Positions 1 through 64,000 of a stretch of 64,000 nt of DNA are shown one piece after another. Position 1 is the first letter of the stretch. Every line of letters begins with the position of its first letter. The notes under the pieces were generated by a model, which saw only the letters and a program-made list of their open reading frames with translations, had not been told where the DNA came from and ran no database searches. Made by a program: the position numbers and the translations under genes. Source of the DNA: Ectothiorhodospiraceae bacterium 2226 (GTDB lineage: Bacteria; Pseudomonadota; Gammaproteobacteria; GCA-013348725); the NCBI GenBank assembly GCA_013348725.1, contig CP054689.1:2662501-2726500 (forward strand), read 5' to 3'.

Positions 1-960
1 ATGGCGCTGCCAGCTCTGGCCGCCGTCGTGCGTGGCGTAGACCGCGGGCGTGCCGCCGGGGCTGGTGCGCGGCCAGACATCGGTGCCGTCCATCGGAAAC
101 ACCCATGCGGTGTCGGCATCGCGCGGGTGCACCACGATGGGAAAGCCGATGTCGCCCACCTCGCGCGGCATGGCGCGGCCGATGCGCACCCAGGCGTCGT
201 CCGGCCGGTCGAGGCGATAGATGCCGCAGTGGTTCTGTTGATACAGGCGGTCCGGATTGCTCGGGCAGAGTTGGACGCAGTGCGGGTCATGAAAGGTGGG
301 CTCCGCCGGGTCGAAGCCGGGTACCACCGCGAGGCCCTTGATGAGCGGCGTGAAGCTTCGTCCGGCGTCGCGCGACTCGTGCACGCCGCCGCCCGACATG
401 GCGATATACAGGTGCGCCGGGTCGCGCGGGTCGACGATGATGGAATGCAGCTTCGGACCATCCGGCGTGCCGTCCTGCACGGTGCCCATCCACGCGCGGA
501 ATTGCGCGTCGTCGTTGAGGCTCGAGTAGGGCGCCCAGGTATCGCCGCCGTCCTCGGAACGAAACAGGCCCTGCGGCGAGGTGCCGGCGTACCACGCCTG
601 CGGCTCATCGGCATGGCAGGGGGTGAGCCAGAAGGTATGGTCCACCGCGCGCCCCTGGCCATTGGGTGCGGGCGCGAACGCCGGCGGCCGGGTCGCCTCG
701 CGCCATGTGGCGCCGAGGTCCATTGATCGGTACAGGGTAGGGCCCAGGTGGCCGGTCTTCGCCGCCGCGAGCAGCGTGCGACGGTCGCGCGGGTCGAGCA
801 CCAGGTGGTGGATGATCTGGCCGAGGAAGTGCGGGCCATCCACCCGCCAGTCCTGGCGGTCCGGCGAGGCGTGAAACAGCCACGCGCCTTTGCGGGTGCC
901 GACGAGCACGACCACGTGCGGGTGGGCCTTGGCTGCTGAGACGTGGTTCGTTGAGGCCAT
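1..960 (-). CDS. BNR/sialidase-fold repeat protein (partial)
   Basis: The frame opens at an ATG at 960 and runs off the left edge of the window without a stop, so at least 320 N-terminal residues are present and the C-terminus is missing. It begins MASTNHVSAAKAHPHVVVL and has no signal peptide. Asp-box-like motifs of the BNR/sialidase beta-propeller type recur (SMDLGATW, SEDGGDTW, SRDAGRSF, THDGGQSW), each followed by aromatic or hydrophobic strands. Such WD40/YVTN-like propellers are often annotated exo-alpha-sialidase or glycosyl hydrolase without proof of activity. No catalytic assignment can be made here; cytosolic location is inferred from the absent leader. The next gene diverges from it across about 150 bases. 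Confidence 0.8.
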   Translation of the reverse strand, partial: MASTNHVSAAKAHPHVVVLVGTRKGAWLFHASPDRQDWRVDGPHFLGQIIHHLVLDPRDRRTLLAAAKTGHLGPTLYRSMDLGATWREATRPPAFAPAPNGQGRAVDHTFWLTPCHADEPQAWYAGTSPQGLFRSEDGGDTWAPYSSLNDDAQFRAWMGTVQDGTPDGPKLHSIIVDPRDPAHLYIAMSGGGVHESRDAGRSFTPLIKGLAVVPGFDPAEPTFHDPHCVQLCPSNPDRLYQQNHCGIYRLDRPDDAWVRIGRAMPREVGDIGFPIVVHPRDADTAWVFPMDGTDVWPRTSPGGTPAVYATHDGGQSWQRH

Positions 961-1113
961 GGGCGTTCCTCCTTGGATCGATCTTCTTATTGTTCTTATC
1001 GAACGGGGCGGACGGCAATCGACAGCCGACTGTCTGCGATGCAAACGATATGATAGGCCCGAAACGGCTTTGGCGGTGCTGGGGGCAGCGGCGGTACAGC
1101 GAGGGGAGGGCCG

Positions 1114-1551
1114 GTGGCGGCGCGAGTGAGTTGCATTCAGGCGGTGGTGGGTGGCGCACTGTTCATCGTGCCGACGCTCGGGAGCGCGTGCAGTTGTCTG
1201 CCCGACTCGGTCGAGGGGCACTACGGCGCGGCGGCCGAGGTGTTCGTCGGCCGCGTCGTCACGGTGCGGGACGCGGCTCATCCTGGGCCGCTGTTCGACG
1301 CGGCGGCGGCCGTCGCAGCGACGGTGGCGGTGGAGGAAGCCTACAAGGGTTATCCGGCGTCTCCGTCGGCGGTTTGGAGTGAGCCCGTGCATCCGGGCCA
1401 CTGCGCCATCGATCTGGCGGTGGGCGGGCGCTACCTCTTTTATGTCCACGTGAGCGGGCAGGTTGACCTGTGCGGCGGCACGCGCCGGCTACTTGCGGAC
1501 GATCGGGACGAACTGGCAGACCTGCGCCGCTTGCGGAACGTCTTACGCTAG
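1114..1551 (+). CDS. Secreted protein with CxC N-terminus (NTR/TIMP-like)
   Basis: A 145-residue protein with a GTG start. Residues 1-25 form a signal peptide (hydrophobic stretch ending LGSA), so the mature protein would begin with C26-S-C28-L-P. A mature N-terminus of the form CxC is the hallmark of the netrin/TIMP (NTR) OB-fold in eukaryotes and of bacterial TIMP-like exported proteins. Further Cys residues occur in the second half (GHCAID, DLCGGT), allowing disulfides to the N-terminal pair. Beta-rich composition fits an OB-fold. Family assignment is inference from layout, not from an alignment; the function is unknown. It stands alone, convergent with the next gene. Confidence 0.65.
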   Translation: MAARVSCIQAVVGGALFIVPTLGSACSCLPDSVEGHYGAAAEVFVGRVVTVRDAAHPGPLFDAAAAVAATVAVEEAYKGYPASPSAVWSEPVHPGHCAIDLAVGGRYLFYVHVSGQVDLCGGTRRLLADDRDELADLRRLRNVLR

Positions 1552-1579
1552 CGCGAGGGCCTTCGTCGCGCGGTGCCGC

Positions 1580-2071
1580 TCAGGGGCGGCGGGACATCCA
1601 GTAGGCGGAGGTCCAGTAGGGATTGTCGAGGCGGGAGACAGTCACGCCCTGGCTGGTCGAGGCGTGCAGGAAGCGGCTATCGCCCATGTAGATGCCCACG
1701 TGCCGGGTCTTGCGGCCGGTGCGGAAGAACACCAGGTCGCCGGCTTGCAGTTGATCGCGGCGGACGGGCTGCCCGTGACGTGCCTGATCCTCGGTGGAGC
1801 GGGGCAGTCGGTGACCGAAGCGCTCGGCGTAGGTGGTCTGCACGAAGGCCGAGCAGTCGATCCCGCGGCGGCTGTTACCGCCGAGCCGATAGGGCGTCCC
1901 GGCCCATTCGTCGTGCTGAGCCATCAAGCGTCGTACCACGTCGGGCGGCGGCGCCGGTGACACCGAGGGCGGCGCGGGGACAGGGTGCGGCGCGGAGGCG
2001 CAGCCGCTCAGGGCGAGCACGGCTAGCAGGAGCGGTAGCAGGAGCGTGCGCAGGGCGATGGCGTTGAGCAT
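1580..2071 (-). CDS. NlpC/P60 family lipoprotein peptidase
   Basis: A 163-residue cell-wall endopeptidase of the NlpC/P60 (C40) family, expected to cut the stem peptide of peptidoglycan from the inner face of the outer membrane. The start at 2071 was chosen because it gives a clean lipoprotein signal with lipobox LSGC (Cys24). A proline-rich linker (about 27-43) precedes the catalytic domain. The triad is visible: Cys73 in DCSAF, His124 in RHVGIY and His136 in FLHAST. The size and layout resemble Spr/NlpC-type lipoproteins. Convergent with the CxC secreted protein; the upstream Nudix gene on the same strand is 140 bases away, so it probably has its own promoter. Confidence 0.9.
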   Translation of the reverse strand: MLNAIALRTLLLPLLLAVLALSGCASAPHPVPAPPSVSPAPPPDVVRRLMAQHDEWAGTPYRLGGNSRRGIDCSAFVQTTYAERFGHRLPRSTEDQARHGQPVRRDQLQAGDLVFFRTGRKTRHVGIYMGDSRFLHASTSQGVTVSRLDNPYWTSAYWMSRRP

Positions 2072-2212
2072 GGTCCGATCTGTGTTGGTTGTTCTTGTGG
2101 CCGCGCGGCGGCGACGGCCCCGAGCGCCGCTAGTGTGCCCAAACAGCCCGATGAAGGCCAGGAACCCGCCCACACGCCGCCACCACGCGGTGATCTGCGC
2201 CTTGGGTCGCGC

Positions 2213-2629
2213 TCACGACGTGAACCCACAGCGGCGGAGCAGTGTCAGGGTGACGGCGTTGACCGGCAGGTCCACGAGTTCGTCCGGGCGCAGCCAGGCC
2301 GCATCCAGTACATCACTGTCGGCGCGGAGTTCGCCGCCGAGGTACCGGGCCTCGAGGTCTACCACGACGTAGTGGAAGCATACCGCCCCCAGGGCGTCGC
2401 GCTCGATGACGTCGAAGGCGTAAACGGGTTCCCCTGCGGCGATACGCAGGCCCGTCTCTTCCAGCACTTCCCGTGCGGCCGCCTGCTGCAGGGTCTCGCC
2501 GAGCTCAACCTTGCCGCCGGGGATCGCCCACTCACCCTGATGCGGCGCTGCGCCGCGGCGCACCAGCAGGACTCGACCGTCGTGGATGACCAGCGCGCCG
2601 ACGCCTGCGCGCGGGCCGTTTGCGCTCAT
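2213..2629 (-). CDS. Nudix hydrolase
   Basis: A 138-residue single-domain Nudix hydrolase. The Nudix box spans about residues 39-61 (GGKVELGE, then REVLEETGL), giving the G-x5-E-x7-REUxEExGU pattern with all the metal-binding glutamates. It hydrolyses a nucleoside diphosphate linked to another moiety; the sequence context around the box ([14 protein letters not shown]) is common in ADP-ribose or dNTP-type enzymes, but the substrate cannot be read from the sequence. Its ATG overlaps the stop of the preceding YheT-like hydrolase gene by four bases, so the two are translationally coupled. Confidence 0.9.
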
Positions 2630-3618
2630 GCTGCCGTCTCCCGCGCGAGGTCGGCAAGGTGAACGCCGAGGTGGTCCGCGATGCGCGGCTCCAGCCAGTA
2701 ATGGGGGCGCCAGGGCCAGCGGCCGCTCACGAAACCGACATGCCCGCCGCGCTCGGCGAGTTCGAGGCGTACCTGCGGGGAGAGTTCTGCGGCGGCGGGG
2801 ATACAGTCCGCGGACATGAAGGGATCGTCGCGCGCGTGCAGAATCAGCGTCGGCACGCGGATGTCGCGCAGGTACTGGCGACTGCTCGCCAGGCGGTAGT
2901 ACTCGTCCGCGCCGGCAAAGCCGTGCAGCGGGGCGGTGACGTGCTCATCGAAGGCGCGAAAGCTGCGCAGCGCGCGCAACCGGCGTGCGTCGAGGGTCCC
3001 GCCGCGCAGGCGCAGCTTGCGCCGCAGCGAGCGGCGGAGGGTACGCAGCAGCGCCCACTGGTACAGGCGCGAGGTACCGCGTTCGAGGCGCGCGGCCGCA
3101 TCCGCGAGCATGAAGGGTACCGACACCGCCACCGCAGCCTGTACGAGCGGCGCCTCCCGCCGCGCGCCGGTCTCGCCCAGCCATTTCAGCAGCACGTTGC
3201 CGCCCAGCGAGAAGCCGACCACGCCCAGTGGCGTGTGCGGCTCGCGGCGCCGCAGTTCGCGTACCACGTGGGCGAGGTCACCGGTCTCGCCCGAGTGATA
3301 GCTGCGCGCAAGGCGGTTGGGTTCCCCGCTGCAGCCGCGGAAGTGCATTAGCACGCCGCGCAGGCCGCGGTCGTGCAGTTCCCGCAGCAGGCCGCGCGCA
3401 TAGCCCGAGCGGCTCGAGCCCTCGAGCCCGTGCAGGACCAGCGCAAGGGGACCTCGCTCGCGGCTGTTCCAGTCGAGGTCCAGGAAGTCCCCGTCGGGCA
3501 GTTCCAGGCGCTCGCGGTGCAGGACCACGCGCGGCCGGCGAAGGAGGTGCGGCCACAGGGTCTGCGCGTGCGGGCCGGGCAGCCACCAGGCCGGGCGAAA
3601 GTCGCTCCTGACGATCAT
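2626..3618 (-). CDS. YheT-family alpha/beta hydrolase
   Basis: A 330-residue cytosolic alpha/beta hydrolase of the YheT (UPF0017/EMB8) family. The typical N-terminus with [10 protein letters not shown] (about 15-24) is present, followed by the oxyanion region HGLEGSS (63-69) and the nucleophile elbow GFSLGGN with Ser137. A late His in RGGHVGFV completes the triad. The start at 3618 was chosen because it places the family's usual N-terminus first; an ATG 69 bases upstream would add an atypical leader. Physiological substrate unknown; members are esterase-like. First gene of a two-gene unit with the overlapping Nudix hydrolase. Confidence 0.9.
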
Positions 3619-3798
3619 GGTCGATGAGTCTAACAGCCCCCCGCGGCGCCGGGCGCCATGCAGAGTGCAATGCGAGCGATTGCGCATTGCACGGCAGCCG
3701 GCCGCACGGGCGGTGATTCAGGCGCTTACGCGTGCGCCGGCACCGGCACATCCATTGCATCCCGTTAAGGGGTCAACAATAGAGGAAGGAGTCTGAGG

Positions 3799-4263
3799 AT
3801 GATACGAAACGGACGCGGTTGGGCAGCGGGCTTGCTGGCCATGGTGGTGGCGGGCGTGGCCGGCTGGGCGCTGGCGCAGGAGGAGGTCGGTCAGGATGCC
3901 AACGTGGGTCCCGACAAGGTCGTGTACCACGTCAATGAGGGCGTCGAGCAGGCCAGCGACGCCTTGCGGAATATCCGCAACCACCTGAGTGTGAATCCCG
4001 ATGCGCAGATCAAGGTGGTCACGCACGCCGCCGGGATCGACTTCCTGATGCAGGGGGCGGCGGATGCCAACGGCAACCCCTTCGACATCCCGGTGCAGGA
4101 ATTGGAGATGCAGGGAGTCGAGTTCAACGTGTGTGCCATTACGCTCAAGAGCCGGGACATCGATCAGAGTGAATTGATGCCCGAGGCCCACGTGGTCCCT
4201 TCGGGCGTGGGTGAGGTGGCGCGCCTGCAGGCGCGTGAAGGCTTCGTGTACCTCAAGCCCTGA
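3799..4263 (+). CDS. Exported DsrE/DsrF-like protein
   Basis: A 154-residue protein with a Sec signal peptide (residues 1-26, ending GWALA-Q) and a DsrE-fold domain of roughly 38-154. Recognisable elements are the first strand KVVYHVNEG, the HAAGIDFL region and VEFNVCAITL, where Cys112 lies at the position of the sulfur-binding Cys in DsrE/TusD relatives. Exported DsrE-family proteins are common in sulfur-oxidising gammaproteobacteria, but their role is not established; a sulfur-carrier or thiol function in the periplasm is inference. A strong intrinsic terminator follows directly, so this looks monocistronic. Confidence 0.8.
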   Translation: MIRNGRGWAAGLLAMVVAGVAGWALAQEEVGQDANVGPDKVVYHVNEGVEQASDALRNIRNHLSVNPDAQIKVVTHAAGIDFLMQGAADANGNPFDIPVQELEMQGVEFNVCAITLKSRDIDQSELMPEAHVVPSGVGEVARLQAREGFVYLKP

Positions 4264-4283
4264 GGCCGCGATACCCTGTCCGC

Positions 4284-4321
4284 GGGCGCTGCGGGGCCGC
4301 TCCCGCAGCGCCCTTTTATTT
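4284..4321 (+). terminator. Rho-independent terminator after the DsrE-like gene
   Basis: A perfect 12-base-pair stem (GGGCGCTGCGGG at 4284-4295 against CCCGCAGCGCCC at 4302-4313) with a six-base loop is followed by TTTTATTT. It begins 20 bases after the stop codon of the DsrE-like gene. Confidence 0.9.
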
Positions 4322-4410
4322 GCGAGGCTGCCGGCGCGGCCGCTGGCCGTGCCGGCAGCGGGTGCCCTATGATCGCGTCGAACGAATAACGAGAAGCGGA
4401 GAGATCCACC

Positions 4411-4953
4411 ATGCGACGAGGCCATTTCTGGGGACACTTCCTCGCGGGCGCGCTCGCGCTCCTACCGTTGTTGGCCGTGCTGGCCGCCGCGCGCTACATC
4501 GAGCGTCTGGCCGCCGGTACCTGGCTGGCGGCGCAACCGTTCTATGTGCCCGGCCTCGGGATTCTGCTCGCGGTGCTCGGCACCTACCTGTTCGGCCTGC
4601 TGTTGTCGACGGTCGTGGGGCGTTGGGTGTGGGATGCGCTGGAGCGGCGCCTCGCGCGCATGCCCACGCTCGGCCTGATGTACCGCACGGTGCAGCAGGT
4701 CCTGCACCAGCAGCCGCAGGGGGAGGGGCTGTTCAAACGCGTGGTGTGGGTGCGCAGCGAAGGGCGCGAGGAACTCGGCTTCGTGACGGCGGAGGCGACG
4801 GACGACGGCCGTCTGTGGGTGTTCCTGCCCGCGGCGCCCAACCCGACGGCGGGGCGCCTGCTCGCGCTGGCCCCCCACTGCGTCGCGCCCGCGTCCCTGT
4901 CGGTCGCCGAGGGGGTCCGCCATGTGGTGTCGCTGGGCAGCGCGGTGCGCTAG
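4411..4953 (+). CDS. DUF502 family inner-membrane protein
   Basis: A 180-residue protein with two N-terminal transmembrane helices (about 8-27 and 48-71) separated by a short YIERLAAGT segment, then a soluble domain. The pattern PGLGILLAVLGTYLFGLLLS followed by PTLGLMYRTVQQV and the FKRVVWV strand is characteristic of the DUF502 family found across proteobacteria and plants (COV-like). Function is unknown. The C-terminus runs through a FLPAAPNPTAG element typical of the family. It is monocistronic as far as can be seen, convergent with the bcp/ychJ unit. Confidence 0.85.
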   Translation: MRRGHFWGHFLAGALALLPLLAVLAAARYIERLAAGTWLAAQPFYVPGLGILLAVLGTYLFGLLLSTVVGRWVWDALERRLARMPTLGLMYRTVQQVLHQQPQGEGLFKRVVWVRSEGREELGFVTAEATDDGRLWVFLPAAPNPTAGRLLALAPHCVAPASLSVAEGVRHVVSLGSAVR

Positions 4954-4977
4954 CGCGCGATGGCCGCTGCGTTTCGC

Positions 4978-5466
4978 TCACCCAGGCGCCGGCGGGGCGT
5001 CCGCTCGGCGCAGGGCGCGCAGGTCCTCCAGCACTTGGCCTGCGTGACGCGGGGCGTCGACGCTGCGGTAGATGCGGGCGATGCGGCCCTCGGGATCGAT
5101 CAGAAAACTCTGCCGGCGTATCGCCTTCAGTGGCCCGACGCCCCACACGGCCCCATACGCCGTGGCCGCTTTCGTGCCGGTGTCGGCCAGCAGCGGAAAG
5201 TTGAGGTCATATTTGTCGACGAACATCGCGTGCGACGGTGGGCCGTCGCGGCTGACGCCGAGCACCAGGGCGTCGAGTGCCTGGAACTCGCGCAGGGCGT
5301 CGCGGAAGGCGCAGGCCTCGGTCGTGCAGCCCGGCGTGTCGTCCTTGGGGTAGAAATAGAGCAGCACCCAGTTGCCGCGGTAGTCCCGTAGCCGGTGCAA
5401 ACGTCCGTGCTGATCGGGTAGCTCGAAATCCGGCGCGGGGGCGCCCTCGCGCAGGCGGTGTTTCAT
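4978..5466 (-). CDS. bcp: Thioredoxin-dependent peroxiredoxin Bcp
   Basis: A 162-residue atypical 2-Cys/1-Cys peroxiredoxin of the Bcp (PrxQ) class that reduces hydroperoxides in the cytosol with electrons from thioredoxin. The active-site signature PKDDTPGCTTEACAFRD carries the peroxidatic Cys and, five residues later, the resolving Cys typical of Bcp. The start at 5466 gives the standard N-terminus MKHRLREGAPAPDFELPDQ; upstream in-frame codons would overlap the ychJ gene. It begins 14 bases after the ychJ stop and is probably cotranscribed with it. Confidence 0.93.
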   Translation of the reverse strand: MKHRLREGAPAPDFELPDQHGRLHRLRDYRGNWVLLYFYPKDDTPGCTTEACAFRDALREFQALDALVLGVSRDGPPSHAMFVDKYDLNFPLLADTGTKAATAYGAVWGVGPLKAIRRQSFLIDPEGRIARIYRSVDAPRHAGQVLEDLRALRRADAPPAPG

Positions 5467-5479
5467 CGCGAGCCCCTGA

Positions 5480-5944
5480 TCAGGCCGGTCGCCCGCCGGA
5501 CTTGCTGCGACGCGCTGCTCCCCGCGTCGCGGGTTCGGGGAAGTCCACTGCATCCACATAACGCCACGCACCCTCCTCTCGTTCGAATCGACTGCGCTCG
5601 TGGAGCCGCTCGGCCGTGCCGCGGTACTTGTAGCGGGCCACGAACTCCACGGTCCCTTGTTGATCGTGGGGGCCGCCCGCCTCGGTTTCAAGCACCTTCA
5701 AGCCTAGCCACTCGCCGTCGGACGGCACATTGAGATTGGGTGGACGTGTGCGGCTGTGCCAGGATCTCAGCAGGTAGTGCGCGTCGTGTAGGACAAACGC
5801 GGTGTAGCGCGAGCGCATGAGGCGCTCGGCCGTGGGCGCTGCCTCCCGCTCGCTCAGCAGGGGCTCGCAGCAGGCGCCGTAGGGCGCGCCGGAGCCGCAG
5901 GGGCAGGGGGCGTCGCTGGGATGGGTGCGCGGCTTCAATCCCAC
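5480..5944 (-). CDS. ychJ: YchJ family protein (SEC-C zinc motif)
   Basis: A 154-residue UPF0225/YchJ protein. The N-terminus has the SEC-C zinc motif CPCGSGAPYGACC (residues about 14-26), followed by the NTF2-like domain with RLMRSRYTAFVLHDAHYLL and the strand EFVARYK, all diagnostic for YchJ. E. coli YchJ has both an N- and a C-terminal SEC-C element; only the N-terminal one is seen here. Molecular role unknown. It overlaps the stop of the small gene upstream by ten bases and is followed 14 bases later by bcp, making a three-gene unit. Confidence 0.9.
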   Translation of the reverse strand: MGLKPRTHPSDAPCPCGSGAPYGACCEPLLSEREAAPTAERLMRSRYTAFVLHDAHYLLRSWHSRTRPPNLNVPSDGEWLGLKVLETEAGGPHDQQGTVEFVARYKYRGTAERLHERSRFEREEGAWRYVDAVDFPEPATRGAARRSKSGGRPA

Positions 5945-6156
5945 TCCTCGGAATGCTCGAGGCGGCGCTGCAGATCCTGCTCGGTCAGCGTGCGTAGCTC
6001 GCGCTCGGCATCGATCAGACTGGTAGCCCCCATCACCGTCTTGCGCACGTAACCTTCCTCGTCGCGCGGGGCGAACAGGAGCACCAGATTGCCGTACGAC
6101 TCCTTACCCACGGCCACATCCCAGGCCTGGCCCGCATTGTCGATGAAGCTGCGCAT
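5935..6156 (-). CDS. Conserved hypothetical protein, 73 residues
   Basis: A small soluble protein beginning MRSFIDNAGQAWDVAVGKES and ending LQRRLEHSEEWD. It has a short beta-rich first half (WDVAV, GNLVLLFAP) and a helical, acidic C-terminal half. I do not recognise a named domain. The start at 6156 has a GGAGGTGCGAG ribosome site just upstream; longer readings are out of keeping with the composition. The stop overlaps the ychJ start by ten bases, which implies translational coupling in the same unit. The upstream 157 bases to the MFS gene hold no gene. Confidence 0.75.
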   Translation of the reverse strand: MRSFIDNAGQAWDVAVGKESYGNLVLLFAPRDEEGYVRKTVMGATSLIDAERELRTLTEQDLQRRLEHSEEWD

Positions 6157-6313
6157 CTCGCACCTCCGGCGGTTGCTGATAGGAAGTCTGGATAACGCCA
6201 TGCTGGTGTATCTGACCACGCGAACAAAAAGCGGGGTACTTCGCGCCTCCGAAGCGCTCCGAAGGTTTCCCTTAAGCTTATCGGTGCCGGCCGTCGGCTT
6301 CCAGGTGTCGCAA

Positions 6314-7564
6314 TCAGCGCTGCAGGTCGAGCTCGGGTTCGGCGTCCGCGCGTGGGTCCATCTGCACCGACGCGGGCGTTGTGCGGTGCAGCGGCACGAA
6401 GGGCTCGGGATGCTCCGGCGGCGCCTCGTGGCGGCGGCGCAGCTGGAGCAGCCCGAAGGCGGCCAACAGGGCCAGGATGACGGCCATACCCCCGAACAGC
6501 GCGGGGCCGCCGAGGCGGTCCATGGCCACGCCGCCAAGCAGGGGGCCGATGATGGCGCCGATGCCGTAGAGCAGCAGCAGCCCGCCGGTGGCCTCCAGGA
6601 TCTCCAGCGGCTCGAGGTGGTCGTTCACGCAGGCGACGCTGACGCTGTAGATGGAGAACACCATGCCGCCGTAGAAGAAGGCCAGCACCGCCATGGCCGC
6701 CGGCCAGTAGTGGGCGGCCAGCGCGATGGCGGCGGCCAGCAATGCGGCGAGCAGCGCCACCACCACCAGCACCACGCGCCGCTCGCCGTGGTCCGACAGG
6801 CGCCCGATGGGCCACTGCAGCAGTGCACCGCCGACGATGAGCGCGCTCATGAAGGCGGCGATCGCGACCTCCGTCAGTTCGGTCCGGTGGGCGAACACCG
6901 CACCCAAGGCCCAGAAGGCGCCGTTGGTCACCCCCGCGGCGAACGCGCCCAGCATACCGAGCGGCGACACCTCATACAGACGCTTGAGGCCGGTGCGGGC
7001 GCCACCTACGCGGTGCGGTTCGGCGCCGGTGGAGGTGGTGAGCGGCACCAGCGAGAGGGAGATCAGGACGGTGACCAGGGCGAACAGGGCGAAGTCCGCG
7101 ATGTCCGCCACCAGGATGAGGTACTGCCCCGCGGCCATGGCGACCAAGGTGACCGCCATGTAGGTCGCGAACACTTGGCCGCGTCGATGGTTGGGCGCGG
7201 CGGCGTTGAGCCAGCTCTCGATGATCATGTACAGCCCCACCAGGCAAATCCCGGTGACCACGCGCAGCCCCGCCCAGATCCAGGGATCGATGATGAGCGC
7301 ATGAGCCAGCACGCTGGCCGATGCAATCGAGGCCAAAGTAGCGAAGGCGCGCACGTGCCCGACGCGGCGGATCAAGCGGGGCGAGAGCCAGGTTCCGACG
7401 ATGTAGCCTACGAAGTAGGCCGACATAATGGCGCCGATCGTGGTGTCGCTGAAGCCGGCGAGCGCGCCGCGCAGACCGAGCAGGGTACTCAGTAAACCGA
7501 TGCCCGTGAGCAGAATGGCCGTAGCGAACAGCAGCGCGATCACGGACACGAGTAGACGTAGCAT
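6314..7564 (-). CDS. MFS transporter (YcaD-like)
   Basis: A 416-residue major facilitator with about 12 transmembrane helices. The loop 2-3 motif region reads SPRLIRRVGHVRAFATLAS and the equivalent loop 8-9 reads GRLSDHGERRVVL, both in the MFS pattern. The segment GLYMIIESWLN is typical of the YcaD/UPF0226-like group, whose substrates are unknown. A hydrophilic, proline-rich C-terminal tail of about 40 residues follows the last helix. Start chosen at 7564 because the hydrophobic first helix begins directly there (MLRLLVSVIALLFATAI). Monocistronic by spacing. Confidence 0.88.
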   Translation of the reverse strand: MLRLLVSVIALLFATAILLTGIGLLSTLLGLRGALAGFSDTTIGAIMSAYFVGYIVGTWLSPRLIRRVGHVRAFATLASIASASVLAHALIIDPWIWAGLRVVTGICLVGLYMIIESWLNAAAPNHRRGQVFATYMAVTLVAMAAGQYLILVADIADFALFALVTVLISLSLVPLTTSTGAEPHRVGGARTGLKRLYEVSPLGMLGAFAAGVTNGAFWALGAVFAHRTELTEVAIAAFMSALIVGGALLQWPIGRLSDHGERRVVLVVVALLAALLAAAIALAAHYWPAAMAVLAFFYGGMVFSIYSVSVACVNDHLEPLEILEATGGLLLLYGIGAIIGPLLGGVAMDRLGGPALFGGMAVILALLAAFGLLQLRRRHEAPPEHPEPFVPLHRTTPASVQMDPRADAEPELDLQR

Positions 7565-7725
7565 GTTGGGGTGTGTCGGCCGTTCGGGGAGGCAGTGGAG
7601 GCGGGGGGCGCGCCGCGGCAAGTGTAGAGGGCGGGGGTATGCGCGTAGCGGCGATGGGTCCCAATTTCGCCGACTCGGGAGGAACGGCCGCGGGCATCTC
7701 GCGCCCGGGCCGCCGAAGAAACGGG

Positions 7726-8214
7726 TCAGTCGCCGCCGTCGGTCGCGGCGCGCGTGAAGTTGTCCAGCGCGTCGCTCATCTTCTGGAGCTCGGCGTCGCA
7801 GCCTTCGATCTGGTGCCGCGCGGCGAGGTACTGCGGGTCGTTGTAGGCCAAAAAGACCCGCCCCTCAGCGTCTTCCCACACCAGCGCCTTTTGCGGAAAG
7901 TCGACCGCAGCGGCAGGGGCACACTGCATGATCGGTGTGCCGATGGCTGGATTGCCGAACAACAGCACCTGAGTGGGGCGCATCTCGAGGCCGGCGCGGG
8001 CCGCGCCGGCGGCATGATCGATGCGAGTGAAAACGGTGAGGCCTTTATCCTCCAGCGCGCTTGTCAGGCGATCGAGGGTGGTGTCCACAGAATGCGCGCT
8101 GGGCATGACCACCAGTCCGTCGCTGGCCGAGGCGGCGCCGTGATCGTGCGCGCCGGCGACGCTGCTCAGGCACAGGGCGAAAAGGGCGGCGGGGCCCCAA
8201 AAACGTGGTCCCAT
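7726..8214 (-). CDS. Exported DUF302 domain protein
   Basis: A 162-residue periplasmic protein with signal peptide MGPRFWGPAALFALCLSSVAGA and a short His-rich mature N-terminus (AHDHG). The DUF302 core follows: SVDTTLDRLTSALEDKGLTVF, the central IDHAAGA, then RPTQVLLFGNPAIGTPIMQ and the ALVWEDAEG strand. DUF302 proteins are small alpha/beta domains found alone or with redox and heavy-metal proteins; activity is not known. Located alone between the MFS gene and acs with about 160 bases on each side. Confidence 0.88.
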   Translation of the reverse strand: MGPRFWGPAALFALCLSSVAGAHDHGAASASDGLVVMPSAHSVDTTLDRLTSALEDKGLTVFTRIDHAAGAARAGLEMRPTQVLLFGNPAIGTPIMQCAPAAAVDFPQKALVWEDAEGRVFLAYNDPQYLAARHQIEGCDAELQKMSDALDNFTRAATDGGD

Positions 8215-8342
8215 CGACTCCCTCCTTACCGTTAAGAACCCACAGGCTCCTTCAGCCTAGCAGCCGGTAGAGGAGCCGCGGGCGGCGGCGTCGGCGTGCG
8301 CGGCAAGGTGCGAAGCGGGCGAGTACAGCCGAGGTAGGGAAG

Positions 8343-8374
8343 GGCCGCCCCGGCGCGGGGATCGCCGGGGCGGC
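8343..8374 (-). terminator. Hairpin downstream of acs, weak U-tract
   Basis: An 11-base-pair perfect stem (8344-8354 with 8364-8374, nine-base loop) lies nine bases past the acs stop. Read on the minus strand it is followed by CCTTCCCTACC rather than a uridine run, so its termination strength is uncertain. Confidence 0.5.
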
Positions 8375-8382
8375 ACACCGCG

Positions 8383-10320
<1,938 letters not shown>

Positions 10321-10359
10321 ACGTGCTCCTGATTAGCGGTGGCGCGGGAGGCGCAAGCC

Positions 10360-10665
10360 TCAGGGCGCCGCCACATCGATGGTGGGAATCCAGCCCTGGG
10401 CGTAGAACCACATGTACAACCCCACCCGGACCATGATGATCAGTAAGAATGCCAGTAGAGGGATGTGCTCATCAACGACCACCCGGGGCGTGAGTGCCCG
10501 CGCCAGTGCCCGGGCCGGCCAGGTGACCCAGCCCATCACCTTGTAGATCGAGTTCTCGTGCCGGCGCTCGCGTAGCAACAGTGCCAGCAGACCCTGCCCG
10601 ATCAGCGTCCACATCATGGCGCCGAGGATCAGTTGCAGGATCTGGAAGAGTTGAAACATCGTCAT
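10360..10665 (-). CDS. Small inner-membrane protein upstream of acs
   Basis: A 101-residue protein with two to three hydrophobic segments (about 6-27, a weaker amphipathic region near 44-58, and 68-91). The region RRHENSIYKVMGWVTWPARALARALTP between helices is cytosolic-like and basic. I do not recognise a named family. Its position between the acetate symporter genes and acs, 39 bases from acs, suggests a role in acetate uptake or activation, which is inference. Its start lies only 20 bases after an intrinsic terminator, so its own expression must come from readthrough or a very close promoter. Confidence 0.75.
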   Translation of the reverse strand: MTMFQLFQILQLILGAMMWTLIGQGLLALLLRERRHENSIYKVMGWVTWPARALARALTPRVVVDEHIPLLAFLLIIMVRVGLYMWFYAQGWIPTIDVAAP

Positions 10666-10684
10666 GTGCGAAACAGCCCTCGCG

Positions 10685-10713
10685 AAAAAATGGGCCCGGC
10701 CGAAGCCGGGCCC
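10685..10713 (-). terminator. UUCG-loop terminator between symporter and acs unit
   Basis: Read on the minus strand: GGGCCCGGC, loop TTCG, GCCGGGCCC, then ATTTTTTCG. A nine-base-pair perfect GC stem with a stable UUCG tetraloop and a six-T run, placed 53 bases after the symporter stop and 20 bases before the next gene start. Confidence 0.92.
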
Positions 10714-10765
10714 GGTGGGTTGCGTCTAGGCCGAGGCGGGGCGTCCCTGCCCCCAGCCGGTGGGG

Positions 10766-12499
10766 CTAGGCCTGATCCAGACGCGGGTAGCGCACGCTCT
10801 GCACGAAGTTGCGCACCTCCTGCGAGGGCGCCTGGGTCAGCAGGCTCACCACGATCATGGTGATGAAGCCCGCCGGGATGCCGAACGTGCCGGCCGCCAC
10901 GGCGTTGATGCCGAACCACTTGTCCATGCCCATGAAGTGCACGCCGATCAGGTAGAAGAGCGTGAGGCCGAAGCCCACGATCATACCCGCCACGGCGCCG
11001 GCCTTGTTGGCCCGACTCCAGAACACGCCCAGGACCAAGGCCGGGAAGAAGGCCGCCCCCGCGAGCGAGAAGGCCCACGCCACGATGGCCAAAATACCGG
11101 CCGGACGCTGTGCCGCCACCGCGGCGGCGACCACCGCCACCAGCAGCAGCAGGCTGCGGGCGATCATGAGGCGCTTCTTGGTGGAGGCCTGCGGGTTGAC
11201 CATCTTGTAGTAGAGGTCGTGCGACAGCGCGTTGGAGATGGTGAGCAGCAGACCGTCCGCGGTCGAGAGCGCCGCGGCCAGACCACCGGCGGCCACCAGG
11301 CCGGCGATGACGTAGGGCAGGCCCGCGATCTCCGGCGTGGCGAGCACGATGGCGTCGGCGTTCAGGGTCAGACCCTGCAGGTGCAGGATACCGTCGCCCA
11401 TCACGTCCTCGACCCGCACCAGGCCGACCCGTGCCCACGATTCCACCCAGGCCGGCAGCTCGGCGATGGGGGTGCCGATCACGTTCTTGTACACCTCCAG
11501 CTTCGCGAACGCGGCATAGGCCGGGGCCGAGAAGTACAGCAGGAAGATAAAGAACAGCGACCAGCCCACCGAATTGCGCGCCGCCCGCACGCTGGGCGTG
11601 GTGTAGAAGCGCATCAGGATGTGCGGCAGGGCCGCGGTACCGACCATCAGGCAGAAGGTCAGGGCCATGAAGTTGAGCTTGTCCATGTCGGTGAACGGCA
11701 CGGCGTGCGGGTTGGTCACCCCCAGCTGCTGCTCGAGCACGGCGATTTGCTGCAGGGCCTCACCGTACATGAGCTGCGGGATGGGCACGCCCGTCACCTG
11801 GTAGGACATCCACACGATGGGAATCAGGTAGGCGATGATCAGGATGATGTACTGCGCCACCTGCGTCCAGGTCACCGCGCGCATGCCGCCTAGCATGGAG
11901 CACACCAGGATGCCGGCCAGGCCCACGAACACGCCGACCTCGAAGGGGATCTCCAGGAAGCGGCTGGTGATGATGCCCGCGCCGGTGATCTGCGCCACCA
12001 CGTAGGTGAACGACGCCGCGATGGCCGCGATGATGCCGATGGTGCGGGCCATGTTGCCGCCGTAACGCGCGCCCAGGAAGTCGGGCACGGTGTACTGGCC
12101 GAACTTGCGCAGGTACGGGGCGATCAGCAGCGCCACCAGCACGTAGCCGCCGGTCCAGCCCATCACGTAGGCGAGGCCGTCATAGCCGAACGCATACAGC
12201 GTACCGGCCATGCCGATGAAGGAGGCCGCCGACATCCAGTCGGAGCCCACCGCCATACCGTTGAACACGGGCGGCACCTTGCGCCCTGCGACGTAGTACT
12301 CGGACACCTCGCTGGTGCGCGAGATGATGCCGATCACGGCGTACAGACCGATGGTGGCGGCGAGGAAGATCCAGCCGATCACCCGCTGCGGCAGGCCGAA
12401 CATCTCGAGGATGCCCAACACGACCACGAAGGCGAGGAAACCGCCGGTGTACAGCCCGTAGATCTTGGGGAGGTTGGCAATAAACTTGTCGGTCGCCAT
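10766..12499 (-). CDS. actP: Sodium:solute symporter, acetate permease-like
   Basis: A 577-residue SSS-family transporter with about 13 transmembrane helices. The N-terminal part has SEYYVAGRKVPPVFNGMAVGSDWMSAASFIGMAGTLY-type residues (SDWMSAASF motif) diagnostic of the SSS family and close to the ActP/VC_2705 group. The companion DUF4212 protein is encoded immediately upstream, three bases away, the usual arrangement for this subgroup. With acs downstream the likely substrate is acetate or another short carboxylate; this is inferred from context. A strong terminator follows the gene. Confidence 0.88.
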   Translation of the reverse strand: MATDKFIANLPKIYGLYTGGFLAFVVVLGILEMFGLPQRVIGWIFLAATIGLYAVIGIISRTSEVSEYYVAGRKVPPVFNGMAVGSDWMSAASFIGMAGTLYAFGYDGLAYVMGWTGGYVLVALLIAPYLRKFGQYTVPDFLGARYGGNMARTIGIIAAIAASFTYVVAQITGAGIITSRFLEIPFEVGVFVGLAGILVCSMLGGMRAVTWTQVAQYIILIIAYLIPIVWMSYQVTGVPIPQLMYGEALQQIAVLEQQLGVTNPHAVPFTDMDKLNFMALTFCLMVGTAALPHILMRFYTTPSVRAARNSVGWSLFFIFLLYFSAPAYAAFAKLEVYKNVIGTPIAELPAWVESWARVGLVRVEDVMGDGILHLQGLTLNADAIVLATPEIAGLPYVIAGLVAAGGLAAALSTADGLLLTISNALSHDLYYKMVNPQASTKKRLMIARSLLLLVAVVAAAVAAQRPAGILAIVAWAFSLAGAAFFPALVLGVFWSRANKAGAVAGMIVGFGLTLFYLIGVHFMGMDKWFGINAVAAGTFGIPAGFITMIVVSLLTQAPSQEVRNFVQSVRYPRLDQA

Positions 12500-12502
12500 T
12501 TT

Positions 12503-12766
12503 TTAGTTCTCCTCCTCGGCGACGCCGTACTCGCGGTCCAGGCGGTTCATGGTCCAGGCGTAGTAGGCGATGATCGCGACATAAATGATCAAGGCCCCCT
12601 GGGCGCCCATGTAGAACGCGAGCGGAAAACCCAGAAAGCTGATCTGGTTGATCGCCGGTGCAAAGAACACGACCACGTACGTGACGACGAACCAAATCCC
12701 CAGCAGTACTGCTGTCAGGCGTAGGTTTTTATCCCAATACGCCTGCTTTTTGTCATCGGTTTGCAC
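12503..12766 (-). CDS. DUF4212 small subunit of the SSS symporter
   Basis: An 87-residue membrane protein with two transmembrane helices (about 16-37 and 49-71). The motifs AYWDKNLRL, FFAPAINQISFLGFPLAFYM and AYYAWTMNRLDREYG are those of the DUF4212 family, which is encoded next to SSS symporters and is thought to be an accessory subunit, in the place of YjcH/DUF485 next to ActP. Three bases separate its stop from the symporter start, so the pair is cotranscribed. A ribosome site AAAAGGGGC precedes the ATG. Confidence 0.93.
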   Translation of the reverse strand: MQTDDKKQAYWDKNLRLTAVLLGIWFVVTYVVVFFAPAINQISFLGFPLAFYMGAQGALIIYVAIIAYYAWTMNRLDREYGVAEEEN

Positions 12767-12790
12767 ATCGAGCCCCTTTTATATTTATGC

Positions 12791-12814
12791 GATCAGCGGG
12801 CCGGCCCGCTGATC
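12791..12814. repeat. Perfect 24-base palindrome between exonuclease and DUF4212 genes
   Basis: GATCAGCGGGCC followed by its exact reverse complement GGCCCGCTGATC. It overlaps the last two bases of the exonuclease stop codon and ends 25 bases upstream of the DUF4212 start. No T-run follows on either strand, so it is not a standard terminator; it could be an mRNA-processing hairpin or a dimeric-regulator site. Confidence 0.7.
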
Positions 12815-13523
12815 AGACACCGCTAATGCCCCCGCCGGCGGGGAATCGGTCACAGGCCTCGGCCTGGGCGCATAGGGCGCCCGCTCCGGCCAGCCCTTGC
12901 GAGCGCGCCTTGTTGAGCGCGATCAGAAACAGTTGCGCCGCTGCCAGTGCATCGGCATGCGCGCTGTGGCGCTGAAGCGCGGGGATGCCAAAGCGTGCCA
13001 GCCAGTCGTCCAGCGAGGCCTGCCCCGCCGGCGCGCCGGGAAACAGGGCCGGCAGCAGGCGCGCGAGGTCCAGCCACACGTTCGGCAGCGCGCGCACCCC
13101 TAAGTGGCGGCGCAGCGCGCGGGTGAGGAACGCCGCATCGAACGGCGCGTGGTAGGCCACCAGCGTGCGCCGCTCGGCCAGTTCGAGAAAGTCGAGCAGG
13201 CATTCGGCGGGCGGTTCCCCGGCCAGTTGCTGCGTCGGGCCCAGGCCGTGCACCAGGATGTTCTCGCGCTCGCTGGGCGCGTCCTGACGCAGTACCCGGT
13301 GCATGGCGCGGCCGAGTTGCAGGCGCCCTGCGTCGACCGGTACGGCGCCGATGGATAGCACCCGATCGCGCCGCAAGTTGAGCCCGCCGGTCTCTAGGTC
13401 CACCACCAGATAGGCGTCCGCCGGTGCACTTTCGTCGCGCGCCCTGCGCGCGCGCCAGCCGTCCAGGCGCGCGCGCTGTGCCTCGCTCAGGCGCGGGCGA
13501 AGGCGGCCGGGCCACCATTTCAC
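12813..13523 (-). CDS. 3'-5' exonuclease (DnaQ-like, DEDDh)
   Basis: A 236-residue exonuclease of the DNA polymerase III epsilon superfamily. The three Exo motifs are present: VVDLETGG (Exo I, with D and E), AYHAPFDAAFL (Exo II) and HSAHADALAAA (Exo III, H-x4-D), defining a DEDDh enzyme. It overlaps the upstream cNMP/CBS/DUF294 gene by four bases. The same pair occurs next to acetate transport genes in Pseudomonas and other gammaproteobacteria; why a nuclease belongs to an acetate locus is not known. The stop codon lies in the palindrome at 12791-12814. Confidence 0.9.
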   Translation of the reverse strand: MKWWPGRLRPRLSEAQRARLDGWRARRARDESAPADAYLVVDLETGGLNLRRDRVLSIGAVPVDAGRLQLGRAMHRVLRQDAPSERENILVHGLGPTQQLAGEPPAECLLDFLELAERRTLVAYHAPFDAAFLTRALRRHLGVRALPNVWLDLARLLPALFPGAPAGQASLDDWLARFGIPALQRHSAHADALAAAQLFLIALNKARSQGLAGAGALCAQAEACDRFPAGGGISGV

Positions 13524-15394
13524 AGGGCATAGTCCATGCCGAGCCGAGCCTGCAGCTTGCGCGCCTGGCGAAAGCTCTCCTTGAGGATGCGCCGATCCAG
13601 CTCGTTGAGCGTGTCGGGGTCCAGGTGGTTGTCGAGCGCCACGCCGGCCCGCTCCTGGTCGTGATGCTGACGCAGGCGCAGGAGCTGGATGAAGTGGTAG
13701 GCGTCGATCCAGGCCGCCGTCTCGCTCCGGGGCAGGTGGTCGGCCTCCGCGAGGGCGAGCAGGCGCCGCGCGGTATTGGTCTCACGGATGCCGTGGGCCA
13801 GGGCGTAGACGCGCGCCGCATCGGTAAAGGGCATCGCACCCTGGCCTTTGAGGTCCAGCGTGTTGGGGTGCTCGCCGCCGCTGCTGACCTGGAAGTCGCG
13901 GATCAGGCCGAGGGGCGGTGCATTGCGCAGCGCGTTCTCGGCCATCAACCGCAGGAAGCGGGGCGTGCGTCCCGCCCGCTCCAGGATCCAGGCGCGCAGC
14001 TCGTCCACCGCCGGTTCGTCGCCGAGCAGGGCGCGCAGATCGAAGAAAATGCTGACCTTGAGCAGGTGCTCGGGCGAACCCTGTTCGATCCAGCGATCGA
14101 AACGCTGACGCCACTCGGCGGCGGTGAGGCAGAGCTCCGGGTTGGAGGCCATGATGTTGCCGGGACACAGCGGGAAGCCGCACTCGGCCAGGGCCTCGTT
14201 GATGCGCCGCGCGCGGACCAACACCGCCACCCGCCCGGCCTCGTCCAGCGGTTCGGCGAGCAGGATGCCGTTGTCCTGGTCGGTGCGCAGGGTCTGCTCG
14301 TGGCGGCCCTCGCTGCCGAAGGCGAGCCAAGTGAAGGGCGGGCTTTGGTCGCCGTCGCACAGCTCGATCACGCGCCGCGTGATGTGGTCGTTCAGGGCGG
14401 TGATGATGCGCGTGATCTGGTCGACCTGCGCGCCCTGCGCGAGCAGCTGATGGGCGGCGCGGTGCACGTCGCCCGACAGGGCCTTCAGCGCCGGGATATC
14501 GTGCGCGTGCAGGATGGCGCGCGTGAGGTTGACCAGGCCCAGCCGATGGAAGGCGAACAGGTCGCGTTCGGACACCACACCCACTAGACGATCGCCTTCC
14601 ACGATGCACACGTGGCCGAAGCCCTCGCGCGCCATCAGCAGCGCGGCCTCATGGGCGAGCGCCTGCGCCGGCAGGCTGAGCGGGCCGTGAGTCATCACGC
14701 TCGCGATGGGCGCGTCGAGGTCGTGCTCGGGCAGGGCGACGCGGTCGAGCAGGTCGTGCAGCGTGAACACGCCCACCGGCCGCTCGTCGTCATCGCAGGC
14801 GACGATGCTGCCGACGCGCTCGCGCTGCATGGTCTCGAGTGCCGCGCGGATCGACGTCTGTGGCCGGCAGCGGACCGGGCGGCGACGCACCAAGGTTTGC
14901 AGCGGGGTGGTCAAGGGCTGTCGCTCGGTGACCTGCGCGGCGCAGGCGGTCTGCACATGGCGCAGCGCATTGTCCAGCAGGTTGGCGAGGCGTCGGGTGC
15001 AGAAGTCCTTGAAGTGAGCGCTGCGCTGCAGGAGTTCGAGAAAGTCGTCGCGCGCGAGTTCGAAGCAGAAGGTGTCCTGCGTGGCGCGGTGCACCATGGT
15101 GACCGGCCGCCCCGCCATCAGCGCGCCGATCGGGAACGCCTCGCCCGCGCCCAGCTCCCATGCGTCCTGACCGCCGGCGGGATCGCCCGCCGGCTCGCCG
15201 GCCACGCGCCCTTGCTTGATGATGTACAGGCGCGCCGCGGCCCCGTCGTCGGGCGCGGCCAGCACTTCGCCTTGGGCGAAAAAGGCCAGCTGCAGGCGCT
15301 GGGCGAGATGGCGCAGCTCCTCTTCCGGCATGGCGCTGAAGGGCGCATGCGCGGCGAGGAAATCGATAACAGGCGCAAGCGTGTTACCCGCCAT
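13520..15394 (-). CDS. cNMP-binding / CBS / DUF294 nucleotidyltransferase-like protein
   Basis: A 624-residue cytosolic multidomain protein. Order: cyclic-nucleotide-binding-like domain (about 8-120), a CBS pair (about 170-285, including VGVFTLHDLLDRV and LVGVVSERDLFAF), a DUF294 nucleotidyltransferase-like domain (about 310-460, with WLAFGSEGRHEQTLRTDQDN, the G-S and D-x-D type motif), and a DUF294 C-terminal helical domain (about 480-620). Known relatives sit beside acetate permease genes and are presumed sensory or regulatory enzymes controlling uptake. Stop overlaps the exonuclease start by four bases. The 216 bases upstream show no gene. Confidence 0.9.
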   Translation of the reverse strand: MAGNTLAPVIDFLAAHAPFSAMPEEELRHLAQRLQLAFFAQGEVLAAPDDGAAARLYIIKQGRVAGEPAGDPAGGQDAWELGAGEAFPIGALMAGRPVTMVHRATQDTFCFELARDDFLELLQRSAHFKDFCTRRLANLLDNALRHVQTACAAQVTERQPLTTPLQTLVRRRPVRCRPQTSIRAALETMQRERVGSIVACDDDERPVGVFTLHDLLDRVALPEHDLDAPIASVMTHGPLSLPAQALAHEAALLMAREGFGHVCIVEGDRLVGVVSERDLFAFHRLGLVNLTRAILHAHDIPALKALSGDVHRAAHQLLAQGAQVDQITRIITALNDHITRRVIELCDGDQSPPFTWLAFGSEGRHEQTLRTDQDNGILLAEPLDEAGRVAVLVRARRINEALAECGFPLCPGNIMASNPELCLTAAEWRQRFDRWIEQGSPEHLLKVSIFFDLRALLGDEPAVDELRAWILERAGRTPRFLRLMAENALRNAPPLGLIRDFQVSSGGEHPNTLDLKGQGAMPFTDAARVYALAHGIRETNTARRLLALAEADHLPRSETAAWIDAYHFIQLLRLRQHHDQERAGVALDNHLDPDTLNELDRRILKESFRQARKLQARLGMDYAL

Positions 15395-15610
15395 GTGGAT
15401 TATGGCTCCCCAAAACAGTATCCACCGTCATTCCCGGCGTCCAACTGGCGCCGAAAGCATCGAATCGTAAGCTGGCCGACTGATGTAACGCGTTGTAATT
15501 ATTGGGGAGAAGGGTGCCTGGCTGGCCACTCCTTGATCTCGAGCGGGAACATAGCACGATTCGGCGGATTTCGCACGCCAGAATCACGATGTAGAGGCGC
15601 GTGGGCCTGC

Positions 15611-16057
15611 CTAGACGCGGCGAGCGAACAGGCTCTGCCACCAGCGGCGCCGCCCGGCCGGCTGCGGCAAGGCCGTGGCCAGTTCCACGGGGATCAGGGT
15701 CGAGAGTACCCAGGCGGGCGGCGGCGGCCCGCCGGGGGCGCTGCCGCACACGCTGCCGAGGTTGTTCGGGTCGTAGACCTTGATGAAGGCGGGGCGGCGG
15801 AGGTCGTCGGCATAGACGATGCCGCAATAGTCATGGGCGTGGTCGCGCCGCAGGAGCGCGTCCAGTTCGCTCAAGAAGCGCACCAGATCCTCCGGCGAGG
15901 CCGGTTCGCGCGGTGGCGGCTCGCCGGTCGCGTAGATGTACCAGCCGTCCGGCGCGGCTCGCACCGTCTCCCACAAGCCCTCGAGTTGCGGCCAGCGCAG
16001 CACACCGGTGAAGCCGCCGCGGTAGGCGCGCAGAAAGTCGGGTTCAGTCGTAGACAT
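15611..16057 (-). CDS. Conserved hypothetical protein, 148 residues
   Basis: A soluble, acidic protein starting MSTTEPDFLRAYRGGFTGVL. It has a strand-rich middle (DGWYIYATGE, CGIVYADDLRRPAFIKVYDP) containing a Tyr/Asp-rich surface and ends in a basic tail RRRWWQSLFARRV. No named domain recognised. Codon use and composition match the neighbours. It is followed by nothing on its strand for 200 bases and preceded 53 bases away by gluQ on the same strand, so it may be cotranscribed with gluQ. Confidence 0.75.
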   Translation of the reverse strand: MSTTEPDFLRAYRGGFTGVLRWPQLEGLWETVRAAPDGWYIYATGEPPPREPASPEDLVRFLSELDALLRRDHAHDYCGIVYADDLRRPAFIKVYDPNNLGSVCGSAPGGPPPPAWVLSTLIPVELATALPQPAGRRRWWQSLFARRV

Positions 16058-16110
16058 AGCAAGAGTATGGCGCGCGGCGAACGCGCTCGTCCATGCCGGG
16101 TGGCCGAAGC

Positions 16111-17034
16111 TCAGGCATCGGGCGGGGCCGGATAGTCGACCCTGAGGTTGCGCGGCACGCGCGCGTCCTCCCATGAGGCTCGCGCCCACGCCCATACCTC
16201 GGCGAGGTCCTCCGCCAGTTCCTCGGGCACCGGTTGGCCCAGCGCGCGTAGCGCCTGCCAGAGGGTCGGCGCGGCGCGCGCGCGCTCGATGGGCGGGGCG
16301 TGAGTCTGCTTGCTCAGCTTCTCGCCCGCGGCGTTGACCACCACGGGCAGATGGGCAAAGCGCGGCGTGGCGAGCCCGAGCAGGCCCTGCAGATGGATCT
16401 GGCGCGGCGTGGAGCCGAGCAGGTCCGCGCCGCGCACCACCTCCGTGACGCCTTGCTCGGCGTCGTCGACCACCACCGCGAGCTGATAGGCGAAATAGCC
16501 GTCGGCGCGGCGCAGCACGAAGTCGCCCGCCTCGTGTTCGACGTCGTGCCAGATCCGCCCCTGGTACACGTCGTGGAAGCAGACCCGGCTGCCCTCGGTG
16601 CGCACGCGCACCGCGCGTGCGGTGCGCCCGGCCCCCACCCCGGCGCGGCAGGTGCCGGGGTAGATGCGCTGCCCGGCCAGGTCCTTTCGGCTGCAGGCGC
16701 AGCCGTACACGGCGCCCTGGCGGGCGAGCGCCTCGAGTGCCGCGCGATAGGCCTCGTCGCGGGTGCCCTGATAGAGCACCGCCCCGTCCCACTCGAATCC
16801 GTAGGCCTCCAGGGTGCGCAGGATGTCGTCCGCCGCGCCCGCCACGCACCGCGGCCGATCCAGGTCCTCCATGCGCACCAACCAGCGGCCGCCCGCGCGG
16901 TGCGCGCGCAGATAGCTGCCGAGCGCGGTCACCAGGGAACCGAAATGCAGCGGGCCGGTGGGCGAGGGGGCGAAGCGCCCGCAATAGGGGGCGTTGGCGT
17001 CCATCGCAGGGTCAGATGGCGGCGGAGCCGGCAT
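16111..17034 (-). CDS. gluQ: Glutamyl-Q tRNA(Asp) synthetase
   Basis: A 307-residue truncated glutamyl-tRNA synthetase paralogue that attaches glutamate to queuosine at position 34 of tRNA-Asp. The HIGH-like region is PSPTGPLHFGSL; the zinc-binding cluster is CACSRKDL followed by YPGTC (C-x-C ... Y-x3-C); the KMSKS-like motif is EKLSKQTHA. It lacks the anticodon-binding half, as expected. An alternative start ten codons in (17004, MDANAPYCGRFAPSP) is closer to the family's normal N-terminus. In gammaproteobacteria it is commonly next to dksA, as here, and queG, also in the queuosine pathway, lies at 58 kb. Confidence 0.93.
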   Translation of the reverse strand: MPAPPPSDPAMDANAPYCGRFAPSPTGPLHFGSLVTALGSYLRAHRAGGRWLVRMEDLDRPRCVAGAADDILRTLEAYGFEWDGAVLYQGTRDEAYRAALEALARQGAVYGCACSRKDLAGQRIYPGTCRAGVGAGRTARAVRVRTEGSRVCFHDVYQGRIWHDVEHEAGDFVLRRADGYFAYQLAVVVDDAEQGVTEVVRGADLLGSTPRQIHLQGLLGLATPRFAHLPVVVNAAGEKLSKQTHAPPIERARAAPTLWQALRALGQPVPEELAEDLAEVWAWARASWEDARVPRNLRVDYPAPPDA

Positions 17035-17279
17035 GGGCTAGGTCCTTGGTGGCGTATCCCGAGGCGGCGGTGGAAAAAAAGCAACGGCCGCGGCCTGACA
17101 GGGCGGTTCGGCTGTGCCACGCTAACTCAATGTCAGCGAGGTGCCTTGGCCCTGGCGACGTGCCGTCTCGGCAGTGGATCGGGGCGGTGCGCTCACCCGC
17201 GGCTCGTTCATGACGACGCGCCGCTATTTTTTCCGCGCAGCGACGACCCTGTCAAAGGGAAGCGACAGGAGAACTCCGC

Positions 17280-17609
17280 ATGGAGCCGGATTCAGATCGG
17301 TTGATCATCGAGGGCGTACAGGAGGACGGGCGACGCTTTCGTCCCAGTGACTGGGCCGAGCGCATCTCCGCCAATCTGGCGCGCTTCGGCCCCGACCATC
17401 GTCTGCATTACGCCGACAGCGTACGGCCTTGCCTCATCGGCGGGGTGCGGTGCCTGGTGGTGGAGCAGGACCTCTACCTGAAGGACCCGCAGTCCTTCAA
17501 CTTCATCTTGGATTTCGCGAAGAGCAACCACCTGCGTATCCAACCGGATCGGCGTCGCCGTCCGCGCGAGGAGCAGGATCAGCGCGAGGGGGAGAATGGG
17601 AACGGCTGA
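17280..17609 (+). CDS. DUF3579 domain protein
   Basis: A 109-residue protein with a single DUF3579-like domain: IIEGVQEDGRRFRPSDWAER near the start and the LYLKDPQSFNFILDFAKSNH helix toward the C-terminus, ending in a highly charged tail. Members are small cytosolic proteins of unknown function in beta- and gammaproteobacteria. A ribosome site GACAGGAG lies 8 bases ahead of the ATG. The preceding 245 bases, shared with the divergent gluQ gene, hold no other gene that I can see. Confidence 0.85.
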   Translation: MEPDSDRLIIEGVQEDGRRFRPSDWAERISANLARFGPDHRLHYADSVRPCLIGGVRCLVVEQDLYLKDPQSFNFILDFAKSNHLRIQPDRRRRPREEQDQREGENGNG

Positions 17610-17692
17610 GGGCGTTGGGTTGAGCGTGGGCCTTGCTCGCCTGCCGCGCGGCCGCCGAAGTGGCCGCGCGGTAAGCGGAAGCTACCGCGGAT

Positions 17693-18190
17693 CTAGCCCA
17701 TCTGGCGTTCGCGGATCTCGTCGAGCGTCTTGCAGTCGATGCACAGCGTCGCCGTAGGACGGGCCTCCAGACGACGGATGCCGATCTCCACGCCGCAGAC
17801 GTCGCAGTAGCCGTACTCGTCGGCCTCGATCTTGCTGATGGCCTCGTCGATCTTCTTGATCAGCTTGCGTTCGCGGTCGCGCGTGCGCAGTTCCATGGTG
17901 AACTCGGACTCCTGCGTCGCACGGTCGTTGGGGTCGGGGAAGTTGGCCGCCTCGTCCTGCATGTGGTGCACAGTGCGGTCCACTTCTTCCATCAGTTCCC
18001 GCTTCCAGGCAACCAGCATGGCGCGGAAGTGGGCCTTCTGCGACTCGTTCATGTACTCCTCGTCGCCCTTCGCCTCGTACGGGGTGAACTTCTTCACACC
18101 CTCCAAGGCATTGTTCCCCTGAGGATTTTCCTTGGGGTTCCCGGCCGCGGTGGTCTTGTTGTCCGCCGCGGTGCTCTTCTTCGCCGTCAT
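17693..18190 (-). CDS. dksA: RNA polymerase-binding transcription factor DksA
   Basis: A 165-residue DksA that binds the RNA polymerase secondary channel and acts with ppGpp. The coiled-coil tip has the essential acidic motif DPNDRA (Asp86, Asp89, Ala91), and the zinc finger has Cys129, Cys132, Cys150 and Cys153. The first 30 residues form a Lys/Ala/Asn-rich low-complexity extension found in many gammaproteobacterial DksA proteins. Start at 18190 was chosen for the AGGAGAGAGAG ribosome site. A good sigma-70 promoter lies 45-70 bases upstream. Confidence 0.96.
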   Translation of the reverse strand: MTAKKSTAADNKTTAAGNPKENPQGNNALEGVKKFTPYEAKGDEEYMNESQKAHFRAMLVAWKRELMEEVDRTVHHMQDEAANFPDPNDRATQESEFTMELRTRDRERKLIKKIDEAISKIEADEYGYCDVCGVEIGIRRLEARPTATLCIDCKTLDEIRERQMG

Positions 18191-18233
18191 GCTGCTCTCT
18201 CTCCTGCGTGCAGGGTGTGTCAAAAGACGCGGT

Positions 18234-18262
18234 TCTATAGCAGATAGCCGAGGTGCGTGCAA
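18234..18262 (-). promoter_or_regulatory. Sigma-70-type promoter for dksA
   Basis: Read on the minus strand: -35 TTGCAC (18262-18257), 17-base spacer, -10 TATAGA (18239-18234). The -10 is 44 bases before the dksA start codon. Confidence 0.7.
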
Positions 18263-18336
18263 GGGTCATGCCGCGCCTGCCGGCGTGATTGCCCGCGCGA
18301 GGTGGGCTAATCTATGGGGTTTTGACCACAAGGGCA

Positions 18337-19134
18337 ATGCAAGATATGCACGAACTCCAAGCGCTCCTGTTCGATGTGGATGGTACCTTGGCCGATACGG
18401 AGCGCGATGGGCACCGCGTCTCATTCAATGCGGCCTTCGCCGACGCGGGCTTGGATTGGGACTGGAGTCCCGATCTGTACGGCGAGCTGCTGACGGTGAC
18501 CGGCGGCAAGGAGCGCATACGCTACTACCTCGACCGGTATCGCCCCGACTTCCAGCGCCCCGCCGACCTCGACGGCTTCATCGCCGGGTTGCATGCCGCC
18601 AAGACCGCCCACTACACCCGCCTGCTGGCCGAGGGGGGCATCCCGCTCCGTGCCGGCGTGCGGCGCCTGCTGGAGGAGGCCCGCGCCGCCGGTCTGCGCC
18701 TGGCGATCACCACCACCACCACGCCGGCTAACGTCCATGCGCTGTTGGAAAACGCGCTGGCGCCGGATGCGGCGTCCTGGTTCGAGGTGATCGCGGCGGG
18801 CGACATCGTGCCGGCCAAGAAGCCCGATCCGGCCATCTATCACTACACTTTGCAGCAGATGGACCTCGATCCGCTGCAGTGTGTGGCGTTCGAGGATTCG
18901 GAGAACGGCCTGCGCTCGTCGCTGGGCTCCGGGGTGCCGACCCTGATCACGGTCAACGGCTACACGCGCGACCATGACTTCAGCGGCGCCCAGCTGGTGG
19001 TCGATCAACTGGGCGAGCCGGGCGCGGCGTGCCGCGTGCTGGCCGGAGAGGCCCACGGCGCCGAGTTCGTGGACCTCGATCTGGTTCGGCGCCTGCACGC
19101 GGCTGCTTGCGAGGCGGAGGCCGATGCCGGCTGA
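18337..19134 (+). CDS. HAD-superfamily phosphatase, CbbY-like
   Basis: A 265-residue haloacid dehalogenase-fold hydrolase. Motif I is LLFDVDGTLADTE (Asp13 nucleophile, Asp15 acid/base), motif II is in AITTTTTPAN, motif III in PAKKPDP and motif IV in VAFEDSENGL; the cap lies between I and II. The sequence resembles CbbY, a xylulose-1,5-bisphosphate phosphatase linked to the Calvin cycle, and related beta-phosphoglucomutase-type enzymes. No cbb genes are in the window, so a Rubisco link is only suggested. ATGs at 18337 and 18346 are both possible. It overlaps the aminotransferase start by 11 bases. Confidence 0.85.
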   Translation: MQDMHELQALLFDVDGTLADTERDGHRVSFNAAFADAGLDWDWSPDLYGELLTVTGGKERIRYYLDRYRPDFQRPADLDGFIAGLHAAKTAHYTRLLAEGGIPLRAGVRRLLEEARAAGLRLAITTTTTPANVHALLENALAPDAASWFEVIAAGDIVPAKKPDPAIYHYTLQQMDLDPLQCVAFEDSENGLRSSLGSGVPTLITVNGYTRDHDFSGAQLVVDQLGEPGAACRVLAGEAHGAEFVDLDLVRRLHAAACEAEADAG

Positions 19135-20296
19135 GGCGCGTGTGGCGGCGCGCGCCGCCGCCATCGAGCCGTTCCACGTCATGGCCCTGCTCGGGCGGGC
19201 GCGTGAGTTGGAGGCCGCCGGGCACCATGTGGTGCACATGGAGATCGGCGAACCCGACCTGCCGACGCCGGCCCTGGTGAGCGAGGCGGCCGCGCGCGCG
19301 GTGGCGGAGGGCCGCACGCATTACACGCCCTCGTTGGGCCTGCCCGCGCTGCGGGAAGCGATCGCGGGCTATTACGCTGAGCACTTCGGCGTGACGGTGG
19401 CGAGTGAGCGCGTGATCGTCACCCCCGGCGCCTCGGGGGCCTTGTTGCTCGCCATGGCAGCGACCTTGGATCCGGGCGACGAGGTGCTGTTGGCCGATCC
19501 GGGATATCCGTGTAACCGCAATTTCGCCCGTCTGTTGGCGGTGGAGGCCCGCGCCGTACCCGTAGAGGCCGCGCAGCGCTATCAGCTCACCCCGGAAGCG
19601 GTCGCGCGCCACTTTGGACCGCGCACCCGCGCGGTGATGGTCGCCTCGCCCAGTAATCCCACCGGCACGTTGATCGAGCCGGCGGCCCTGGCCGCGATCG
19701 CGCGGGATGTGACGGCGCGCGGCGCGCATCTGCTGGTGGACGAGATCTATCAGGGGCTGGTGTATGAACAGGCACCGCGAACCGCCTTGGCGTTGGCTCA
19801 ACCGAGCTTCGTGATCAACAGCTTCTCCAAGTACTTCCATATGACCGGTTGGCGGGTCGGCTGGCTCGTGGTGCCGCCCGGTTACACGGCCGCGGTGGAG
19901 CGGCTTGCGCAAAATCTGTTCTTGGCCGCGCCGACGCCCGGGCAGTACGCCGCGCTGGCGGCCTTGTCGCCGCCGGCGCTGGCCGAGTACGAACGGCGCC
20001 GGCTACTGTTCAAGCAGCGGCGGGACTATTTGGTACCGGCCTTGGATGCGCTGGGCTTCGAGGTTGGGCCGGCGCCCGAAGGGGCGTTCTACGTCTACGC
20101 GGGCTGCGGTCGGTACACCGACGACAGCCTGGCATTCGCCCTGCGCCTCCTGGAGGAGGCCAAAGTGGCCGTGACGCCCGGCGTGGATTTCGGTACCCAT
20201 GGCGCAGCGACGCATCTTCGGTTCGCCTATACCACGGGCATGGATGAGCTGGAGCGGGGCGTCGCCCGCCTGGAGCGCTATCTGCGCGGCGCCTAG
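19124..20296 (+). CDS. PLP-dependent class I/II aminotransferase
   Basis: A 390-residue fold-type I aminotransferase. Visible elements are HYTPSLGLPALREAI, the ASPSNPTG motif (about 174-181), the DEIYQGLVY segment with the PLP-binding Asp and Tyr, and the Schiff-base lysine in NSFSKYFHMTGWRVGW (Lys236). The overall look matches the aspartate/alanine/tyrosine aminotransferase group; the exact amino donor cannot be read from sequence. Start at 19124 lies inside the end of the HAD phosphatase gene, giving translational coupling. Confidence 0.9.
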   Translation: MPAEARVAARAAAIEPFHVMALLGRARELEAAGHHVVHMEIGEPDLPTPALVSEAAARAVAEGRTHYTPSLGLPALREAIAGYYAEHFGVTVASERVIVTPGASGALLLAMAATLDPGDEVLLADPGYPCNRNFARLLAVEARAVPVEAAQRYQLTPEAVARHFGPRTRAVMVASPSNPTGTLIEPAALAAIARDVTARGAHLLVDEIYQGLVYEQAPRTALALAQPSFVINSFSKYFHMTGWRVGWLVVPPGYTAAVERLAQNLFLAAPTPGQYAALAALSPPALAEYERRRLLFKQRRDYLVPALDALGFEVGPAPEGAFYVYAGCGRYTDDSLAFALRLLEEAKVAVTPGVDFGTHGAATHLRFAYTTGMDELERGVARLERYLRGA

Positions 20297-20310
20297 GCTG
20301 CGGCGATGGA

Positions 20311-20358
20311 GGCGCTGGGAGGGTTTCGCGCTGGGAGAGCTTCGCGCCGGGAGGGCCT
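20311..20358. repeat. Three tandem imperfect 16-base repeats
   Basis: Units start at 20311, 20327 and 20343 and share the core CGCTGGGAG-GGTTT/CGCTGGGAGAGCTT/CGCCGGGAGGGCCT. The array sits between the aminotransferase stop and the terminator of the DUF4168 gene. Confidence 0.6.
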
Positions 20359-20361
20359 CGC

Positions 20362-20397
20362 AAAGAAAAGCGGGAACCCCCTTGCGAAGATTCCCGC
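20362..20397 (-). terminator. Intrinsic terminator after the DUF4168 gene
   Basis: On the minus strand GCGGGAA (20397-20391) pairs with TTCCCGC (20376-20370) across a 14-base loop and is followed by TTTTCTTT. It lies 54 bases past the stop of the DUF4168 gene. Confidence 0.8.
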
Positions 20398-20450
20398 CGG
20401 TACGGCAACTCGCGCGGGCGTCGACCTCGTCGCGCACCGCGTTGTCGGGC

Positions 20451-20891
20451 TTAGTTTTGCTGCTTCTCTTCGATCATGTCGAGCAGTCGGTTGCGCAGCT
20501 GCTCATCGGGCCCGGCCGCCATGGCGATGGCATTGTAGGTCTGCGGATCCAGCCCCTCGTTCTCGATCGCCTGAATCATCTCCTCATTGGCCTGACGCTG
20601 GATCTCCATCGCCTGCTGCGGATCCTCGGAGCGCTCCAGTTCCGGCTCGTACTGCGCGCGGATCTTATCCACTTCGACGAACGCCGCCGCGAAGGCCTCG
20701 AGCTGTTCGTCGTCCAGATCCTCGGCTTGCAGCTGCGGCTCGGGCTGAGCCGCCGGCGGCATCGGTTGACCCTGGGCGCCATCGGGTTGGCCATACCCGC
20801 CTTCCTGCGCCATCGCGGGCAGGGTAAAGGCCATGGCCGCGGCCAGGGCGGCGGCGGCGAACGATCCGGTAAGCGTGGTGCGCGTAGGCAT
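20451..20891 (-). CDS. Exported DUF4168 protein
   Basis: A 146-residue periplasmic protein with a Sec signal peptide (residues 1-29, ending PAMAQ). A Gln/Pro/Gly-rich linker (about 30-55) precedes a helical DUF4168 domain: DEQLEAFAAAFVEVDKIRAQY, then NEEMIQAIENEGLDPQTYNAI and a final LRNRLLDMI. The repeated IENEGLDPQTYNAI element is diagnostic. Function unknown; relatives are small helical periplasmic proteins in proteobacteria and cyanobacteria. A canonical terminator follows and a GAGGATTTA ribosome site precedes it. Confidence 0.88.
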   Translation of the reverse strand: MPTRTTLTGSFAAAALAAAMAFTLPAMAQEGGYGQPDGAQGQPMPPAAQPEPQLQAEDLDDEQLEAFAAAFVEVDKIRAQYEPELERSEDPQQAMEIQRQANEEMIQAIENEGLDPQTYNAIAMAAGPDEQLRNRLLDMIEEKQQN

Positions 20892-21012
20892 TAAATCCTC
20901 CTCATCTTCATCGTTAAGACACTGGAGAGCCTGATTGCAAGACGGATGCCATGAGCTAAGTCGTCGTTTTCCAGTTCGCAGCGGGGTACCGTGGGGTGCG
21001 GTTCGACATAAT

Positions 21013-21033
21013 CATGTGTCATAAATACACATG
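21013..21033. promoter_or_regulatory. Inverted repeat upstream of the sigma-54 activator
   Basis: CATGTGT and ACACATG arms separated by seven AT-rich bases (CATAAAT). It ends 24 bases before the activator's start codon and could be an operator, for example for autoregulation; the binding protein is unknown. Confidence 0.45.
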
Positions 21034-21057
21034 CGCCATAAAGGGAGCTTCTTGTAC

Positions 21058-22440
21058 ATGGGTCGGATACTGATCGTGGAGCCGGATTGCGCGTTGCGCG
21101 GTCAGCTCGTGCGCCTGCTCGAAAGTGCCGGCATGCAGATCATCGAGACGGGCGATTTAGTCGACGGGGTGGCGCGTGCCGCTGCAGGGGGGATCGACGC
21201 CATCGTCAACGGGCTGCCGCTCGGCGGCGGCTGTCTGCGCCTGCTGGAATACGCGCGGCCGAGCGGCGCACCCGCCTGCGTGGTGTTGCTGCCGCCCGCC
21301 GAGATCGCCGCTGCCGCCCAGGTGTTGAGCGCGGGCGCTTACGACTGCCTGTGTAAGCCGCTGGATCTGGATCGGCTGCCGGTGCACCTGCACAGGGCCG
21401 TCGAGCACCGGCGTTTACAGGCGGAACTTGCGCGCTACCGCTCACTGGTGGGCGGCAACTTCCACGGCATGATCGGCCGTAGTCCGCCGATGCAGCGCCT
21501 GTTCGACGAAGTGCGGCGGGTGGCCAAGGCCACCGGCCCCGCCTTGGTGTCGGGCGAGAGCGGCACCGGCAAGGAACTGGTCGCGCGGGCCTTGCACAGC
21601 GAGAGTGAGCGGCGCGACCGCCCCTTCGTGGCGGTGAACTGTGCCGGCGTGCCGGCGGAGCTCTTGGAGAGCGAATTCTTCGGCCATGCGGCAGGCGCCT
21701 TCACCGGCGCGCAGCAGGCGCGGCGCGGACTGTTCGCGCAGGCCGTAGGGGGCACGCTGCTGCTCGACGAGATCAGCGAGATGCCGCTGGCGCTGCAGGC
21801 CAAGCTGCTGCGCATCCTGCAGGAGGGCGCGGTACGGCCGCTCGGCAGTGAGCAGGAGTACCCGGTGGATGTGCGGGTGGTGGCGGCCACCAACCGCGAC
21901 CTGGAGGCGGAGGTGCGGGCGGGCCGCTTTCGTGACGACCTCTACTACCGCCTCGAGACCTTTCATATGCACGTGCCGCCGCTGCGCGAGCGCGGTGAGG
22001 ATGTGGAGCTGCTGGCCGGCGTGTTCGTGGCGCGGCACGCCGAGGCGCTGGGCCGCACGACGCCCCGGCTGGGGGCGGCGGTGCTGGAGCGTCTGCACAG
22101 CTATGACTTCCCGGGCAACGTGCGCGAACTCTGGAACGCCATGGAGCGTGCCGTGGTGTTCGCCCCGGGCGAGGAAATCGGCACGGCGGCGTTGCCCGAG
22201 CGCATGCGCCGGCGCGGCGGGGCTGCCGCGGTGCGTCCGGCCGATGCCGATCCGCCGCTGTCGCCGTCGCCGGTGCCGCCCGGCCTAATCGAAGGCGCCA
22301 TGCTACCCACCCTCGCAGAGGTCGAGCGGCGTTATATTCGCTACGTGCTGGAGCAGGCCGCGGGTAACAAGCGCCGCGCCGCCGCCATGCTCGGGATCGG
22401 GCGACGCACGCTCTATCGCCGCCTGCAACAGCCCGAGTGA
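21058..22440 (+). CDS. Sigma-54-dependent activator with degenerate receiver
   Basis: A 460-residue NtrC-type protein: receiver-like domain (about 1-120), AAA+ domain (about 138-375) and Fis-type helix-turn-helix at the end (AAAMLGIGRRTLYRRL). The AAA+ part is intact: Walker A GESGTGKE (166-173), GAFTGA loop (213-218) contacting sigma-54, Walker B GGTLLLDE. The receiver is atypical: the phosphoacceptor position reads Asn51 in IDAIVNGLPL instead of Asp, the acidic pair is only Glu8/Asp10, the switch Thr is missing near VVLLPP, but Lys100 is kept. Phosphorylation control is therefore unlikely. No histidine kinase is adjacent. Start at 21058 fits the AAGGGAG ribosome site. Confidence 0.9.
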   Translation: MGRILIVEPDCALRGQLVRLLESAGMQIIETGDLVDGVARAAAGGIDAIVNGLPLGGGCLRLLEYARPSGAPACVVLLPPAEIAAAAQVLSAGAYDCLCKPLDLDRLPVHLHRAVEHRRLQAELARYRSLVGGNFHGMIGRSPPMQRLFDEVRRVAKATGPALVSGESGTGKELVARALHSESERRDRPFVAVNCAGVPAELLESEFFGHAAGAFTGAQQARRGLFAQAVGGTLLLDEISEMPLALQAKLLRILQEGAVRPLGSEQEYPVDVRVVAATNRDLEAEVRAGRFRDDLYYRLETFHMHVPPLRERGEDVELLAGVFVARHAEALGRTTPRLGAAVLERLHSYDFPGNVRELWNAMERAVVFAPGEEIGTAALPERMRRRGGAAAVRPADADPPLSPSPVPPGLIEGAMLPTLAEVERRYIRYVLEQAAGNKRRAAAMLGIGRRTLYRRLQQPE

Positions 22441-22536
22441 CCGACGCCGCGCGGCCAGCGCCGCCCGAATCGACCTGCCACACGCCTTGCCCTTGTTTCG
22501 GTACAGCGGCGGGCGAGCCCTCCCGCCCGCGGGCGC

Positions 22537-22932
22537 CTATTCCTGCCCGAGGCGCAGGCGCCCGGGCCCGGCCGCCATCACGTACAACATCCCCCCCATG
22601 ATGGCGAGGTTCTTGAGGAACTGGTTCAGCTCCTGGCGCATCGCGGCCGGCGAGGCATCCCAGAAGGGGTGGAAGTAGTAGGTCACCGGAATCAGGAACA
22701 GGAACAGCACCAGCGCCGCCAGGCGCGCGCGCAGCCCCAGGGCGAGCATCAGCCCGCCGACGATCTCGATGGCGATGGTGAGCACCAGCAGCACCTGCGG
22801 CAGCGGCAGGCCCTTGCTGGCGATGTAGCCGACGGTCGCGTTGAAGAAAAAGACCTTGCTCAGTCCGGCAATGATGAAGATGGCGGCCAGCATCAGTCGC
22901 GCGAGCAGCAGAGCGAGGGCGGAGTTGCGCAT
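22537..22932 (-). CDS. DoxX family inner-membrane protein
   Basis: A 131-residue protein with four transmembrane helices (about 8-27, 45-66, 72-90 and 102-122). The first helix with LLLARLMLAAIFIIAGLSKV and the second with QVLLVLTIAIEIVGGLMLALGL give the DoxX/DoxD-like pattern, with the YYFHPFWD loop typical of the family. DoxX proteins are linked to redox and oxidative-stress systems; the exact activity here is unknown. Convergent with the sigma-54 activator and divergent from the oxidase cluster. Confidence 0.88.
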   Translation of the reverse strand: MRNSALALLLARLMLAAIFIIAGLSKVFFFNATVGYIASKGLPLPQVLLVLTIAIEIVGGLMLALGLRARLAALVLFLFLIPVTYYFHPFWDASPAAMRQELNQFLKNLAIMGGMLYVMAAGPGRLRLGQE

Positions 22933-23120
22933 CGGGATTCCTCGGTCACGGTTGTTCTTCAGGTAGGGGGCGGCAGTCTACCGTGTGCCGCGGTCGGCAT
23001 AAACGGCGCCGTTCACGGCTTTGACAGCCTCCGGGCGATCGGCTTTGCTTAGCATCATCTGTGCGGACAAGTCGCTGAAACAGCAAGCGCCCTCCATGGG
23101 TCGCGCGATCGGGAGATGCC

Positions 23121-23396
23121 ATGAGTCGGGACGGGCTGGCGGCGGTGTTGAGACGCAGTGCCCTGTGCGTGACGGCCGTGGCGGGTGTGGCGCTCGGCAG
23201 CACCGCGCTCGCGGCACCGGAGGACGACCCGCCCCCGCCGCATCCGGCGCAGGAGGCGCATGCCGGGCCGGGCACCACGGCGGAGACCACCACCGGCCAC
23301 TCGGGACGCGAGCCCGACGATGAGGACGAGGCGGACGAGTCCGACAACGAGGGCGACAACGAACAAGCAGAACAGCCGGCCGCCGAGGGCGGCTGA
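23121..23396 (+). CDS. Small acidic exported protein at head of dehydrogenase cluster
   Basis: A 91-residue protein with a signal peptide (residues 1-32, ending GSTALA-A) and a mature part that is almost entirely Pro, Glu, Asp, Gly, Thr and Ala, with a run of acidic residues near the end. No Cys and no heme or metal motif. It is likely disordered. Its stop is 12 bases before the next gene's start, so it is probably translated as part of the cluster. A charged tether, chaperone or cytochrome-docking role is conceivable but not shown. An antisense frame here is rejected. Confidence 0.65.
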   Translation: MSRDGLAAVLRRSALCVTAVAGVALGSTALAAPEDDPPPPHPAQEAHAGPGTTAETTTGHSGREPDDEDEADESDNEGDNEQAEQPAAEGG

Positions 23397-23408
23397 GGGA
23401 CTATAGCC

Positions 23409-24110
23409 ATGGATGGGGTTACCCGACGTAAGTTCCTGCAGATGATGGGCGGCCTGGGCGCGCTCGGCGTGGCCCCGGCCGGTCTGGCGACGCCCGCGGC
23501 GGTCGCCGCCGAGGGCGCGCAAGCGCCGGCGAGCTTTCAGTATCTCAACGACCGCGAAGCGGCCTTTTTGCGTGCGGCGGTGGACCACCTCATACCGGCC
23601 GACGAGCGCTGGCCGAGTGCCGCCGAGGCGGGGGTGGTGAACTACATCGACCGCCAACTCGCCGGTGCTTACGGCCATGGGCATCGCCTCTACCTGCAGG
23701 GGCCGTGGCCGGCGGGCACGCCGCAGCAGGGCTATCAGCTACGGCTCACCCCGCGCGAGCTTTACAGCCTCGGCATCGCGGCGGTGGAGGCCCGGTTGCA
23801 GGAGGACGGCGCCGCCTTCGCCGAGTTGGGGGCGCAGGCGCAGGTGCGCGTCCTGGAGCAACTCGAGCAAGGTGAGCTGGAACTCGAGCCGCTGCCCGCG
23901 CCGGTGTTTTTCGAAACCCTGCTCGCCAACACCATCGAAGGTTACTTCGCGGACCCCGCGTACGGCGGGAACCGGGACATGGCGGGCTGGCGCATGGTCG
24001 GTTTTCCCGGCGCGTATTCGCAGTACGTCAAAGAGATCGAACGCCACGGAGTGCCCTTCACGCGCCCGCCGATGAGCATGATGCAGTCGGCGCGGCGCCC
24101 GCACGGGTAG
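23409..24110 (+). CDS. Gluconate 2-dehydrogenase subunit 3-like protein
   Basis: A 233-residue protein with a twin-arginine signal (TRRKFLQMMGGLGALGVAPAGLA), then a domain typical of gluconate 2-dehydrogenase subunit 3: FLRAAVDHLIPADERWPSAAEAGVVNYIDRQLAG and ETLLANTIEGYFADPAYGGNRDMAGWRMVGFPG. The small subunit is exported by Tat together with the GMC flavoprotein subunit, which lacks its own signal, and acts as a piggyback partner. The GMC gene follows 80 bases downstream. The actual sugar-acid or alcohol substrate of the complex is unknown. Confidence 0.92.
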   Translation: MDGVTRRKFLQMMGGLGALGVAPAGLATPAAVAAEGAQAPASFQYLNDREAAFLRAAVDHLIPADERWPSAAEAGVVNYIDRQLAGAYGHGHRLYLQGPWPAGTPQQGYQLRLTPRELYSLGIAAVEARLQEDGAAFAELGAQAQVRVLEQLEQGELELEPLPAPVFFETLLANTIEGYFADPAYGGNRDMAGWRMVGFPGAYSQYVKEIERHGVPFTRPPMSMMQSARRPHG

Positions 24111-24189
24111 GGCCGCGCGGCGCAGGGATATCAGCAGCGGAGCGTCGTCCGGCGCGCAGCGAACGCGCCGCGGGCGGTCCGCACCAAGG

Positions 24190-25968
24190 ATGGTGAGCAT
24201 GGCAATCAGGCTGAAGCCGGTAGACGTGGTGCTGGTCGGCATGGGCTGGACCGGCAGCATCCTGGCCAAGGAACTCAGCGCGGCCGGGCTGCGCGTGGTC
24301 GGCCTGGAACGGGGCGGCTGGCGCGAGACGGTGCCCAACTTTCAGTCGCCGGCGATGCACGACGAGTTGCGCTACGCCGTGCGCCACGGCCTGATGCAGG
24401 ACACCAGCCGCGAGACCCTCACCTTCCGTAACAACGTGCGCCAGGATGCGCTGCCCATGCGCCAGCTCGGCTCGTTTCTGCTCGGCGATCACGTGGGCGG
24501 GGCGGGGGTGCACTGGAACGGGCAGGTGTTTCGCTTCCACCCGTTCGATTTTCAGTGGCGCAGCCATCACGTCGAGCGCTACGGCGCCGACATCATCGAC
24601 CCGGAACTGACGATCCAGGACTGGCCGGTCAGCTACGACGAACTCGAGCCCTATTTCGACCGCTTCGAGTACCTGTGCGGCATCGGGGGCAAGGCCGGCA
24701 ACCTGCGCGGCGAGATCCAGCCCGGCGGCAACCCCTTCGAGGGTTGGCGCAGCCGCGAGTTTCCCAACCCGCCGATGAAGCTGGCCTACGGCGGCAAGCT
24801 GTTCGCCGACGCCGCGCGGGCGCAAGGCTATGCGCCGTTTCCGGTACCCTCGGCCAACCTCACGCGCAACTACACCAACCCCGAAGGGCTGCGCATGAAT
24901 GCCTGCACCTACTGCGGCTATTGCGAGCGCTTCGGTTGCGAGCACTTCGCCAAGGCCAGCCCGCAGACGTCCATCCTGCCGCTGGCGATGCAGAACGAGA
25001 ACTTCGAGTTGCGCACGCACGCGCATGTGACGCGGGTCAACACCGCCGGAGTCGGCGGGCTCGCTACCGGGGTGACCTACGTGGACGCGCGCGGGCGTGA
25101 ATACGAGCAGCCCGCCGAGCTGGTGATCCTGTGCGCCTTCGGTATCCACAACGTGCGACTGTTGCTGCTGTCGGGCATCGGGGAGCCCTACGACCCGCGC
25201 ACCGGCGAAGGCGTGGTGGGGCGCAACTACAGTTACCAGACCATGAGCTCGGTCGACATCTTCTATCCGCCGGACACGCACATCAATCCGTTCATGGGCG
25301 CCGGCGCGCTCGGCATGGTGATCGACGATTTCAACGGCGACAATTTCGATCACAGCGAGCTCGGCTTCATCGGCGGCGCCTATATCGCCGCCTACACCAC
25401 CGGCGCACGCCCCATCGAGCACCACGCCGTGCCGGAGGACACGCCGCGCTGGGGCGCCGCCTGGAAGCAGGCGGTGGCGCGTTACTTCAACAACAACGTC
25501 GGCCTGACCATCCACGGCTCGTCCATGGCGCACCGCGCCAACTATCTGGATCTCGATCCGACCTATCGCGACGCGTACGGCCAGCCGCTCTTGCGCATGA
25601 CCTTCGATTTCCCGGCGAACGACAAGCGCATGTCGCATTACGTCACCGCGCGCGCGGCCGAGATTGCCGAGGCGATGGGCGGCGAGCAGGTCTCGGTGAG
25701 CGAGGTGGATGAGCACTACAGCATCGTGCCCTACCAGAGCACGCACAACACCGGCGGCGCCATCATGGGCGTCGATCCGGCCAGCAGTGCGATCAACCGC
25801 TATCTGCAGAGCTGGGCGGCGCACAACGTGTTCGTGATGGGCGCCAGCGCCTTTCCACAGAACCCCGGCTACAACCCGACCGACACAGTCGGTGCGCTGA
25901 CCTACTGGGCCGCCGAGGCCATCCTCAACGATTACGTGAAGAACCCTCGACCATTGGTGGACGCATGA
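24190..25968 (+). CDS. GMC-family flavin dehydrogenase, gluconate 2-dehydrogenase large-subunit type
   Basis: A 592-residue FAD enzyme. FAD binding is shown by VLVGMGWTGSILAKEL with an ERGG element at the end of the second strand. At Cys239-x2-Cys242-x2-Cys245-x4-Cys250 (CTYCGYCERFGC) is a cluster typical of this GMC branch that probably binds an Fe-S centre. The catalytic His region is QSTHNTGGAIMG, with a conserved PGYNPTDTVGALTYWAAEA C-terminus. No signal peptide; export with the Tat subunit 3 is the usual scheme. Start could be at 24199. Its stop overlaps the cytochrome c4-like gene by four bases. Confidence 0.92.
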   Translation: MVSMAIRLKPVDVVLVGMGWTGSILAKELSAAGLRVVGLERGGWRETVPNFQSPAMHDELRYAVRHGLMQDTSRETLTFRNNVRQDALPMRQLGSFLLGDHVGGAGVHWNGQVFRFHPFDFQWRSHHVERYGADIIDPELTIQDWPVSYDELEPYFDRFEYLCGIGGKAGNLRGEIQPGGNPFEGWRSREFPNPPMKLAYGGKLFADAARAQGYAPFPVPSANLTRNYTNPEGLRMNACTYCGYCERFGCEHFAKASPQTSILPLAMQNENFELRTHAHVTRVNTAGVGGLATGVTYVDARGREYEQPAELVILCAFGIHNVRLLLLSGIGEPYDPRTGEGVVGRNYSYQTMSSVDIFYPPDTHINPFMGAGALGMVIDDFNGDNFDHSELGFIGGAYIAAYTTGARPIEHHAVPEDTPRWGAAWKQAVARYFNNNVGLTIHGSSMAHRANYLDLDPTYRDAYGQPLLRMTFDFPANDKRMSHYVTARAAEIAEAMGGEQVSVSEVDEHYSIVPYQSTHNTGGAIMGVDPASSAINRYLQSWAAHNVFVMGASAFPQNPGYNPTDTVGALTYWAAEAILNDYVKNPRPLVDA

Positions 25969-26663
25969 GACATCGACTCCCCGCGCTACTCATTGCCGGA
26001 CTGGCCGCGGCCGCGGCCCATGCCGAGCCGGACCTGGAGAACGGGCGCGCCATCGCCATGGGCGGCGGGCCCGGCGGTCCCCAAACCGCGTGCTTCACCT
26101 GCCACGGCGCCGAAGGCGAGGGCGATCGCGCGGCGGCCTTCCCGCGCCTGGCGGGGCAGAGCGGGTTCTACCTCTACAAGCAGCTTCAGGACTATGCCTA
26201 CGGGCATCGCCCGAACGAGGTCATGACGCCCATCGCGCGGGAGTTGAGCGACAGCGACATGGAGGACGTCGCGGCGTACTACGCGGCGCTCACCGACGTG
26301 CCCTACGGCGAACCCGGCGAGGCCGATCCCGAACTGCTGCAGCGCGGCGGCCAGCTGTCGGCCATCGGTTCGCGCGAGCAGGGCATTCAGGCCTGCGTCA
26401 ACTGCCACGGACCCGGCGGGGCGGGCATGGCGCCGAGCTTTCCTTACCTGGCCGGCCAACATGCGAACTACACCGAACTCACGCTGCACCAATGGAAGAA
26501 CCGTCTGCGGCGCAACGATCCGCTCGGCGTGATGGAGGAGATCGTGCGGCGCATGAGCGATGAGGACATCCGCGCCGTGGCGCTGTACTTCGAGCAGGTG
26601 CGTCCAGGCAACGCGCACCCGCAGCCGATCATCCGCAACGGGTTGGGTGAGCATGAGCGCTGA
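25965..26663 (+). CDS. Di-heme cytochrome c (c4-like)
   Basis: A 232-residue periplasmic cytochrome with signal peptide ending AAAAAHA (residue 20) and two heme c sites: Cys43-x2-Cys46-His47 (CFTCH) and Cys144-x2-Cys147-His148 (CVNCH). Each half has a conserved downstream Met: EVMTPIARELSDSDMEDVAAYYAAL in the first, with a matching MSDEDIRAVALYFEQV in the second. The two-domain pattern is that of cytochrome c4 and of the cytochrome subunit of membrane dehydrogenases. The likely role is to accept electrons from the GMC flavoenzyme. Overlaps both neighbours, by four and eleven bases. Confidence 0.92.
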   Translation: MRHRLPALLIAGLAAAAAHAEPDLENGRAIAMGGGPGGPQTACFTCHGAEGEGDRAAAFPRLAGQSGFYLYKQLQDYAYGHRPNEVMTPIARELSDSDMEDVAAYYAALTDVPYGEPGEADPELLQRGGQLSAIGSREQGIQACVNCHGPGGAGMAPSFPYLAGQHANYTELTLHQWKNRLRRNDPLGVMEEIVRRMSDEDIRAVALYFEQVRPGNAHPQPIIRNGLGEHER

Positions 26664-27057
26664 GCGTGGCATGCGGCCGCTGGTCGGGACCCTCGCGCTG
26701 CTCGGCGCCGCGCTGATGCTAAGCGCCTGCGATACCGACAGGCCCGCGGCGGATCGCAGCGAACTGCGCGTGGTGGGCGGCGACCCCGAACGGGGCAAGC
26801 GCACCTACGTGCAGTACGGCTGCGGCACCTGCCACACCGCGCCCGGCGTGCGCGGGCCGCAAGGCAAGGTCGGTCCGCCCTTGACGCACTTCGCCGAACG
26901 CAGCTACATCGGCGGCCAGTTGCCCAACCGGCCGGACGCGCTGGTGCGGTTTCTGCAGGATCCACCGGCCCTGATTCCCGGCACGGCGATGCCGGACATG
27001 GGTGTCAACGAGCAGGAGGCGCGCGATATCGCCGCATTCCTGTACACGCTGGACTGA
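26653..27057 (+). CDS. Lipoprotein cytochrome c (mono-heme)
   Basis: A 134-residue lipoprotein cytochrome with lipobox LSAC (Cys26) and one heme c motif (Cys57-G-T-Cys60-His61). The distal Met is probably in PGTAMPDMGVN. The fold is of the small class I cytochrome type. It starts inside the end of the preceding gene and ends seven bases before the next start, so it is part of the same transcript and likely shuttles electrons at the membrane between the di-heme cytochrome and the oxidase. Confidence 0.92.
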   Translation: MSAERGMRPLVGTLALLGAALMLSACDTDRPAADRSELRVVGGDPERGKRTYVQYGCGTCHTAPGVRGPQGKVGPPLTHFAERSYIGGQLPNRPDALVRFLQDPPALIPGTAMPDMGVNEQEARDIAAFLYTLD

Positions 27058-27064
27058 GCACGCC

Positions 27065-28051
27065 ATGGGTGGCACGCGGCTGACCTACCGTCTAGGCGGC
27101 GCGCTCGCGTCGCTTGCCCTGGGCGCGTGCAGCGGGCCGCAGAGCACCCTGCAACCCGCCGGCAGCGACGCCCGCCTGATCGACACCCTGTGGTGGGTGA
27201 TGTTCTGGGGCTCGGTGGTGATCTTTCTCATCGTGATGGCCCTGGTGCTGTACGCCACCTTCCGGCCGCACCACCGCCGCCTGCCGTTCAAGGGCCGTAC
27301 GCTGATCCTGGTGGGCGGTATCGCCTGGCCGGTGGTGACGCTCACCGCGCTGCTGATCTATGGCGTGAGCGTGGGGCGCACCATCACGCAGCCGGTCGCG
27401 CCCGAGGCGGTGCGCATCGAAGTCACCGGACACATGTGGTGGTGGGAGGTGCGCTATCCGGACGAGGGTTTCGTCACCGCCAACGAGATCCGCGTGCCGG
27501 TCGGCACCCCGGTCGAGATCGCGGTGGACACGGCCGACGTGATTCATAGCTTTTGGGTTCCGAATCTCGCCGGCAAGCTCGACATGTTGCCGGGACGGGT
27601 GAACCACATGCGCTTCACCGCCGAGCAGCCGGGCGTCTACCGCGGCCAGTGCGCCGAGTTCTGCGGGCCGCAGCATGCGCGCATGGCGTTCTACGTGGTG
27701 GTGGAGACGCCGGAGGCCTATGCCGCCTGGGTGGAGAAAGAGGCGCAACCGGCGCGTGAGCCGCAGAGTGAACTCGAACTGCGCGGGCGCGACGCCTTCC
27801 TCGGCGCCGGCTGCGGCGCCTGTCATACCGTGCGCGGTACCGAGGCCGCCGGCATGCTGGGGCCGGACCTGACTCATCTCGGCGGGCGTCTGTCGATCGG
27901 CGCGGGGATGTTCGACAACAACCGCGGCACCCTCGGCGGCTGGATCGTGGACAGCCAGGCGATCAAGCCCGGTAACAAGATGCCCCCGTTCCGCGAGTTC
28001 GACGGCGAGACCCTGCAGGCGCTGCTGGTCTACCTGGAGAGCCTGCAGTGA
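27065..28051 (+). CDS. ctaC: Cytochrome c oxidase subunit II with fused heme c domain (caa3 type)
   Basis: A 328-residue subunit II. Lipobox LGAC (Cys22), two transmembrane helices (about 42-64 and 79-102), then a cupredoxin domain with CuA ligands His161, Cys196, Glu198, Cys200, His204 and Met207 (CAEFCGPQHARM). A C-terminal cytochrome c domain has Cys250-G-A-Cys253-His254 and a Met306 ligand in GNKMPPF. The heme c fusion defines the caa3 class. Its stop overlaps the subunit I start by four bases. Confidence 0.95.
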   Translation: MGGTRLTYRLGGALASLALGACSGPQSTLQPAGSDARLIDTLWWVMFWGSVVIFLIVMALVLYATFRPHHRRLPFKGRTLILVGGIAWPVVTLTALLIYGVSVGRTITQPVAPEAVRIEVTGHMWWWEVRYPDEGFVTANEIRVPVGTPVEIAVDTADVIHSFWVPNLAGKLDMLPGRVNHMRFTAEQPGVYRGQCAEFCGPQHARMAFYVVVETPEAYAAWVEKEAQPAREPQSELELRGRDAFLGAGCGACHTVRGTEAAGMLGPDLTHLGGRLSIGAGMFDNNRGTLGGWIVDSQAIKPGNKMPPFREFDGETLQALLVYLESLQ

Positions 28052-30537
28052 CGGGGCGGGAGTTGCACCACGCGCTCGATGTCATCTGGTCGCCGCGCCC
28101 GGGACTTGGACGCCTGAGCGCGGTCAACCACACCATCGTCGGGCGCCGCTTCATCGTCACCGGCTTCGTGTTCTTCCTGATCGGCGGTGTGCTGGCGCTG
28201 CTGATGCGCACCCAACTCGCGGTGCCCGACAACACGCTGCTCGACCACGATACCTACAACCAGCTGTTCACCATGCACGGCACGACGATGATGTTCCTGT
28301 TCGCCGTGCCGATTCTGGAAGGCTTCGCGATGTACCTGATCCCCAAGATGGTCGGGGCCCGCGACATGATCTTCCCGCGCCTGTCGGCGTTTGGTTACTG
28401 GTGCTATCTGTTCGGCGGGCTGCTGCTGTACTCGGGTCTGCTGGTCGGTCAGGCGCCGGACGGCGGTTGGTTCATGTATCCGCCGCTGACCAGCGAGGCA
28501 TACACGCCGGGCCTGAACTCCGACTTCTGGCTGCTGGGCGTGACCTTCGTGGAGATCTCGGCGGTGGCCGCGGGCGTGGAGATCATCGCGACGATTCTGC
28601 GCTCGCGCGCGCCCGGCATGGCGATCCAGTACCTGCCGCTGTTCGCCTGGGCGATGCTGGTGGTGGCCTTCATGATCGTGTTCGGCTTCCCGCCGCTGAT
28701 CCTGGCCAGCATCCTGCTCGAGGTGGAGCGTGCCTTCGGTCTGCCGTACTTCGATGCCACACGCGGCGGCGACGCCCTGTTGTGGCAGCACCTGTTCTGG
28801 CTGTTCGGCCACCCCGAGGTCTACATCATCTTCCTGCCCGCCGCGGGCATGCTGTCGATGATCATTCCGGTATTCGCCCGCACGCCCATCGTGGGCTACG
28901 TCTGGGTGGTGCTGGCGCTGGTGGCGGTGGGCTTCATCAGCTTCGGCCTGTGGGTGCATCATATGTATGCCACCGGCATTCCGCACCTCGCCCTCAGCTT
29001 TTTCTCCGCGGCCAGTCTCGCGGTGAGCATTCCCACCGGCATCCAGATCTTCGCCTGGCTGGCCACGCTGTGGCGCGGCACCCCGCTGCTGCGCACGCCG
29101 CTGTTGTTCGTACTCGGCTTCTTCTTCATCTTCGTGATCGGCGGCCTCACCGGCGTGATGCTGGCCATCGTGCCGTTCAACTGGCAAGTGCACGACACCT
29201 ACTTCGTGGTGGCGCATCTGCACTACGTGCTGATCGGGGGCATGGTGTTCCCGCTGTTCGCGGGGCTCTATTACTGGCTGCCGAGCTCCACCGGACGGCT
29301 GCTGTCCGAACGCCTGGGGCGCTGGGCCTTCGGCCTGATGTTCGTGGGCTTCAACGTCAGCTTCCTGCCCATGCACCTGACCGGCATGGTCGGCATGCCG
29401 CGGCGCGTGTACACCTATCCGGACTGGATGGGCTGGGACTGGCTCAACCTCATCTCCACCGTCGGCGCTTACCTGTTCGCGCTGGGCGTGCTCGTGTTTC
29501 TGATCGACGTGGCGCGCAGCGCGCGACGCGAACCGGGGCCGCGCAACCCCTGGCAGGCCGGGACGCTCGAATGGACCATCCCGACGCCGGTGCCCAACTA
29601 CAACTTCGTCAGCATCCCGCCCGTGCGCGGCCATGACCCCTTGTGGGAGCGGCCGCAGCTCGCCGCGGAGATGGAGGCGGGCACTCATTATCTCGGCAGT
29701 GTCGAGGGGGGGCGGCGCGAGACCGTCGGCACCGGGGTGGTGAGCGGGCGGGCGGAGCAGGTGATCGTGTTGCCGGGGCCGAGTTGGACGCCGCTGGTGA
29801 GCGCGCTGTTCGTGGCCGTGTTCTTCGTCGGCTTTTTGATACGCCAGTACGAGTTGGCCGCGGTGGGGGCCGCGCTCGCCGCGGTCGCCTTCATGTTCTG
29901 GGGTTGGTTCAACGGCAACGCCAAGGCGCCGGACCTGCGCGAGGCGGCGCCCGGGGTGAGGCTGCCGATGCACTACACCACCGGGTGCCAGGCGCCGGGG
30001 TGGTGGGGGCTGGCCATCGCCCTGCTGGCCGACGGCGCGCTGTTCGCCTCGCTGGTGTTCGGCTACTTCTTCCTGTGGACGGTGTCCGACGCCTGGCCGC
30101 CGACCGGCTACGACATGCTGGAACTCACGATGCCCGCCCTGGCGCTCGCCGCGGTGGTGCTGAGCAGCGCCGGCCCGGCCTACGCGCGCCGCGCCTTGCT
30201 ACGCGGCCGGCCGATGGGCGCGGTCGTGGGCCTGTTATTCGGTTTGCTGCTGGCCGGGCTCTACGGCCTGTTGCAGTGGCGGGTGTTGCAGGCGCTGCCC
30301 TTCGGCGCCACCGAGCATGCCTACGGCGCACTGGTGTACACCATCGTGGTCTTCCACCTGGTGCACATGGCGATGGCGGTCATGATCGCCTTCATCACGC
30401 TGCTGAAGGCCCTCGGGGGCTACCTCACCCCCACCCGCTGCGTGGACATCCATGTCACCAACCTGTTCTGGCACTACACGGTGGCCATGTGGGTCGTGAG
30501 CTTCGCGGTGGTCCATGTGTTTCCGGAGTGGGTATGA
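28048..30537 (+). CDS. ctaD: Fused cytochrome c oxidase subunits I and III
   Basis: An 829-residue membrane protein. Residues to about 560 form subunit I with the heme a, heme a3 and CuB histidines in HGTTMMFLFAVP, WLFGHPEVYIIFLP (His-Tyr cross-link pair), LWVHHMYATG and HDTYFVVAHLHYV. The remaining part is subunit III with seven helices (starting near VLPGPSWTPLVSALFVAVFF, ending WHYTVAMWVVSFAVVHV). A D-channel-type Asn/Asp region and the GFPPLILASILLEVERAFG loop are present, and ctaD/ctaE fusions are known in caa3 oxidases of other bacteria. It is the terminal step that reduces oxygen and pumps protons. Confidence 0.95.
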   Translation: MTGRELHHALDVIWSPRPGLGRLSAVNHTIVGRRFIVTGFVFFLIGGVLALLMRTQLAVPDNTLLDHDTYNQLFTMHGTTMMFLFAVPILEGFAMYLIPKMVGARDMIFPRLSAFGYWCYLFGGLLLYSGLLVGQAPDGGWFMYPPLTSEAYTPGLNSDFWLLGVTFVEISAVAAGVEIIATILRSRAPGMAIQYLPLFAWAMLVVAFMIVFGFPPLILASILLEVERAFGLPYFDATRGGDALLWQHLFWLFGHPEVYIIFLPAAGMLSMIIPVFARTPIVGYVWVVLALVAVGFISFGLWVHHMYATGIPHLALSFFSAASLAVSIPTGIQIFAWLATLWRGTPLLRTPLLFVLGFFFIFVIGGLTGVMLAIVPFNWQVHDTYFVVAHLHYVLIGGMVFPLFAGLYYWLPSSTGRLLSERLGRWAFGLMFVGFNVSFLPMHLTGMVGMPRRVYTYPDWMGWDWLNLISTVGAYLFALGVLVFLIDVARSARREPGPRNPWQAGTLEWTIPTPVPNYNFVSIPPVRGHDPLWERPQLAAEMEAGTHYLGSVEGGRRETVGTGVVSGRAEQVIVLPGPSWTPLVSALFVAVFFVGFLIRQYELAAVGAALAAVAFMFWGWFNGNAKAPDLREAAPGVRLPMHYTTGCQAPGWWGLAIALLADGALFASLVFGYFFLWTVSDAWPPTGYDMLELTMPALALAAVVLSSAGPAYARRALLRGRPMGAVVGLLFGLLLAGLYGLLQWRVLQALPFGATEHAYGALVYTIVVFHLVHMAMAVMIAFITLLKALGGYLTPTRCVDIHVTNLFWHYTVAMWVVSFAVVHVFPEWV

Positions 30538-30935
30538 GCTGGCTCACCCCGCATGAGCGTCTGCTGGGCATGGTGCTCGGCCCCATCCTGTGGGCGGTGC
30601 ACTTTCTGTTCGTGTACATCTTCCAGGCGGTGGGCTGCAGCCTGGGGCTGCATCGCCACGACGTCCTGGGGCTGAATCTGGTGGATGCCGTGCTGCTCGC
30701 GGGCAGTGCCGTGTTGATGGCGCTGGTGGTCGCGGGCGCGGTGCGCAGCTTGCTGGCGTGGCGTCGCTACCGGCCCTCGGCAGGACATGAAGCCCTTGAC
30801 GCCGCGGAGGGGGCAGCGGGCCAACGGCGCGCCTTCATGGCGCGCGTGGCCTTCACGCTGTTCTTACTGTCTCTACTGGCGATGATCTGGGTCACCGTCC
30901 CGATCGTGCTGCTGCCCGATCCATGCCTCGCTTAA
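30534..30935 (+). CDS. Small membrane protein of the oxidase cluster
   Basis: A 133-residue protein with three transmembrane helices (about 10-33, 46-71 and 104-126) connected by a short loop with GCSLGLHRHDV and a longer charged loop around 78-100. I do not recognise a named family. It overlaps the oxidase I/III stop by four bases (ATGA) and the next gene by 13 bases, so it is surely cotranscribed. Proteins of this size and topology recur in caa3-type clusters and may be a subunit IV-like or assembly component, which is inference. Confidence 0.8.
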   Translation: MSWLTPHERLLGMVLGPILWAVHFLFVYIFQAVGCSLGLHRHDVLGLNLVDAVLLAGSAVLMALVVAGAVRSLLAWRRYRPSAGHEALDAAEGAAGQRRAFMARVAFTLFLLSLLAMIWVTVPIVLLPDPCLA

Positions 30936-31813
30936 CCGCCTACGGGCCGACCGGTCTGGGGGTGGCGGCGCTGCTGGCTGCGCCGACGGTGCAGGCGCAC
31001 GCGCCCGAGGCGCGCTGGGGGATCGATCCGTGGGTGGCGGTGCCGCTCGTCGTGTTGATGGCGGTATACCTGCGCGGTTGGCTTGGCAGTCCCCGGCGGC
31101 GCGGGGGCGGCGGGCGAGTTGCCGCCTTCTGGCTCGGCTGCGCGACGTTGGCGGTGGCACTGCTCGGGCCCATGGAGGCGTGGGCGGAGGAGGGGCTGGC
31201 CGCGCACATGATCCAGCACATGCTGCTGATCGGCGTGGCGGCGCCACTGCTGGTCCTGGCTTGGCCCGGGCCGGTGCTGCTGCGCGGACTGCCGAACCCC
31301 TGGCGGCGCGCGGTGGTGTACGGCGCCGTGGCGTTGCGCGGCCCATGGAGCTGGGCGACACGCCTCGCCGTCGCGAGCCTGCTGCACGCCGCAGTGATCT
31401 GGCTCTGGCATGCGCCGCCGGCCTTCGACGCCGCGTTGAGCAACCGCGCATTGCACACCCTGGAACACCTGAGCTTCGTGCTCAGCGCGGTGTTGTTCTG
31501 GTGGGCAGTGCGGGTCGCCACGGTGCGTGGCGAAGCCGGTGCGGCCGGCCTGTGGATCCTGTTCACCATGATCCACATGGGACTGCTGGGGGCGTTGTTG
31601 ACCTTCGCGCCGGCGCCTTTGTACGGCTACCACGAACCGCTGCCGTTCGGATTCACGGCGCTGGAAGACCAGCAGCTGGCGGGTTTGGTGATGTGGGTGC
31701 CCGCGGGGGCGGTGTATCTCGGAGCGGGTTTGGCGGTGCTGGGATACTGGCTGACGCGCGCGGGGCGCAACTGCGAACCGGCGCGGCCGTCGGGCCGCGC
31801 GAAACGGGCGTGA
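30923..31813 (+). CDS. ctaG: Cytochrome c oxidase assembly factor, CtaG (caa3) type
   Basis: A 296-residue protein with an N-terminal signal-like segment and about seven transmembrane helices. The pattern AHMIQHMLLIGVAAPLLVLAWP, AAVIWLWHAPPAFDAAL, then HTLEHLSFVLSAVLFWW is diagnostic of the CtaG_caa3 family, with conserved histidines on the periplasmic side that are thought to bind copper for CuB delivery. It ends the cluster; a hairpin terminator follows. Confidence 0.92.
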   Translation: MPRLTAYGPTGLGVAALLAAPTVQAHAPEARWGIDPWVAVPLVVLMAVYLRGWLGSPRRRGGGGRVAAFWLGCATLAVALLGPMEAWAEEGLAAHMIQHMLLIGVAAPLLVLAWPGPVLLRGLPNPWRRAVVYGAVALRGPWSWATRLAVASLLHAAVIWLWHAPPAFDAALSNRALHTLEHLSFVLSAVLFWWAVRVATVRGEAGAAGLWILFTMIHMGLLGALLTFAPAPLYGYHEPLPFGFTALEDQQLAGLVMWVPAGAVYLGAGLAVLGYWLTRAGRNCEPARPSGRAKRA

Positions 31814-31843
31814 AAACGGCCATCCGCCCGAAGGCGGATGGCC
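31811..31843. terminator. Hairpin terminator shared by converging genes
   Basis: GGCCATCCGCC (31818-31828) pairs perfectly with GGCGGATGGCC (31833-31843) around a CGAA loop. On the minus strand the stem is followed by GTTTTCAC, so it can stop transcription of the lipoprotein unit; on the plus strand the U-tract is weak. It starts within five bases of the ctaG stop. Confidence 0.75.
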
Positions 31844-31852
31844 ATTGACGGC

Positions 31853-32041
31853 CTAGTCGAGCGTGCCGCCGCCGCCGGCACCGCCGTCGGCCGGGGGCGC
31901 ACCCGGATCGCCGCCCGGCTGGTCGGCCGGGGCCTGATCGAACTGGTCACCGCCGGCCGGCTGGTCGGCAGTCTGATCGCAGGCCGCAAGGCCCAGGGTA
32001 AAGGCGCCCGCCAACAGTAGCGTCAAAAGCTTAGTCTTCAT
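31853..32041 (-). CDS. Small Pro/Gly/Asp-rich lipoprotein
   Basis: A 62-residue lipoprotein with lipobox LAAC (Cys21) and a mature part of Asp, Gln, Pro, Gly and Ala repeats (ADQPAGGDQ, PADQPGGDP) ending in GGAGGGGTLD. The start at 32041 was chosen because GGAGGTGAGC lies immediately ahead. It follows the DUF1328 gene by 33 bases on the same strand. Function unknown; many small lipoproteins of this composition are induced by envelope stress, but that is not shown here. Confidence 0.7.
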   Translation of the reverse strand: MKTKLLTLLLAGAFTLGLAACDQTADQPAGGDQFDQAPADQPGGDPGAPPADGGAGGGGTLD

Positions 32042-32074
32042 GCTCACCTCCGTGTTGATTAAACAAGTCGCCCG

Positions 32075-32242
32075 TCATGCTGGCGGTCGCCCTCGGCCCA
32101 TGATGAGCGCGACGACGAACAGGACCAAGAACACAACGAACAGCGCTTGGGCGATCCAGGCCGCAGTACCGGCCACGCCGGTGAATCCGAGTAGCGCAGC
32201 GACGATCGCAATGATGAGAAAGGTAATGGCCCACGACAGCAT
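32075..32242 (-). CDS. DUF1328 small membrane protein
   Basis: A 55-residue protein reading [20 protein letters not shown] at the start and ending [14 protein letters not shown], which is the DUF1328/YtjA pattern: two transmembrane helices around a glycine-rich turn ([14 protein letters not shown]). Too short for usual gene cut-offs but the match to the family is clear. A strong AAGGAGG ribosome site is five bases ahead. It is the first gene of a short unit with the small lipoprotein. DUF1328 proteins are widespread and of unknown role. Confidence 0.88.
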
Positions 32243-32381
32243 GTTGCCTCCTTGCTAATCTGCGTGGTGAGACGGCTGCACTAGCGTGCGAAGGCGTCCG
32301 TTTCCTTCGTTACGAGTAGGGTATAGCGGCCATCCCGAGGTTTGGCAAGGAGGCCCCCGCCGGCGGGAGTGGCTGTGTGGC

Positions 32382-32423
32382 AAAGAAAAACGCGCCGGGA
32401 GGGCGGCCCCTCGCCGGCGCGTT
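32382..32423 (-). terminator. Intrinsic terminator after the rhodanese gene
   Basis: On the minus strand AACGCGCCGG (32423-32414) pairs with CCGGCGCGTT (32398-32389) across a 15-base loop and is followed by TTTTTCTTTG. It lies 17 bases past the stop of the rhodanese gene. Confidence 0.85.
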
Positions 32424-32439
32424 CTGCTGATGCGGGCGC

Positions 32440-33237
32440 TCAGTTGCTGTTGGAGAGCATCGCGTAATAGGCCTGCTCGCCGCCGTCCATGAAGTAGTAG
32501 TCGCGCGCGCCGAGCGCCTCCAGCGAGTACTGCAGCCAACGTACCTGACGCCCGACGGCGTCGTAGATCAGCAGCGTCTTACCCTCGGCGCGGGCCTGGC
32601 GCACGATTTCCCGCAGGCGCTCGCTATCCCCGAGGGCGACGCGCTGCTCGCGGAACGGGAACAGCGCGATGGCGTCGCGTTGGTGTTCGTCGCGCACGTC
32701 CACCACGATGCTGTCGGAGCCGACCCGCTCGGCGAAGGTGGCGGCGTCCAGCATGCGCGCCTTGAAGGCCTTGTCGTCGATCAGGTCGGCGACGTTGATG
32801 GGTGACCGACCGAGCAGCACCGACTTGTCGGGATAGGCCTGGGCCCACTCGAAGATGCCGGCGTCGTAGGCCGTGGTGCCCGCGATACCGTGGCGGGCGG
32901 CGCGCTCGGATGCCTGATACGAGACACGGCAACTACGTCCGTTGCAGTAGAACGCCAGCGGCTTGCCGGTCTCGGCGCTGAGGGCCCTGATTTCGTCGAC
33001 GAAGGAATCGCTCGCCAGCGGGATGTTGACCGCTCCCTTGATATGCAGGGTCTGGTATTCGTAGGCCGAGCGTACGTCGACAATGGTGTAGGCGTCGAAA
33101 CGCGCGTGCAGGTCTTCGCGTTCGACGAAGTCCACTGTGGGATAGAGGCCCCGGCCGGGGAATTCGCCGTCGGCCAGTGTCGGGCCGGTAGCAATAGCGA
33201 GCGCGGCGGCGAGAAGGACTAGAACGTACTTGCGCAT
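32440..33237 (-). CDS. Exported tandem rhodanese protein, second domain inactive
   Basis: A 265-residue periplasmic protein with signal peptide (residues 1-22). Two rhodanese-like domains: the first (about 35-140) has the catalytic loop FYCNGRSC with Cys98; the second (about 160-262) has the usual VVDVRDEHQRDAI strand but IYDAVGRQ where the loop should be, so the Cys is replaced by Asp226. A second Cys (Cys103) sits close to the first. The likely role is sulfane sulfur transfer in the periplasm, consistent with a sulfur-oxidising lifestyle. Start at 33237 gives the clean leader. Possibly binds thiosulfate or persulfides; activity not shown. Confidence 0.85.
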   Translation of the reverse strand: MRKYVLVLLAAALAIATGPTLADGEFPGRGLYPTVDFVEREDLHARFDAYTIVDVRSAYEYQTLHIKGAVNIPLASDSFVDEIRALSAETGKPLAFYCNGRSCRVSYQASERAARHGIAGTTAYDAGIFEWAQAYPDKSVLLGRSPINVADLIDDKAFKARMLDAATFAERVGSDSIVVDVRDEHQRDAIALFPFREQRVALGDSERLREIVRQARAEGKTLLIYDAVGRQVRWLQYSLEALGARDYYFMDGGEQAYYAMLSNSN

Positions 33238-33347
33238 GGCATCACCTCCTGGGGGTGACCAGCGGCATCCATGCCTGAATTTCTGGGACGGAATGCCCCG
33301 TTTTTTGTTGCTTATACCGGAAATCATCGGGGGCCGCCCAACTGGTG

Positions 33348-35717
33348 TCAATCCTGACGGTTTTTCGCCAGATATAGCCACGTTTCGACGACGGAATCGG
33401 GGTTCAGCGAGACGCTGGAGATGCCCTGCTCCATGAGCCAGAAGGCCAGGTCGGGGTGGTCGGAGGGGCCCTGCCCGCAGATGCCCACGTACTTGCCTTG
33501 GGCGCGACAGCCCTCGATGGCCATGGCGAGCAGGCGCTTGACGGCCGGGTCACGCTCGTCGAACAGATGGGCGATCACCCCGGAGTCGCGATCCAGCCCC
33601 AGGGTGAGCTGGGTCAAATCGTTCGAGCCGATCGAGTAGCCGTCGAAGTGCTGCAGAAAGTCCTCGGCCAGCAGGGCATTGGAGGGAATCTCGCACATCA
33701 TAATGATCCGCAGCCCGTTCTCGCCGCGGCGCAAGCCGTGCTCGGCCAGCAGCTCCACCGTCTGGCGCGCCTCGTCCACGGTGCGCACGAAGGGGATCAT
33801 CACCTCCACGTTGGTCAGGCCCATCTCGTCACGCACCCGCTTGACCGCGCGGCACTCCAGCGCGAAGCAGTCGCGGAAGCTCTCCGAGACGTAGCGCGAG
33901 GCCCCGCGGAAACCGAGCATCGGGTTGTCCTCGTGCGGCTCGAAGGGTTGGCCGCCGAGCAGGTTGGCGTACTCGTTGGACTTGAAGTCCGACAGGCGCA
34001 CGATGACCGGCTTCGGGGCGAACGCGGCCCCCAAGGTGGCGATGCCCTCGGCGAGCTTGCCGACGTAGAACTCCACCGGCGAGGCGTAGCCGGCCGCCAG
34101 GGCCCGCACCCGCGTCTGCAGCTCGTCAGGCTGCTGGTCAAGGGTAAGCAGCGCCTTGGGGTGCACGCCGATCAGGCGGTTGATGATGAACTCGATGCGC
34201 GCGAGGCCCACCCCATCGTTGGGCAGGAAGCGCAAGTCGAAGGCGCGGTCGGGGTTGCCCACGTTCAACATGACTTGGAACGGCAGCTCGGGCATGGACT
34301 CCAGATCCAGCTCGCGCACCTCGAACGGCAGGCGCCCGCGGTAGACGTGCCCGGTGTCGCCCTCGGCGCAGGACACGGTGACCTCCTGCTCGCCGAGCAG
34401 GCGTTGGGTGGCGTCGCCGGTGCCGACCACGGCGGGGATGCCGAGCTCGCGCGCAATGATGGCCGCATGGCAGGTGCGGCCGCCGCGATCGGTGACAATG
34501 GCCGCGGCGCGCTTCATCACCGGCTCCCAATCGGGGTCGGTCATGTCGGCCACCAGCACGTCGCCGGGCTGCACGGTGTGCATCTCCTCGACCTTGCGCA
34601 CCACGCGCACCGTGCCGGCGCCGATGCGCTGGCCGATGCTGCGGCCCGCGAGCAGCGCCTCGCCGCGCTCCTGCAGGTGGTAGCTCTGCAGCACCGCGCC
34701 GCTCGCGCGGCTCTTCACCGTCTCCGGGCGGGCCTGCACGATGTACAGCTCGCCGTCCTCGCCGTCCTTCGCCCACTCGATGTCCATCGGCTTGCCGTAA
34801 TGGTCGTCGATGGCCACCGCGTGACGCGCGAGCGCCTCCACCTCCGCATCGCTCAGGGTGAAGCTCGCGCGCTCCTCCGCGTCGGTGTCCACGGTGCGCG
34901 TGCCCCCGTCCTCGCCCTCGGCGTACACCATCTTGATCGCCTTGCTGCCCAGGCTGCGCCGCAGGATCGCGGGGCGCGCGGCGGCGAGGTTGGGCTTGTA
35001 CACGTAGAACTCGTCCGGGTTGACCGCGCCTTGAACCACCGTCTCGCCGAGACCGAGGGCGGCGGTGATGAACACCACGTCGCGGAACCCCGACTCGGTG
35101 TCGATGGTGAAAATCACGCCGCTGGCGCCGAGGTCGCTGCGCACCATCAACTGCACGCCGGCCGACAGTGCCACGTCCCGGTGGGCAAAACCGTGATGCT
35201 CGCGATAGGCGATGGCGCGGTCGTTGAATAGCGAGGCGAACACCGTCTTCAGGCCGTCGATCACCGCGTCCTCGCCGCGCACGTTCAGCAGCGTCTCCTG
35301 CTGACCCGCGAAGGAGGCCTCGGGCAGGTCCTCGGCGGTGGCGGAGGAGCGGATCGCCACGGGCGCGGCGCCGCCGCGCTCGCGCGCCAAGCTGCGGTAG
35401 GCCTCGCGCACCGCCGTCTCGAGTTCGGCCGGCAAGGGCGTCTCGCGCACCCAGCCCCGAATGTCCTTGCCCGCGCGCGCCAGCGCCTGCACGTCGTCGA
35501 TGTCGGTGGCGTCGAGACGCTCGTAGATGCGCTGTTCCAGACCCTGATGGGCGAGGAACCTGCGGTAGGCCGCCGCGGTCGTGGCGAAGCCGTCCGGTAC
35601 CCGCACGCCCGCTTCGGTGAGGCCGCGGATCATCTCGCCCAGCGAGGCGTTCTTGCCGCCCACGTGCTCGACGTCGCCCATCGAGACGTCGCGGAACCAG
35701 ATGAGATTGTCGTTCAT
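33348..35717 (-). CDS. ppsA: Phosphoenolpyruvate synthase
   Basis: A 789-residue PEP synthase making PEP from pyruvate and ATP (AMP and phosphate released). The three domains are an N-terminal ATP-grasp nucleotide-binding part (about 1-350, with [20 protein letters not shown]), the swivelling phosphohistidine domain with [21 protein letters not shown], and the C-terminal TIM-barrel PEP-binding domain with [12 protein letters not shown] and the terminal SVSLNPDSV. Full length for the family. Divergent from ppsR, the usual arrangement in proteobacteria. Confidence 0.97.
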
Positions 35718-35824
35718 GGTCTACCCCTGCCGTGACTTTTCCGCTCAGTGTACGCGGGTGCGCCGCCCCCCGCCGCCCGATCCCCTCTGACATACTCTGC
35801 ACATGGCGGCCTAAGGAGTCCTGC

Positions 35825-40390
<4,566 letters not shown>

Positions 40391-40396
40391 GGAAGG

Positions 40397-41482
40397 TCAT
40401 CGAGCTTCCCGCGGCCCACCGGCCGCGGCCAGATAGGCCGCCATCATCGCCTCTTCGTCGGCGGGCACCACCAGCACCGGGTGGCTGTCCGCCGCGTCGA
40501 GGCGTTCGGCGTGAGCCCCATTGCGCGCGTCGTCCAGTGCGAAGCCGAGAAACCCCAGGCGCGCGACGACCTGCGCCCGCACCGGCGCCGCGTGCTCGCC
40601 GATTCCGCCGGTGAACACCAGCCCGTCCAGCCCGCCGGCGTGCGCGGCCAGGCCGGCCAGCCCCGCGGCCACGCCGCGGCAAAAGTACTCCACCGCGAAC
40701 CGTGCCTCCGGCGCCGTGCTCTCGAGCAGGGTCTGCATGTCGCCCGACAGGCCGCCCGACAGCGCCTGCAGGCCGGAGCCGCGGTAGAGCGTCTCGCGCG
40801 CCGCCTCCAGTCCTGCCTCTTCCACCAGCGCCAGCACCACGCCGGGATCGAGGTCGCCGCTGCGCGTGCTCATCGGTATCCCGCCGAGCGGGGTGTACGC
40901 CATGGTGGTGTGGCTGGAGCGCAGGCCCTCGAGCAGGCACAGGCTGGCGCCGCTGCCCAGATGCGCCACCGCGATGCGTCCCTCCGCGGTGGCGCCCAAC
41001 AGCGCGGGCAGGCGGCGCGCGATGTGGGCGTAGTTGATGCCGTGAAAGCCGTAGCGCGGGTAAGCGCCCGGCACCGGGAGGCGGCGCGCGTGCGCAGGCA
41101 GGTTGTGGTGAAAGGCGGTGTCGTAGCAGGCCCACTGCGGCACGTCGGGGCCCAACAACTCTTCGCACAGCGCCACCCCGAGCAGGTTGCTGGGCTGGTG
41201 CAGCGGTGCCAGGCGGCATAGGTCCTGCAGGCGGCCGCGCTCCGCCTCATCCAGGCGCCGCACGGGCGCGGCGCAGTCGCCGCCGTGGGTGATGCGGTGC
41301 ACCACCGCCGCCGGGCGCGGGTCCGGCAGCGCCTCCAGCAGGGCGTGCAGCGCAGCGCGATGGTCGGGCGGACCGTCCCGGCCGATGCGTGCGTAGCGGT
41401 AGTCGCGCCGGTTGGCGCCGTCGAACAGCGCCGCCTTCAGGCTGGACGACCCGGCGTTGACGGCGAGCAGGGGGCGCATCAA
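40397..41482 (-). CDS. ackA: Acetate kinase
   Basis: A 361-residue acetokinase that transfers phosphate between acetyl phosphate and ADP to give acetate and ATP. It has the N-terminal LAVNAGSSSLKAAL, VVHRITHGGD, the active-site TAFHHNLPAHA with conserved His residues, HLGSGASLCLLEG and YTPLGGIPMSTRSGDLDPG, and the ATPase GGIGEHAAPVRAQV. At 361 residues it is shorter than the usual 395-400. It overlaps the stop of the phosphoketolase gene by four bases, so the two are coupled. Confidence 0.95.
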   Translation of the reverse strand: MMRPLLAVNAGSSSLKAALFDGANRRDYRYARIGRDGPPDHRAALHALLEALPDPRPAAVVHRITHGGDCAAPVRRLDEAERGRLQDLCRLAPLHQPSNLLGVALCEELLGPDVPQWACYDTAFHHNLPAHARRLPVPGAYPRYGFHGINYAHIARRLPALLGATAEGRIAVAHLGSGASLCLLEGLRSSHTTMAYTPLGGIPMSTRSGDLDPGVVLALVEEAGLEAARETLYRGSGLQALSGGLSGDMQTLLESTAPEARFAVEYFCRGVAAGLAGLAAHAGGLDGLVFTGGIGEHAAPVRAQVVARLGFLGFALDDARNGAHAERLDAADSHPVLVVPADEEAMMAAYLAAAGGPREAR

Positions 41483-43893
41483 ATGATGATCCCGTGCGGG
41501 CTGCGCCGTCCCTCCAGGGCATCGAGCTCGTCAGCCTCAAGCACCTCCTTCAAGTCGGCGCCGAGCGAGCGCGCCGCCGCGCGCACCACATGCGCCCAGG
41601 ACAGGCGATTCACGAACAGCATGCCGGCGGTGTTCAGCGTGCCGCCGTGGTTGGTGAAGCCCAGATGCACCGTGCGCCGGCCGGTGTCGAGCGGGCGCAG
41701 CACCCCGGCCATGACCTCGGGGCGGGTGTGGGAGGCGAACACGCGGTGTGGCACCGCGGCGGGGAACAGCCGCTCGCGCAGCTCGTCGGGGGCCTGGCAC
41801 TCGGCCTCGCGGCGCCCGCGCGGATCGCGAAAGCGGCCCGGCTCCACCAGGTAGTTGACCGCGCACGCCACGCCGCGCTCGCTCAGGCGCCGCGCCGCGC
41901 TCAGCACTTCATAGAACTGGAAGGCGCCGATCGCCGTGAGCAGCACCTGTGGCGCCGCGTCGCTGCACCAGTCCAGCCGCAAGCCGCCCTCGGCCAAGGC
42001 CTGCTCGGCGTGGGCGCGGTCGAAGTACTCGGGCACTGCGCTCTTAGGGACCACCAGCGTGAACACGCGCCCGTGGGTCGCGTAGCAGGCCGCGAGCGAG
42101 GCCGCCGCGGTGTTGTAGTCGGCCGGAAACAGCACGCGCGAGACGTCCGAGGGTTCGCCGAGCATGGCCTCGCACATCGCGGGGTCCTGGTGGGAGCGCT
42201 CGTTCTTGCCGTTTTCAAAGGTATTGGAGGTCAACACCAGCGGCACCGACAACCAGCCCGGCTGCTGGCCGCGGGCGAACATATGGTCGGCCCAAATGAC
42301 CTCCTGGCGCAGCGCACCGAGCATCTTGGGGCCGAAGGCCTCGTAGGTGACGGCGATGTTGATGCCGCCCTTGTTGCCGAGGCAGGCGCAGATCACCGCT
42401 TCTTCGTTGAGCGCGGTGATCACCTTGCCATGCAGTTCCTCGGCCAGGCCGTGCTCGCTCTCGGTGACGCGGTGGTTGAGCGCATCGAGCGTTGCGTTCA
42501 TGCGATTGGAGCGCATCTCGTCGGGGTTGCCGACGCGGGGGCGCAGGCGCGGGTTGGCACGCACGTAGGCCAGGAAGCCCTGATCGATGGCATCCATGGG
42601 ACTTTGGCGGTCGGGGTAGTCGGGATGGCGCCAGGGCAGCGCGACCTCCCGGTAGGGGAGCTCCGGCACGTAATCCACGCGCACGTCGCGGTTGGCAATG
42701 GGGTGGTCGCGCTCCGGCGGGCGGCGCGTGGTCTCGTGGTTGCGCAGCCGCGCGGCGGCGTCCTCGATCTGCGCGGCCGGCACGTACAGGCGCCGCGCGC
42801 TGTCATTGAAGTTGCGCGCCGCGCGCTCGTCCTCGGCAGGGTTGGTTTCCAGGGGCAGGCCGTGCGCCGCATTGGTGCCGGCGCCGTAGAAACCCGCGCC
42901 CTTGAGTGCAACGGCGACGCCGTAGGGCATGCGCACGGGGTAGTGCGCCTCGCCCGCGCGCACCGCCTCGGCACGCTCGGCCAGGCGCTGCTCGCCGTCG
43001 AGGATCATGCAGGCGAAGGCGGCCGGGTCGGTGCCGTCGAACACCACCGGCTCGAAGCTATAGAGCTCCAGGTGGCGCTGAAAGGCGGCCAGCCCCTCGC
43101 CCTGGGAGAGCGTCGCGCGCTGGTCGATGCGCCGGCCGTTGTTGATCATGATCGGGATCACGCTGCCGCTGTCCTCGGCGCGCCACCAACGCGGGGCCCA
43201 GTCCGAGCCGCGCTGCTCCTCCCAGGCCCCGTCGGAGAGGAAGGCGATCAGCTGTTCGCCCGGCAGCGGCATGTGCACGTACTGCAACTCCGCGAAGCCG
43301 AGATAGCCGCCCTCGATAATGCCGCCGGCGGTGTTGACGTTGACGTGGCTCCCGAGCGGCGAGTCCTGATTGCCGCACGCGTCCAGACGGTAGGCATAGA
43401 AGTCGTTCACGTAGCGCGTCAGGCGCTCCTCGTCGAGCTTGCCGCCTTCCCCGCGGTAGCGCTCCGCGTGCGCGTCCAGCATGTTGTCCAGCAGCAGGTT
43501 CACCGAATCGATGGCCGATACCGTATGACCTTGGCCCATGATCCAGCCCCGCGTCTGGCCGGAGAGGGCATTGGCCAGCATATAGCCGACGTAGGCCGGC
43601 ACCATGTTGAGCGAGCCGCCCGTGTGGCCCTGCGGATCGGGCTTGAAGTCCTGCGGCTCGAGCGGGCGCCCGTCCAGGTAAACCCGGCGGGCATAGGTCT
43701 CGTGCACCACCAGCCACATCGCGGCATTGGTCAGCATATCTGCGGCGATGAGCAGGTCCATCGGGTCGGCGCCGCCCGGACCGGGCGCGAGGCGCTCCAG
43801 AGTGCGTTTGACCCAGGCCTGGGTCTCGTCGCTGTGGCGTACGGCGCCGCGCCCGGCGGCCCAACTCTGAAAGCGTTGCTCTTGATCCTGCAT
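41479..43893 (-). CDS. xfp: Phosphoketolase (Xfp family)
   Basis: An 804-residue thiamine diphosphate enzyme splitting xylulose 5-phosphate (and usually fructose 6-phosphate) to acetyl phosphate plus glyceraldehyde 3-phosphate or erythrose 4-phosphate. Visible features are GPGHTV-like WIMGQGHTVSAID, the ThDP/Mg region near GDGAWEEQR-type LSDGAWEEQRGSDWAP, and HYPVRMPYGVAVALKGAGF. Length is right for the family. The next gene on the same strand is acetate kinase, converting its product acetyl phosphate to acetate with ATP formation. Confidence 0.95.
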   Translation of the reverse strand: MQDQEQRFQSWAAGRGAVRHSDETQAWVKRTLERLAPGPGGADPMDLLIAADMLTNAAMWLVVHETYARRVYLDGRPLEPQDFKPDPQGHTGGSLNMVPAYVGYMLANALSGQTRGWIMGQGHTVSAIDSVNLLLDNMLDAHAERYRGEGGKLDEERLTRYVNDFYAYRLDACGNQDSPLGSHVNVNTAGGIIEGGYLGFAELQYVHMPLPGEQLIAFLSDGAWEEQRGSDWAPRWWRAEDSGSVIPIMINNGRRIDQRATLSQGEGLAAFQRHLELYSFEPVVFDGTDPAAFACMILDGEQRLAERAEAVRAGEAHYPVRMPYGVAVALKGAGFYGAGTNAAHGLPLETNPAEDERAARNFNDSARRLYVPAAQIEDAAARLRNHETTRRPPERDHPIANRDVRVDYVPELPYREVALPWRHPDYPDRQSPMDAIDQGFLAYVRANPRLRPRVGNPDEMRSNRMNATLDALNHRVTESEHGLAEELHGKVITALNEEAVICACLGNKGGINIAVTYEAFGPKMLGALRQEVIWADHMFARGQQPGWLSVPLVLTSNTFENGKNERSHQDPAMCEAMLGEPSDVSRVLFPADYNTAAASLAACYATHGRVFTLVVPKSAVPEYFDRAHAEQALAEGGLRLDWCSDAAPQVLLTAIGAFQFYEVLSAARRLSERGVACAVNYLVEPGRFRDPRGRREAECQAPDELRERLFPAAVPHRVFASHTRPEVMAGVLRPLDTGRRTVHLGFTNHGGTLNTAGMLFVNRLSWAHVVRAAARSLGADLKEVLEADELDALEGRRSPHGIII

Positions 43894-44008
43894 GATGCGT
43901 CTCCCGTGAGTCCTCGGGTCGAGTCATTCCATGTGGCCTAGTCTAGCGGCCGGGACGTGCAGCGGTCGGCGTCGGCAAGTAGCCGCTGCTGCATGGGCTT
44001 AGGGTCGG

Positions 44009-44037
44009 TTGACACTGTGATGCCTAACAACTAAAGG
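44009..44037 (+). promoter_or_regulatory. Possible promoter for the sulfite dehydrogenase gene
   Basis: TTGACA (44009-44014), a 17-base spacer and a weak -10 TAAAGG (44032-44037). The -35 is a perfect consensus match; the -10 is poor, so an activator may be needed. The start codon is 58 bases downstream of the -10. Confidence 0.4.
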
Positions 44038-44095
44038 AAGTTGGATACGCTCCTCAGGGATGTAGGCGGCGTTTACCGGAGGCAGGAGGATGGCC

Positions 44096-45445
44096 ATGGA
44101 TAGGAAATCTGGACGGCTCTCGTGGGACGGGCTCCGCGGACGTGTGCAAGATGCGGGCGCGCCCCCCGAGGCCGTGGATAGGCTGGTCGAACTGGAGGGA
44201 CGGCGCAAGTTTTTCGGCCAGGTGGGGCGCGGTGGCGCGACGCTGGCCATGCTCGGCTTCTTCGGCGCAGGGACCGAGGCGGCCATGCGCGGCCTGTTCG
44301 GGCGCGGGCTGATTCCTGTCGCCTGGGCGCAGGAGGTCACCGACGATCAGGCACGCCAGGCACTCCAGGAAACGGGCAAGGAGGGGATCACGGTCCACAA
44401 CGAGCGGCCGCTGAACGCCGAGTTCGGGGCGCACGAGCTGGCCGACGAGATCACGCCGATCAACCGACACTTCATCCGCAACAACGGGCTGATCCCCCAG
44501 CGGGCATTTCAACAGGACCTTCAGGGCTGGGCATTGGAGATCGACGGCGAGGTGAATCAGCCGCTCAAGCTCACCATGGAGCAGATCCGCAATATGCCGG
44601 CGCGCACCATCCAAGCCTCGCTCGAGTGCGGCGGCAATGGCCGCTCCTTGTTCGATCCACCGGTGCGCGGCAACCAGTGGCGCCAGGGGGCGATCGGTTG
44701 TTCGGAATGGACCGGGGTCTCGCTCGGCGACGTGCTGCGCGAGGCGGGGTTGCGCGACTCGGCGGTCTACACGGGACATTACGGCGAGGATCCACCGCTG
44801 GCGGGTGACGAGGTGCCGATCTCGCGGGGCGTGCCCATCGACAAGGCGATGGAGGAACATACCCTGCTTGCGTACCAGATGAACGGGGAAGATCTGCCGG
44901 CGGTGCACGGCTTCCCACTACGGATCGTGGTGCCGGGTTGGGTCGGCAGTTGCTCGCAGAAGTGGCTGACGCGCATCTGGGTGCGCGATCAGGAGCACGA
45001 TGGGCCCAAGATGCTGGGTTACTCGTATCGTATGCCCGCGTATCCGGTTGCCCCGGGCGAAGACGTGCCCGAGGAGGACATGGAGGTCGCCAAGGACTGG
45101 CCGATCAAGTCGATGATCACCGGACCCGCCGAGGGATCGGAGCATGCCGCCGGCGCGGTGACCGTCACCGGGCACGCCTGGGCGGGCGAGCACGAGGTGG
45201 AGCGGGTGGAGGTATCCATCGACTTCGGCAACACCTGGACCGAGGCGGAGCTTCGGGATCCGGCCAACAAGTACGCATGGCAGCAGTTCGAGGCCGAGGT
45301 CGAGCTGCCGGGCCGGGGCTATTACGAGATCTGGGCGCGCGCCTTCGACGACGAGGGGAACGGCCAGCCCTTCCGGCAGCCGTGGAACCCGCGCGGCTAC
45401 ATGGGCAACGTGGTGCATCGCGTGCCGGTACGGGTCACGGCATAA
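44096..45445 (+). CDS. sorA: Molybdenum sulfite dehydrogenase (SorA/SoxC-like)
   Basis: A 449-residue sulfite oxidase-family enzyme. A twin-arginine leader (RRKFFGQVG at 36-44, cleavage likely near VAWA-Q at 78) sends it to the periplasm folded with its cofactor. The molybdopterin domain shows RNNGLIPQ and the Mo-ligand Cys178 in SLECGGNGR, plus IVVPGWVGSCSQKWLTRI; the C-terminal dimerisation (Mo-co_dimer) domain starts near MITGPAEGSEH. It oxidises sulfite, or a sulfane substrate in the SoxC branch, passing electrons to cytochrome c. Start at 44096 fits AGGAGG. The cytochrome gene follows after 153 bases. Confidence 0.9.
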   Translation: MDRKSGRLSWDGLRGRVQDAGAPPEAVDRLVELEGRRKFFGQVGRGGATLAMLGFFGAGTEAAMRGLFGRGLIPVAWAQEVTDDQARQALQETGKEGITVHNERPLNAEFGAHELADEITPINRHFIRNNGLIPQRAFQQDLQGWALEIDGEVNQPLKLTMEQIRNMPARTIQASLECGGNGRSLFDPPVRGNQWRQGAIGCSEWTGVSLGDVLREAGLRDSAVYTGHYGEDPPLAGDEVPISRGVPIDKAMEEHTLLAYQMNGEDLPAVHGFPLRIVVPGWVGSCSQKWLTRIWVRDQEHDGPKMLGYSYRMPAYPVAPGEDVPEEDMEVAKDWPIKSMITGPAEGSEHAAGAVTVTGHAWAGEHEVERVEVSIDFGNTWTEAELRDPANKYAWQQFEAEVELPGRGYYEIWARAFDDEGNGQPFRQPWNPRGYMGNVVHRVPVRVTA

Positions 45446-45461
45446 AAGAGCAGCGGGGACG

Positions 45462-45486
45462 TGCGCTCGGCCGCTGGCCGAGCGCA
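45462..45486 (+). terminator. Strong hairpin between sorA and its cytochrome gene
   Basis: TGCGCTCGGCC (45462-45472) pairs perfectly with GGCCGAGCGCA (45476-45486) across a three-base loop, 17 bases past the sorA stop. No U-tract follows, so it may be a transcript-stabilising or attenuating structure rather than a full terminator. Confidence 0.5.
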
Positions 45487-45532
45487 TGGCGCCTCGCACC
45501 CTCCCGCTTTACTCTACAATCCAGCACATACG

Positions 45533-45546
45533 TGTCACATGTAACA
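45533..45546. promoter_or_regulatory. Near-perfect 14-base palindrome ahead of the cytochrome gene
   Basis: TGTCACATGTAACA matches its own reverse complement except at the two mirrored fourth positions (TGTnACATGTnACA). It lies 13 bases after a TACAAT -10-like element (45515-45520) and 53 bases before the start, a position suited to an operator. Confidence 0.45.
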
Positions 45547-45598
45547 AACGCCTGCGAGCGCCCCTCCAGTGCTCGCCGCGACCAGCCAAGGAGTTGTC

Positions 45599-46048
45599 AT
45601 GCGTAGCAAGCCCGTCTTTCGCCTTGGCGGCATCCTCTTCGCCGCCCTGCTACTGGCCGGTTGTCAGGATCAACAGACGCCGGGCGAGGATCCCATGGAC
45701 GCGCCGATGATGGAGCCTGGTGCGCAGGGACAGAATGGCGCCGACGGTGGCCAGGTGGCCGCGGCGGCGCCGCCTGGCGCCCCAGGCGGCGAGGGGGCGG
45801 GTGAGGAGCAAGTCGCCCAGGCCGAGGAGGGAGCGGCCGATGAGGCCAACCCGCAGCGCCTGTTCGAGCAGCACTGCAGTGTCTGCCATACGTTGGACCT
45901 CCCGCGCTCCCAGCGGCTGAATCTGCAGACCTGGCGTGATGTGGTGGACGACATGGTGGATTTCGGCATGACCTGGGTCAGTGAGGAGGAGCAGGAACTC
46001 ATCATCGAGTACTTAGCAGAGAATTACGGACCGGGTTCACCGCGCTGA
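45599..46048 (+). CDS. sorB: Lipoprotein cytochrome c of the sulfite dehydrogenase
   Basis: A 149-residue lipoprotein cytochrome with lipobox LAGC (Cys22), a long Gly/Ala/Glu-rich flexible tether (about 23-85) and a heme domain with Cys93-S-V-Cys96-His97. The distal ligand is likely Met in DFGMTWVSEEEQ, and the domain ends YLAENYGPGSPR. The pattern is that of SorB-type electron acceptors for sulfite dehydrogenase. A ribosome site AAGGAG precedes the start. It probably has its own regulatory region between the two genes. Confidence 0.88.
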   Translation: MRSKPVFRLGGILFAALLLAGCQDQQTPGEDPMDAPMMEPGAQGQNGADGGQVAAAAPPGAPGGEGAGEEQVAQAEEGAADEANPQRLFEQHCSVCHTLDLPRSQRLNLQTWRDVVDDMVDFGMTWVSEEEQELIIEYLAENYGPGSPR

Positions 46049-46133
46049 GTAATCGGCCGATGGCGCGAGGCCGCTCGATGATCCCTTATGCGCGGCGGCG
46101 TTCCAGGATCCGCTTGATCTCCTCCGCCGGCTC

Positions 46134-46577
46134 CTAGATATCCTCCAGAAACAGCGGCCGCCCATAGAGGCGTACCGACAACCCGTCGGCCCGCGCCTGC
46201 AGGCGGCCACCCTCGTTCATGTGCAGCGCAAGGCGCACTGTCCCGCGCGGCACGGGCAGTGGCAGCAGATCCTGCGCTACACCCGCCAGCTCCAGCTCCG
46301 CCGCGCGTATGGCATCGGCGGTCCCCGCCTGCGTGTGATCCTCCAACTCGGCCTTGTGCAGGATGAGGTCCGCCTCCTGGCTCCACGCACTCCCATGATC
46401 GCAGCCGGGACGGCCGGCGCTCTTGTGGATGTACGCCGCCGAGAGCGCGATATGCAGATCGCGCCCCTCCCAGCGGGCGCCGCTGTAGCGGGAGTAGAGT
46501 AAGTCGATGGCGCTGTTCACTGTGGAGTTGGGTTCGTCCGAGGGGCCGAGTCTGGCATCATGGGCCCCTTCATGCAT
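46134..46577 (-). CDS. Hypothetical protein ending at an in-frame amber codon
   Basis: A 147-residue soluble protein starting MHEGAHDARLGPSDEPN and ending LYGRPLFLEDI at a TAG. Strand-rich second half with GTVRLALHMNEGG. No named domain. The same frame continues past the TAG for 15 codons (EPAEEIKRILERRRA) to a TAA at 46086-46088, and that tail looks like a genuine amphipathic helix, so the family's normal end may be there. The TAG could be a recent mutation, a sequencing error or a readthrough site. Divergent from the DedA gene, 39 bases away. Confidence 0.6.
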   Translation of the reverse strand: MHEGAHDARLGPSDEPNSTVNSAIDLLYSRYSGARWEGRDLHIALSAAYIHKSAGRPGCDHGSAWSQEADLILHKAELEDHTQAGTADAIRAAELELAGVAQDLLPLPVPRGTVRLALHMNEGGRLQARADGLSVRLYGRPLFLEDI

Positions 46578-46616
46578 TGCGAGGGCGCCTTGCAGCTAAC
46601 TTAGCAGAGGTCTGCC

Positions 46617-47243
46617 GTGGTGGGGGTCGAGGAGGCCGCGCGCGAGGAAGAGTTGCGCGCCGTGACGGCGTGGCTGGTCGAGCACGCCGATTGGGTCGGC
46701 GTGATCATGTTCGGCGTGTTGTTCGTCGAAGCCCTGCCGCCGGTGGGTTTCTTCGTGCCGCTCAGCGTGATCATGCTGGGGGTCGGTGCGCTGGTCGGCA
46801 CTCAAGCGCTGCCGTGGATGCCGGTGCTGCTCGGCGCGGTCATGGGGGCCATCGCCGGCACCAGCGTGACGTATGGGGTGGCACGACACTATCGGACCCG
46901 CCTGCTCGGGCTGCCGGTATTGCGCACCCGGGCCCGCTGGGTGGCGCGCGCCTCGAGATTCTTCGCGCGCTATGGGGGGCTCGCGTTGTTCGGCGGGCGG
47001 TTCACCAAACCCCTGCGGCTGAGCCTGCCGCTGGTGGCGGGCGTGTCCGGTATGCGCCCCTTGCCGTTCCTGCTCTACAACGTGCTGTCCGCCTTGTCGT
47101 GGGTCAGCGTGTACTTGATGCTGGGCGGCGTGGTCGGACGGGTGGCCGCCTATCTGGGGCTCGAACTCGCCGGGGCGTTGCTGGTGGCGGTACTGCTGGT
47201 GTGGATCGGGGTGCGTACCTGGCAGCGGCGCTATGCGAGTTAG
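46617..47243 (+). CDS. DedA family membrane protein
   Basis: A 208-residue DedA/SNARE-associated protein with GTG start. Topology: an amphipathic N-terminal helix, then about five helices. DedA features: FVEALPPVGFFVPLSVIML near residue 40 (the E-x3-P-x-P type motif), GAIAGTSVTYGVARHY, then FFARYGGLALFGGRFTKPLRLSLPLVAGVSGM, the G-R-F-x(n)-R-x(n)-G motif. Members are lipid scramblases/proton-linked transporters needed for envelope integrity. Follows no gene on its strand. Confidence 0.9.
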   Translation: MVGVEEAAREEELRAVTAWLVEHADWVGVIMFGVLFVEALPPVGFFVPLSVIMLGVGALVGTQALPWMPVLLGAVMGAIAGTSVTYGVARHYRTRLLGLPVLRTRARWVARASRFFARYGGLALFGGRFTKPLRLSLPLVAGVSGMRPLPFLLYNVLSALSWVSVYLMLGGVVGRVAAYLGLELAGALLVAVLLVWIGVRTWQRRYAS

Positions 47244-47272
47244 GCGCGCGCCGGAGTGGAGGACCGTCCGTC

Positions 47273-47479
47273 TTACAGCCGCTTCTTGTGCGCCGGCCAC
47301 GCCCCGAATACAAGATAGAAGAAAGGAATGAGATTGATGCCGGGCACCATCATCCAGATGCCCCACCAAGCGGGAAAGCCCGCCTTCGCGAAAATCCGCG
47401 CCCAGCAGTAGCCGAAAAAGACGGCGGCGCCCGCCACGGCAACCAGCGTCAGGACGTCCTGCGCGGTGTCATCCAGCAT
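47273..47479 (-). CDS. Small two-helix membrane protein
   Basis: A 68-residue protein with two predicted transmembrane helices (about 8-29 and 36-59) and a Gly/Trp-rich turn (GFPAWWGIWMMVPGINLIPFFY). The MVPGINLIPFFYLVFGAWP second helix resembles small proteins of the DUF5684/DUF805-like or signal-peptidase-partner kind, but no firm family. Basic end KKRL. Ribosome site GAGGTGGGAAGATC precedes it. Convergent with DedA. Confidence 0.65.
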   Translation of the reverse strand: MLDDTAQDVLTLVAVAGAAVFFGYCWARIFAKAGFPAWWGIWMMVPGINLIPFFYLVFGAWPAHKKRL

Positions 47480-47668
47480 GATCTTCCCACCTCATCGTAG
47501 CGGCCCGTGCTTGTTGTACTTGTGGGCGCGGCGGCCATGTTAGCGTCCCGGGCGCGGAATACAAGTGCGTGTGGCTTGGTGAGAATTTGCAGCCAACCAG
47601 GGCTGTGCAGCACAGCGCCGCCGTACTAACATTGCCCGGAAGTAGGGTTGCTCGAAGCGTACGCAAGC

Positions 47669-48487
47669 ATGTGGTGGACCTGGAAGGCCTGGTGGCGCCG
47701 ACGCGTCCTGAAGCGCGGATTGGTGCCGGTCGCCTCGTGGCGTGCGGCTGTCGCGGAGCTGCCATTGCTGGCGCGCTACACGCCGAGCGAGCAGCACCGC
47801 CTACGAGAACTCGCGACGCTGTTCTTGCACGAGAAGGTGATCGTCGGTGCGGGCGATTTGCAGCTGGAGGAGGCGATGCAGGTACGCATCGCGGCCCTGG
47901 CCTGTCTGCCGGTGCTGAACCTGGACCTCGACTACCTGCGCGGCTGGGTGGAGATCATCGTCTATCCCGGGCAGTTCACGCCCGAGCACGAGTACACGGA
48001 TGAAGCGGGCGTCGTGCACGTGACGCATCATCCCCTCGCCGGCGAGGCGTGGCTACAGGGTCCGCTGGTATTGTCCTGGGAGGACATCCTCGCCAGCGGC
48101 CGTGGCGACGGTTTCAACGTGGTCATCCACGAGCTGGCGCACAAGCTCGACATGCTCGATGGTGAGGCCAACGGCTTCCCGCCGCTGCATGAGGGCATGG
48201 CGGGGGAGGCCTGGACGCAGGCCTTCGCGGAGGCCTTCGCCGACATGCGGCGCCGTGACGAAGGCGGCGAGGACACCGTGCTGGATCCGTACGCGGCGGA
48301 GGATCCGGCGGAGTTCTTCGCCGTGATGAGCGAGGCGTTCTTCGAGACGCCGCACCTCTTGGCGCAGACGTATCCCGCCGTCTACGAGCAGTTACGCGTC
48401 TTTTATCGACAAGATCCGGACGCAGGGGGAACGATCAGCCATGAAGATGAGTACCGACACGCTGTCCGCCACGGCGCCCGCGGTTGA
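47669..48487 (+). CDS. mtfA: MtfA-like zinc metallopeptidase (M90)
   Basis: A 272-residue cytosolic peptidase of the M90/MtfA family. The active site is VIHELAHKLDMLDG with His154, Glu155 and His158; the third zinc ligand is one of the glutamates in AEFFAVMSEAFFE (about 214-226). The N-terminal region with LLARYTPSEQHRLRELATLFLHEK and the CLPVLNLDLDYL strand is typical. In E. coli MtfA regulates the glucose PTS via Mlc. Start at 47669 begins MWWTWKAWWRRR; a TTG seven codons earlier is possible. The last 47 bases overlap the following proton-channel gene, so coupling is strong. Confidence 0.9.
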   Translation: MWWTWKAWWRRRVLKRGLVPVASWRAAVAELPLLARYTPSEQHRLRELATLFLHEKVIVGAGDLQLEEAMQVRIAALACLPVLNLDLDYLRGWVEIIVYPGQFTPEHEYTDEAGVVHVTHHPLAGEAWLQGPLVLSWEDILASGRGDGFNVVIHELAHKLDMLDGEANGFPPLHEGMAGEAWTQAFAEAFADMRRRDEGGEDTVLDPYAAEDPAEFFAVMSEAFFETPHLLAQTYPAVYEQLRVFYRQDPDAGGTISHEDEYRHAVRHGARG

Positions 48488-49457
48488 GGGGCGCCCGCCC
48501 ACCGCGGATCTTACCCCGCCGTATCTCTACCGCATGCCCTTTCGCCGGCAGTATAGCCGCCACGTCTTGTTCCAGATGTTCGTGCTGGGCGCCCTCGCGG
48601 CGGGGCTCCTGCTCTGGAACTTCGACTTCCTGCGCAACGTCTACCTCGAGAATCAGCTCACCAACGTCGGCTGGTTGATCAACGGCGGCATTGTGGCGCT
48701 GTTCCTGCTGGGCCTGGCGCGCATCGTCGCGCTGCTGCGCTTCTACCAGCGCGAGGAACAGGCGCTGGAACAGTTCGTGGAGGATGCCGAGTCCGGCATG
48801 CAGGATCCGGCCGATCGGGCGCCGGCCTCGCTGATCACCTCGCGTTTCGATGCCATGCGTGCCCTGCACGAAGCGTCCGTGCCCACCGACCAGGGGGCGC
48901 TGGCTGCGACCCTCACGGCCAGCGAGAGCACCCGGGCGAGCGTGCCGAAGTTCATCGCCAATATCCTCATCCTCACCGGCGTGTTCGGGACCATCGTGGC
49001 GCTGTCCATGGCACTGATCGGCGCCTCCAACCTGATCGGCGCGGACGCCGCCGATGTGACCGGCATGGGCATGGTGGTGCATGGCATGTCCACCGCCTTG
49101 TCCACGACCATGACCGCGATCCTCTGTTATCTGTTCCTCGGCTACTTCTATCTGCGCCTCACCGACGTGCAGACCAACCTGGTCGCGGGTATCGAGCACG
49201 TCACCACCCACTACCTCGTGCCACGCTTCCACGTCACCGAAAAGGGCGTGACGCACCAGTTGGCCGGCTTGATCCGCTCGCTGCAGAGCGTGGTCGGACA
49301 GATCGCCCAGGAGCGCGCCTCGCTGCTCTCGGCGGAGGAGCGCCTGTTTGGTGCCGTGACCGAAGAGCGTTCCCGTCAGGAGCGGCTCGCCCAGGGCCTG
49401 GAGGAGATACAGGACCTGCTGCGCGAGGGCTTCCGCTTGCCGGACCAACGCCCATGA
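48441..49457 (+). CDS. MotA/TolQ/ExbB-family proton channel protein
   Basis: A 338-residue inner-membrane protein with four transmembrane helices (about 42-60, 78-99, 171-193 and 216-237). The helix 3-4 core, FIANILILTGVFGTIVALSM then GMSTALSTTMTAILCYLF, has the invariant G-x-F/L-G-T-V and T-T pattern of the MotA/TolQ/ExbB proton channels. A cytosolic loop of about 70 residues lies between helices 2 and 3, and a long helical C-terminus (about 240-330) is coiled-coil-like. It starts inside mtfA and ends four bases into its partner gene. Not flagellar: no flagellar gene is nearby. Confidence 0.9.
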   Translation: MKMSTDTLSATAPAVEGRPPTADLTPPYLYRMPFRRQYSRHVLFQMFVLGALAAGLLLWNFDFLRNVYLENQLTNVGWLINGGIVALFLLGLARIVALLRFYQREEQALEQFVEDAESGMQDPADRAPASLITSRFDAMRALHEASVPTDQGALAATLTASESTRASVPKFIANILILTGVFGTIVALSMALIGASNLIGADAADVTGMGMVVHGMSTALSTTMTAILCYLFLGYFYLRLTDVQTNLVAGIEHVTTHYLVPRFHVTEKGVTHQLAGLIRSLQSVVGQIAQERASLLSAEERLFGAVTEERSRQERLAQGLEEIQDLLREGFRLPDQRP

Positions 49458-50413
49458 GCGGTTTCGGCTCCATGGACCTGCGCCTCAACCGCCCCGGCGG
49501 CCAGAACGACGAGAGCTTCTGGCCCTCGTTCACCGACATCATGACCGTGGTGGTGCTGATCTTCGTGCTCGCCATGGTGGTGCTGCTTCTGAAGAACATG
49601 GACCTGGTCGACCGCCTGCGCGCTACCGTGGAGGCCGAACGGGCCGCGGCCGAGTTGGCGCGGGCCACGGCCGCGGAGAAGGATTCGCTGGCCGGTCTCC
49701 TGGACGAACAGGCAGAGGAGGCCGCGCATTTGCGGCTGCAGTTGATGCGCACGCAGGCGCAGCTGCAAACCGCGCGCGAGGAGACGCGCGCGCGTGAGGA
49801 CGAGCTCGCGACGCGTGTCGCCGAGCTCGCGACGGCGCGCGGCGAGGCGGAGCAGTTGCGCCACCAGGTGCGCGGCCTGGAGCGGGGCCTGACCGCCACC
49901 GCGCAGGCCTTCGAAACGACCGCGCAGGAATTGGCGCAGCTACGCAGCGCGCACGGCGCCCTGGAGGGCCGCTTTCAAAGCGCGCGCGAGCAGCTGGCCG
50001 CGCTGAGCAGCGCCGGGGAGCGTCAGGCCGCCGAGTTGCGGGCGAGCCGCGCCGAGGCGGAGCAGGCGGCGCGCCGGTTGGCCGCCATGCAGGGCGAGTA
50101 TGACGAGCTGCGGGTGCGCTATGACCGGCTGGTGCGACCCGCCCGCACCGCGCGCGGCAAAGAGGTGGTGCAGGTGCGCTACGAGAAGCGCAACGGCGAG
50201 CCCCGCATACAGTTGCGCGAGCCTACCGCGGGGGCATTCCGACGGGTGGATGACGGCGAGCTGCACGCCACGCTGGCAGCGCTCAGCGAGCGCTATCCGG
50301 AGACCTTGTACGTGCGCGTGATTTTTCCCGAGGACAGTGGTCTATCTTATAACGAGGCGTGGCAGTTCACGAACGAGTTACTCACACGCTACGACTACTA
50401 CCACCGCCAATAG
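49454..50413 (+). CDS. MotB/ExbD-like partner with a long coiled coil
   Basis: A 319-residue protein with one transmembrane helix (about 27-47) carrying the stator proton-carrying aspartate Asp28 in FWPSFTDIMTVVVLIF, the MotB/ExbD/ZorB pattern. Residues about 50-235 are a long Ala/Glu/Arg heptad coiled coil in the periplasm. The last 80 residues form a small globular domain (from VVQVRYEKRNGEPRIQL to YYHRQ) with LYVRVIFPEDSGLSYNEAWQ, resembling the end of ExbD/TolR rather than an OmpA domain; no peptidoglycan-binding motif was seen. It is translationally coupled to the channel gene by a four-base overlap. Confidence 0.88.
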   Translation: MSGFGSMDLRLNRPGGQNDESFWPSFTDIMTVVVLIFVLAMVVLLLKNMDLVDRLRATVEAERAAAELARATAAEKDSLAGLLDEQAEEAAHLRLQLMRTQAQLQTAREETRAREDELATRVAELATARGEAEQLRHQVRGLERGLTATAQAFETTAQELAQLRSAHGALEGRFQSAREQLAALSSAGERQAAELRASRAEAEQAARRLAAMQGEYDELRVRYDRLVRPARTARGKEVVQVRYEKRNGEPRIQLREPTAGAFRRVDDGELHATLAALSERYPETLYVRVIFPEDSGLSYNEAWQFTNELLTRYDYYHRQ

Positions 50414-50443
50414 GCCGATGCGGCGCAAGAAAAAGGGAAGGCG

Positions 50444-50866
50444 ATGACGGAGACGGAGCGGTACGGGGAAGATGAAAAGAAGAACGGCTCGGACCGTGTT
50501 CGTCTGGACAAGTGGTTATGGGCCGCACGATTCTATAAGACCCGCGCGGTCGCCGCCGAGGCGGTGCACGGCGGGCATGTGCAGGTGAACGGGACGCGCG
50601 CCAAGCCCTCGCGCACACTGCAGTTGGGCGACCAGGTCAGCCTGCGCAAGGGCCCGTACGAGTATGTGGTGCACGTATGCGGCCTGTCGGGCCGGCGTGG
50701 TCCGGCGAGCCTCGTCGGGCAGCTGTATGAAGAGACGCCCGAGAGTCGTCAAGCGCGTGAGCAGGTCTCGCGCGAGCGGCGCGAGAGCGGCACGGGTGGC
50801 CCGGTTCAGCGGCCCGACAAGCGCGGTCGCCGCCAGATCGTACGCTTCATGCGCCGTCAGGGCTGA
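50444..50866 (+). CDS. hslR: S4-domain RNA-binding heat-shock protein Hsp15
   Basis: A 140-residue Hsp15. The S4 domain is RLDKWLWAARFYKTRAVAAEAV followed by GGHVQVNG and LQLGDQVSLRKG, matching HslR, which binds stalled 50S subunits carrying nascent chains and rescues them. The C-terminal basic tail (RPDKRGRRQIVRFMRRQG) is typical. It begins 30 bases after the coiled-coil gene on the same strand and may share its transcript; a Nudix gene follows four bases after its stop. Confidence 0.92.
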   Translation: MTETERYGEDEKKNGSDRVRLDKWLWAARFYKTRAVAAEAVHGGHVQVNGTRAKPSRTLQLGDQVSLRKGPYEYVVHVCGLSGRRGPASLVGQLYEETPESRQAREQVSRERRESGTGGPVQRPDKRGRRQIVRFMRRQG

Positions 50867-50869
50867 ACG

Positions 50870-51310
50870 TTGCCCCGCCCGCAGACGCCGGCCCTGGCGG
50901 CCGATACGATCATCGAATTGCCGGACGAGCCCGGTCGGCCCATCGTGCTCATCGAGCGCCGCTTCCCGCCGGTCGGTTACGCGTTGCCGGGCGGATTCGT
51001 CGACGTGGGCGAGCCGGTGGAGGTCGCCGCGGTGCGCGAGGCACGCGAGGAGACAGGCCTGGAGGTGACGCTCACGGGGCTGCTTGGATGCTACTCGGCC
51101 CCCGAGCGCGACGAACGAGGACATACCGTGACGCTGGTGTACGTCGCCAAGGCCCACGGGCGCCCGCGTGCGGGCGACGATGCGGGCAAGGTGCTGCTGA
51201 GGGATCCCGCGAACCCACCCGAGCCGCTGGTGTTCGACCATGCGCTGGTGCTGCGCGATTACCTGCGCTTTCGCAGCCAGGGTGAACCCGCCCCCCTGCG
51301 TCACGTCTAA
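50870..51310 (+). CDS. Nudix hydrolase
   Basis: A 146-residue Nudix protein with TTG start right after hslR. The Nudix box is GGFVDVGE and REAREETGLEV (G-x5-E-x7-REUxEExGU). The flank ALPGGFVDVGEPVEVAAVREAREE and the following LLGCYSAPERDERGHTVTLVYVA are typical of ADP-ribose and NADH pyrophosphatase-like Nudix enzymes. It is the last gene of the run mtfA-channel-hslR, after which thioredoxin has its own ribosome site. Confidence 0.88.
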   Translation: MPRPQTPALAADTIIELPDEPGRPIVLIERRFPPVGYALPGGFVDVGEPVEVAAVREAREETGLEVTLTGLLGCYSAPERDERGHTVTLVYVAKAHGRPRAGDDAGKVLLRDPANPPEPLVFDHALVLRDYLRFRSQGEPAPLRHV

Positions 51311-51381
51311 GACGCCGAGAACCGCACTGTCATGTTCCGGCGCCGCGGCGCTGAGATCCCCCCACGTAAAGGAGCATTCCC

Positions 51382-51750
51382 ATGGCTGTCGTTGAGCTGA
51401 CGCAGGACAACTTCGAGGAAGTGGTGACCGGCAACGACATCGTGCTCGTCGACTTCTGGGCGCCGTGGTGCGGTCCGTGCCGCGCCTTCGCGCCCATCTA
51501 CGAGCAGGTGGCGGAACAGCACCCCGACTTGGTCTTCGCGAAGGTGAACACCGAAGAGGAGCAGGCGCTGGCCGCGCATTTCCAGGTCCGTTCCATCCCC
51601 ACGCTGATGATCTTCCGCGAGCAGGTGATCATCTTTTCGGAGCCGGGCATGCTACCCGCCAACGGCCTGGAGCAGGTCATCGAACAGGTGCGCGAGCTCG
51701 ATATGGCGAAGGTCCATGCGGAAGTGCGCGACCAGGCCGCCAGCGACTGA
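51382..51750 (+). CDS. Thioredoxin family protein
   Basis: A 122-residue cytosolic thioredoxin-fold protein with the active site WAPWCGPCRAF (Cys30, Cys33) and the cis-Pro loop VRSIPTLMIFRE. It has no leader and a slightly extended C-terminus compared with TrxA; it is close to TrxC/YbbN-like single-domain forms. An AAAGGAG ribosome site precedes it. A likely reductant for the Bcp peroxiredoxin family and other disulfide enzymes. Confidence 0.92.
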   Translation: MAVVELTQDNFEEVVTGNDIVLVDFWAPWCGPCRAFAPIYEQVAEQHPDLVFAKVNTEEEQALAAHFQVRSIPTLMIFREQVIIFSEPGMLPANGLEQVIEQVRELDMAKVHAEVRDQAASD

Positions 51751-51764
51751 CCGCCGTGCCGGGA

Positions 51765-51803
51765 CTCCGAAGGAAGCCCTGATCAATGCAGAGCTTCCCG
51801 GAG
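51765..51803. terminator. Hairpin between converging thioredoxin and lon genes
   Basis: CTCCG and GGAAGC pair with GCTTCC and CGGAG, with a two-base bulge on one side and a 15-base loop. It lies within 15 bases of both stop codons. The T-tract is weak on both strands, so the bidirectional terminator call is tentative. Confidence 0.4.
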
Positions 51804-51811
51804 GGATTTAG

Positions 51812-54211
<2,400 letters not shown>

Positions 54212-54243
54212 AGCCCCGGGTTCGTCAGCACAGGAACCCTGAG

Positions 54244-54271
54244 GATTGAGGCGAGGGGAGTAAAAATCAAG
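54244..54271 (-). promoter_or_regulatory. Possible sigma-32 promoter for lon
   Basis: On the minus strand CTTGATT (54271-54265), 13-base spacer, CCTCAATC (54251-54244). The -35 is good; the -10 is a weak match to CCCCATnT. It lies 33-60 bases before the lon start. Confidence 0.3.
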
Positions 54272-54286
54272 GCGCCGCGGGCGACC

Positions 54287-55531
54287 TCAGATCAGCGCGG
54301 CGAAGGGTTGTACCTCGACCTCGGTGCCTGCGGCGACATTACCCCATTCCCTCGGCAACACGATGAAACAGTCCGCGAGCGTCATCGAATGCAGCACGTG
54401 CGAGCCCTGGGGGCCGGTACTGCGGACCGTGAGGCGACCGTCGCCGTCGCGCCCCAGGATGCCGCGCTGGAAGTCCACGCGCCCCGGCGTCTTGCGCAGC
54501 GGTTCGACGCACACGGCGCGCAGCGTCAGCGGGAGGGCGTCTGCCGCGCCCGCCAGGCGCTTGAGCGCCGGCTGCACGAACTGATAGAAGGTCGCCATGG
54601 CCGATACGGGATTGCCCGGCAGGCCGAAAAAGGCCGTGTCCTCGCTCAGCAGGCCGAACGCCAGCGGGCGCCCGGGCTTCATGGCGATCTTCCAGAAATC
54701 CACCTTGCCGAGGCGCGCGAGCGTGTCCTTCACGTAGTCGGCGTCGCCCACCGATACCCCGCCCGTGGTGATCACCACGTCGGCCACCTCGCGCGCGGCC
54801 GCGAAGGCCGCCTCGACCGCCTGCGGCGTGTCGCGCACCACGCCCATGTCCAGCAGGTCGACGCCGACGCGCTGGAGCATGCCGTGCAGCGTGTAACGGT
54901 TGCTGTCGTAGATCTGCCCGTCCGCCAGCGTCTGGCCGATCTGGCGTAGTTCATCGCCGGTGGAGAAGAACGCGACCCGTGGGCGACGGCGCACCGCCAC
55001 CTCGCCGATACCGAGCGAGGCGATCAGGCCGAGGTCGGCCGGGCGCAGCGTGTGACCGCGCCCGAGTACTTCGGCCCCGCGCGCCACATCGCCGCCCGCG
55101 GCGCGCACGTTCTCGCCGGCCGGGACACTGTGCGCCATCGTCACGAACTCGCCCTCGCGCTGCACGTGCTCCTGCATCACCACGGCGTCGGCCCCGTCCG
55201 GCAGCTTGGCGCCGGTCATGATGCGCACGCACTGCCCGGACTGCACCGTCCCGGCATAGGGGTGTCCGGCCGCGGCGGTCCCCGCCAGCGTGAGGCGCAC
55301 CGGCGGATGGCCGAGGTCCTCGGCGCGCACGGCATAGCCGTCCATCGCCGAGTTGGCGTAGGCCGGCACGTCCACCGGCGAGTGAACCGCGTGCGCCAAT
55401 ACACGCCCCAGCGCGCTGCGCAGCGCGAGCCATTCCTCGCCGTGCAGCCGCGGCAGGGCCTCCAGGATGCGCGCGCGGGCCTGCTCGACGGTCAGGGCGT
55501 TGGGGTCGAACTCATCACAGCCGGCGGGCAT
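54287..55531 (-). CDS. moeA: Molybdopterin molybdenumtransferase MoeA
   Basis: A 414-residue MoeA that inserts molybdenum into adenylylated molybdopterin. It has the N-terminal part with SPVDVPAYANSAMDGYA, the MPT-binding region GAKLPDGADAVVMQE and the central nucleotide loop TGGVSVGDADYVKD. Full length for the family. It overlaps the preceding mobB gene by 17 bases. Its product serves the molybdenum enzyme sulfite dehydrogenase among others. Confidence 0.95.
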   Translation of the reverse strand: MPAGCDEFDPNALTVEQARARILEALPRLHGEEWLALRSALGRVLAHAVHSPVDVPAYANSAMDGYAVRAEDLGHPPVRLTLAGTAAAGHPYAGTVQSGQCVRIMTGAKLPDGADAVVMQEHVQREGEFVTMAHSVPAGENVRAAGGDVARGAEVLGRGHTLRPADLGLIASLGIGEVAVRRRPRVAFFSTGDELRQIGQTLADGQIYDSNRYTLHGMLQRVGVDLLDMGVVRDTPQAVEAAFAAAREVADVVITTGGVSVGDADYVKDTLARLGKVDFWKIAMKPGRPLAFGLLSEDTAFFGLPGNPVSAMATFYQFVQPALKRLAGAADALPLTLRAVCVEPLRKTPGRVDFQRGILGRDGDGRLTVRSTGPQGSHVLHSMTLADCFIVLPREWGNVAAGTEVEVQPFAALI

Positions 55532-56093
55532 CGGAGGTCTCCTTGTGGGGGGGCGTCGCGGCGGCCCGGTTGAGATAATCGACCACGAACGCGGCCACGG
55601 TGTCGGGGCGGTTCAGATCCAGCACCGGCAGGGCGCAGGGGATCGGCAGCGGTGCGTCGGCGGCCACCGCCACCACGTCCGGATCCTTGGGAAACAGCAG
55701 CGGGTGACCCAGCGCCGGGCGACAGAGTTCCACCTTCGGATAGGCCTCGTGCTTGAAGCCTTCCACCAGGACGATGTCGCAGGGCGGCGCGCCGCCGCCG
55801 GGGACGGTGAAGTGGGCGAGCAGGTCCTGCAGCCGCGGCTCTTCCTCTTGCTCGCGCTCGATCATGAGTGCCATGCGGCGGCGCGAGGCGAGCAGCACCT
55901 GGCCGGCGCCGGCCTGACGCAGACGGTAGCTGTCCTTGCCGGGGCGGTCGACGTCGAAGGCATGATGGGCATGTTTGATCAGCGCCACGCGCAGCCCGCG
56001 CGCGCGCAGCAGCGGGATGACGCGTTCGAGCAGGGTGGTTTTGCCGGTGCCGCTATAGGCGACGAAACCCAGAATGATCGGTTCAGCCGGCAT
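55515..56093 (-). CDS. mobB: Molybdopterin-guanine dinucleotide biosynthesis adapter MobB
   Basis: A 192-residue GTP-binding protein of the MobB type. The P-loop is FVAYSGTGKTTLLE and the following IKHAHHAFDVDRPGKDSYRLRQAGAGQVLLAS is the diagnostic switch region; a DIVLVEGFKHE motif completes the family signature. It assists MobA in attaching GMP to the cofactor. Overlaps mobA by eleven bases upstream and moeA by 17 downstream, so the three form one unit. Confidence 0.95.
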   Translation of the reverse strand: MPAEPIILGFVAYSGTGKTTLLERVIPLLRARGLRVALIKHAHHAFDVDRPGKDSYRLRQAGAGQVLLASRRRMALMIEREQEEEPRLQDLLAHFTVPGGGAPPCDIVLVEGFKHEAYPKVELCRPALGHPLLFPKDPDVVAVAADAPLPIPCALPVLDLNRPDTVAAFVVDYLNRAAATPPHKETSDARRL

Positions 56094-56700
56094 GGGCGAG
56101 TTGCTCCTCCAGCGCCGCCAGATCCTCGGCGGTGTTCACGTTGACGAACCCGTTGCGCGCACGGTCGGCGAAATCCGCCGCACACCAGCGCACGCTCGCC
56201 AACCAGCGCTGCACGCGCTGTTCGCCGGCCGCCAGCGCGGCCTCGATGCCGGGCGCGAGACGGCGGTACATCAGCAGGCAAAGCGGCTGCAGCCGTTCGC
56301 CGTCATGCACCGCGCAGGCCTCGGCGCCGGTCTCGCCCATGCGGGTCCACAGGCGCTCGGCGAGATCGCGCGGCAGGCGCGGCATGTCGCACGGCACCAC
56401 CAGCAACAATTCCCCGTGCGCCGCCTGTGCCGCGGCCGCGATACCGGCCAACGGCCCCGGGAACCCGGCGTGATCGTCGCCCACCACCGGGCAGCCCAGC
56501 GCCGCGTAGGCTTCGCGGTGGCGGTTGGCGCTGATCAGCACCTCCTGCACCTGCGGTGCCAGGGCATCGCGCACGTGCGCCGCGAGCGGGCGCCCGGCGA
56601 GCGGTAGCAGGCCCTTGTCCTGGCCACCCATGCGGCGGCTGCGCCCGCCGGCCAAAATGATGCCGCTGGTCGACGGTCGTTCGGGTGTCTCGGATGCCAT
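56083..56700 (-). CDS. mobA: Molybdenum cofactor guanylyltransferase MobA
   Basis: A 205-residue nucleotidyltransferase that adds GMP to Mo-molybdopterin. The GTP-binding loop is ILAGGRSRRMGGQDKGLLPL, with LVVPCDMPRLP as the metal-binding site. First gene of a mobA-mobB-moeA unit. Bis-MGD is not needed for sulfite oxidase-type enzymes, so at least one MGD enzyme probably exists elsewhere in the genome. Confidence 0.95.
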   Translation of the reverse strand: MASETPERPSTSGIILAGGRSRRMGGQDKGLLPLAGRPLAAHVRDALAPQVQEVLISANRHREAYAALGCPVVGDDHAGFPGPLAGIAAAAQAAHGELLLVVPCDMPRLPRDLAERLWTRMGETGAEACAVHDGERLQPLCLLMYRRLAPGIEAALAAGEQRVQRWLASVRWCAADFADRARNGFVNVNTAEDLAALEEQLAHAG

Positions 56701-56793
56701 GGCGGCCGATCAGCCTCTACAGTGACGTAGCGCCGGATTGTACCATCGGCGCGAGCGGGCACGGCACGACACCAGACGCAGAAGGGGCAGACG

Positions 56794-57399
56794 ATGGCGG
56801 ACGATGAGCGGCGGGTGGAGATACTGGACAAGACGGTGTGCTACGACGGCTTCTTTCGCCTCGAGCGTTACCGCTTGCGCCACAGCCTGTTCGGCGGCGG
56901 CTGGACGCGGCCGCTCACCCGCGAGTTGTTCGAGCGTGGCCATGCCGCGGCGGTGCTACCCTACGACCCCGCGCGCGACGAGGTGGTGCTGATCGAGCAG
57001 TTCCGGATCGGCGCCCTGGCCGAGGCGGGCGGACCCTGGCTGGTGGAGATCGTGGCGGGCATGATCGAACCGGACGAGGCGCCCGAGGCGGTGGCGCGGC
57101 GTGAGACGCGGGAGGAGGCGGGCTGCGAGATCCGCGAGTTGCTGCCGATTGTGCGTTATCTGGTCAGCCCGGGCGGTACCACCGAACACCTGCACCTGTA
57201 TCTCGGCTTGGTGTCCACCGCCGGGGTGGGCGGCATCCACGGGGTGCCGGAGGAGGGGGAGGACATTCGCGTGCAGGCCGTGCCGTTCGACACCGCGGTG
57301 GAATGGATGCAGCAAGGCCGGGTCGACTCGGCGGCGCCCATCATCGCCCTGCAATGGTTGATGCTGAACCGGGAGCGCTTGCGCCGCGAGTACGGTTGA
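56794..57399 (+). CDS. nudF: ADP-ribose diphosphatase, NudF type
   Basis: A 201-residue Nudix hydrolase. The box is GMIEPDEAPEAVARRETREEAGCEI, giving G-x5-E-x7-REUxEExGU. The N-terminal half contains the domain-swapped strand RPLTRELFERGHAAAVLPYDP typical of the ADP-ribose pyrophosphatase NudF/TrgB group, which clears ADP-ribose to AMP and ribose 5-phosphate. The C-terminal ALQWLMLNRERLRREYG is typical. Start at 56794 has GAAGGGG ahead. Confidence 0.9.
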   Translation: MADDERRVEILDKTVCYDGFFRLERYRLRHSLFGGGWTRPLTRELFERGHAAAVLPYDPARDEVVLIEQFRIGALAEAGGPWLVEIVAGMIEPDEAPEAVARRETREEAGCEIRELLPIVRYLVSPGGTTEHLHLYLGLVSTAGVGGIHGVPEEGEDIRVQAVPFDTAVEWMQQGRVDSAAPIIALQWLMLNRERLRREYG

Positions 57400-57402
57400 G
57401 CG

Positions 57403-58281
57403 TCACCGCGAACCGACGAGGCCCGCCAGGCCGAGCTGGCCACACTTGGCACCCGCGAGCCGCACCGCCGCGCGCAGCGCGCCTTCCGGCTCCGCGCGGC
57501 GCAGCAGGCCGTCGATGATACCGGCGTTCAGGACGTCACCCGCGCCCACCGTGTCGATCACCGCCGGCGGCGGCGCGGCCGGCACGTGGCGCGCCGCCCC
57601 CTCGCCCGTCGCGACGTAGGCGCCCTCGGCGCCCCAGCCCAGGAACAGCTGCGCGCGCGGTGCCTGCGTCCGCGCCCACTCCAGGAAGGCCTCCGGCGCG
57701 GTGTGTCCCTTGGCCAGGGCGTAGGCGCGCGAGAAGAACAACACGTCCGGGAGCGGCAGCAGTTCCTCGATCCCCGGGCGCGGCTTCTCGATCTCCAGCG
57801 ACAGCGGCACGCCGGGGCGCACCGCGGCGCGCGCGCGGCGCAACATGGCGCCCAGCGTCGGCAGGTTACGTCCCTCGAAATGCACCCAGTCGTAGGCATC
57901 GAGTGCCAGCGCGGCAAAGTCCTCGGCGGTGTACTCCGGCAGGTCGCGAAAGTGCACGATGGTGCGCGAGCCGTTGCGGCGGTTGAGCGTGATGTAAGAG
58001 GTCGGCAGGTGGCCGCCGGCTATGGTGCGGCACGGGCCGGTGTCGATGGCTTGGCGCGCGAGATCGGCGCGCACCAGCGCCGCGGTCGGTTCGTCGCTGA
58101 GCACCGCCGCCAGCGCGCCCTGGTGGCCAAGCTGGCTCAGCACCGCCAGCGTGTTGGCCGCATTGCCGCCGCGCGCCACGCGCTGGCCCAGGGCGCGCAC
58201 CTCGGCATCCTCGGCGGGGTAGCCGTCCACCGTGTTCACGATGTCCAGCGTGGCGATGCCGACCGCCAGCACCCGGCTCAT
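57403..58281 (-). CDS. PfkB family sugar kinase (ketohexokinase-like)
   Basis: A 292-residue ribokinase-family kinase. The N-terminal VGIATLDIVNTVDGYPAED and GGNAANTLAVLSQLG form the PfkB substrate site, and the C-terminal DTVGAGDVLNAGII holds the catalytic Asp. It resembles ketohexokinase-type kinases, but the sugar cannot be deduced. Its start lies four bases inside the end of queG (ATGA), so it is coupled to it. Confidence 0.9.
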   Translation of the reverse strand: MSRVLAVGIATLDIVNTVDGYPAEDAEVRALGQRVARGGNAANTLAVLSQLGHQGALAAVLSDEPTAALVRADLARQAIDTGPCRTIAGGHLPTSYITLNRRNGSRTIVHFRDLPEYTAEDFAALALDAYDWVHFEGRNLPTLGAMLRRARAAVRPGVPLSLEIEKPRPGIEELLPLPDVLFFSRAYALAKGHTAPEAFLEWARTQAPRAQLFLGWGAEGAYVATGEGAARHVPAAPPPAVIDTVGAGDVLNAGIIDGLLRRAEPEGALRAAVRLAGAKCGQLGLAGLVGSR

Positions 58282-59357
58282 GCGCTCCGCTCCTGGCGCG
58301 CCAACGCCCACGCGACGTGCTCGCGTACCAAGGCGGAGGGATGGTCGGCGCGGGCCCGCAGCGCGGCCTGCGCGGCGGGCGAGGGCGGCGCGTTGCCGAG
58401 CGCGACGGCGATGTTGCGCAGCCAGCGCGCGTGGCCGATCCGGCGGATGGGCGAGCCCTCGGTGCGCGCCAGAAAGGTTCCCTCGTCCCAGCCGATCAGC
58501 TCGACCAGCGACGCGTTGTCCAGCCCGTGACGCGGCAGGAAGTCGGCCTCTGCGGTGGGTGTGGCGAAGCGGTTCCACGGGCAGACCAGCTGGCAGTCGT
58601 CGCAGCCGTAGATGCGGTTGCCGATCAGCGGGCGCAGCGGCTCCGGGATGGCGCCGTGCAACTCGATCGTCAGGTAGGAGATGCACAGGCGCGCGTCGAC
58701 CTGAAACGGCGCCACGATGGCCCCGGTGGGGCAGGCTTCGATGCAGGCGCTGCAGGTGCCGCAGTGGAAGGTGGCCGGCGCATCCGCGGGCAGCGGCAGG
58801 TCGGTGTACAGCTCGCCGAGGAAGAACCAGGAGCCGGTGCGCTCGGCCAGCAGGTTGCTGTGCTTGCCGATCCAGCCAAGCCCCGCGTTCTGGGCCAGCG
58901 CCTTCTCCAGCACCGGCGCACTGTCGGTGAAGGCGCGGTAGCCGAACGGTCCCACCGCCTCGGCGACGCGCTCGGCCAGTCGCTGCAGCCGCCGCCGCAG
59001 CACCTTGTGGTAGTCCCGCCCGAGCGCGTAGCGCGAGACGTAGCCGCGCTGCGGGTCGGCCAGTACCGCGTCGGGCGGGGCCGCATTCGGGGGCAGGTAG
59101 TCCATGCGCGCGCTGATCACACGCACCGTGCCCGGCACCAGTTCGGCGGGGCGCGAGCGGCGCGTGCCGTGGCGCGCCATGTAGTCCATCTCGCCGTGGA
59201 AGCCGGCCTTCAGCCAGTTGAGCAAATGCGCTTCGGCCTCGCCGAGTTCCACCTCGGCGATGCCCACCGCCTGAAAGCCCAATTCCGCCCCCCAGCGCTT
59301 GATCCGCCGGGCAAGCGCAGCCAGGTCTTGCACTTGGGTGTTCGTCGCGCGGGCCAT
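58278..59357 (-). CDS. queG: Epoxyqueuosine reductase QueG
   Basis: A 359-residue cobalamin-dependent reductase catalysing the last step of queuosine synthesis in tRNA. Two [4Fe-4S] clusters are indicated by CGTCSACIEACPTGAI and CDDCQLVCPWNRFA. The N-terminal cobalamin-binding region includes LGFQAVGIAEVEL and the KVLRRRLQRLAE stretch. A C-terminal HEAT-like half follows (SPIRRIGHARWLRNIAVALGN). Together with gluQ it shows a queuosine pathway acting on tRNA-Asp. Divergent from nnrE/D by eight bases. Confidence 0.95.
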   Translation of the reverse strand: MARATNTQVQDLAALARRIKRWGAELGFQAVGIAEVELGEAEAHLLNWLKAGFHGEMDYMARHGTRRSRPAELVPGTVRVISARMDYLPPNAAPPDAVLADPQRGYVSRYALGRDYHKVLRRRLQRLAERVAEAVGPFGYRAFTDSAPVLEKALAQNAGLGWIGKHSNLLAERTGSWFFLGELYTDLPLPADAPATFHCGTCSACIEACPTGAIVAPFQVDARLCISYLTIELHGAIPEPLRPLIGNRIYGCDDCQLVCPWNRFATPTAEADFLPRHGLDNASLVELIGWDEGTFLARTEGSPIRRIGHARWLRNIAVALGNAPPSPAAQAALRARADHPSALVREHVAWALARQERSA

Positions 59358-59365
59358 AGCGCACT

Positions 59366-60895
59366 ATGATACCGCCCATGGACGGCCTACCTCACAGAAT
59401 CTATACCGCCGCGCAGGTGCGCGAACTCGACCGTGCCGCCGCGGGCAGCGGACTGGCGGGCGAGGAGTTGATGGAGCGCGCCGGCGCCTATGCCTGGGAA
59501 ACCATGCACGCGCGCTGGCCGGCCGCGCGCAGCCTGAGCGTGTTGTGCGGCATCGGCAACAACGGCGGCGACGGCTACGTGGTGGCGCGCTTGGCTCACG
59601 AGGCGGGGCTGGTGGTCGAGGTGTACCAGCTCGGTGACCCCGACGCCGTGCAGGGCGAGGCGGCCGCCGCACGCGAGCGCCTGCTGGCCGTGGGCGTGGA
59701 GCCGCAAGCCTACGCCGGTCAGCCGCTGATCGGTCAGCTGGTGGTCGACGCGCTGTTCGGCACCGGGCTGCGCCGGCCCGTCGAGGGGCCGTGGCGCGCG
59801 GCGGTGGACGCCTGCAACGAGGCGCTGCGCCCGGTGGTGGCGCTGGACGTCCCCAGCGGGCTGCAGGCGGATACCGGCGCCGTGCTCGGGGCCTGTGTCC
59901 AGGCCGACCTCACGGTGAGTTTCGTCGGCCTCACGCTGGGCTTGTTTACCGGGCGCGGGCCCGCCGTGACCGGCGAGCTAGCCTTCTCCGACCTCGGTCT
60001 GCCGGCGGAGCTGCAGGCGCAGGCCAAGCCGGTAGCGGAGCGCCTCGATCTGGCGCGGGTGCGGCCCTGGCTGGCGCCGCGCCCGCGCGATGCACACAAG
60101 GGGCAGCACGGGCACGTGTTAGTGGTGGGCGGCGAACACGGCATGGCCGGCGCCGCTCAACTCGCCGCCACGGCGGCGCTGCGCGCCGGTGCAGGGCTGG
60201 TGAGCGTGGCGACGCGCGGGATACACGCGCCGTTGCTCAGTGCCGCGCGGCCCGAACTGATGGCGCTTGGCGTCGAATCGCCCGGCGAACTGGAACGGGT
60301 GCTGGCGCGCGCCACCGTGCTCGCGCTGGGTCCGGGCCTCGGCCGCGGCCGCTGGGGCACCGAGCTGCTGCAGTATCTGCTCGAGCGGGCGCACGTCCCG
60401 CTGGTGCTGGACGCCGATGCGTTGAACTTGATAGCCGAGCATGAGGCCCTGGCCGACCAGGTGGCGGCGGGCTCGCGTCCGCGGGTGTTGACGCCGCACC
60501 CGGGGGAGGCGGCGCGGCTGCTCGCCTGCACGGTGGAGGAGGTGCAGGCCGACCGTTACAGCGCGGTGCGGGCGCTGCAGGGGCGTTTCGGCGGGGTCTG
60601 GATCCTCAAGGGCGCCGGTAGCCTGGTGGCGGGGGCGGGGCGTGCGGTCGGGGTGGTGCATGGCGGCAATCCGGGAATGGCCGGGGGCGGTATGGGCGAT
60701 GCCCTGACCGGCATCGTAGCGGCCCTGCTGGGCCAGGGGCTCAGCGCGTGGCAGGCCGCCGCCTATGGCGCCACGCTACACGCCGCGGCCGCCGACGCCG
60801 CGGCGGAGGAGGGCGAGCGGGGCCTGCTCGCCAGCGACCTGATGCCGCACATCCGGCGCCTCTGCAACGGGGAGGCCGATGGAGCGGACGATTGA
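59366..60895 (+). CDS. nnr: Bifunctional NAD(P)H-hydrate epimerase / ADP-dependent dehydratase
   Basis: A 509-residue metabolite-repair enzyme (YjeF). The N-terminal epimerase domain (to about 215) has [16 protein letters not shown] and [12 protein letters not shown]; the C-terminal dehydratase domain (about 230-505) has [56 protein letters not shown] and [18 protein letters not shown]. It repairs damaged NADH hydrates. ATG at 59366 or 59378. Overlaps tsaE by 17 bases. Confidence 0.95.
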
Positions 60896-61331
60896 TCTGC
60901 CGGACGAGGCCGCGACCCTCGCCGTGGGCGCCCGCTTGGCGGAGGCGTTAGGTCCGGGGACGGTCGTTTTCCTGCATGGCCCGCTGGGGGCCGGTAAGAC
61001 CACCCTGGTGCGGGGGCTGTTGCGTGCCCGCGGTCACGCCGGCGCGGTGAAAAGCCCCACCTATACGCTGGTCGAGCCTTACGACCTGCCCGTGGGGGCG
61101 GTCTATCACTTCGATCTCTATCGTCTGGCCGATCCCGAAGAGCTTGAATTTCTGGGCATCCGGGACTATCTGGATAGCCAGGCGCTGGTGCTCGTCGAGT
61201 GGCCCGAACGTGGCCTAGGGTGGCTGCCGGCACCTGATGTGGAAGTGTGGATCGAGCCGGAGGGCACGGGCCGCCGGCTGCGGGCGCAGGGCGCCGACGC
61301 AGGGATGCGCGCGATCAGCGGCGAAGCCTAA
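60879..61331 (+). CDS. tsaE: tRNA threonylcarbamoyladenosine biosynthesis ATPase TsaE
   Basis: A 150-residue P-loop ATPase (YjeE). Walker [21 protein letters not shown], then [10 protein letters not shown] and the [22 protein letters not shown] helix, all typical. It partners TsaB/TsaD in making t6A37 in tRNAs. It follows nnrE/D with overlap; the amidase gene lies 110 bases downstream, the classical yjeF-yjeE-amiB-mutL order. Confidence 0.95.
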
Positions 61332-61397
61332 CCGGCCGAATCTCATGGTCCGCTAGAGAAACTAGCGCTATCCCCATAACACTCAAGCAAAAATAGC

Positions 61398-61425
61398 TTG
61401 AAAATCTTCTCGGCCTCTGCACAAT
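61398..61425 (+). promoter_or_regulatory. Possible sigma-70 promoter for the amidase gene
   Basis: TTGAAA (61398-61403), 16-base spacer, CACAAT (61420-61425), just upstream of the amidase start. Two small inverted repeats (61351-61367 and 61384-61400) precede it. Confidence 0.4.
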
Positions 61426-61440
61426 TGAGGAAGAAGCCCT

Positions 61441-62766
61441 ATGGGGGGGAGCCCAATGGTGCGGCTAGCCAAGACAATCTGCGTCTTGTGGTTGTCGCTG
61501 ATCCTGTTGACGCCAGCCTATGCCGACGTGCAAGTGCAGGCCCTGCGTATGTGGCCCGCGCCCGAGAGCACGCGGGTGGTCATGGACCTCAGCGGGCCAG
61601 CCGATTATCACGTTTTCACCCTCGACAACCCCCCGCGTGTCGTGGTGGACCTCAAGCGGGCGCGGCTCACCCGCCCTGTAAGTGGGATGAGCTACGAGCG
61701 CAGCCTGTTGCGCGACATCCGCACTGCGGTGCGTGACGGGGGGGGGCTGCGTGTGGTGCTCGACATGCGCGACAATGTCCGCCCCGAGTCCTTCGTCCTG
61801 CCGCCCAACCAGGGCTACGGCCACCGCCTCGTGATCGATCTGCACCCGCAGCGCACGCGCACGGTCGCGCGTCAGGTCCCGACACGGCCGCCCGCCCAGA
61901 ACCGCGATATCATCGTCGCCATCGATGCCGGTCACGGCGGCGAGGACCCGGGCGCCATCGGTCCCTCGGGTACTTACGAGAAGGACGTGGTGCTCGCCAT
62001 CGCGCGGGCCTTGCAGCAGCTGGTCGACCGCGAGCCGGGTATGCGGGCGCTCATGATCCGCGACGGGGACTACTACATCAGCCTGCGCGAGCGGGTGGAG
62101 CGCGCCCGTGCCGGGCGCGCCGATCTGTTCATCTCGGTGCATGCCGACGCCTTCCACGATCAGCGCGCGCGCGGCTCGTCGGTGTTCGTGCTGTCCGACC
62201 GCGGGGCCAGTAGCGAGGCGGCCAAATGGCTCGCCAAGCGCGAGAACGCAGCCGATTTGGTTGGCGGTGTGCGGCTGGACGACAAGGACGACCTGCTCGC
62301 CTCGGTGCTGCTGGATCTCTCCCAATCGGCCTCCCTGGAGGCCAGCACCGAGGTGGCCCAGCGCGTGCTGGAAGGTTTGAAGCGCGCCGGCACGGTACGC
62401 AAGCGGCAGGTGGAACATGCGGGCTTCGCGGTGCTGCGGTCCCCGGATATCCCATCGATCCTGGTGGAGACCGCCTTCATCTCCAATCCGGAAGAGGAGC
62501 GCAAGCTGCGTGATGCCCGTCAGCAGCGTGCCCTTGCGCAGGCGATGATGGACGGCATCCGGGCCTACTTCATGCGCAACCCGCCGCCCGATACCCTGTG
62601 GGCGCAGCGCGGGAGGCGCCATGTGATCGCCCAGGGCGAGACGCTATCGGTGATCGCGCAGCGGTACAGCGTCAGCCTGGACAACCTGCGCCAGGCGAAC
62701 GGATTGAACGGCGACCTGGTGCAGGTCGGTGACGTGTTGCGCATCCCCTACGCCGGGGGCGGCTAG
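61441..62766 (+). CDS. amiB: N-acetylmuramoyl-L-alanine amidase with AMIN and LysM domains
   Basis: A 441-residue periplasmic cell-separation amidase. Signal peptide (cleavage near PAYA-D at 28), AMIN domain (about 30-135) for septal targeting, Amidase_3 catalytic domain (about 157-375) with zinc ligands His165 ([14 protein letters not shown]) and Glu180, SVHADAF, then a C-terminal LysM domain (about 394-438, [19 protein letters not shown]). An ATG at 61456 is also possible. The combination AMIN-Amidase_3-LysM and the neighbours identify AmiB/AmiC-type. EnvC-type activators are expected elsewhere. Confidence 0.95.
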
Positions 62767-62855
62767 CGCCGGCCGGACTCACCTCCGCCCTCTCAGGACT
62801 CCCAAACGCGGTCACCGCTGGCGGCCGCGGGCGCCGCTGCTTTAAGCTGTGCGCC

Positions 62856-64000
62856 ATGACGCAGCTCGCTCGGATCCAACTTCTCCCGGAACAGCTTGCC
62901 AACCAGATCGCCGCCGGCGAGGTGGTGGAGCGTCCCGCCTCGGTGCTCAAGGAATTGGTCGAGAACAGCCTGGACGCCGGGGCCGGGCGGGTGGAGGTGG
63001 AGGTCGAGCAGGGCGGGATGCGCCTGATCCAGGTGCGTGACGACGGCGGTGGCATCGTGCCCGAGGACCTGCCGCTGGCCTTGGGGCGGCACGCGACCAG
63101 CAAGATCCGTTCGCTCGAGGACCTGGAGCGGGTGGCGAGTCTGGGGTTCCGCGGGGAGGCGCTGGCGAGCATCGGCTCGGTGTCCCGGCTCACGCTGACC
63201 TCGCGCACGCCCGACACCGAGCAGGCCTGGATGGTCGCCTGCGAGGGGCGTGAGCCGCTGGGCGCGCCGCGTCCGGCCGCGCACCCGCCCGGGACCACGA
63301 TCGCGGTGCGCGACCTGTTCTTCAACACGCCGGCGCGGCGCAAGTTCCTGCGCACGGAGAAGACCGAGTTCCAGCATTTGCAGGAGGTGCTCAAGCGCAT
63401 CTCCCTCAGCCGCTTCGATGTCGCCTTCGCCTTGCACCATAACGGACGCCCGGTGCATGTGCTGCGCGCCGCGGGTAGCGGACTGGAGCGCGCGCGGCGC
63501 GTGGCGCTGCTGTGCGGCGAGAGCTTCGTCGACCAGGCGTTGGTGCTCGATCTGGAAGGGGCGGGCATGCGCCTGTGGGGCTGGGCGGGCCTGCCGAGCT
63601 TCTCGCGCAGCCAGGCGGATCTGCAGTATTTCTACGTCAACGGCCGCATGGTGCGCGACAAGCTGATCAACCACGCGGTGCGCCACGGCTATCGCGACGT
63701 GCTCTACCACGGTCGCCACCCCGCGTTCGTGTTGTTTCTGGAACTCGATCCGCGCCTGGTCGATGTGAACGCACACCCCGCCAAGCACGAGGTGCGTTTC
63801 CGCGAGTCGCGTCTGGTGCACGACTTCGTCGCGCGCAGCGTGGCGCGGGTACTGGGGGAAGCGCGTGCCGGTGGCACGCACGCGGGGGGCATGGTTGAGG
63901 CGGGCGCCGAGCTGACCGCGGCGCCGGCCGAGCCCACGAGTCCCGGTGCCCGATTGAGCGGAGATTCCGCCGTCGCGGCGCAGCGCTATGCGTCCGTGAG
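62856..64000 (+). CDS. mutL: DNA mismatch repair protein MutL (partial)
   Basis: The first 381 residues of MutL, cut by the right window edge. GHKL ATPase features are intact: [39 protein letters not shown], then the transducer-domain [12 protein letters not shown] and [24 protein letters not shown]. It follows the amidase by 89 bases, completing the gammaproteobacterial tsaE-amidase-mutL order. The endpoint domain and dimerisation region are beyond the window. Confidence 0.96.

Follow-up and report, generated by a model that had tools for sequence, protein, structure and literature searches.

The locus considered here raises the question of whether three closely packed genes, which encode a zinc peptidase and the two subunits of a stator-like membrane channel, constitute a single envelope system. 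The original prediction, made on the window (the whole stretch of DNA analysed, 64,000 nucleotides in length), proposed that they do and that the channel pair possibly signals the periplasmic state to a cytosolic peptidase. All three open reading frames are present in this genome, which comprises 2.96 Mb in a single contig, and the features on which the argument depends are the following.

47669..48487, + strand: gene for an MtfA-type M90 zinc peptidase (PF06167, E = 4e-89); not in the conserved unit
48441..49457, + strand: predicted channel subunit A, MotA/TolQ/ExbB-like (PF01618 at 18.2 bits, hydropathy, structure model, Foldseek)
48534, + strand: alternative start ATG of A; A is conserved from about residue 30 on
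49454..50413, + strand: predicted axle subunit B (ZorB-like N-terminus, structure model, W23/P24/D28 in 91/91 homologues)
49517..49546, + strand: FWPSFTDIMT motif, residues 22-31 of B, with the stator-type Asp28 (read from the sequence; W, P and D invariant in 91 homologues)
50138..50410, + strand: C-terminal domain of B, residues 229-319 approximately (pLDDT mostly 75-90; conserved PAR...YDYY)
50444..50866, + strand: S4-domain (Hsp15-like) gene, 30 bases after B (PF01479, E = 3e-14)

The peptidase, with 272 amino acids from the ATG at 47669, carries the predicted HELAH motif and matches the Peptidase_M90 profile end to end (profile positions 1-243). E. coli MtfA is an M90 peptidase that binds Mlc; the upstream gene resembles it in being a full-length M90 member, scores 210.7 bits against the NCBIfam MtfA equivalog model (E. 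coli MtfA), short of its cut-off of 400, and belongs to a gene family separate from A and B, with a distribution of its own. As for the overlaps that had suggested tight coupling, the 4 bases shared by A and B hold, and the 47 bases shared by mtfA and A are present as annotated but depend on the choice of the A start codon. With the ATG at 48534 as the real start codon, a gap of 46 bases would replace the overlap, and in 43 of 72 A homologues no start is possible upstream of the position that corresponds to residue 26; the longer form, in turn, is favoured by an AGGGGG that precedes 48441. The run of genes on the same strand continues past B with the S4-domain gene, a NUDIX gene and a thioredoxin gene, so that mtfA, A and B are not an isolated unit, and a promoter scan found nothing. 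Elsewhere in the window, the sequence reads as a phosphoketolase-like gene next to genes for a SoxC-like sulfite dehydrogenase and a small c-type cytochrome (41479-43893, - strand, and 44090-45445, + strand).

The association of the peptidase with the channel was examined in a sample of 370 genomes of the class searched with A, 54 of which carry a clear orthologue (E below 1e-42), set apart by a wide gap from weak paralogues. In the 75 class loci inspected (74 besides the present one, each covering at most 5-6 kb to either side of A and less at contig ends), A and B are adjacent in every case, and mtfA adjoins them only in the present genome. Adjacency of the peptidase and the channel, whose rarity the original prediction had named beforehand as telling against it, is therefore rare indeed. 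Moreover, of the 157 genomes with MtfA, 27 are among the 54 that have A and 130 among the 316 that do not (odds ratio 1.43, Fisher p = 0.24), in a test that ignores phylogeny and would consequently favour a false positive rather than the negative found here. The other 27 genomes with A have the pair without any mtfA; where both occur and their places are listed, they either do not share a contig or are separated by 53 kb or more, and neither A nor B appeared in 20 sampled mtfA neighbourhoods. In one of these 20 (L125:4956-7200), mtfA runs divergently from another TolQ-like gene that has a transmembrane partner; this case was treated as a coincidence. On the best reading, MtfA is a chance neighbour in the present genome only, perhaps co-transcribed with the pair: mtfA shares its strand and, with either an overlap or a short gap, probably its transcript here. 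A coupled peptidase-channel system is consequently extremely unlikely; the model is largely refuted for the family, and the link is rejected on adjacency, co-occurrence and the mtfA neighbourhoods alike. A close overlap of genes in a single genome was no guide to a functional link here, a negative result of some use in itself.

What remains is an unnamed chromosomal family of two stator-like genes, found in numerous proteobacteria from the environment, in Gammaproteobacteria and in at least one other class of the phylum, where it occurs in two families (f196 and f216) and the A-B order is kept in most of 19 loci. The commonest junction is a 4-base ATGA overlap (35/75 class loci). No fixed third gene was seen beside the pair in the 75 class loci or the 19 from the other class, and the S4-domain gene accompanies it in no other of the 75. 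The neighbours, for the most part unrelated housekeeping genes, change from lineage to lineage: as read from their sequences, they are genes for glycerate kinase and the lipoprotein Slp in the Thiodiazotropha-type symbionts, for histidine synthesis in further lineages and, in the other class, dnaB, obg-proBA or tsaD. A search with A through 72,556 plasmids and 50,697 phages gave no match, and a mobile defence island is rejected on that ground. B may be dispensable in some lineages, since in one locus (L163) no B was found downstream of A and in another (L162) B is devoid of its C-terminal domain, and in both A retains its terminal GFRL motif. Two loci (L123:4938-6782 and L124, with B at 5966-6751) from other genomes of the class contain a second, related and uncharacterised stator-like pair, with an A of about 347 amino acids and a B of about 260 amino acids with HESFSDVALLMLATF, and this type of pair accounts for some, at least, of the weak paralogue matches to A.

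Subunit A has 338 amino acids from the start at 48441 and four hydropathy peaks (41-59, 83-101, 175-193 and 218-238), with an apparent layout of four transmembrane helices, a condensed cytosolic loop and a cytosolic tail of about 90 residues whose helix ends in GFRL. The four-helix MotA/TolQ/ExbB-type channel of the original prediction is upheld by these peaks and by Foldseek, which with a single-chain model (mean pLDDT 69.5, a moderate confidence) retrieved ExbB, TolQ, MotA and ZorA chains at a probability near 1 and E values of only 0.01-0.25, but its MotA_ExbB score lies under the curated Pfam cut-off of 22.9. This shortfall reflects a detection threshold rather than a structural feature, and lowers the certainty of superfamily membership without excluding it. 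In addition, profile comparison with TolQ-type sequences was weak and a PDB sequence search with A returned coiled-coil noise only. A is best described as a distant branch of the MotA/TolQ/ExbB superfamily. In a conservation sample of 93 A and 91 B sequences, Gly180, Gly183, Thr184, Ala219 and Thr223 of A are invariant, Thr184 and Thr223 (93/93 each) being the conserved threonines of the two pore helices, and the same is true of Gly330, Phe331 and Arg332 in the cytosolic GFRL motif.

Subunit B, of 319 amino acids, is composed of a short N-terminus, one transmembrane helix (a single hydropathy peak at 28-46), a long periplasmic coiled coil and a C-terminal alpha/beta domain that is conserved and terminates in YDYY. 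Its one helix and stator aspartate are as predicted: Trp23, Pro24 and Asp28 are unchanged in all homologues sampled, and the transmembrane aspartate of B-type subunits is essential in the 5:2 stator superfamily. The N-terminal part matches ZorB models (E = 2e-8) and also ZorB structures. The model of B, likewise a single chain, shows with good confidence one helix from 26 to 226, followed by strands and helices at 237-312. The coiled coil, about 180 residues, would measure about 270 A in its periplasmic part if straight at 1.5 A per residue, and could hence be long enough to span the periplasm. What lies between the transmembrane helix and the C-terminal domain differs widely in length (146-552 residues, median 181), while both ends are conserved; in four loci (L105, L106, L112 and L113) it has 363-552 residues and is two to three times as long as usual. 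The C-terminal domain had no significant Pfam match in six diverse members and no likeness to E. coli TolR or Pal by hhalign, which is a weak test with single sequences and was uninformative against TolR, TolQ and Pal, and Foldseek with the B model gave weak, scattered matches only (E above 0.03). Its alpha/beta order might still allow a distant kinship with the periplasmic domain of ExbD/TolR.

Taken together, it seems rather probable that A and B are a self-contained, non-flagellar 5:2 ion-driven motor whose axle, B, is also its envelope arm, with MtfA as a chance neighbour. The observations that support this reading are the constant pairing, the conservation, the topology, the key residues and the absence of a fixed partner; the stoichiometry, rotation, reach and targets are what we infer. 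By analogy with the superfamily (PMC12505986, PMC9389320), a pentamer of A would ring a dimer of B. Ions would pass between Asp28 of B and Thr184/Thr223 of A, as the family suggests, and this transfer could drive a relative rotation of the A ring and the B axle. The axle would extend as a coiled coil and place its C-terminal domain at a target in the cell wall or at the outer membrane; since B would carry this domain across the periplasm itself, a separate TolA/TonB-like arm would not be needed. At the other end, on the cytosolic face, GFRL is a probable docking site, to which either an unlinked partner or the ring could bind. It is a more tentative proposal, and one that we hold with some doubt, that the pair represents a class of two-component envelope motor not described before: B, as an axle that either rotates or is anchored, would span the periplasm and end in a new binding domain, and the invariant GFRL of A would provide the link to the cytosol. 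If the motor reading is true, there would be a branch of ion-driven 5:2 motors that needs two genes only, with an axle that serves as its own long arm and presents an unclassified domain at the wall or outer membrane. The sharply defined invariant residues (Asp28 and YDYY in B; Thr184, Thr223 and GFRL in A) make mutant tests straightforward.

A different function would follow if the pair were a TolQR/ExbBD-like energiser of an unlinked TonB/TolA-like or outer-membrane lipoprotein partner. Slp lipoproteins were considered for this role since many loci of the Thiodiazotropha type have one or two slp genes after A-B, and the family lies near A-B in 19 loci. Across the 370 genomes, however, slp and the pair are not associated (15/54 against 85/316, p = 0.87), and in the present genome a slp pair lies about 300 kb from A-B, which makes this alternative quite improbable; Slp as a general partner is rejected by co-occurrence despite the many symbiont loci. 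Tandem Slp-type outer-membrane lipoprotein genes follow A-B at L037:8195-9300, L046:7959-9075 and L058:8015-9090, all from Thiodiazotropha-type symbionts, and in L040 and L042 an HDOD-like gene lies in between. Moreover, tolQ-tolR is present elsewhere in the genome, 3.2 kb before pal, as is exbB-exbD with a TonB-like gene, so that A-B is not a substitute for a missing TolQR or ExbBD; a third gene of the exbB type is accompanied by two that resemble exbD.

The alternative that fares best, though still unlikely, is a Zorya-like sensor, in which B would sense a disturbance of the wall or envelope, ion flow would turn the A tail and GFRL would recruit an unlinked cytosolic effector. It is consistent with a B N-terminus closest to ZorB, with the four transmembrane helices and cytosolic tail of A, and with the invariance of GFRL; Zorya itself depends on wall binding by ZorB, on the tail of ZorA and on ion flow together (PMC11890865). 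Against it, the OmpA-type wall-binding domain (PF00691) was not found in B, and the A tail has about 90 residues only. Furthermore, the neighbours of A-B here (M90, S4, NUDIX and thioredoxin genes) include no zorC/D, zorE or zorF/G, and the pair is chromosomal, with the plasmid and phage searches negative. The motor reading is preferred; the machine may either exert force on the envelope or, as has been suggested for Zorya (PMC11890865), inform the cytosol of the state of the envelope.

As regards known systems, the pair is stator-type and non-flagellar, and none of the fli, tol, ton or zor partners adjoins it, as the original prediction had it; flagellar MotAB is rejected on both the missing OmpA-like domain of B and the missing flagellar gene context. 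In the GldLM motor of type 9 secretion, the axle protein itself spans the periplasm, as is proposed for B, but no counterpart of the several D domains of GldM or of its fixed set of partners was seen with A-B. Tol-Pal TolQR is alike in stator chemistry and fold, and differs in its partners: tolA, tolB, pal and tonB are all absent from the present A-B locus, the tolQ-tolR of the genome lies elsewhere, and no partner is fixed in the other loci. ExbB and TolQ have three transmembrane helices whereas A has four, and B is set apart from TolR and ExbD by the great length of its coiled coil and by the sequence of its C-terminal domain. Zorya ZorAB (PMC11890865) shares the W-S-F-T/S-D transmembrane segment of its ZorB with B, and a ring protein with a cytosolic tail with A, but the pair differs in the short A tail and in its absence from the mobile elements searched, and Zorya membership is rejected because B is without the OmpA-type domain and zor partner genes are missing. 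A further close parallel is offered by the generic ion transporters, comprising ExbBD, TolQR, AglRS and uncharacterised pairs (mBio 2025, PMC12505986), which have adjacent A and B genes, a stator aspartate in B, a conserved threonine in TM3/TM4 of A, a condensed cytosolic loop and no flagellar features, as here. According to two recent surveys (PMC12505986, PMC12204202), many ion-driven motors of the 5:2 type remain uncharacterised, and the A-B family may already stand, unlabelled, among their generic ion transporters.
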